Assembly (NCBI GenBank): GCA_016779125.1
Contig: JADHOF010000006.1
Span: 1-37,860, forward strand
Reading direction: 5' to 3'
Source: Verrucomicrobiia bacterium
GTDB lineage: Bacteria; Verrucomicrobiota; Verrucomicrobiia; Limisphaerales; JAYPXF01
Length of the DNA stretch: 37,860 nt
Below are positions 1-37,860 of this stretch, piece after piece (the first letter of the stretch is position 1; the number at the start of each line of letters is the position of its first letter). Below the pieces are notes generated by a model. The model was not told the origin of the DNA. It ran no database searches and worked only from the letters and a program-made list of their open reading frames with translations. Both the position numbers and the translations under genes were made by a program.

Positions 1-171
1 GTTTATCGAAGTCCGGGAACTCCCGAGCAGCTGGGCGACCTGTCCGATTTGCGGCGGGGGGTGAATTACGTGGACACGGAATGTCTTAGAGCTATGGGTT
101 GCGATGTGATCCCTGTGCCGTCCCATGTTCAGCTGGGAGGCAATCTTCCCTTTTCGCCGTTCCAGTTCTGA
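1..171 (+). CDS. C-terminal fragment of a deiminase-like protein (guanidine-modifying enzyme superfamily), truncated by the window edge; paralog of the next gene
   Basis: Frame 1 translates to VYRSPGTPEQLGDLSDLRRGVNYVDTECLRAMGCDVIPVPSHVQLGGNLPFSPFQF*, clearly homologous to the C-terminus of the next CDS (VYRRPGAVGQAVDTANLQGLNLENAEILKARGFDVIPVPSHLGLGGNLHCSILQF*). Confidence 0.75.
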   Translation, partial: VYRSPGTPEQLGDLSDLRRGVNYVDTECLRAMGCDVIPVPSHVQLGGNLPFSPFQF

Positions 172-370
172 GTAGATGTTTCATTTTCAAGGTGACCTTT
201 CGCTGCGCACCAAGGGCGAAGTCTGCGCAAAAATTGCCTCTCAGGCTTTTCAGATTGTGGGTTTGGAGTGTGAAAAACAGCATTTGATCAATTGATACTG
301 CCGGGGTTTGAATGGCTGGCATTAAATTTGCTTCCATTGGGGTAGGTTGGGAATCACAAGACAAACATCG

Positions 371-1729
371 ATGAAGTGGGGCTTGGGATATTCGTCCCTT
401 CGCTTGGCCGTGGCTGCAGTGTTTCTTCTAGCGGTCCTCGTGGGGGCAGAGGAGGGTGCTATTCCGGGAACAATTTCGGATCCACGCCTCGACGAAGTCT
501 TGAGCGGGAAACTGACGACCTCGTTTCAGCCGGAGTATGATCGGCATCTGGATCGCGTGATGATGTCGGTGCACAACATCTCGGATAAGGAATGGAGCGA
601 GGTGAATTTCCGAAGCCTCGATTTGTTGCCAAGTTACAGCAGCGTGGTTCTGCTTGTGCATGAGAAGTGTTCCCCGGCAACCCTCGAGCGATCGCAGGCA
701 GCCGTTGCCACCCGGACCGGCACGGGGTCGAGGATTGTGCGTTCGGCGATCCTTGAGCGATGGGCGCAGGATATTGGCGAAGGTGGTGCGGAGGGATTCA
801 TGCTCGGTGCCAAGGGTGGAGAAGTCTTGGACAGTCTTGTGGAACTTGGCATTTCGGCCCACCGCCACTTTTTGCCTCTGGATGGCGGGAATGTTCAACT
901 TGCCCGAAACCGGTCTGGGCGAAGATTTGTCGTTCTTGGCAGCTCGGAGTTCAATCGCTCTGTCGATCTTTTCCTAGACAATCAGTGGGGGGCGCAGTCT
1001 CGGGAAAGTGCGCGTGAAGCTTATCTGAAGACCTTCGGTGGCGAGGATTTGATCGTGTTGCCGAACCTCTTGGAGGCGCACATCGACCAGTCTGTCCTGT
1101 TTTTGGGGGATGGCTTGGTCGCGACCGAAACGATGCCCGAGCCTGTCGGTGACGAACGTCGCATGTTTATCAACTTCAAGGCGGAATGGGCGAACGCCTC
1201 CAGCTCCGGGGCGACTTCGCCGGTATCGCTATATACCGCCGAATATAAGGGAGATACCCGCCGAGTCACCTACAACGCCACAAAGTCTGTCTTTGGTGAA
1301 GTGGTTCCGACCCAGTTCATGACGGCGGAGCAAAAGGAGGTCTTTCAGCGGTACCAACTCAGGTGCCCGCATCTCTACGACCTCGTTCACGCGGATCAAA
1401 TCCGTTTTAATCGTCTCGCGATCGAACGTCTCTTGGTGGAACGGGGGTTTGAAATTGTCCGTTTGAAAACCTCGGTTTGGCACGAGTTGAATTGCCAGAA
1501 CTTCGTCAACGGGATGGCTTTTCGAAATCGCGAGACGGGTCGCCCCTCGGTGCTGTTGCCGGTTTATCGTCGGCCGGGTGCCGTTGGTCAAGCGGTGGAC
1601 ACGGCCAATCTTCAGGGACTGAATCTGGAGAACGCGGAGATCCTGAAAGCGCGTGGATTTGACGTAATCCCCGTTCCCTCCCATTTGGGGTTGGGAGGGA
1701 ATCTCCACTGCTCGATTCTGCAGTTTTAG
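371..1729 (+). CDS. Secreted agmatine/arginine deiminase-like protein (guanidine-modifying enzyme superfamily)
   Basis: ORF track; ATG at 371 gives a signal peptide (MKWGLGYSSLRLAVAAVFLLAVLVGA). Motifs resembling the GME fold: WAQDIGEG (cf. WxRDxGP), LDGGNVQ, AHIDQ (catalytic His region), C-terminal GGNLHCSILQ (catalytic Cys region). Confidence 0.65.
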   Translation: MKWGLGYSSLRLAVAAVFLLAVLVGAEEGAIPGTISDPRLDEVLSGKLTTSFQPEYDRHLDRVMMSVHNISDKEWSEVNFRSLDLLPSYSSVVLLVHEKCSPATLERSQAAVATRTGTGSRIVRSAILERWAQDIGEGGAEGFMLGAKGGEVLDSLVELGISAHRHFLPLDGGNVQLARNRSGRRFVVLGSSEFNRSVDLFLDNQWGAQSRESAREAYLKTFGGEDLIVLPNLLEAHIDQSVLFLGDGLVATETMPEPVGDERRMFINFKAEWANASSSGATSPVSLYTAEYKGDTRRVTYNATKSVFGEVVPTQFMTAEQKEVFQRYQLRCPHLYDLVHADQIRFNRLAIERLLVERGFEIVRLKTSVWHELNCQNFVNGMAFRNRETGRPSVLLPVYRRPGAVGQAVDTANLQGLNLENAEILKARGFDVIPVPSHLGLGGNLHCSILQF

Positions 1730-1731
1730 GC

Positions 1732-3462
1732 TTACGAGGCCGGCTTGCCGTTGATGAACAGTTCGGCGACTTCCCGATCCTCGAGGATTCGGCCCGAGAT
1801 CAGGAGTTCATCCAGAGACCCAAAGAAGCCGTAACGGTCTCCTCCCCGGTGCTCGGATTCCGATAGCGCGGGATTGCCCAGCTCCAAGTATTGGAACTCC
1901 AGCGGCGCGGCATTGGACATGACGGACTTGGACACCGGCTTTCCATTCCAAAAATGGGTCACCGCGCCGGAATCGGCGTCGTAGGTGACAGCCAATAGAG
2001 CCCATTGTCCGATCGCATCGTCCTTGAACAATCGAGGCGTGGCCGCGGTGTCCCAGTCCTGTCCGCTCTCGCTGGAACCGGTCGCCACCTTGAACTGCAC
2101 CGATCCGGATCGGTCGATCATCCAGCGGATTTCTCCGCGCCGCCGCGAGGAGGGATACGTCGGGAATGAATCGTCCGCCTCGCGCTGCTCAGGCTGCTTG
2201 GTGCTGAGGAGCACGTATTGGGGTTGTGTGAATCCATCGACTCGCAGCCAGGTTGCGAGCGTCAGTCGGGCGTGATTTCCGGGAAGTCCCAACAACACCC
2301 GGTCCGTTCGCTTGCGAAACTCGAGCGCCTTTTTCCAGGGCCAGCGGCCTTCCGTCCACTTGGCGCCGATGACGATACCGTGCGAATCTCCGGCGGCGGC
2401 GACAGCATGATTCTCGACCCGTCGATCGCGGTAGACGTCGGACATGAACGTGTAGTGCAGCAGGGTTTCGGGTTCGCGGGACCACGATTGCGCGTGTTCC
2501 CACCAATCGACGGAGCGATTTGCAACGGCCTCGCGTTCGAGGCGGTCAATTTCGCCATTGCTTGGGAAGAACGCGGGGCGGTAGAGCACGGGTTCGAAGG
2601 CTTCTCCCGCCAGTTTGACCGCGCTCGCCTCCGCCAGCTCACGGCGTTGTCCGGCCTGATTTTCGACAGTGAGAACCCCGCTCAAAGTGTGGAGTTCGGC
2701 GTTTGAACCGACGACCTCAAGTCCGAAAGTGCCGCTCGTGTCAACGACAGCCCATCCCGGCGTGGAGAGGCGAAATCCGCGGCCGGGGCTGTCCAGACTA
2801 CATGTGGCGGCACCCTGGAGCAGGCGGGCTTCCACGGCGGAGGCGAGTTCAAGGCTCGCCGGGCCGCGCAGGAGGAGCCGGGCTCCATCCACAAAGTCGA
2901 GCTGTGCGAGTCCCGAATCGAGGTGGAAGCGACCGGGGCGAAGCGGTGAGCCACTTTGCCGGCCTGCTTCGACGGGGCCGGCACCGTTGACGATACGTGT
3001 GAGGATGGCGACGGGCGCGCGGACCGCGTCCTCCGGCAAGTTGACGGGTGGCGTCTTCAGTGTCGCCGAGATCGTTGGCCTGGAACCCATTCCGAACTGA
3101 AACGCGACCATGACGCTGCCAAGCCAGATCACGACTGCCGCAAAGCCGAAGCCGAGCCAACGGGTCCAATTGAGCCGCTTTCGGTCGGTGTCGATTCGAA
3201 TCCATTCCTCCGCCACGCGTTCCTCGAATTCGGCGTCCGCTTCGATGTCGGGCCGGGCAATCAATTCATTCAGCTCGAGCCAGCGGGGCTCTGCCGACTG
3301 GATGGCGCGCGTCATGGCTCGCATTTGGGCGTCCTCGGCAAATTCAGCGCGGAATAGTGCGTCTGAACGCAAACGGGCAAGCAGGGCTGATTGGCGTTCG
3401 GCCGGCAGTTCGACATGGCCGAGCCAGGCTGCCGTCAGATCCTCAAAGTCTTTTTCCATCAT
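1732..3462 (-). CDS. FecR-like anti-sigma/sensor protein with a single TM helix and a C-terminal LamG/concanavalin-like domain
   Basis: Cytoplasmic N-terminal region, TM segment (WLGFGFAAVVIWLGSVMVAFQFGMG), FecR-type stretch (GSPLRPGRFHLDSGLAQLDFVDGARLLLRGPASLEL...GWAVVDTSGTFGLEV), LamG-like C-terminus (LATWLRVDGF...GQWALLAVTYD...FFGSLDELLISGRIL). ATGA overlap with the upstream sigma gene. Confidence 0.85.
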   Translation of the reverse strand: MMEKDFEDLTAAWLGHVELPAERQSALLARLRSDALFRAEFAEDAQMRAMTRAIQSAEPRWLELNELIARPDIEADAEFEERVAEEWIRIDTDRKRLNWTRWLGFGFAAVVIWLGSVMVAFQFGMGSRPTISATLKTPPVNLPEDAVRAPVAILTRIVNGAGPVEAGRQSGSPLRPGRFHLDSGLAQLDFVDGARLLLRGPASLELASAVEARLLQGAATCSLDSPGRGFRLSTPGWAVVDTSGTFGLEVVGSNAELHTLSGVLTVENQAGQRRELAEASAVKLAGEAFEPVLYRPAFFPSNGEIDRLEREAVANRSVDWWEHAQSWSREPETLLHYTFMSDVYRDRRVENHAVAAAGDSHGIVIGAKWTEGRWPWKKALEFRKRTDRVLLGLPGNHARLTLATWLRVDGFTQPQYVLLSTKQPEQREADDSFPTYPSSRRRGEIRWMIDRSGSVQFKVATGSSESGQDWDTAATPRLFKDDAIGQWALLAVTYDADSGAVTHFWNGKPVSKSVMSNAAPLEFQYLELGNPALSESEHRGGDRYGFFGSLDELLISGRILEDREVAELFINGKPAS

Positions 3463-4019
3463 TCGGATTTCTCCATGCAGGCCCGCAGCAACTTGTTGGC
3501 CCGGTGATTCATTGTGTAAAGCGCGCCGGAGCTCATACCCAGTTCGAGCGCGAGTTCTGCCGCCCGCCGTCCTTCTAGTCCCGCCCTGACGATGCGTCGC
3601 ATTTTCTCGGGCAGTTCCGTGATGCAGCGCAGCAGACGCTCAATTCGTTCTCCGCTCAGGTTGGCGGCCAGCTTTTCATGGTCGGAATCCAATACCTCGG
3701 CGATTTCGCCGCGAAATCTTTCCATGGCGCTCTTGCGGCGGGCGAGTGTGCGAAAATGGGTCATTAGCTTGTTGCGCGCGATACCCCGCAGCCAGGCCCC
3801 GAAATCTTCGCCGTCGCGGAAGCGTTCGAGATTCTCAAAGGCTGTGATAAAACAGTCCTGCGCCAGGTCGTCGACGTCGTCCAGGTGGTAGAGCCGTCCG
3901 GCGAGAAAGGCGCGCAGTGGCAGGGCGTGTACCTTCACCACGCGGCGAAAGGCCTCCTTGTCTCCGTCGCGCACCTTCCGGATCGCGGTTTGTATGTCGA
4001 GCTCGTCCGGCGCGGGCAT
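3459..4019 (-). CDS. ECF RNA polymerase sigma factor
   Basis: Sigma-2 (DDLAQDCFITAFENLERFRDGEDFGAWLRGIARN) and sigma-4 (LPEKMRRIVRAGLEGRRAAELALELGMSSGALYTMNHRANKLLRACM) signatures. Start chosen at MPAPDELDIQ; the track ORF extends to 4097. Confidence 0.88.
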   Translation of the reverse strand: MPAPDELDIQTAIRKVRDGDKEAFRRVVKVHALPLRAFLAGRLYHLDDVDDLAQDCFITAFENLERFRDGEDFGAWLRGIARNKLMTHFRTLARRKSAMERFRGEIAEVLDSDHEKLAANLSGERIERLLRCITELPEKMRRIVRAGLEGRRAAELALELGMSSGALYTMNHRANKLLRACMEKSE

Positions 4020-4097
4020 CACCCCACACCTTTGCCGAAACAGGATAAATCTTACAATCTTGAGTGGAGAAACCGCTTGCCGCCCGGGGTTGGGCAA

Positions 4098-4210
4098 TTA
4101 TCCTGAACTTTGTTCAAAATGCCGTGTAAGAATTGCGGGTTCGCGGTGAACTGTTCGTGCTTGGGGCATTTGAACTAAGAACTTCTGGAAACATCGAGTA
4201 TTACGACATC
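4098..4210. promoter_or_regulatory. Candidate regulatory region with GAAC/GTTC half-sites between ECF sigma and DUF1501 genes
   Basis: TGAACTTTGTTCA (4104-4116), GAACTGTTC (4148-4156), GAAC (4172-4175) and GAAC (4179-4182) lie between divergent genes. GAAC-type -35 elements are common for ECF sigma factors. Confidence 0.35.
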
Positions 4211-5644
4211 ATGAAACAAGATTGCGGCTATCATCCCGGAACGCGTTTGGATTCAGCGCCACTTTTTTCCTCCAGGCGCGACTTTTTGAATTCTGTTGGT
4301 ACCGGATTCGGTGCCTTGGCGCTGGCCAGTATCATGTATCCCGAGCTTGTTCGCGAGGCGGGAGCCCAATCGGCGGGCGGCATGCTTGCGCCGAAAGAGC
4401 CGCATTACCCTGGGACAGCCAAACGGGCCGTTCATATTTACCAGAGCGGGGCGCAAGCCCATCAGGACACGTGGGACTACAAGCCGGAGCTTGTAGCCTC
4501 GGCCGGCAAAGGCGCTGACCGCGGACGCAAGCTTCTCGCTCCGCAATTTGCCTTCTCGCCGAAGGGGCAGAGCGGCCTTCCCATGAGCGAGGTCTGGGAA
4601 AACCTTTCCACCCACGCGGACGATCTCGCGGTCATCAACTCGATGTATACCGACGCGCCCGCCCACGGCCCCGCGACACTGATTCAGACGACCGGTGATT
4701 TCAGGCTTCCGAAACCCTCCCTTGGATCATGGGTGGTCTACGGACTCGGTACGGAAAATCAGAACCTGCCGGCCTTTGTTGCAATGAATCCCGGCGGCTA
4801 TCCGGGCGAAGGAGCCAAGAACTGGCAATCGGCCTTCATGCCGGGAGCTTATCAGGGAACCTTTGTCGATCCGACCGCGACCGATATCGAGCGGGTCATT
4901 GAAAACATCCGCAACAAATTCACCACCGCCAGCGACCAGCGAAACCAGCTGGATCTGTTGAACAAGATCAACGAGCTCCACAAACAGAAGCGACAGGCGG
5001 AGGATCAGCTGGATGCTCGGATTCAGTCATACGAATTGGCCTACCGCATGCAGGCCGACGCGACGGAGGCCTTTGATGTGAGCCGCGAATCTGCGGACGT
5101 GCTGGAGAGATACGGTGCCACGGCCCCGGATCCGGCCCTCCGCGCGCAGGCGCGGCAGTTTATCATCGCCCGTCGTCTGCTGGAGCGTGGTGTCCGCTTC
5201 GTGCAGGTTTGGAACGGCGGTTGGGACACGCACAACAACGCGCGAGCGACCATTACCCGGAACGCGAGCCGGATCGACAAGCCGATCGCCGCGTTTATGA
5301 CGGACCTGAAGGATCGCGGCCTTTTCGAGGAAACGATCATCGCTTCGAGCACGGAGTTTGGCCGCAGTTCCACGGAAGACGGTCCGGGCGGACGTTCCCA
5401 CAACGCCAGGGCGTTTTCGAGCTGGCTGGCCGGTGGTGGAATCAAGGGCGGGCAGATCTACGGATCAACCGATGAGCTTGGCGCTGCGGCCGTCGACAAC
5501 AAGGTGCATGTGCACGAGTTGCATTCAACGATCCTGCACGCGCTGGGATTTGACTCCGAACGACTGACTTACCGAAACAGCGGACGTGATTTCCGGCTGA
5601 CGGACGTTTCCGGTGCGCAACCGGTCCGGTCCCTGTTCGCCTAG
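4211..5644 (+). CDS. DUF1501 domain-containing protein with Tat-like signal
   Basis: SSRRDFLNSVGTGFGALALAS Tat-like leader; DUF1501 features (HQDTWDYKPEL, RGVRFVQVWNGGWDTHNN, TEFGRSSTEDGPGGRSHN, HALGFDSERLTYRNSGRDFRLTDV). Confidence 0.9.
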   Translation: MKQDCGYHPGTRLDSAPLFSSRRDFLNSVGTGFGALALASIMYPELVREAGAQSAGGMLAPKEPHYPGTAKRAVHIYQSGAQAHQDTWDYKPELVASAGKGADRGRKLLAPQFAFSPKGQSGLPMSEVWENLSTHADDLAVINSMYTDAPAHGPATLIQTTGDFRLPKPSLGSWVVYGLGTENQNLPAFVAMNPGGYPGEGAKNWQSAFMPGAYQGTFVDPTATDIERVIENIRNKFTTASDQRNQLDLLNKINELHKQKRQAEDQLDARIQSYELAYRMQADATEAFDVSRESADVLERYGATAPDPALRAQARQFIIARRLLERGVRFVQVWNGGWDTHNNARATITRNASRIDKPIAAFMTDLKDRGLFEETIIASSTEFGRSSTEDGPGGRSHNARAFSSWLAGGGIKGGQIYGSTDELGAAAVDNKVHVHELHSTILHALGFDSERLTYRNSGRDFRLTDVSGAQPVRSLFA

Positions 5645-5660
5645 TTTGCGAGTGTTTACC

Positions 5661-5694
5661 GGCTCGCCCTTTCGGGGCGAGCCGCTTTTGTTTT
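5661..5694 (+). terminator. Intrinsic terminator-like hairpin between DUF1501 and PSCyt1/DUF1549/DUF1553 genes
   Basis: GGCTCGCCC-TTTCG-GGGCGAGCC (perfect 9-bp stem) followed by GCTTTTGTTTT, 17 nt after the DUF1501 stop codon. Confidence 0.75.
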
Positions 5695-5729
5695 GGTCCG
5701 CAAAATTTCGAAACGAAGAGCAGAGTGAT

Positions 5730-8700
5730 ATGAAGACACGTTTACCGATCATCATGGGGGCGCTGGTGTTGGCTTCGGCCCCGGTTTCAGCGCAGCAGGA
5801 ACAACCGCTGTCCCCGCAGGATCTGGAGTTTTTCGAGGCGAAGATCCGCCCGGCGCTGATTGAGCATTGCTACGATTGCCATAGCGCCGAGTCCAAGGTG
5901 AAGGGCGGACTTCAGGTGGACGGCAAGGTCGCGTTGCTCAAGGGGGGAACCTCGGGTGCCGCGATCATTCCCCGTCAGCCGAGCAAGAGTCTTTTCGTCA
6001 AGGCGATCCGTTACACGGATTCTGACATGCAGATGCCACCGGACGGGAAGCTGCCCGACAGTGTCATCGCAGACTTCGAGGAATGGATTCGGATGGGCGC
6101 GCCGGATCCCCGGGTCGGCAAGGCTGCGGCAGTGCTCAAATCCGATGCTGATCGTGAAAAAGCGAAGGAACACTGGGGTTTTCAGCCGATCGTGAAGCCC
6201 GCCGTGCCCGAACCGAAGACGAACATTCGTTCATGGGCGAAGAATGAAATCGACTACTTCATTCAGGCAAAGCTTGAGGAAAAGGGAATGGTGCCGTCCA
6301 TTCAGGCGGACAAATTGACCCTGATTCGGCGCGCCTATTTCGACCTGATCGGAATTCCCCCGAGCATGGAGCAGGTCAAGAACTTCATGGCCGACGATTC
6401 CCCGTCCGCTTACGAGAAGGTCATTGATGAACTCTTGAATTCCGAACATTACGGCGAACGCTGGGGGCGCTACTGGCTGGATGTCGCCCGTTACGCCGAC
6501 ACGCGCGGTGAACAAAACAACAACCGGATGGCCGATAACCGCCTGCTGCATGCTTGGACCTACCGGGACTGGGTGGTCAATGCGGTGAACAAGGACATGC
6601 CCTACGACAAGTTTCTTCAGTACCAGATCGCGGCAGATCTGATGTCCGGCGCGAAGCAGGAGGACTTGGCCGCTCTGGGATTTCTCTCCATCTATCGCGC
6701 GGTCAACAACAAGCAGGAGGTGATCGACGACCAGATCGACGTCGTCACGCGGGGCATGATGAGTCTCTCCGTTTACTGCGCCCGTTGCCACGACCACAAG
6801 TTTGATCCCGTCACCACCAAGGATTACTACGGCCTCTACGGGGTCTTCGACAGCATCAAGGTTTCGGAGAACAAACCCATCATCGAGGACATGACCGAGG
6901 TGCAGCAGCGCCCCGAGTATCAATCCTATCTTAACGAGAAGAGCCGGTTGTTGGCCGAGTTGAACGAGTTCCGCCGCGAGAAGCTGACCGAATACCTCGG
7001 CGATGCGAAGATGAACACGTCCCGCTATATGGTTTTCGCCCGCCTCATGGACGTTACGGATCAATTCAAACTGGCCAGCCGCGCTGATGAAGACATGTTC
7101 GAGGAGCGTTACGAGCTGGATGCCGACTTGGCGAAGAGTTGGAATCGTTTTCTCAAGGAAAAGAGCCGCAAACCCGATTCCGTCTTCACTCCGTGGCGCG
7201 ACTACATCGCGTTGAGTAGCACCAACTTTTTCAACGAGTCCAAGAAGCTGGCGAAAAAGTATTACTCCGATGGCAAGGCGGCGAAGGGGTTGAATGCCTA
7301 CGTGGCAAAAGCTTTCGCCAGTCCCGCCCGAGATCTGAATGACGTGGCGGCCCGCTACGCGTCCCTGTTTGCCAAGGGTGAGGAGGCTTGGGTCAACGCC
7401 CTCTCGCGAAACGCCCGCGAACGGGTCATCAAGAAGGACGAGGAAATCAAGGAGATCACCAAGCTTGAGGATTCTGACATGGAGGAGCTTCGGCAGGTTT
7501 ATTACGGCCGCAGGGCTCCGGCCAATGTTTCCTACAATCAGCTTGCCCGTAAGGACAACAACCGCATCGGCAATCAGGAACGCCGTTGGCACAACGACAT
7601 TGAGTTGTTGGAGATGAATCACCCGGGCTCACCGAAGCGGGCGATGTCCGTTGAAGATTTGCCGAGACCGCGGGAACCCCGTGTTTTTGCAAAGGGAGAT
7701 CCAAGCAAACCGGGTGACACCGTGCCGCGAAAGTTTATCGAAGTGTTGGAACCGAACGGAGGACGCTTTACCCGGGGCTCCGGTCGATTGGAGCTCGCCT
7801 ACAAGGTTGCCAGCGCGAAAAACCCGTTGACGGCACGGGTCGCGATGAACCGGGTGTGGATGAATCATTTTGGCGCACCCATCGTGAGAACTCCGACGGA
7901 CTTTGGCGTGCGTGCGGCCGAACCCACCCATCCCGAGCTGCTGGATTACCTGTCGGCCTGGTTCATCGAGCGGGGCTGGTCCATGAAGCGGGTTCATAAA
8001 TTCATCATGACCTCTGCGACCTACCAGCAGGCCAGCGACGTTCGGCCGAAATACATGGTGGAGGATTCTGCCAATATGACCTTTTGGCGCATGAACCGAC
8101 GGCGTCTCGATTTCGAGGGCTTCCGGGACTCCCTCCTGTCTGTCAGCGGCATGCTTGACGACACTGTGGGCGGTCCTCCTTACAATCCTCTGGAGATGCC
8201 GCTGATTCCCCGCCGAACGATGTATTCGTACATTGACCGGCGCAATCTGCCGGATGTGTTTCGGACTTTTGATTTCGCGAATCCGAACATGACGCAGGGT
8301 GAGCGCTTCAGTTCCACCGTGCCGCAACAGGCCTTGTACATGATGAACAGTCCCTTCGTCGCCGAGCTGGCCCGGAATGTCGTCGAGCGAGCGGACGTGA
8401 AGAGCAAGATCGACGAACGGCAGAAGATCGACGCGTTGTATGAGACCGCGTTCCAACGGAAGCCGTCGGAACTCGAAGTCCGGCTTGGGATGAACTTCCT
8501 CAAACAGCAGCAGGAGGTCGAGGCCGCCCGCAAACCCAGCCAGATTTGGGTCTATGGTTTTGGGCCTTACGATCCCGCCAAGAAGCGTCTGCTGCGTTTT
8601 ACCGAACTGCCTCACTACAGCATCTTGGATGGGGCCTATCAGGCCGCAGACACGTATCCGGATTCCCGTCTTGGCGCGCTTCGCGTGGGCGCGGACGGTG

Positions 8701-9239
8701 GCAGCCCAGGTCCGAATCGCAGCCTCGCGGCAATTCGCCGCTGGCGCTCCCCGATCAGCGGCACCGTTTCAATTGACGGAATTCTGGAACATCTCGGCAA
8801 TGAAGGTGACGGAATGGAAGCTTACATTGTGTTCAAGGAGCAGTTCGAAGTCGGGCGGTTTATTGCCTTCAATGGCGATCAACCCACCAAGGTTCCCAAG
8901 CTGCGTGTGGCGGCGGGCGACACCATCGATTTCGTCGTGAATTGCCGCGGAAACGATAATGGTGACGTCTTCTATTGGGCTCCGACGATCAAGGCGACCT
9001 CCGGGCAGAGCGACACGACGGGAGTAGTAGAAGCCTTTTTTGCCGGGGGCGGTGGGAACGGCGGAGGAATGGGTGGAATGGGCGGTGCCGCCGCTGCGGC
9101 TGCGGTTCGCAAGAACACTTGGAACGCTTCGCAGGATTTTTACGTGGAGCAGGAAGACGCGGCGCTTCGCATGCTGACCTCTTGGGAGAAGTTTGCCCAC
9201 GTGTTGCTGCTCTCGAACGAAATGATGTTCTTCGATTGA
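5730..9239 (+). CDS. PSCyt1/DUF1549/DUF1553 (PSD1-type) protein with a C-terminal beta-rich insertion and Gly/Ala-rich tract
   Basis: Signal peptide; PSCyt1 CYDCH haem motif ([22 protein letters not shown]); DUF1549 ([45 protein letters not shown]); DUF1553 ([18 protein letters not shown]...[13 protein letters not shown]). Start set at ATG 5730. Confidence 0.9.
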   Translation: [1169 protein letters not shown]

Positions 9240-9271
9240 GATCCTGCCGGTCTCGTTGACACTTGCGCCAG

Positions 9272-9303
9272 AGGGACTGTCTTCGGACAGTCCCTTTGTT
9301 CTT
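9272..9303 (+). terminator. Intrinsic terminator-like hairpin with UUCG tetraloop, abutting the next start codon
   Basis: AGGGACTGTC-TTCG-GACAGTCCCT followed by TTGTTCTT and then ATG at 9304. Confidence 0.75.
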
Positions 9304-10419
9304 ATGAAGGCCCACATCGCCATGCTCGCCTGTGTCGTCCGCGTGACCTCTGCTCCCGCAGGGGAGCTTCCACCGGATCTGATGTCTTTCTTTCAGCCGC
9401 CCTCAGAATTTGTCGGGGATACCTCCGGATACGGCACGATTCTACGCTTCGACGATGGTCGATCGGTTGACACTCCGGCGGATTGGTCGGGTCGTCGCGC
9501 GGAGATTCTGGACAACTGGCATTCACTGATGGGGCGATGGCCGGATCCGGTGGAGAATTTCGAAACAGAGATCCTGGAGACGAAGACGCGGGAGGATTTC
9601 ATTCAGCAAAAGCTTCGTTTTCGTTGGAGTCCGAACGAGAAAACGACCGGCTACCTGTTGCTGCCAAAAGGACCGGGTCCGCATCCGGCCGTCGTGACGG
9701 TGTTTTACGAGCCTGAGACCGCCATCGGGCTGGGAAGGCCGGACCGAGATTTCGCGCTTCAACTTGTCCGCCGCGGGTTTGTCGCGCTTTCGCTTGGTAC
9801 GAGTGAAACCACGGCGGCCAAGACTTACTCGATTTACTGGCCCAATCGCGAACGGGCTGAAGTGCAGCCACTTTCGATGCTGGCCTGTGCGACGGCGAAC
9901 GCGTGGCGAATGCTTTCGGCGAGGCCGGAGGTGGACGAAAAGCGCATCGGAATCGTCGGCCACTCGTATGGCGGCAAATGGGCGATGTTCGCCTCGTGCC
10001 TGTTCGAGGGATTCGCCTGCGCGGCATGGTCCGACCCGGGCATTGTGTTCGATGATAATCGTCCGAGTGTGAACTACCACGAACCATGGTATCTGGGTTA
10101 TGAGCCTCCGCCCTGGCGAAAACGTGGCCCGATCTCGGCGTCCAATCCCGCGACGGGGCTGTATCCGCGCTTGCGCGCGTCCGGTCGGGATTTGCATGAG
10201 CTGCATGCCTTGATGGCTCCGCGGCCGTTTTTGGTTTCGGGCGGGAGCGAGGATTCGCCGCGCCGTTGGCGTGCTTTGAATCGAACCCGAGAGGTCTACG
10301 ATCTGTTGGGAGTCCCCGGGAGGATCGGAATGAGCAATCGCCCGGAGCACTCACCGAACGCGGAGTCTAACGAAGTCATCGCCCGTTTCTTCGAGCACTT
10401 TTTGGGTTCCGCTCGCTGA
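9304..10419 (+). CDS. Alpha/beta hydrolase (acetyl-xylan/glucuronoyl esterase-like)
   Basis: Nucleophile elbow GHSYGG (KRIGIVGHSYGGKWAM); later LMAPRPFLVSGGSED and RPEHSPN acid/His regions. Confidence 0.75.
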   Translation: MKAHIAMLACVVRVTSAPAGELPPDLMSFFQPPSEFVGDTSGYGTILRFDDGRSVDTPADWSGRRAEILDNWHSLMGRWPDPVENFETEILETKTREDFIQQKLRFRWSPNEKTTGYLLLPKGPGPHPAVVTVFYEPETAIGLGRPDRDFALQLVRRGFVALSLGTSETTAAKTYSIYWPNRERAEVQPLSMLACATANAWRMLSARPEVDEKRIGIVGHSYGGKWAMFASCLFEGFACAAWSDPGIVFDDNRPSVNYHEPWYLGYEPPPWRKRGPISASNPATGLYPRLRASGRDLHELHALMAPRPFLVSGGSEDSPRRWRALNRTREVYDLLGVPGRIGMSNRPEHSPNAESNEVIARFFEHFLGSAR

Positions 10420-10458
10420 GGCTTTGCCAGCCACGGGCGCTGTGTGCATCCTCATCCC

Positions 10459-11757
10459 ATGTCTTTGAAGATCGAAAAAGTCGAGGCGCTTGATATCCGC
10501 TTTCCAACGTCGCGATCCCTCGACGGGTCGGATGCGATGAATCCTGATCCCGATTATTCAGCCGCGTATGTGATCTTGCACACCAGCGAACCCGGGCTGG
10601 AAGGACATGGGCTTACTTTCACCATTGGGCGGGGGAACGAAATCTGTGTCGCGGCGATCAACGCGATCAAAGGGATGGTCGAGGGGCGCGATTTCTCCGA
10701 ATTCACATCACGGCCCGGCGAGTTTTGGAGAATGCTTGTCGGGGATAGTCAGCTTCGATGGCTTGGGCCGGAGAAGGGCGTCATCCATATGGCGACCGCC
10801 GCCGTGGTCAACGCGTTGTGGGATTTGTGGGCGAAGCTGCAGAAGAAGCCGCTCTGGAAACTTCTTGCCGACATGACTCCCGAGCAGCTTGTCGCGTGCG
10901 TCGATTTCCGCCACATCCACGACGCGTTGACGCCTCAACAGGCGATCGCCCTGCTGAAGGATAAGGAGGCTGGAAAGGCGGAGCGCGAGCGGGAGCTTTT
11001 GACGAAGGGATATCCGGCTTACACAACGTCTGCGGGTTGGCTCGGTTATGACGACGATAAAATTCGGCGTCTGTGTCGGGAGGCCTTGGCGGAAGGGTGG
11101 GATGCGATGAAGATCAAGGTTGGGCGCGATCTCAAGGATGACATTCGACGCTGCGAAATTATTCGGGAGGAGATCGGTCAAGATCGAAAGCTGATGACTG
11201 ACGCGAACCAGGTTTGGGAGGTGAATCAGGCGATCTCCTGGATGCGCGCCCTCGGCAGATTTAATCCCCATTGGATCGAGGAGCCGACAAGTCCGGACGA
11301 CATTGGCGGGCATCAGACGATTGGTCAGGCGATTGCCCCCATCAAGGTTGCCACCGGCGAGCACTGTCACAACCGGATCATGTTCAAACAGTTCATGCAG
11401 GCGGAGGCCATTGATTTTGTTCAAATTGACGCCTGTCGAATGGGGGGGGTGAACGAGGTTATCGCGGTCCTTCTGCTCGCCGCGCGGTTCGGTTTGCCCG
11501 TTTGTCCCCACGGCGGTGGCGTCGGGCTCTGCGAATATGTGCAGCATCTGTCGATGTTCGATTTCATCGCCGTCAGCGGGACGATGGAGGATCGGATGAT
11601 CGAATATGTCGATCACCTGCACGAACACTTCTTCGATCCCTGCCGGTTGAACATGGGGCGCTATTACGCGCCGTCGTTGCCCGGCTATAGCATCACGATG
11701 AAACCCGAATCGCTGGCCCGTTACCGGTTTCCCGAGGGTCCGGCCTGGACGGAATGA
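10459..11757 (+). CDS. L-fuconate dehydratase-like enolase superfamily enzyme
   Basis: Enolase-superfamily motifs: DAMKIKVG (KxK), MTDANQVW, HWIEEPTSPDDI, CPHGGGVGLCEYVQHL; N-terminus DIRFPTSRSLDGSDAMNPDPDYSAAYV typical of L-fuconate dehydratase/ENOSF1. Confidence 0.88.
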   Translation: MSLKIEKVEALDIRFPTSRSLDGSDAMNPDPDYSAAYVILHTSEPGLEGHGLTFTIGRGNEICVAAINAIKGMVEGRDFSEFTSRPGEFWRMLVGDSQLRWLGPEKGVIHMATAAVVNALWDLWAKLQKKPLWKLLADMTPEQLVACVDFRHIHDALTPQQAIALLKDKEAGKAERERELLTKGYPAYTTSAGWLGYDDDKIRRLCREALAEGWDAMKIKVGRDLKDDIRRCEIIREEIGQDRKLMTDANQVWEVNQAISWMRALGRFNPHWIEEPTSPDDIGGHQTIGQAIAPIKVATGEHCHNRIMFKQFMQAEAIDFVQIDACRMGGVNEVIAVLLLAARFGLPVCPHGGGVGLCEYVQHLSMFDFIAVSGTMEDRMIEYVDHLHEHFFDPCRLNMGRYYAPSLPGYSITMKPESLARYRFPEGPAWTE

Positions 11758-11770
11758 TTGGCTTGCCGGT

Positions 11771-12931
11771 CTAGATTGCGGCCGCGATGGCGTCTCCCAT
11801 TTCGGAGGTGCCGATCCGCCGGGCACCGGGATCGTGGCTGCTGAAGATGTCTCCCGTACGGCAGCCGTCGGAGATCGCCTTGCTCACGGCTGCGTCGATC
11901 GCATTGGCAGCCTCGTTCAAACCGAAGCTGTACCGCAGCATCATTGCGGATGAGAGAATCTGGGCGATCGGATTTGCCAGGTTTTTGCCGGCAATATCGG
12001 GCGCGGTGCCGCCGGCGGGCTCGTAAAGACCAAAGGTGATCCCGGCTTCCGTGTTGCCGAGACTCGCGCTGGGCAACATTCCGAGTGAGCCGGCAAGGGC
12101 TGCGGCCTCGTCGCTCAGGATGTCGCCGAACATGTTTTCGCACAGCATCACGTCGAACTGCGTCGGGTTGAGCATCATCTGCATCGCGCCGTTGTCGACG
12201 AACATGTGCTCGAGTTTCACGTCCGGATAGTTCTTGGCGACGCGTTCCACAACCTTGCGCCAGAGGATGCCGTTCTCCAGCACGTTCGCCTTGTCGATGC
12301 TGGTAAGCTTTTTGCGTCGCAGCTGCGCTGCCTTGAAACCGACGTGGGCGATGCGCTCAATTTCCGGTTCGGTGTAGACCATCGTATCAATGGCCCGTTC
12401 ATAGCGGAGGATGCGGCGGGTTTTTTTCTTGTCCTCCGGGTTGACGGAGTCTTTCTGCGTGACCAGCTCGGTGGTTTTCGGCTGGCCGAAATACATGCCG
12501 CCGGTGAGTTCGCGCACGACGAGCATGTCGATGCCTTCCCCTTGGCGCTCGGGTTTGAGCGGGCAGGCGTGGGCGAGCTGTTTTGGAAGGGTGACGGGAC
12601 GCAGGTTGGCGAAGAGGCCGAACTCCTTGCGTAGACGGAGCAGGGCGGCGCGTTCAGGCCGCTCCTCCTTCGGAATGGTCGGATCGCGATCCGGCAACCC
12701 GACGGAGCCGAAGAGAATCGCGTTGGAGTTGCGACAGAGCTCGAAGGTTTCGTCCGGCAGGGCCTTGCCGGCGGCGTCGATTCCGGCCCAGCCGACGGGG
12801 GCTTCGGTGATGTTGAGGGTGACGCCAAATCTGCCTTCAACGGCGCGCAGAACTTTCAGCGCTTCCGCCATCACTTCGGGACCGATTCCATCGCCCGCGA
12901 GTGCGGCGACATTAAAACTGTTTTCGCTCAT
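11771..12931 (-). CDS. leuB: 3-isopropylmalate dehydrogenase
   Basis: LAGDGIGPEVMAEALKVL, RELTGGMYFGQPK, YERAIDTMVYTEPEI, DKANVLENGILWRKVV, ENMFGDILSDEAA, EPAGGTAPDIAGKNLANP. Start at MSENSFN rather than the longer track ORF. Confidence 0.95.
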   Translation of the reverse strand: MSENSFNVAALAGDGIGPEVMAEALKVLRAVEGRFGVTLNITEAPVGWAGIDAAGKALPDETFELCRNSNAILFGSVGLPDRDPTIPKEERPERAALLRLRKEFGLFANLRPVTLPKQLAHACPLKPERQGEGIDMLVVRELTGGMYFGQPKTTELVTQKDSVNPEDKKKTRRILRYERAIDTMVYTEPEIERIAHVGFKAAQLRRKKLTSIDKANVLENGILWRKVVERVAKNYPDVKLEHMFVDNGAMQMMLNPTQFDVMLCENMFGDILSDEAAALAGSLGMLPSASLGNTEAGITFGLYEPAGGTAPDIAGKNLANPIAQILSSAMMLRYSFGLNEAANAIDAAVSKAISDGCRTGDIFSSHDPGARRIGTSEMGDAIAAAI

Positions 12932-13045
12932 GGGTGGGCGAAGATAGAAACAGGTTCCGCCGGTTAGAAGCAGAAACTCGAAGCGAAGCGTCCGGGAACG
13001 AGCATTGGACATTCGAAGGATGGCAGACCATGATTCGCCGGTCTT

Positions 13046-13735
13046 ATGGAAGACCTCCAGCCGACCATTTCACCCAGATCAAAGCCCTCTGACGCAGCTG
13101 CACGGGACCGTGCGAAGGGGCGCGTCGGGGACGCCTATCCGCGTATTCCCGGCATCAACGTACCCGCCGTGCTTTCCCGTTTGAATCTGTCCTGGGATGA
13201 ACTGCGGGATCGGTTACGGGATTTCTCGCTGAATCATGGACAATCCTTGGTCGAACTGCGCGGGGCCTTGGACGACGGCGACCATGCCGCAGCGCGTCGT
13301 CTGGCTGTGGAGATGGGGATTTCCGGCGCGAACTTTGGGGCCAGCGGATTGATGGAAAAAAGCCGGGCGCTCGAATTCGCCTTCCGGACGGGTGAAAAAT
13401 TCTATGAGCACCTCTATGACTCCTTGGAGATGGAGTTCAGCGGTCTGGTGGCCGGAGTGGAGCGTTTGAATGGCCAGGGCGCGATCGACGACGTGCGGGA
13501 TGTGATTCGTTCACTTTATGATTTTGCGGGACTTCGCGCCGCCTTTGACGATCTCCAGTCGCGCCTTCGAACAATGGAATGGATCGGGGCGGACGCGGCG
13601 TTGAAGCGCGTGCGCGAGCTGGGGATCCCGCCGGAAAGTCTGGAGGGCTTCCGAGAACTGGAGAAACTGGTTCGGGACCGATCGGCAGCCGACGCCCTCG
13701 AAATGACGGGTATCCTGAAACAAAACCTGGATTGA
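13046..13735 (+). CDS. Orphan HPt-like domain protein lacking the phospho-acceptor histidine (putative pseudo-HPt)
   Basis: Pattern of an HPt module as found at hybrid-kinase C-termini: IPGINVPAVLSRLNLSWDELRDRLRDFSLNHGQSLVELRGALDDGDHAAARRLAVEMGISGANFGASGLMEKSRALEFA, followed by the common C-terminal extension (LRAAFDDLQSRL...LEGFRELEKLVRDRSAADALEMTGIL). Confidence 0.6.
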   Translation: MEDLQPTISPRSKPSDAAARDRAKGRVGDAYPRIPGINVPAVLSRLNLSWDELRDRLRDFSLNHGQSLVELRGALDDGDHAAARRLAVEMGISGANFGASGLMEKSRALEFAFRTGEKFYEHLYDSLEMEFSGLVAGVERLNGQGAIDDVRDVIRSLYDFAGLRAAFDDLQSRLRTMEWIGADAALKRVRELGIPPESLEGFRELEKLVRDRSAADALEMTGILKQNLD

Positions 13736-13766
13736 TTTCCTCGGCCGCAATCGGCCCCGCCCCAAC

Positions 13767-14444
13767 ATGGTCACCGCAATTATCGTCGCCGCCGGCAAGG
13801 GCACCCGCATGGGGCCAAATGTGGACAAGCTCTTCCTCGAGGTTGCGGGACGACCGATTGTCGCTCACACGTGGGAGCGGTTTGATCGCTCGCCGAGCGT
13901 GGATGAGATCGTCCTCGTGGTCCGAGAGGGAATGCAGGCGGAATTTGAGGAGCTGGCGGGAGTGAACGGGTTTACCAAGCAATACCGAATGGTCGCCGGA
14001 GGGAAGGAGAGGCAGGACTCGGTGTGGAACGGAATACAGGCGGCGAATCCGTCCGCGGAGATCATAGCCATCCATGACGGAGCCCGCCCCTGCGTGACCG
14101 AGACGATCATTGCCGATTGTGTGCGCGCCGCGCGTGAACACGGAGCGGCGGTCGCGGCGTCCTCGGTGACCGACACGATCAAGGAAGCGACGGCGGACGG
14201 CCTGATCTCCCGGCATATCGATCGCTCCAAGCTGCGCGCGGTGCAGACGCCCCAGACGTTTCGAGCCGAGATTATTCGGAGTGCTTTGGGAGAGGCGCAG
14301 GCCCGGGGCATCGCGGTGACGGACGACACGGCTGCCTGCGACCTGATCGGCCAGACCGTTCGCCTGGTTGAGAGTGCGACGCCGAATCCAAAGGCGACTG
14401 CGCCTTCCGATATTCCGTGGCTGGAACTTCTGTTGAAGGCCTGA
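13767..14444 (+). CDS. ispD: 2-C-methyl-D-erythritol 4-phosphate cytidylyltransferase
   Basis: VTAIIVAAGKGTRMG, VVAGGKERQDSVWNG-like (MVAGGKERQDSVWNGI), IHDGARPCV, DTIKEA, RAVQTPQTFRAEII, TDDTAACDLIG. Confidence 0.93.
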   Translation: MVTAIIVAAGKGTRMGPNVDKLFLEVAGRPIVAHTWERFDRSPSVDEIVLVVREGMQAEFEELAGVNGFTKQYRMVAGGKERQDSVWNGIQAANPSAEIIAIHDGARPCVTETIIADCVRAAREHGAAVAASSVTDTIKEATADGLISRHIDRSKLRAVQTPQTFRAEIIRSALGEAQARGIAVTDDTAACDLIGQTVRLVESATPNPKATAPSDIPWLELLLKA

Positions 14445-14466
14445 CGGCGTGAGATCCGTTTCTGAA

Positions 14467-14497
14467 CCGGTTCCGGCCAAAAGCCGGTGGAAACCGG
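14467..14497. other. Imperfect hairpin in the ispD-Gfo/Idh intergenic region
   Basis: CCGGTT-CCGGC-CAAAA-GCCGG-TGGA-AACCGG: nested arms with a 3' bulge; no strong U tract. Confidence 0.4.
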
Positions 14498-14545
14498 GAT
14501 TTGCTCCGCGTGCGGACCGCCGCAAGCACTGGTGAATCTCGGTCG

Positions 14546-14574
14546 TTGACACTCCGTCTGATTCGCGAAATACA
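14546..14574 (+). promoter_or_regulatory. Candidate sigma70-like promoter for the Gfo/Idh/MocA gene
   Basis: TTGACA at 14546-14551, 17-bp spacer, AATACA at 14569-14574; the ATG at 14583 lies 8 nt past the -10. Confidence 0.3.
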
Positions 14575-14582
14575 TACGCCCC

Positions 14583-16034
14583 ATGAACGAATCCCCATTG
14601 TCTTCCAACACGCGCCGCGATTTTTTGAAAACCACCGGAGCTGTCACGGCGGCTGGCGCGCTGACAGGCGTGACGCTGCCCAAGGTGCATGCCGCGCATG
14701 ACGACACGATCAAGATTGGTCTGGTCGGTTGCGGTGGACGGGGGACCGGCGCGGTGCAGAACGCGCTCAATCTTTCCGCCGCCTTCGGCCCCATCAAGCT
14801 GGTCGGCATGGCGGATGTTTTCGACAGCCACATTGACAGCAAGCACAAGGCGTTGGAGCGGAAGTTCAAGGACAAGATGGACGTCCCGCCGGAACGTCGT
14901 TTTGTCAGCTTCGACGGCTACAAGAACGTGATCGACTCCGTCGGCAAGGGCGGCGTCGCGATCTTCACGACACCCTGCGCCTTCCGTTGGGTGCATTACC
15001 AATACGCGATCGAGCGGGGCGTCAACGTGTTCATGGAAAAGCCCGTCTGCCCGGACGCGCCGTCGGGGCGGAAGATGCTGGAGCTGAACGAGCTGGCGAT
15101 GAAGAAGAACCTGAAGGTCGGTGTCGGCCTGATGGTGCGCCACTGCCGCGGCCGGCGTGAATTGTGGAATCGTATTCAGGATGGGCAGATCGGCGAGATC
15201 ACCATGATGCGTGCCTACCGGATGGCCGGGAAGATCGCCTCCTTCAGTTCCAAATATCAGGTGGACGAGCCCGAATATCAGGAATGGTCCGAAACCCTTT
15301 ATCAGATCAAGCGCTTCCATAGCTTTCTGTGGCTCAGCGGCGGCGCGTTCAGCGATTACAACATCCATCAGATCGACGAGTGCTCCTGGATGAAGAACGA
15401 CTGGCCGATCGAGGCGCACGCGGTCGGCGGTCGGCATTACAAGACCGACATCAAGGACGGCAAGGAATGGGCGGACCAGAACTTCGACAGCTACGGCGTC
15501 GAGTACACCTACCCGGACGGAACGAAACTGATGTTCGACGGACGCAACATCATGGGCTGCTCGAACGAGATGGCCAGCTACGTCCACGGCACCAAGGGGT
15601 CCGGTGTGGTCTCCATGGGCGGACACACCCCGGGCAAAGTTCGACTTTTCAAGGATCACCACGTTTCCAAGAACGATCGCGCCGACAATATCCTGTGGGC
15701 CTACCCGCAGCCGGAGGCCAATCCATACGATTTGGAATGGGAAGACCTGATCAACGCCATTCGCAACGACGAGCCCTACAACGAGGTCGAACGCGGCGTG
15801 CGCGCCTCCATGGTCACGGCGATGGGCCGATTCGCGGCCCACACCGGCAAGATCACCCGCTGGGACGACTACAAGAACAACGATTTCTTCATGTCGCCGA
15901 ACGCCGACAAGATCACCTTCGACGGCCCCTCGCCGCTCCAACTCGATCCGGACGGCCGCTATCCGAAACCGATGCCGGGTGTCTTCTCCAAGGAAGAATA
16001 TCGGGCCAAGGTCGCTCCGAAGAAGGAGGCCTGA
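14583..16034 (+). CDS. Gfo/Idh/MocA family oxidoreductase with Tat signal
   Basis: NTRRDFLKTTGAVTAAGALTG Tat leader; IKIGLVGCGGRGTGAV nucleotide-binding motif; VNVFMEKPVC (EKP motif). Confidence 0.92.
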   Translation: MNESPLSSNTRRDFLKTTGAVTAAGALTGVTLPKVHAAHDDTIKIGLVGCGGRGTGAVQNALNLSAAFGPIKLVGMADVFDSHIDSKHKALERKFKDKMDVPPERRFVSFDGYKNVIDSVGKGGVAIFTTPCAFRWVHYQYAIERGVNVFMEKPVCPDAPSGRKMLELNELAMKKNLKVGVGLMVRHCRGRRELWNRIQDGQIGEITMMRAYRMAGKIASFSSKYQVDEPEYQEWSETLYQIKRFHSFLWLSGGAFSDYNIHQIDECSWMKNDWPIEAHAVGGRHYKTDIKDGKEWADQNFDSYGVEYTYPDGTKLMFDGRNIMGCSNEMASYVHGTKGSGVVSMGGHTPGKVRLFKDHHVSKNDRADNILWAYPQPEANPYDLEWEDLINAIRNDEPYNEVERGVRASMVTAMGRFAAHTGKITRWDDYKNNDFFMSPNADKITFDGPSPLQLDPDGRYPKPMPGVFSKEEYRAKVAPKKEA

Positions 16035-16055
16035 GCAGCGCCATCTCTTATCCCG

Positions 16056-16090
16056 AAAGGCCGGGCATTTCGCCCGGCCTTTCTTTTTCT
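16056..16090 (+). terminator. Intrinsic terminator downstream of the Gfo/Idh/MocA gene
   Basis: AAAGGCCGGGC-ATTTC-GCCCGGCCTTT followed by CTTTTTCT. Confidence 0.85.
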
Positions 16091-16115
16091 CCACCTTCAC
16101 TCCCACCATTGCCAC

Positions 16116-17207
16116 GTGACCGCCGCCGACTTTGAAGCATTGACCTCCCTCGGTTGGGACTCCGGTCGAGCGGAGGAATTTGCCGAGCTTGAAGCGGGCG
16201 AAGAGCTTGTGCCCGCGCGGGTGTCGATGGAGACCAAGCTTAACTACCTCGTCTGGACTGCGGACGCGGAGCTTCCGGCGAAGGTGACAGGCAGGTTGTT
16301 GCATGACACGAAGCGCGATCCCTTGCGGCGGCCGAAAGTCGGCGATTGGGTGGGGGTGACCTTCGCTGACGGGGGCGAAAAGGTGCAGATCCGTCAGATG
16401 CTGCCCAGACGCACCCAGCTGACCCGCAAGGTGGTGGGGCGGCGGAATGAGGGGCAGGTCGTGGCGGCGAACATTGACACCGTCTTCGTCATGCAGGGGC
16501 TGGATGACAATTTCAACCTGCGTCGTCTCGAACGCTGCCTCGTGATGGTGCATGAGGGCGGGGCGGAACCAGTCGTGTTGTTGAACAAGGCGGATCTGCA
16601 CGAGGACGCGGCGGGGGTGGCCCGCGAGGCGGCCGTGGCGGCAGGAGACTCGCCGGTGGTGTGTGTGTCGGCGGTCACGGGGGCAGGGATTTCGGGGTTG
16701 AAGCGCTGGCTTAGGCCGGGGCGCACGGTTGCGTTTATCGGCTCTTCGGGAGTCGGTAAATCGACCCTGCTCAACCGCCTGCACGGTGAGGAACTACAGG
16801 AGACCGGCGAGGTGCGGGAGCGGGATTCAAAGGGACGGCACACGACGGTCCGCCGAGAACTCTTTTTTCTCGGAGACCAGGGGCTGGTGATCGACACGCC
16901 GGGCATGAGGGAATTTCATCTTTGGTTTGCCGCCGACGGACTGGACGCCGCGTTTGCCGATATTGAAGCGTTTGCGCGGACTTGCCGATTTGGTGATTGT
17001 TCGCATTCGAGCGAGCCGGACTGCGCCGTGCTGGCGGCGGTGGCCGAGGGGAGACTGGCCGAGGAGCGGCACCGCAACTTTCTCCGTCTACAGGCCGATC
17101 TGGCGAAGCTGGATAAAAATTACGAGCGACGCATGTGGCGGGACAAGGCATCCGGTTCCTTTTCCCCGGCGAGGGCACCGCGTCCGTTCAAACGCGGTGG
17201 ACGATGA
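16116..17207 (+). CDS. rsgA: Ribosome small-subunit-dependent GTPase A (GTG start)
   Basis: Circularly permuted GTPase order: NKADL, then GSSGVGKSTLLNRL, then DTPGMREF; zinc motif CRFGDCSHSSEPDCAV. Confidence 0.95.
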   Translation: MTAADFEALTSLGWDSGRAEEFAELEAGEELVPARVSMETKLNYLVWTADAELPAKVTGRLLHDTKRDPLRRPKVGDWVGVTFADGGEKVQIRQMLPRRTQLTRKVVGRRNEGQVVAANIDTVFVMQGLDDNFNLRRLERCLVMVHEGGAEPVVLLNKADLHEDAAGVAREAAVAAGDSPVVCVSAVTGAGISGLKRWLRPGRTVAFIGSSGVGKSTLLNRLHGEELQETGEVRERDSKGRHTTVRRELFFLGDQGLVIDTPGMREFHLWFAADGLDAAFADIEAFARTCRFGDCSHSSEPDCAVLAAVAEGRLAEERHRNFLRLQADLAKLDKNYERRMWRDKASGSFSPARAPRPFKRGGR

Positions 17208-17254
17208 TTTGCTCTCTCGCTCCCGGGCCTGAAGGAATCGACCGATAGATTCGT

Positions 17255-18805
17255 TCAACGCAAGGCCCTGCCCAGGAGGTTGTGGGTGATGCGTTGGATG
17301 CGCTCATCGGGTCCGTGCGGCCGGCTCCAGTGGGACCACGGCAGCATGTGCCCCGGCGGGGAGGAAAGGCCTTGGGCCCACCAGATGGTGGAGGCGTTGA
17401 AGACGAAGTTTCTTTTTGGACCGGGATAGATCGTGGCGCTCCATTGCTGGGGATTTACGCCCCCCTGTAGCGCGGTGCCGGCGGCCACGGTTTCAAGGCC
17501 GGCGATGTCTTGCGGCGGGTCGCCGTGGTATTCCCATCCGATCATGCCGGGAATGCTCTCGCCTTTGCGCATGCCGGTGCCTTCGAAGATCCAGTGACCG
17601 GCGTTGGCACAGGTCCAATCGCCGCCGCCATTCACAGGCTCCACGTTTCGCGCACCCATCAGGTAGCCTTCGTCCGGACCGCGATGGGGGAAGGGGCCGT
17701 GTTTCTTGTCACGATTGGCCGCGTATTGGTAATCCCCGCCGTAGGGACCGCCGCGAAACATGATTCGCTTTGCAACGCCGGAGGTGCTGTCGGAGAGCGG
17801 AGTCACCCAGCACACGGAGTTGCCGGAAAAAAACAGAATGTTCGTGCCCGAGTCGCGCAGTTTCACGACGTTCTTGTATTGGCGGATATCCCAATATTCG
17901 TCATGCCCGACGCTGAGAAATGCCTTGAAGCGCTCCGGTCTCGCGTAGGCGGGATCGACCATGTCCGAGTTCGAACAATAGGTGACATCGTAGCCGTGCT
18001 TCTCGAGCCAGTAGGCGAAGGGGAATTCGAAACACAGCCATTCACCCGATCCGATCGATTGCGGGTTGTCGTAGATCTGGGCGTACTTCGCATAGGGCCG
18101 ATCAAAACTGACATCGGCCCACGGTCCCTGGTTTCCTTTTGGGTGGGTGTAGACGGAGTAATTGGACGGCCACTTGTTGTAGGCCTGCCAGGTGTTGTCG
18201 GAGCATTGAAAGCAGATGTCCGCCGGGCGGTCGTCCCGTACGATGAAGACGACGTAGTTCTGCCAGTAGCCGAAGCCGGTCTTGTCCTTGAGTGTCGTCA
18301 GCCGTCCGAGATAAACGCCGCTGGGCCAGTCTTCCGGGATGGTGATGGATGCGCCGGGCTTCCATTGGCATTCGTGGAGATGTCGGTCGCCTCGGGTGGG
18401 TTCCGGCGTCGGCTGCGGGCTGCCTTTCAGCGGACCCAGCGTTTTCATCAGGCGCGCCCCGCGGCCCCCGTAGTATCCGGTGCGGAAGATCTCGATCGTG
18501 TAATCGACCGGCAGCCGGGTGCTTACCAGGATGTCCAGACGTTCGCCGGCGGCGACGCTTTGGCGGGAGCAGTAGCCCTCGATGTCCGAAGATCGGAAGC
18601 CGTCGCGCCGATCCAGTCGCACGCGGGTCAACTGCCAGTCCCGAGCGCCTGTTCGGCGGTTTTCATCCCGTATCAGGTGGGGCTGAGGTTTTGCCGCGTT
18701 GAGATCCAGTCTCCCGGCAGCGGCTGCGGCCAGCGTTGTCGCCTGGGCGAAACGACGTCTTGAAACGGAAGATTTCGGGGGATTCATGAATTGTGATTGT
18801 TCCAT
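17255..18805 (-). CDS. Tat-exported N,N-dimethylformamidase beta subunit-like protein
   Basis: SSVSRRRFAQATTLAAAAAG leader; DMFase-beta-like features (IEGYCSRQSVAAGERLDILVST, IEIFRTGYYGGRGARLM, LSVGHDEYWDIRQ, NSDMVDP). The exact start (18823, 18805 or 18787) is uncertain. Confidence 0.75.
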   Translation of the reverse strand: MEQSQFMNPPKSSVSRRRFAQATTLAAAAAGRLDLNAAKPQPHLIRDENRRTGARDWQLTRVRLDRRDGFRSSDIEGYCSRQSVAAGERLDILVSTRLPVDYTIEIFRTGYYGGRGARLMKTLGPLKGSPQPTPEPTRGDRHLHECQWKPGASITIPEDWPSGVYLGRLTTLKDKTGFGYWQNYVVFIVRDDRPADICFQCSDNTWQAYNKWPSNYSVYTHPKGNQGPWADVSFDRPYAKYAQIYDNPQSIGSGEWLCFEFPFAYWLEKHGYDVTYCSNSDMVDPAYARPERFKAFLSVGHDEYWDIRQYKNVVKLRDSGTNILFFSGNSVCWVTPLSDSTSGVAKRIMFRGGPYGGDYQYAANRDKKHGPFPHRGPDEGYLMGARNVEPVNGGGDWTCANAGHWIFEGTGMRKGESIPGMIGWEYHGDPPQDIAGLETVAAGTALQGGVNPQQWSATIYPGPKRNFVFNASTIWWAQGLSSPPGHMLPWSHWSRPHGPDERIQRITHNLLGRALR

Positions 18806-18897
18806 CGGACGGTCCGCTCGCAAGCCCTATTGCACAGAGAAAAGAATGGAGTCCCCGTGTCCCCTTGCGTTTACTGTCCAGTCGCCGACCGACTGCG

Positions 18898-20067
18898 ATG
18901 AATCAGAGCGAACCTTTCTATTATTTCGACAACAACGCCACCACCCGCATCGCGCCGGAGGTGACGGAGTCCATGATGCCGTTCCTGACCGACCTCTGGG
19001 GAAACGCCTCCTCGGCCTATCGCTTCGGTGCGGACGTCGCCCGGGCGATCCGGCGCGGGCGTGAGCGGGTGGCGGAACTCGTCAACGCGGAGCCGGAGGA
19101 GATCGTCTTCACAAGCTGCGGCACGGAGAGCAACAACGCCGCCTGGCAGGCCGCTCTCCTGACGCAACCGAACCGCCGCCACATCATCACGACCGCCGTC
19201 GAGCACTCGGCGAACATGAAGTTTGGCGAACACCTGCAACGCCGCGGGTATGAGGTCACGTTTCTTCCGGTGGAGCCCGATGGCTCGCTGGACCTGCATC
19301 TGCTGGAGAAGACGATTCGGCCGGAGACCGCTCTGGTGTCGACGATGTGGGCCAACAACGAGACGGGTGTCGTGTTTCCCATCGAGGAGATCACGGCCAT
19401 TTGTCATTCCCGTGGCGCGTTGTTTCACACCGACGCCGTGCAGGTCGCGGGCAAGCTGCCGATCGATGTCCGCCTGACTCATGTCGATTACCTTTCCCTT
19501 TCGGCCCACAAGCTGCACGCGCCCAAAGGGATCGGATGCCTCTTCGTCCGCCGGGGGGCTCCCTACACGCCTTATGTCGTCGGCGGCGGACAGGAACGCG
19601 GCCAACGGGGCGGTACGGAGAATGTTCCCTACATCGTCGGTTTTGGAACTGCGGCGGATCTGGCCGCGAAACATCTGAACGATGAGAACACCCGCGTGCG
19701 TGCACTGCGGGATCGGCTGGAGAACACGATTCTTCAGAAGATTCCGCGAACGAGTCGCAATGGGGCGAAGGCGCTGCGTTTGCCGAACACCTGCAACCTC
19801 GCGTTTCACGGTGTCGAGGCGGAGGCGCTTCTGCTGATGCTGGATCAGGCCGGAATCTGCGCCGCGACCGGATCGGCTTGCAAGACGGGCTCGATCGAAC
19901 CCTCGCATGTCCTGACCGCGATGGGGCTGCCGGCCACCCTGGCCAAGGCTTCTTTGCGGCTGAGTCTCGGCCTTTACAATACGGACGCGGACGTCGACTA
20001 CCTGCTGGAAAAACTGCCGCCCATCATCGCCCGCCTGCGCGATGAGGACGTTTCCGTCATCGAGTAA
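18898..20067 (+). CDS. nifS: Cysteine desulfurase (NifS/IscS family)
   Basis: FYYFDNNATTRIAPEV, SCGTESNNAAW, AVEHSAN, SLSAHKLHAPKGIGCLFVR (PLP Lys), active-site loop ATGSACKTGSIEPSHVL. Confidence 0.92.
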   Translation: MNQSEPFYYFDNNATTRIAPEVTESMMPFLTDLWGNASSAYRFGADVARAIRRGRERVAELVNAEPEEIVFTSCGTESNNAAWQAALLTQPNRRHIITTAVEHSANMKFGEHLQRRGYEVTFLPVEPDGSLDLHLLEKTIRPETALVSTMWANNETGVVFPIEEITAICHSRGALFHTDAVQVAGKLPIDVRLTHVDYLSLSAHKLHAPKGIGCLFVRRGAPYTPYVVGGGQERGQRGGTENVPYIVGFGTAADLAAKHLNDENTRVRALRDRLENTILQKIPRTSRNGAKALRLPNTCNLAFHGVEAEALLLMLDQAGICAATGSACKTGSIEPSHVLTAMGLPATLAKASLRLSLGLYNTDADVDYLLEKLPPIIARLRDEDVSVIE

Positions 20068-20085
20068 GCCTGCGGGCGGGCGATC

Positions 20086-22017
20086 ATGAAAACCCTTCTG
20101 ATCATTTTCGCCGCCCTGTTGGTTCACGACACTGTCGCCTCGGATCATTGGGCCTTTCAACCCGTCCGACGTCCCGAGGTGCCGGTGGTCGCCGGATTGG
20201 TTTCCGAAGCCAATCCGATCGACGCGTTCATCCTTCGCCAGCTTGGGGAGGCGGGAATGGGATTCGCTCCCGAGGCGACGGCGGAACGCCTCATACGGAG
20301 AATGGCCTTGGATCTGATCGGCCTGCCGCCCAAGCCCGACGAGGTGGAAGTTTTCGTAAAAGCCTTTTCATCCGACCCGGAAAGAGCCTGTTCCGCGCTG
20401 ATCGACCGGCTGTTGGAGTCGCCTCACTATGGCGAACGCTGGGGACGTCATTGGCTGGACGTGGCGCGCTTCGCGGAGACGGACGGATTCGAACACGACG
20501 CGGTGCGACCGCACGCCTGGCGATACCGCGACTACGTGATCCGCTCGTACAATGACGACAAACCCTACGACCGATTCATTTGTGAACAGGTTGCGGGAGA
20601 CGTGCTTTGGCCGGATGAGCCGCAGGCCCGGATCGCCACCGGATTCAATCTGCTTGGCCCGGACATGGTGGACTCGGCCGATCAGGAGCAGCGCCGTCTG
20701 AACCGCTTGACCGACATGACGGATACGACGGCCCTCGCGTTTGTCGGCCTGACGATGGGTTGCGCCAAGTGTCACGATCATCCCTTCGAACCGATCACCC
20801 AGCGGGAGTACTACGGACTACAGGCCTTTTACACGCCCTTGGATTTCAACGATGCCGCGCCGGTTTACACCCCCGCCGAGTTGAGTTCCCACAAGATGGA
20901 TCTGGCGCGTTACGAAAGCCGGGCCGAGGTGGTGGCCCTCGCGGCGTTTGACATGGAACACCGGCCTGCGGGCAGGAAACTCAGCCACAAGGCCTATTTG
21001 AAAACGCTCTCCAAGGATGAGAAGGCCGCGCGGGACAAGCTTGAAGAGTCGGCCCGTCGGTACAAGCGGCCGGAACTTCCCGCCGCCTTGACGGTGTCCT
21101 ATCCGTCCGGCCCGTGGCGTAAGACTCGCCTGTTGAACCGCGGTGAATACTCGCAGCCCCGGGAAGTGGTGCCGCCGGGCTTTCCAAAGATTGTCCCGGG
21201 CGATGAAACGCGACCCAAGGATCGACGCGATCTGGCCGCATGGTTGACCGATCCCGGCAATCCGTTGACAGCGCGCGTGATGGTGAACCGGGTCTGGCGG
21301 CAGCATTTCGGCCGAGGACTTGTCGCGACACCGAGCGATTTTGGTGTGACCAGCAAAGCTCCGACGCATCCGGAACTGCTTGACTGGCTCGCCTCGGAGT
21401 TTGTGCGCGATGGCTGGAGTCTGAAGGCGCTGCATCGTTTGATTCTTTCGTCGAAGACATGGCGTCAGGCGGTGGTGGATTCGCCCGATCGTCTTCTTTA
21501 TCGCGGATGGTTGCCGAAGCGTTTGGAGGGCGAGGTCATCCGGGATTCCCTGCTCGAGATCAGCGGGCGTTTGAATCCCGCGATGTACGGTCCCGGCGTG
21601 ATGCCGCCGATTCCGGCGGAGGTGTTCAAAGGTGCCTCGGGCTGGTCGCCCAGCAAGGATTCGGCGGACCACGGGCGGCGCAGCATTTACATCTTCGCGC
21701 GGCGGAACCTGCGCTTTCCCTTTCTGGAAGTCTTCGACGCGCCGGACAGCAACCTGAGCTGCTCGGCGCGACAGGAGAGCACCACCGCGCCCCAGTCGCT
21801 GACCCTGCTCAACGCCGCAGATGTGGTGGAAGCCGCGCGGCAGGTTGCCGAATCTCTCCCGAAGAACACGATCGTGGCTTCGGCCTATCGGCGAATTCTC
21901 GGACGTGATCCGAGCGCCGAGGAGGCGGATCTTGCTGAGAGGTTTCTTCAGCGTTCGCCCGCGAAGGAGCTTTGCCGGGCCTTGTTCAATCTCAACGAGT
22001 TCGTCTATGCGTACTGA
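20086..22017 (+). CDS. DUF1549/DUF1553 protein lacking an N-terminal PSCyt1 domain
   Basis: Signal peptide directly followed by DHWAFQPVRRPEVP; DUF1549 (YGERWGRHWLDVARFAETDG; GCAKCHDHPFEPITQREYYGLQ); DUF1553 (NPLTARVMVNRVWRQHFGRGLVATPSDFG). Confidence 0.9.
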   Translation: MKTLLIIFAALLVHDTVASDHWAFQPVRRPEVPVVAGLVSEANPIDAFILRQLGEAGMGFAPEATAERLIRRMALDLIGLPPKPDEVEVFVKAFSSDPERACSALIDRLLESPHYGERWGRHWLDVARFAETDGFEHDAVRPHAWRYRDYVIRSYNDDKPYDRFICEQVAGDVLWPDEPQARIATGFNLLGPDMVDSADQEQRRLNRLTDMTDTTALAFVGLTMGCAKCHDHPFEPITQREYYGLQAFYTPLDFNDAAPVYTPAELSSHKMDLARYESRAEVVALAAFDMEHRPAGRKLSHKAYLKTLSKDEKAARDKLEESARRYKRPELPAALTVSYPSGPWRKTRLLNRGEYSQPREVVPPGFPKIVPGDETRPKDRRDLAAWLTDPGNPLTARVMVNRVWRQHFGRGLVATPSDFGVTSKAPTHPELLDWLASEFVRDGWSLKALHRLILSSKTWRQAVVDSPDRLLYRGWLPKRLEGEVIRDSLLEISGRLNPAMYGPGVMPPIPAEVFKGASGWSPSKDSADHGRRSIYIFARRNLRFPFLEVFDAPDSNLSCSARQESTTAPQSLTLLNAADVVEAARQVAESLPKNTIVASAYRRILGRDPSAEEADLAERFLQRSPAKELCRALFNLNEFVYAY

Positions 22018-23443
22018 AATCATGGAACCCACACGGACAACGAGGCGGGAGTTTCTGCGCTCCGCAGGGGCGGGATTCGGTGCGGTCGCGCTCTCGGCGA
22101 TGCTGGAGCGGGAGGGCTTGGCGGACGCGCCGGAGGCGGGGGTGGCCAATCCGCTCGCGGCGCACGGATCGCATTTCACCGGCACCGCCAAGAACGTCAT
22201 CTTCCTCTTCATGTCGGGCGGGCCGAGTCATGTGGATCTGTTCGACTACAAAGCGGATCTCATCCGCCTTGGCGGCCGGCCGATTCCGGATTCCTTCGGC
22301 GAATTCAAAACGCGTCGCAAGGTGGCGAAGAACAATCTGTTGCCGCCACTTCGCCCCTTTCATCGGCACGGGCAGAGCGGGATCGAGGTTTCGGAATGGT
22401 TGCCGAACATCGCCGGATGTGTGGATGACATCTGCTTGTTGCGCGGGTGCCACGGAGACAGCGTGACGCATCCCGAATCGGTCTATCTCATGAACACCGG
22501 CTCGATCCTGATGGGGCGAGCGAGCCTTGGCTCCTGGTCCGCGTACGGTCTGGGCAGCGAGAGTGAAAACATGCCGGCCTTTGTCGTGATGCCCGATCCG
22601 GACGGATGGGTGAAGGGCGGCGCGCCCGCTTGGGGAAACGGATATCTGCCCGCGACCTACCAGGGCACGATTCTGCGCGGAGGCGCGACTCCGATTCTGA
22701 ATCTGAACAACCCGCGCGGGGTTTCCGCCGCGCAGCAGCTGGAGACGGTGAACCTCATCAATCAGCTCAATCGGAACGGTCTTCGACAGGGCGAGCAGGA
22801 TTCACCTTTGGCCGCCCGCATCGCGGCCTACGAGCTGGCTTACCGCATGCAGTCCCATGCGCGTGAAGTCGTGGATGTCTCGCGTGAAAGCCCCGCCACC
22901 CGGCGGCTTTACGGGATGGACGAAGCGGTCACGGAGGACTTCGGCCGGCGTTGCCTCATGGCGCGGCGCATGGTCGAGCGAGGCGTGCGTTTTGTGCAGC
23001 TCTACTGCGGCGACACCCTTGGCTGGGATGGGCATTCGAAGATGGATTCCAATCACTCCGAGCTTTGCGCCCGGAGCGATCTGCCGGTTGCCGGACTTCT
23101 GAAGGATCTCAAGTCGCGCGGTCTGCTGGACTCCACCCTGGTCATCTGGGGCGGAGAATTCGGGCGGATGCCAATGAGCGAGGGGGCCGACGGGCGTGAT
23201 CACAATCCGCACGGCTTTTGCATGTGGATGGCCGGTGGCGGGGTCAAGGGCGGTCAGGTGATCGGCGCGACAGACGCGGTGGGTCTGCGCGCGGTGGAGG
23301 ACAAGACCCACGTCCATGACATCCACGCGACCATCCTGCACCTGCTCGGCTTTGATCACACCCGCCTGACCTACCGGCATCACGGACGCGAAGACCGCCT
23401 TACCGACGTCTTCGGTCGCGTGATCACGCGGGCGATCGCGTAG
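22007..23443 (+). CDS. DUF1501 domain-containing protein with Tat-like signal
   Basis: TTRREFLRSAGAGFGAVALSAML leader; FMSGGPSHVDLFDYK, GRMPMSEGADGRDHNPHGFCMWMAGGGVKGG, LLGFDHTRLTYRHHGREDRLTDV. Start 22007 (overlaps the upstream stop) or 22022. Confidence 0.92.
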   Translation: MRTEIMEPTRTTRREFLRSAGAGFGAVALSAMLEREGLADAPEAGVANPLAAHGSHFTGTAKNVIFLFMSGGPSHVDLFDYKADLIRLGGRPIPDSFGEFKTRRKVAKNNLLPPLRPFHRHGQSGIEVSEWLPNIAGCVDDICLLRGCHGDSVTHPESVYLMNTGSILMGRASLGSWSAYGLGSESENMPAFVVMPDPDGWVKGGAPAWGNGYLPATYQGTILRGGATPILNLNNPRGVSAAQQLETVNLINQLNRNGLRQGEQDSPLAARIAAYELAYRMQSHAREVVDVSRESPATRRLYGMDEAVTEDFGRRCLMARRMVERGVRFVQLYCGDTLGWDGHSKMDSNHSELCARSDLPVAGLLKDLKSRGLLDSTLVIWGGEFGRMPMSEGADGRDHNPHGFCMWMAGGGVKGGQVIGATDAVGLRAVEDKTHVHDIHATILHLLGFDHTRLTYRHHGREDRLTDVFGRVITRAIA

Positions 23444-23449
23444 GCCGGA

Positions 23450-24859
23450 TCAGTGGGCGAAAGCGGTCTCGTCTTCCGGCAGCGGTTTGCCCTTGGTCTC
23501 CGGCGCGAAAGGCAGGACGGCCAAGCCCACGACGAAGACGGAGCACATCGCGATACCCGCGTAGCGGATGCCTTCCTTGAAACCATTGGCTTCCGAGAAT
23601 ACCTCGCTGGCGAGCAGGCCGAGCAGGGTGGGGGCGAACGCCCCGACGTAGCGGCCCACGTTGTAGCAGAACGACGTGCCGGTGCTTCTCAGGTAGGTGG
23701 GGAAGAGTTCCGGCAGGTAGATGGCGTAGCCGGCGAAGAGCGCGAGCATGCAGGCACCCATCGTGAAGGTCATCCACCAGATCTGTGAGGGATCCTTCAG
23801 AAACCAGAACACGCTGACGGTGGAAATCATCGCGGCGACGTAGGAGATCGCGAAGGCCTTCTTGCGCCCGATCGCGGCGGTCAGATAGCTGAAGGCGATC
23901 ATGCCGACGAAGGCGCCGAGATTCAGCCAGCGCCCGCCGATTCCGACGAGTCCCTTGAGTTGCCCCTCGACATCCGCCGCAGCCAGGCCTTTTGCCTCCA
24001 GCATCGGACGGAACACGTCCCGGATCAGCTCGAAGCAGTAGAAGACGATGCCCCAGAGCGCGAACACGCCCGAGCAGGCGAGGGTCACGCCGATGATTGC
24101 GTTGCGTCGCCATTGCGGTGTTCCGAAAAGTTTGCTGTAGGATCCGAAGTCCTTCTGTTTGTCGCCGCCCTCCTGTCTTGCCTTCACCCAGGCTTCCGGC
24201 TCCTTGAGTTTCCAGCGGATGGCGATGGCGAGAAGTGCGGGCACGGCACCAATCAGGAACATCCAGCGCCACGCGGCCCATTGTCCCTCGCCGCCGATCG
24301 TGCCGGCGCTTTGCGCCTGGCCGATCCAGATGCTGATCTGCGCCGCCGTGATGTTGCCGACCGCACTGAGCGCCTGGAGAAGTCCGAGCGCGTGAGCCCG
24401 CGCCTTGGACGGAAGACTTTCGGCGACGAGCGCCACACCGACCGCGAATTCGCCGCCCACTCCGAGGCCGGTCAGAAAGCGATAGGCCGCGAAATCGGCG
24501 AAGCCTTTCGAAATCGAGCTGAGTCCCGTGAAGGCCGAATAGAGGAGGATCGTGATGATCATCGTCTTCGCGCGGCCGATGCGGTCGCCCAGCACGCCGA
24601 AGATCAGTCCGCCGGTCGCCCAGCCTAGCATGAAAATAGTCGTCGCGTAGCCCCCGTATTTCTTGATCTCGCCGGCGGCGGCGTCAGGTCCCAGCAATTC
24701 CGCCATCGCCGGTGCCCGAGCCAGAATGAAAAGCTGTTGATCAAGGCAGTCAAAGAGCCAACCAAGCGCGGCCACCAGCAGGACGAACCAGTGATATCCG
24801 TTCATGTACGTCCACCATTGGCGGGACTCGTTCGAAGAGGCTTCGTTTTCAGTGCTCAT
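23450..24859 (-). CDS. MFS transporter
   Basis: Multiple TM segments; MFS signatures GVLGDRIGRAKTM, RFLTGLGVGGEFAVGVALVAESLP, AFVGMIAFSYLTAAIGRKKAF. Confidence 0.9.
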   Translation of the reverse strand: MSTENEASSNESRQWWTYMNGYHWFVLLVAALGWLFDCLDQQLFILARAPAMAELLGPDAAAGEIKKYGGYATTIFMLGWATGGLIFGVLGDRIGRAKTMIITILLYSAFTGLSSISKGFADFAAYRFLTGLGVGGEFAVGVALVAESLPSKARAHALGLLQALSAVGNITAAQISIWIGQAQSAGTIGGEGQWAAWRWMFLIGAVPALLAIAIRWKLKEPEAWVKARQEGGDKQKDFGSYSKLFGTPQWRRNAIIGVTLACSGVFALWGIVFYCFELIRDVFRPMLEAKGLAAADVEGQLKGLVGIGGRWLNLGAFVGMIAFSYLTAAIGRKKAFAISYVAAMISTVSVFWFLKDPSQIWWMTFTMGACMLALFAGYAIYLPELFPTYLRSTGTSFCYNVGRYVGAFAPTLLGLLASEVFSEANGFKEGIRYAGIAMCSVFVVGLAVLPFAPETKGKPLPEDETAFAH

Positions 24860-24886
24860 GAGATCAAATTTTAAGGGACGGCGGGT

Positions 24887-24904
24887 TATTACCTGTGCGT
24901 AATA
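24887..24904. promoter_or_regulatory. Candidate operator palindrome upstream of the MFS gene
   Basis: TATTAC-CTGTGC-GTAATA, perfect 6-bp arms, about 28 nt upstream of the MFS start codon. Confidence 0.3.
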
Positions 24905-24978
24905 CTTTGTCGAGCGCCGCTTGCCGCGAGTTCACCGTCGGTTGGCAAAAATGTTCGAAACCATCGCCCCAAGGATCT

Positions 24979-25056
24979 GATTCCTCCTCCTCGTAATCGT
25001 AATCCTCATGTCTCCGATTGGGGGGAGGATTGCGAGGAGGAGTAGAAGCGATTCCA
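24979..25056. repeat. Imperfect-palindromic intergenic repeat, copy A
   Basis: CTCCTCCTCGTAATCGTAATCCTC...GAGGATTGCGAGGAGGAG arms; shares CGTAATCG, CGATTGGG and GATTGCGAG(G/A)AGGAGT(C)AGAA with copy B. Confidence 0.6.
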
Positions 25057-25073
25057 CTTGATTGCCTTCGTGC

Positions 25074-26480
25074 CTACTCGGTCTTTTCCAGCCAACCGCC
25101 GGCCTGCTTTGTGGCGGTCTTCTGTGTTTCCGCGAACCAGGCTTTGAGATTGCTGAGCATGGTTTTCGCGCGGGCGGGGTATTCTTTTGCGAGATCCGTC
25201 TTTTCAGATGGATCCCTCGCGAGGTTGTAAAGCTCGACCTTCTCGTTTTCGAAAGTGCCGGGCTTGGCGCGGGGATGAAGGACGTTCAGTTTCCAATGTC
25301 CGTCCCGCATGGCTTCGGAGCGGTTGCCGGCATTGCTCAGCGACGCCCAGTAGAGTGTGCGGGGAATGGGTGACGCAGTGCCGAAGAGCACGGGTGTGAA
25401 ATCGACGCCGTCCAGGGGACGATCGGGAAACCGGGCACCGGCGAGGTTCAACAGCGTGGGCATGACGTCGAGGCTGGTGAGCAGTTGATCGGACACGCCG
25501 CCGGGTTGGATTCGGCCCGGCCACCAGGCGATGGCGGGAACCTTGTGGCCGCCCTCGTAGACGCTGCCCTTGCCGCCGCGCAGATTCGGACTGCCGCTGG
25601 GGAAGTCGGCCGACGGGCCGTTGTCGGAGAAGACGAGCACAAAGGTGTTTTTCTCGATGCCCGTTTCCGACAGGACGCGTTTCAACTGGCCGATGCCCTC
25701 GTCGATCGGGAGCGTCATGCCGCGGTACTTTGCGATGCGCTCCTCCTTGCTGACCTCGCGCCAATTCCAGCGGTCCCATTTTTCGGGGGTGCGTCGGACC
25801 GGATCGCCGGGCACCTGTACAGGGTTGTGGATCGCCTCGTGCGCGACGTAGAGGCAGAAGGGTTTCTCTGACTTTGCGTGGCGTTTTACAAAGTCGAGGG
25901 TGTGACGGTTGATGAGATGGGATGAGTAACCTTCTTCCGGCGTTTCGTTCTTCCCGTGCCACCAGTCGTGGACGTTGTGGTCGCCGACGTGGCTGACGAA
26001 ATCGATGTTGCCGCTGTGATAGCCGATGAATTCGTCGAAACCGTGATTTTGCGGGTGATAATCCGGCGAATTCACCGGATAGCCCTGATGCCATTTGCCG
26101 ATCAGCCCGGTGGTGTAGCCGGCCAGCTTGAGCTGCTCCGCGAAGGTGGTCTCGGATAGCTGGAGTCCCTTGCGGTGCTCGGGGTGATCGGCGACCGGAT
26201 GAATCACCGCCTCGATGCCGGCGCGTTGCTGGTAGCGTCCCGTCAACAGTCCCGCGCGGGTGGGGGAGCAGACGGTGCCGCTGGAATGAAAGTCCGTGAA
26301 GCGCATGCCTTCGGCGGCGAGTTGATCCAGCTCCGGTGTCTTGAAGTAGGGATTCCCAAAACAGCTGAAGCCTTCGTAGCCCATGTCATCCACCATGATG
26401 ACGATCAGGTTGGGACGCTCGGCGGCTGTCAGCGCCGAGGCGAACAGCACGATGCAAGAAAGACGGAGGAACATTTTCAT
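25074..26480 (-). CDS. Type I sulfatase with signal peptide
   Basis: RPNLIVIMVDDMGYEGFSCFGNPYFKTPELDQLA, CSPTRAGLLTGRY formylglycine motif, GLIGKWHQGYP. Confidence 0.95.
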   Translation of the reverse strand: MKMFLRLSCIVLFASALTAAERPNLIVIMVDDMGYEGFSCFGNPYFKTPELDQLAAEGMRFTDFHSSGTVCSPTRAGLLTGRYQQRAGIEAVIHPVADHPEHRKGLQLSETTFAEQLKLAGYTTGLIGKWHQGYPVNSPDYHPQNHGFDEFIGYHSGNIDFVSHVGDHNVHDWWHGKNETPEEGYSSHLINRHTLDFVKRHAKSEKPFCLYVAHEAIHNPVQVPGDPVRRTPEKWDRWNWREVSKEERIAKYRGMTLPIDEGIGQLKRVLSETGIEKNTFVLVFSDNGPSADFPSGSPNLRGGKGSVYEGGHKVPAIAWWPGRIQPGGVSDQLLTSLDVMPTLLNLAGARFPDRPLDGVDFTPVLFGTASPIPRTLYWASLSNAGNRSEAMRDGHWKLNVLHPRAKPGTFENEKVELYNLARDPSEKTDLAKEYPARAKTMLSNLKAWFAETQKTATKQAGGWLEKTE

Positions 26481-26566
26481 GGCAAGGAGGCAGTTTTGAG
26501 GGAGGAGGCGTCTACGTCGAGGAAGATGGGCTTGTCTCGTGGCATTGTGACTGACTCCCGATGCGC

Positions 26567-28684
26567 CTACTCGTCCCAGACCCCGTGGTAGGCGCCGAGG
26601 GTGTCGAAGTGGCTGAGGAGTCCGCTGTAAAACGGATGGTTGGCGATGGTGGCGCTGTCGCCGATCACGATCAGTTTTCTGCGGGCCCGGGTCAGGGCGA
26701 CGTTCATTCTTCGGGTGTCCCGCAGGAATCCGATCTCGTTGTCCGGATTGGAGCGGACGAGCGAGAGGATCACGGCTTCCTTTTCCCTTCCCTGAAACCC
26801 GTCGATGCTGCCGATCTCGACGGCTTCGTTTTTCATCTGTTCCCGCAGCAGGCGGACCTGGGCGGTGTAGGGAGTGATGATGGCGATGTCTTGCGGACGG
26901 ACGCCGAGCCCGATCAGGTCCATGGCCTTCCTGATCGCCAGCACGGCTTCCATCGGATTGCCAAGACTGTTGCCGGCGGTTTCGCGCTCCTCTTCGTAGG
27001 AGGAACCCGAGGTGTCAATGAACCGGACCGCGCGGTCCGTGAGTTCATCCGAGGTGACTCCCGGTAGATCATGGAGCAGGTGACCGGCCACCGAGTCGTC
27101 GGCCCGCAGGCTGTCGTCATAGAATTGGGTGGATGAGTAGCGCATGATGTCCTCGTGCATGCGGTATTGAACGAGGAGCGGCTTGCAGACGCGGTCGCCG
27201 TAGAGCCGGACCAATCGTTCCTGCATGCTGATGGCGAATCCTTCATCGGCCGCCGCCTGGGAGATGACGGTGGGCGGCAGTTGGCAGTGATCCCCCGCGA
27301 GGATCAAACGACCGGCGCGCAGCAGGGGAATCCAGCAGGACGGCTCGCTGCACTGGCAGGCCTCATCAATGACCACCAGATCAAAGCGACGCGCCCCGAG
27401 GAGGTCGGAGCTGATGCCGGTGTTCGTGGCGCAGACAACCTCCGCCCGATCCAGAATCTCCTCGGCGATGTTGGCCTCCACTTCCCGCGCGTCCGCCAAC
27501 AGGTCGCGCGCCTCCTCGCGCAGGGACTGGCGGGTGTTGCGGTCCATGTTTCGGGAATCCTTGTCGGCCTTGCGAAACAGGTCCGCGGCCTCGGCTCGAA
27601 ACTTTTTGATCAGGCGTACATCGCGATGTTTCGGAACGAGCGAGCTGAGGCATTGGTCGCGCAGGTGGGGAAGCACGCGGGCCAGGTGGCCGACGCGCAC
27701 GGCGTTGGTGCCCCGGTCCAGCAGGCGTTCAAAGAGATTGTCCACCCCCAGATTGCTGGGAGCGCAGACGAGCACCTTCTGGCCTTGAAGAATGGCCTGC
27801 CGGATGAGTTCCACCAGCGTCCTCGTCTTGCCGGTTCCGGGCGGACCGTGGATGACCGCGATGTCCTTCGCCGAGTCCGCGAAGGTCACCGCCGCCCGCT
27901 GGGATTCGTTCAGGTTCGCGTCCTCGAACCGCAGCCTCGCGGGGGTATTGAAGGCCGGTTCCTTCAGGCCGAGGCAGACATCGCGAAGTTCGCTCAGGCG
28001 ATCGCCCTGGGCATGACGTGCCCGCGACAACGCGGCCCGCGATCTTCGCATGGCGGTTTCGTCATCGGCCGCGTCGATTCGATACAGCGGCTTGTCCGTC
28101 TCGGTGGAGGGGGCCTTGCTGAGCGCGATCTCGATCTCGTTCTTGTCCAGCTTCGTGACGATTCCGCGCTGGGCGGAGCCGCCTTGCTGACCTTGTTCCG
28201 CGATGCGGATGGGGGAGCCGACGGACAACTGGGTCGCCGGCAGGGGCTGCATCGGGCTGCGCCGCCCGAGTATCAGCAGGACATGGCCGCCCAGACCCGT
28301 GTCCTCGGATCGAATCACGAGATTCATCAACGCGGTGCTGGAATCCTGATCGCCGGATGTCTGCTGCCACTCCGCGGCTTGTCGGGCCTCGGCGCTTCGC
28401 TCCATGTCCAGCCAGCGTGTGAGTTTCGTGAAATGGCCCGAGCTGTCGTTGTCCTCGTTCGGAGCCTCGAACCAGACCAGCGTGGTTCGCCCGTTCAGCG
28501 GCTGCCCGTCCAGCCTCTTCGCCAGCCGTGGGCCGGCGGACTCCGGGATGTCGACGCTTGCGTGTCGGCCGAAGATTTCGATGGTCCCCACCTGCTGTTT
28601 TCTCACCTCCTCCGTGTCCAGTATCCAGCGGAGCAACGCGCCCTTGGTGATGCGGGCCGGGAGTGAATCAATCTGGAGCGGCAT
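26567..28684 (-). CDS. IGHMBP2/UPF1-like superfamily 1 helicase with a putative N-terminal DbpA-type RNA-binding domain
   Basis: Walker A GPPGTGKTRTLVELI; Walker B VVIDEACQCSEPS; GDHCQLPPTV; VQYRMHEDIM; SIDGFQGREKEAVILSLVRSN; NVALTRARRKL. N-terminus: VGTIEIFGRHASVDIPESAGPRLAKRLDGQPLNGRTTLVW. Confidence 0.9.
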   Translation of the reverse strand: MPLQIDSLPARITKGALLRWILDTEEVRKQQVGTIEIFGRHASVDIPESAGPRLAKRLDGQPLNGRTTLVWFEAPNEDNDSSGHFTKLTRWLDMERSAEARQAAEWQQTSGDQDSSTALMNLVIRSEDTGLGGHVLLILGRRSPMQPLPATQLSVGSPIRIAEQGQQGGSAQRGIVTKLDKNEIEIALSKAPSTETDKPLYRIDAADDETAMRRSRAALSRARHAQGDRLSELRDVCLGLKEPAFNTPARLRFEDANLNESQRAAVTFADSAKDIAVIHGPPGTGKTRTLVELIRQAILQGQKVLVCAPSNLGVDNLFERLLDRGTNAVRVGHLARVLPHLRDQCLSSLVPKHRDVRLIKKFRAEAADLFRKADKDSRNMDRNTRQSLREEARDLLADAREVEANIAEEILDRAEVVCATNTGISSDLLGARRFDLVVIDEACQCSEPSCWIPLLRAGRLILAGDHCQLPPTVISQAAADEGFAISMQERLVRLYGDRVCKPLLVQYRMHEDIMRYSSTQFYDDSLRADDSVAGHLLHDLPGVTSDELTDRAVRFIDTSGSSYEEERETAGNSLGNPMEAVLAIRKAMDLIGLGVRPQDIAIITPYTAQVRLLREQMKNEAVEIGSIDGFQGREKEAVILSLVRSNPDNEIGFLRDTRRMNVALTRARRKLIVIGDSATIANHPFYSGLLSHFDTLGAYHGVWDE

Positions 28685-28768
28685 GAAGTGTCAGGTGGAT
28701 CTGGCGAGGGGAACGGGCCGCCATTCGCGCATTCATCCGATTTCCTCCGTGAAATTCGTGGTCGAGTT

Positions 28769-31486
28769 TCAGGCGGGCTTGTGGCGGCCTTTGGATTTGC
28801 GGATGCGGACGGAGACGACCTTGTATTCTGGGCAGAGAGCCTCGGAATCATGAACGTCGCTGGTGATGTTGTTGATCATGATTTCGGGGAAGTGAAAGGT
28901 TGTGCTGAGGACGCCGGGTTTGACCTCCTCGGTGATCACGGCTTTCACGTCCGCCTTGCCTCTTCTTGATTCCAGGCAGACGGAGTCGCCATCGGTGATG
29001 AAATGTTTCTCGGCGTCGCTCGGGTTGATCATGAGGAGGTCCTCCGTGATGATGTCGCCGTTGGGGGTTCGCCGGGTCATCGCGCCGCAGTTGTAGTGTT
29101 GCAGGACGCGGTTGGTGGTGAGGATGTAGGGGAAGTCCTTCTCGTTTTCGCTGACCTCCCGCGTTTCCACGAAAGGGGAGTATTGGACGAAGCCTTTGCC
29201 TCGTTTGAAGGTTTCGGTGTGAAGGATCTTTGTGTCCTCGCCACCGGGTTTGACCGGCCATTGTTTCCCGTTGTCGCCGAGTTCATCCCAGACCACGCCG
29301 GCGAAGAAGGGGACGATTTGGCTGATCTCCTCCAGCATGGTGGCGGCTTCGTAATCCGCCTGCTCGTAGCCGAGTCGATTCATGATATCGACGATGATCT
29401 GCCCGTCGGATTTGGTGCCGGGAAGCGGTTCGACAACCGCGTTGACGCGTTGGATGCGGCGTTCGCCGTTGGTGAAGGTGCCGTTCTTTTCCAGGAAGGA
29501 GGCTCCCGGCAGGACGACGTCGGCCATCTTGGCGGTTTCGGTCATGAACAATTCCTGAACCACCAGGAGGTCGAGTTTGTTCAACGCGGCCATGACCTTC
29601 TGGGTGTTCGGGTCCGTCTGGACGATGTCCTCGCCGATGATCCACATGGCCTTGAGTTTGTCATCCAGGGCGGCGTCGAACATTTCGGGGATCTTGTATC
29701 CGATGTGGGAGGGAAGCTTTGCGCGGTAGAAATCCTCGTAGAGTTTTTGATTCTCCGGCTTGGTGACGTTCATGTAGCCCGCGCCCTGGTGGGGTTGGGC
29801 TCCCATGTCGGCGGCCCCCTGGACGTTGTTTTGACCCCGGAGCGGATTCACACCGACGCCCGGGCGGCCGATGTTGCCGGTGAGCATGGCGAGGTTCGCG
29901 ATCTGCTGAACGGTGAAGGTGCCCTGGAAATGCTCGGTGACGCCGAGGCCGTGGAAGGACATGGCGTTGCCGGCGGTGGCGTAGGCGATGGCGGCGGCGC
30001 GGACGTCCTCGCGTTTGACGCCGCTGACCTTTTCAAGCGCGTCGAGGTCGATGTTCTCGATCTCGGTCTTGAAGTCGTCGAAGCCTTCCGTACGGGTGGT
30101 GATGAAGTCCTGATGAACCAGTCCTTCTTGCACAATGTAATGCAACATCATGTTCAGCACTGCGACGTTGGTGCCGGGGCGCAATTGAAGGAAATGGTCG
30201 GCGTAGCGCGCGAGCTCGGTTTTTCGCGGATCAATGACGATCAGCGTCTTGCCGCCCATGGCCTGCTGCTTGAGCTTCGCGCCGGTGACGGGATGGGCGT
30301 CGGTGGGGTTGGCCCCAATGACGAGCATGCAGTCGGTGTGTTCCAGATCGGCGATCGAATTGGTGGCCGCTCCGGTGCCATAGGATCGCTGCATGCCGAG
30401 CGCGGTGGGCGAGTGGCAGACGCGGGCGCAACAGTCGATGTTGTTCGTTCCGATGACGGCGCGGATGAATTTCTGCATGAGGTAGTTTTCCTCATTGGTG
30501 CAGCGGGCGCTTGAAATGCCGGCGATGAAATCGGGTCCGTTCGTCGTCTTGATGTCGCGCAGTTTCGCCTCGATGAAATCGTAGGCCTCGTCCCAGGTGG
30601 CTTCGACAAATTTGCCGTCCCTCTTGATCAACGGGGAGCGGAGACGTTCAGGGTGGTTGTAGAACTTGAAGGCGTAGCGCCCCTTCAGGCAGGTGTGTCC
30701 CTGGTTGACTTCGGCGTCGTATGGGGCGCGGATGCTGTGGATGTTGTCGTTGGTTGAGGCGACCTCGAGATTGCAGCCGACGCCGCAATAGGTGCAGACG
30801 GTGCGCGTCTTCTTCTGGCTGGCGAGGCCCTTGGAAAAATAGATGTCGGAAATGGCGGCGGTGGGGCAGGTCTGGGCGCAGGCTCCGCAGCTGACACAGT
30901 CCGATTCGCCGAAGGGGCTGTCCGTGCTTTTGATGATGCGGTTGTCGAAGCCTCGGCCGGCCATGCTCAGCACGAACTCGCCCTGAATCTCGTCGCAAGC
31001 CCGGACGCATCGGTAGCAGTTGATGCACTTCGAGAGGTCCGAGGTCATGTAGGGATGACTGAGGTCCTTCTTCCGATCGAGGTGATTTTTTCCCGCCGGA
31101 TAGCGGACCTCGTGAATGCCGACGCGGGCGGCGACGGTCTGGAGTTCGCAGTTGCCGTTGACTTCGCAGGTCAGGCAGTCGAGCGGGTGATCCGTCAGAA
31201 CCAGTTCGATGATATTGCGGCGGAGCCGCTGGACATTCTCCGAGTCCGGATAGATGTGGTAGCCCTCCTGGATCGGCGTGTGGCAGGAGGCCATGACCTT
31301 GGAGCGGCCGCCCTTCGCGAGCGCGACATCGACGCTGCAGACGCGGCACGAGCCGAAGGGTTTGAGATTGGGCGCGTCGCAGAGGGTCGGAACGGAGTCG
31401 GGTCCGAGGTGGCGGCGCAGGAAGGAGATGATGGTTTCTCCGTCTTTGATTTCCCGCGGACGATCGTTGATGTAGGCGAGTTTCAT
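28769..31486 (-). CDS. NAD-linked formate dehydrogenase, catalytic (alpha) subunit, Cys-type
   Basis: N-terminal [2Fe-2S] (CDAPNLKPFGSCRVC...CHTP), H-x3-C-x2-C-x5-C (HPLDCLTCEVNGNC), two ferredoxin-type clusters (CINCYRCVRAC, CVSCGACAQTC), CTYCGVGCNLEV, active-site ARVCHSPTALGM, molybdopterin domains. Confidence 0.9.
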   Translation of the reverse strand: MKLAYINDRPREIKDGETIISFLRRHLGPDSVPTLCDAPNLKPFGSCRVCSVDVALAKGGRSKVMASCHTPIQEGYHIYPDSENVQRLRRNIIELVLTDHPLDCLTCEVNGNCELQTVAARVGIHEVRYPAGKNHLDRKKDLSHPYMTSDLSKCINCYRCVRACDEIQGEFVLSMAGRGFDNRIIKSTDSPFGESDCVSCGACAQTCPTAAISDIYFSKGLASQKKTRTVCTYCGVGCNLEVASTNDNIHSIRAPYDAEVNQGHTCLKGRYAFKFYNHPERLRSPLIKRDGKFVEATWDEAYDFIEAKLRDIKTTNGPDFIAGISSARCTNEENYLMQKFIRAVIGTNNIDCCARVCHSPTALGMQRSYGTGAATNSIADLEHTDCMLVIGANPTDAHPVTGAKLKQQAMGGKTLIVIDPRKTELARYADHFLQLRPGTNVAVLNMMLHYIVQEGLVHQDFITTRTEGFDDFKTEIENIDLDALEKVSGVKREDVRAAAIAYATAGNAMSFHGLGVTEHFQGTFTVQQIANLAMLTGNIGRPGVGVNPLRGQNNVQGAADMGAQPHQGAGYMNVTKPENQKLYEDFYRAKLPSHIGYKIPEMFDAALDDKLKAMWIIGEDIVQTDPNTQKVMAALNKLDLLVVQELFMTETAKMADVVLPGASFLEKNGTFTNGERRIQRVNAVVEPLPGTKSDGQIIVDIMNRLGYEQADYEAATMLEEISQIVPFFAGVVWDELGDNGKQWPVKPGGEDTKILHTETFKRGKGFVQYSPFVETREVSENEKDFPYILTTNRVLQHYNCGAMTRRTPNGDIITEDLLMINPSDAEKHFITDGDSVCLESRRGKADVKAVITEEVKPGVLSTTFHFPEIMINNITSDVHDSEALCPEYKVVSVRIRKSKGRHKPA

Positions 31487-31523
31487 GAGGGGAGTGATGG
31501 CGTGACTGGGTCGGGTTGATCTC

Positions 31524-31598
31524 CCGTATTCCTACTCGTAATCGAGACGTTCGGAATTCGATTGGGAGCACGATTGCGAGAAGGAGTCAGAATCGGTT
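31524..31598. repeat. Imperfect-palindromic intergenic repeat, copy B
   Basis: TTCCTACTCGTAATC...GATTGCGAGAAGGAG arms; aligns with copy A across most of its length. Confidence 0.55.
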
Positions 31599-31611
31599 GC
31601 ATCGGGTTGGC

Positions 31612-33270
31612 TCAATTCTTCGTGAAGTAGGGAGCCAGCTCGTCCTTGAAGTATTCAAGCGCGTTTCGGATTGGCAGCGGCACCCCGCCGCCGAGGGCGC
31701 AGAGCGAGCCGGTTTCCAGCGTGTGCAGGAGGTCGTCGAAGAGTTGCTCGTTGATCTTGTAGTCCTCGCTCTGGCTTTTGGCGCAGAGTTCGTGTCCCCG
31801 AACGGAGCCGAGTCGGCAGGGGAAGCACTTGCCGCAGCTTTCGGCGGCGGTGAATTCGAGCAGGTGTTCGATGTAGCGGATCATCGGGAAATCTTCCGGG
31901 ATCGAAACCACGGAGGCGTGTCCCAGCAGAAAGCGGTTTTGCGCGAAGGATTCAAAATCGATGGAGAGGTCCGGAATGCGATGAATGGGAACCATGCCTC
32001 CCAGCGGTCCTCCGATCTGCACGGCCTTGACGCGGGATTTGAAGCCGCCGCCGAGTTCGTTCAGCACAAACGAGAGCGGCGTTCCCATATCGACCTCATA
32101 CATGCCGGGCCTCATGAAATGCCCGTCCAGGCAGACGAGTTTTGTGCCGGAGGATTTCTCCGTGCCGATGGCCTTGTAGGCCGCGCCGCCGTTTTTGAGG
32201 ATCCACGGAACGGCGGCGAGCGTTTCGACATTGTTGACGACGGTGGGCTTGTTGAAGAGGCCTTCCTGTGTGGGATAAGGCGGGCGGACACGCACCTCGG
32301 GGCGCTGGCCTTCGATGGAGCTCAGAAGGGCTGTTTCCTCGCCGCAGATGTAGGCACCGCGCGCGGTGATCACCTTGAAGTCGAAGCTGAAACCGGTTCC
32401 CCGAATGTCCGAACCGAGCAGGCCGCGCTCGCGAAGTTCGGCGATGGCCGCTTCTGCGATCCCGATTGCCTCGGGGTATTCCGCGCGAATGTAGACGACG
32501 CCCCATTTGGCTCCGACGATGTAGCCGGCGGCCATCATTCCCAAGAGCACGGCATGGGGACGGTTTTCCAGAAGATAACGATCCGAGTAGGCGCCGGGAT
32601 CGCCCTCGTCCGCGTTGAGGACGATGAACTTGGTGTCGTTCTTGACGACCTTGCAGGATTCGAGTTTCAGGCCGAGCGGGAAGCCCGCCCCGCCGCGTCC
32701 GCGCAGTCCGGAGGTTTTGATTTCGTCCAGCAACTCGTCGGGGCTCTCGCTCAAGGCGTGGAGCAGCGTGCCGTAGAATTCTTCCAGGTCGCCCGTCGGC
32801 AGTGTCAGTACGGGGGTTCCATGCTGGCCGACGTGGTATTCATCCGATCGGAGGGATTCCGTGGATCGGGCCGCCTCGGCGATCTCCGCAGGTGAAAGCG
32901 CGGAGCAATTGCGGTTCCTCAATTGGAAGGCCCCGTTCTCGTGGCAACGGCCCAGGCAACAGATGTGGCCGATCTCGGAATCCTCGAAGTGCTTGCGAAG
33001 TTCCGATTTCACGGCGTCCTGCGTGCCCGCCGTCATGCAGGCGGTTCCGTTGCAGACGTAGGCCTTCTTGCCCTGGTTCTCCGGCTTCAGGAAATCGTAG
33101 AAGGTGGCCGCGCCGTAGGTGTTCGCCTTGCCGATCAGAAACTCCTCGGCGAGCGTCTCCAAATCACGCGGATCAGGTGTGCCGGTTTCCGCCGCCAGAT
33201 CTCCAAGACGCTCGAAAAGGTTGTTCGCCAGCGCCTTGCGTCCCGACAGTTCACTCAGGTTCTTGGACAT
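31612..33270 (-). CDS. Formate dehydrogenase/NADH dehydrogenase-type NuoE-NuoF fusion (beta subunit)
   Basis: NuoE-like thioredoxin domain (VCNGTACMTAG...CCLGRCHENGA) followed by NuoF FMN/NAD domain (SGLRGRGGAGFPLGLK, NADEGDPGAYSDRY, GAYICGEETALLSSIEG) and 4Fe-4S site (ESCGKCFPCRLG). Start MSKNL at 33270. Confidence 0.9.
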   Translation of the reverse strand: MSKNLSELSGRKALANNLFERLGDLAAETGTPDPRDLETLAEEFLIGKANTYGAATFYDFLKPENQGKKAYVCNGTACMTAGTQDAVKSELRKHFEDSEIGHICCLGRCHENGAFQLRNRNCSALSPAEIAEAARSTESLRSDEYHVGQHGTPVLTLPTGDLEEFYGTLLHALSESPDELLDEIKTSGLRGRGGAGFPLGLKLESCKVVKNDTKFIVLNADEGDPGAYSDRYLLENRPHAVLLGMMAAGYIVGAKWGVVYIRAEYPEAIGIAEAAIAELRERGLLGSDIRGTGFSFDFKVITARGAYICGEETALLSSIEGQRPEVRVRPPYPTQEGLFNKPTVVNNVETLAAVPWILKNGGAAYKAIGTEKSSGTKLVCLDGHFMRPGMYEVDMGTPLSFVLNELGGGFKSRVKAVQIGGPLGGMVPIHRIPDLSIDFESFAQNRFLLGHASVVSIPEDFPMIRYIEHLLEFTAAESCGKCFPCRLGSVRGHELCAKSQSEDYKINEQLFDDLLHTLETGSLCALGGGVPLPIRNALEYFKDELAPYFTKN

Positions 33271-33424
33271 GGTTTCGCCGGAACTATGCAAGGCGTCGAA
33301 TTCCTGGACGAGTCCTAATAGAAGTCTTTCGACCTATCGCGGCCGGCCGGGTTTTCGGATTCCAAGATTGTCCGCGATGCGGGTGATTGGTAATACCGGG
33401 ACCATTCCCGAGAGACGTCCTCGT

Positions 33425-36307
33425 ATGATTTATCGAACAGCAGCGCTGGTGCGCATTCGCGGCCTGGTTTTGGCCGTCGGCGTTTTGGCGATCGTGCTTC
33501 CACGAGCGGGGGGGATTGATTTCGCGCGCGATCTGAAGCCGGTTTTGGAGGCGAAATGCCTGGGTTGCCACAATCCCAACAACACGAAGGGCGAACTTTC
33601 CCTGCATGCGCCGTCCGACCGCCTCGGCGATCTGATCGATTCGGCGCATCCTGAGAAAAGCCGGCTTCTTGAAGTCACGCGTCCCGGTCCCGACGGAGCC
33701 CGTCCCGAGATGCCGGAGAAGGGCGAGCCTCTGACCGAGGCTGAACGCTCGCATCTTCGCGAATGGGTTCTCGAGGGCGCACGGTGGCCCGAAGGGCTTG
33801 TTCTCCATGAAGCCTCCAAGGCGGACCAGTCCTGGTGGGCCTATCGCGCGCTCCGACCCTTGGCCGAACTCGAAGCCGTTGCCGCGCAGACCCCGTCCGG
33901 AAATCCGATCGACGGTTTCATCGATCTGCGATTGCGCGAGGGCGGGTTGACGATGAATCCGGCTGCGGACCGCCGCGCCCTGATTCGCCGGGCGACCTAT
34001 GATCTCACCGGCCTGCCCCCGGCATCGGAGGAGGTCGAGGCGTTTGTTGGGAGCACCGACCCGCTCGCCTACGAGCGGCTCATCGACCGTCTGCTGGATT
34101 CGCCGCGATACGGGGAACGTTGGGGGCGGCATTGGCTGGATGTCGTGCGTTTCGGTGAGAGCCGGGGTTACGAACGCAATCAGATCATCGACGACGCCTG
34201 GCCTTTTCGAGACTACGTGATCCGCTCGCTGAACGAGGACAAGCCCTTTGACCGACTCATTCGTGAACACATTGCCGGCGACGTGTTTGGGCGGGGCAAT
34301 CCGGAGGTGGAGATCGGAAGCGCCTTTCTGGTGGCGGGGCCGTATGACGATGTTCGCAACCAGGACGCGGCGCAGGCGGCGCAGATCCGGGCCAACACGC
34401 TGGACGAGATCATCAGCGCGACCGGCGAGGCTTTTCTCGGCATGACCCTGGGATGTGCCCGCTGCCATGATCACAAGTTCGATCCGATCCGGCAGGCCGA
34501 TTACTACGGCCTCTACGCCACCTTTGCCGGGGTGCGTCACGGCAGCCGTGCGTGGGCAACCAAGGAGCAGAGCGCCGCGCGCGCCGCCAGACTCAAACCC
34601 TTGAACGATCGAAAAAGCGCCGCGGAGGCGGAACGCAGGAAGATCGAAGCCGTTGTCCTGGCTCGGGCCCGGACGAAGGAGTCCGACTACGCGGCGCGTT
34701 GGACGCGGCCGCCCGTGAATCGGGCGGGCACCGAGGAAAGGTTTCCTCCGGTGAATGCGCGTTGGATCCGGCTGATCTGCGATGGGAACGACGCGAACCC
34801 CAACACGACCAACAATTTTAACCTGGATGAATTCGAAGTCTGGTCCAGTGACCGCAATCCCCGGAATGTCGCGCTCTCCTCCAACGGAGCCCGGGCGAGC
34901 GGACGGGCGCGGACGATTGCGGATTTCCCGGACGCCTACGGTCCGCAGCTTGCGATTGACGGCGCGGTCGGGCGACGCTTCATCGCCACCGGAGGCAGCC
35001 TGACCATCGAGCTTCCGCGATCGACCCGGATCGACCGCGTTCTTTTCTCGAGCGCGCGCGGCGAGGAGGTGCCATCGCACTCCAAGTTCCTGTTTGTCGC
35101 CGACTACCGGATTGAGGTGTCCCTGGACGGATTGAATTGGACCGAGGTTGCCAACGGCAACGACCGTCAACCCGTGAGCCCGCTGCATCGGAACGTTCGC
35201 TGGACGCGTCTCGAAACACACTCCGATGAGCACGTGAAGCTGGGCGAACTCCGCCGCGAAATCGGACGTGTCGCCCAAGCGATCAAGGCCGTTCCCGATC
35301 TCCCGAGCGCGTGGCTTGGCAGTCGCAGCGCCGCAGACGCCAAAGGCCCGTTCCACGTGTTTACCGGTGGGGACGCGATGCGAAAGGGAACCGCCGTCGT
35401 CCCGGCCAGTCTTTCCACGCTCGCTCGGGTCACACCGTCCTATCAACTTGCGGACGACGCCGATGAGTCCGCCCGCCGGGATCGACTCGCGGGCTGGATC
35501 ACCGACATCAGGAATCCGCTCACGGCCCGGGTGCTGGCGAACCGTCTGTGGCACTACCATTTCGGGACCGGCATCGTGGACACACCGAACGATTTTGGAT
35601 TCATGGGAGGAAGGCCCACGCATCCCGCGCTGCTCGACTTTCTCGCGCGTCAGCTCCATCAGAACGATTGGCGGATCAAGGCGCTTCACAAGCTGATCAT
35701 GACCTCCGCCGCCTACCGTCAATCCTCCGCGTGGCGGAGCGATGCCGCCGCCGTGGACGTCGATTCACGACTGCTGTGGCGCTTCCCGCCCCGTCGCCTC
35801 GCCGCCGAGGAGATTCGCGATACGCTGTTGCAGGTGGCCGGCAAGTTGGATGTTGCAATGGGTGGCCCGGGTTTCCGGCTTTACGAATACCAGCAGGACA
35901 ACGTTTCCACCTATGTGCCGCTGGCTGTTCATGGTCCCGAGACCTATCGCAGGGCCGTCTACCATCAAAATGCGCGCGCCGCCGTGGTGGATCTGATGAC
36001 CGAATTCGACCAGCCCGACTGCGCCTTTCCGACGCCGCGTCGGGCCGAGACCACCACACCGTTGCAGGCGCTCACGATGTTGAATCATCAGTTCACGCTG
36101 GAGATGGCGACGGCTCTTTCGAAGCGGATTGAATCGAGCGCTCCGGGGGATGCAGGGGCGCAGACGCGGCGTCTTTTCGCGCTGGCCTATCAGCGACCTC
36201 CAACGGCTGGGGAGTTGCGTCGCGTGGTCGAGGCAATTGCGTCCGACGGACTCCGATCCGTGTGCCGCGCCGTACTCAACTCCAACGAACTGATCTTTGT
36301 TGATTGA
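33425..36307 (+). CDS. PSCyt1/DUF1549/DUF1553 protein with an internal discoidin-like (F5/8 type C) module
   Basis: CLGCHNPNNTKGELSL (PSCyt1); YGERWGRHWLDVVRFGESRGYE and GCARCHDHKFDP (DUF1549); discoidin-like ARWIRLICDGND...YRIEVSLDGLNWTEVANG; NPLTARVLANRLWHYHFGTGIVDTPNDFG (DUF1553). Confidence 0.9.
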   Translation: MIYRTAALVRIRGLVLAVGVLAIVLPRAGGIDFARDLKPVLEAKCLGCHNPNNTKGELSLHAPSDRLGDLIDSAHPEKSRLLEVTRPGPDGARPEMPEKGEPLTEAERSHLREWVLEGARWPEGLVLHEASKADQSWWAYRALRPLAELEAVAAQTPSGNPIDGFIDLRLREGGLTMNPAADRRALIRRATYDLTGLPPASEEVEAFVGSTDPLAYERLIDRLLDSPRYGERWGRHWLDVVRFGESRGYERNQIIDDAWPFRDYVIRSLNEDKPFDRLIREHIAGDVFGRGNPEVEIGSAFLVAGPYDDVRNQDAAQAAQIRANTLDEIISATGEAFLGMTLGCARCHDHKFDPIRQADYYGLYATFAGVRHGSRAWATKEQSAARAARLKPLNDRKSAAEAERRKIEAVVLARARTKESDYAARWTRPPVNRAGTEERFPPVNARWIRLICDGNDANPNTTNNFNLDEFEVWSSDRNPRNVALSSNGARASGRARTIADFPDAYGPQLAIDGAVGRRFIATGGSLTIELPRSTRIDRVLFSSARGEEVPSHSKFLFVADYRIEVSLDGLNWTEVANGNDRQPVSPLHRNVRWTRLETHSDEHVKLGELRREIGRVAQAIKAVPDLPSAWLGSRSAADAKGPFHVFTGGDAMRKGTAVVPASLSTLARVTPSYQLADDADESARRDRLAGWITDIRNPLTARVLANRLWHYHFGTGIVDTPNDFGFMGGRPTHPALLDFLARQLHQNDWRIKALHKLIMTSAAYRQSSAWRSDAAAVDVDSRLLWRFPPRRLAAEEIRDTLLQVAGKLDVAMGGPGFRLYEYQQDNVSTYVPLAVHGPETYRRAVYHQNARAAVVDLMTEFDQPDCAFPTPRRAETTTPLQALTMLNHQFTLEMATALSKRIESSAPGDAGAQTRRLFALAYQRPPTAGELRRVVEAIASDGLRSVCRAVLNSNELIFVD

Positions 36308-36331
36308 GCAAGGAATGGGGAAATCGTTGAA

Positions 36332-37860
36332 ATGAAAACAGACTCCGCCATCGCCCTGATTTGTCTCACCACCGCACTTGGCGCGGTCTTGCCGGCACTC
36401 GGAGCGGAACAAAATTCCCGGGTCTTGGACATTCTGGAGCGGAACTGCATCGAGTGCCACAACGCCAACGACCGCAAGGGAGACGTGGTGCTGGACCGCG
36501 CTCCGCTCGACGTCAAGAACGTCCGGCGAATCGTCGCGGTCGTGTCGGGTGGTGAGCCGGCGATGCCGCACGAGCGACCGCCGCTCGAAGCGGCCGACAT
36601 CGCCACGCTCCGTGAATGGATCACGCGAGGTGCTGCGATTCCCGCCGGACGGATCTTGAGGAACAAGCGGGCGGCCGACCTGAACTGGTGGTCGCTGAAG
36701 CCATTGAAAGAACCGGCTGTTCCGCAGGTCGGAGAACCGTGGGTTCGCAACGAGGTGGATCGTTTCATCTTCGCCTCCTTGTCGGAACGGGGCCTGACGC
36801 CCTCGGCGGAGGCGGACGCCCGCACCTTGATTCGCCGACTGACCTTCGATCTGACCGGACTGCCTCCGACCCCCGGGGAGGTGCGCGAGTTCTTGGCGGC
36901 ATCGAAATCAAGGCCGGACCAGGCCTACGCGGCGCTGGTGGAGCGCCTGCTTGATTCGCCGCGCCACGGGGAGCAATGGGCACGTCAATGGCTGGACGTT
37001 GCGCGGTATGGCGAGAGCCACGGATACGACAAGGACAAGGCCCGTTTCAACGCCTGGCCCTATCGTGATTATGTGATCCGCAGTTTCAACAACGACAAGC
37101 CTTGGACCCGATTTGTGCGGGAGCAGGTGGCGGGAGATGTCCTTTGGCCGAATGATCCGGATGGCGTGGTGGCGCTGGGCTTTGTTGCGGCCGGTCCGTG
37201 GGACTACATCGCGCATTCCGAGGTGGGTGAGGCAAAACTCGATGGCCGGATCGCGAAACACCTCGACCGGGACGACATGGTGGGCGCGGTCTTCAACGCC
37301 TTTCTGAGCCTGACCGTCCAATGCGCGCAGTGTCACAACCACAAGTTCGATCCCGTCACCATGGAGGACTATTACCGGCTCCATACGGTTTTCGCGGCCG
37401 TTGACCGGAACGATCGCGTGTATGATCTGGATCCCGGAATCGTGAGACAACGCGTCGATCTGGAAAGCGAGATTGCCGGGCTTGACGGGAAACTTCGTGA
37501 CGTGGAAAAGGAAATCTCGGATGCGGGTGGGAAGGAGCTCAAATCGGCGAGGGCGCGCCTGGCGGAATTGGAAAAAGCCGGACAGACCGGGCTGATCAAG
37601 GTGCCGAAGCACGGCTATCACAGCCAGATCGTCAAACGGCAAGGCGAGGAGAAGTGGGTGCAGCTGGAATTGTCGCAGATCACCGAGTTCGCCAGTGTGC
37701 GGCTGATCGGGGCTTACGATGATTTTGCCGGTATTGGGGCGGGCTTCGGGTTTCCGGCGCGATTTCGTGTGGAGGTCTCGGATGAGGCCGCCTTTGCCGG
37801 CGATGCGGGCGTGTTGGTTGATCATACGAAGCGGGACTTCCCGAATCCCGGCGTGGCTCC
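36332..37860 (+). CDS. PSCyt1/DUF1549 protein, truncated by the window edge, with a discoidin-like module starting near the end
   Basis: Not in the ORF track because it runs off the edge. Own translation from ATG 36332: MKTDSAIALICLTTALGAVLPALGAEQNSRVLDILERNCIECHNANDRKGDVVLD...HGEQWARQWLDVARYGESHGYDKDK...QCAQCHNHKFDPVTMEDYYRL...WVQLELSQITEFASVRLIGAYDDF... Confidence 0.9.
   Translation, partial: MKTDSAIALICLTTALGAVLPALGAEQNSRVLDILERNCIECHNANDRKGDVVLDRAPLDVKNVRRIVAVVSGGEPAMPHERPPLEAADIATLREWITRGAAIPAGRILRNKRAADLNWWSLKPLKEPAVPQVGEPWVRNEVDRFIFASLSERGLTPSAEADARTLIRRLTFDLTGLPPTPGEVREFLAASKSRPDQAYAALVERLLDSPRHGEQWARQWLDVARYGESHGYDKDKARFNAWPYRDYVIRSFNNDKPWTRFVREQVAGDVLWPNDPDGVVALGFVAAGPWDYIAHSEVGEAKLDGRIAKHLDRDDMVGAVFNAFLSLTVQCAQCHNHKFDPVTMEDYYRLHTVFAAVDRNDRVYDLDPGIVRQRVDLESEIAGLDGKLRDVEKEISDAGGKELKSARARLAELEKAGQTGLIKVPKHGYHSQIVKRQGEEKWVQLELSQITEFASVRLIGAYDDFAGIGAGFGFPARFRVEVSDEAAFAGDAGVLVDHTKRDFPNPGVA

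Follow-up and report, generated by a model that had tools for sequence, protein, structure and literature searches.

A free-standing HPt-like protein without the phospho-acceptor histidine, encoded beside ispD in a Verrucomicrobiia bacterium

The gene and its neighbourhood

The window analyzed here is the whole 37,860-nucleotide stretch presented above. It derives from one draft assembly (81% complete), and the valine variant described below is seen in that single genome. Between leuB and ispD lies an open reading frame for a protein of 229 residues, and both the frame and the residues quoted for it in a first-pass annotation, made from the DNA letters, were confirmed in the sequence. The product is referred to here as a pseudo-HPt protein, that is, one with the HPt fold and without the acceptor histidine. 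The features of the region are as follows.

13046..13735, forward strand: gene for the standalone pseudo-HPt protein, 229 aa (open reading frame, in-frame codon use, homology to hybrid-kinase C-termini)
13046..13138, forward strand: N-terminal 31 residues, predicted to be disordered (pLDDT <50 for residues 1-29) and equivalent in the alignment to the REC-HPt linker of kinases
13160..13471, forward strand: HPt-like helical bundle, residues 39-142 (AF2 helices 39-46, 50-76, 80-96, 100-115 and 121-142; Foldseek)
13301..13339, forward strand: eroded phospho-acceptor hairpin, residues 86-98 (LAVEMGISGANFG), with 2 of 11 family-conserved residues kept
13307..13309, forward strand: GTG codon for Val88 in the column of the phospho-acceptor histidine (column alignment, codon comparison)
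13523..13732, forward strand: C-terminal four-helix extension, residues 160-229, shared with hybrid kinases (homology; pLDDT about 80-95)
13767..14444, forward strand: ispD (Pfam IspD), beginning 31 bp downstream of the pseudo-HPt gene and probably co-transcribed with it

No stop codon interrupts the 229-codon frame, and its composition is of the coding type. The codon score is 0.18 in its own frame, whereas the five alternative frames score -0.12 to -0.63, and GC content by codon position (0.69/0.44/0.67) is broadly similar to that of the neighbouring genes. Synonymous codon bias is 0.16, the lowest among the genes compared (the others range from 0.21 to 0.41), and inspection by eye of the sequence upstream of the ATG revealed no clear ribosome-binding site.

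The gene had been described as encoded alone, and this is true in part: Pfam scans of the ten neighbouring ORFs found neither a kinase nor a receiver, but the gene is hardly isolated, as a gap of 31 bp separates its end from ispD, which runs in the same direction. This short interval, together with the 114 bp that separate it from the probable start of leuB (12931, read from the sequence), suggests that it probably belongs to an ispD transcription unit. A weak promoter-like match is present at 13006-13034. Conservation of the leuB-ispD locus, proposed earlier as a check, was not borne out, for neither leuB nor a pseudo-HPt gene occurs within the 1.5 kb flanks of ispD at any of 29 other loci. 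The order recJ-ispD-S41 protease is common in many relatives; in the source genome recJ is on a different contig.

Several other features of the window may be recorded. A 1115-aa open frame on the reverse strand (13437-16784) runs antisense to ispD, a Gfo/Idh-type gene and rsgA, and looks like a by-product of opposite-strand codon bias rather than a gene. Two PSCyt2/PSD1 (DUF1549/DUF1553) proteins, of families of unknown function, are encoded at 5613-9239 and 20086-22017, the first adjoined by a DUF1501 gene (4133-5644).

Orthologs of the pseudo-HPt protein were absent from about 1,150 genome scans (in overlapping sets) and from the sole same-genus genome examined (92% complete). A scan of a contig collection with the protein alone returned zero relatives, and one with the family alignment returned four loci, namely two kinase families already known from the other searches and two Magnetococcales proteins.

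Homology to hybrid kinases and predicted fold

Over about 190 residues the protein is homologous, at 26-31% identity, to the C-termini of hybrid histidine kinases from related Verrucomicrobiota. The homology runs through the HPt domain and on through the C-terminal helical extension, bearing out the initial description of an HPt-like protein with an extension known from hybrid kinases. One relative is a 1216-aa hybrid kinase of a same-family genome, whose own HPt is a Pfam match; this kinase and a second one from that genome are 30% and 28% identical to the query (E=5e-20 and 1e-18), and further kinase relatives occur in genomes of the same order and class. Four relatives that were scanned carry HisKA, HATPase, two receivers and HPt above the Pfam cut-off, in the order HisKA-HATPase-REC-REC-HPt; another, L060, sits at a contig end, its full architecture extending beyond view. 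Among the loci collected, L053 (CAMDGV010000097.1) is labelled Akkermansia muciniphila, and its match equals that of genome G191, of the same order as the source, so this species name is possibly mistaken.

HisKA, HATPase and receiver domains are all absent from the 229-aa ORF, which is therefore not itself a hybrid histidine kinase, and no receiver remnant was recognised in its N-terminal 31 residues. The Pfam scan of the protein gave no match, and those against NCBIfam and PHROG were uninformative. A single-sequence search of the PDB was weak (7c1i, HptB, E=0.26), and the five-sequence family profile matches HptB of P. aeruginosa at 2.5e-6; homology to HPt domains is thus drawn through this profile match and through kinase C-termini that score above the Pfam cut-off. 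Weak CutC-like matches were rejected as chance hits on a helical protein. In a tree, the protein groups weakly with the same-family kinases (82/77), and its own branch is very long, at 3.8 changes per column; we therefore do not claim descent from that kinase lineage in particular. The branch length is compatible with relaxed constraint.

An AF2 model built from a five-row alignment has a mean pLDDT of 79, with the HPt region and the extension mostly at 75-95. Its top PDB match by Foldseek is HptB (7c1i), with a TM-score of 0.83 on the target, an rmsd of 2.0 and a probability of 1.00; as the E-value is only 0.035, assignment of the HPt fold rests on the TM-score together with the homology. The next PDB matches are other HPts. 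The model suggested earlier as a check for a four-helix HPt bundle does, then, predict such a bundle.

The eroded acceptor site

Replacement of the phospho-acceptor histidine by valine, noted at the outset, is confirmed in the alignments, in which Val88 occupies a column that is His in all 14 relatives (two of them, from Magnetococcales, near-identical). A functional HPt phosphotransferase has a conserved histidine at this position, and it is present in each of the ten HPt domains that Pfam detects in this genome. One weak own-genome HPt match, L016, seemed odd at first and proved to have the histidine, in the motif LHELCGKAG. Also in this genome, a hybrid-kinase frame (G000:C129, L071) and an HPt frame (G000:C80, L015) each contain one in-frame TGA, and are possibly decaying genes or assembly errors.

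The valine codon GTG is three base changes from either histidine codon (CAT or CAC), which excludes a sequencing error or single mutation as the sole cause. The annotation had listed loss of the histidine and of the following Lys-Gly; the loss of His and Gly holds, but that of Lys is not peculiar to this protein, since Ala or Gly stands at that position in its closest relatives among the kinases (AHSIAG/AHSIGG). The losses particular to the pseudo-HPt protein are those at His88, Ser89 and Gly92. When conserved positions are defined as the 58 columns with the same residue in 7 or more of 9 kinases, 2 of 11 are kept within residues 86-98, as against 30 of 47 in the remainder of the protein (Fisher p=0.008, only indicative because the boundary was picked after the alignment was viewed). 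Retention of the fold with loss of the active site is the pattern of a pseudoenzyme.

Possible roles and comparison with known systems

The sequence comparisons and the model support a putative origin of the protein as the detached HPt domain and C-terminal extension of a hybrid kinase, with the acceptor histidine lost. On an HPt bundle, receiver domains dock next to the acceptor histidine. The end of a kinase, once detached as a free-standing soluble protein, may have lost its phosphate-accepting site and retained its bundle; most likely this bundle would bind a receiver, of a hybrid kinase or of a response regulator, without accepting phosphate, and would so compete, or serve as an adaptor, within a phosphorelay. 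In functional terms, a decoy or scaffold that cannot be phosphorylated is the reading that fits best, and we infer receiver binding, the competitor or adaptor role and co-transcription with ispD. Numerous hybrid kinases and receivers in the genome are candidate partners, the kinases nearest by homology being C5 and C199; that no two-component gene adjoins the pseudo-HPt gene counts against the explanation. We put the probability that the protein is a free-standing pseudo-HPt of this origin, fold kept and site lost, which binds a receiver as competitor or adaptor, at roughly 0.55. A narrower version, in which a detached kinase end within an ispD transcription unit sequesters receivers in the manner of AHP6 and so sets the threshold of a phosphorelay, is offered only tentatively.

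The first-pass annotation also allowed for a relic of a hybrid kinase, an option now disfavoured by the open frame, the coding composition and the keeping of fold residues while the active site was lost. An old neutral relic is unlikely, given the coding-type composition and the lack of stops. Simulations of neutral drift, started from the kinase end of genome G002 and ignoring indels, point the same way, since 1.2% of runs kept the frame open at 45% identity and 0.4% did so at 24% identity, and drift thus seldom leaves an open frame. An open coding frame and losses concentrated at one site tend to favour maintenance by selection. A relic that lost its function recently and whose frame is open by chance would fit the long branch, the lowest codon bias of the genes compared, the rearranged locus and the lack of an ortholog in the same-genus genome; against it stand 229 codons of coding-type composition without a stop, the retention of the extension and fold residues beside an eroded active site, and the rarity of open frames after drift to such divergence, and we regard it as rather improbable.

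Another proposal, that the HPt fold now serves to bind proteins outside phosphorelays, perhaps in connection with the neighbouring ispD, draws on the position of ispD 31 bp downstream on the same strand, on the absence of two-component genes nearby and on the active-site surface being the most changed part of the protein. The pairing with ispD recurs at 0 of 29 other ispD loci, however, and recJ-ispD-S41 protease is the common order; the proposal is doubtful. That a different residue, such as His64 or His80, still carries the phosphate is highly improbable and was rejected: both lie inside the bundle, but neither is at the helix acceptor position, and the same residues occur in relatives that keep the canonical histidine (His64 in L056, His80 in L058 and L054), so they are not replacements.

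A detached, histidine-less HPt, the preferred reading, may be set beside several known proteins. Plant pseudo-HPts are familiar, and FimL is a comparable bacterial case. One likeness is to the C-terminal hybrid-kinase HPt (PF01627) of Verrucomicrobiota, with homology over the HPt and the helical extension at 26-31% identity; the pseudo-HPt protein differs in being free-standing, without kinase or receiver part, and in having lost the acceptor histidine and surrounding motif. HptB of P. aeruginosa (7c1i) is likewise standalone and shares the fold (TM 0.83, rmsd 2.0), but has the acceptor histidine and lacks the extension. In the literature on degenerate or His-lacking bacterial HPts, a search of which returned mostly plant papers, no detached hybrid-kinase HPt of comparable sort was found.

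FimL of P. aeruginosa, which works together with the chemotaxis-like Chp system, has two HPt-like domains, each with Gln in place of the acceptor histidine. Canonical phosphate transfer by FimL is considered unlikely, and its action is thought to be through binding (PMC3019171). The resemblance, that of a bacterial HPt-like protein without the acceptor histidine, is one of kind and does not imply kinship, and the two HPt-like domains and the role with the Chp system set FimL apart. AHP6 of Arabidopsis is a standalone pseudophosphotransfer protein without the histidine and a proposed competitor of functional HPts (PMC2478664). It too is a standalone HPt-type protein lacking the histidine, with no relatedness implied, but it comes from a plant and its phenotype and pathway are known. 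The example described here, so far restricted to one species, is of small scope and not a widespread system. To our knowledge, AHP6 has no C-terminal extension of the pseudo-HPt type. If the bacterial protein does bind receivers, it would show that a phosphorelay can come under the control of one of its own domains in a detached and inactivated copy.
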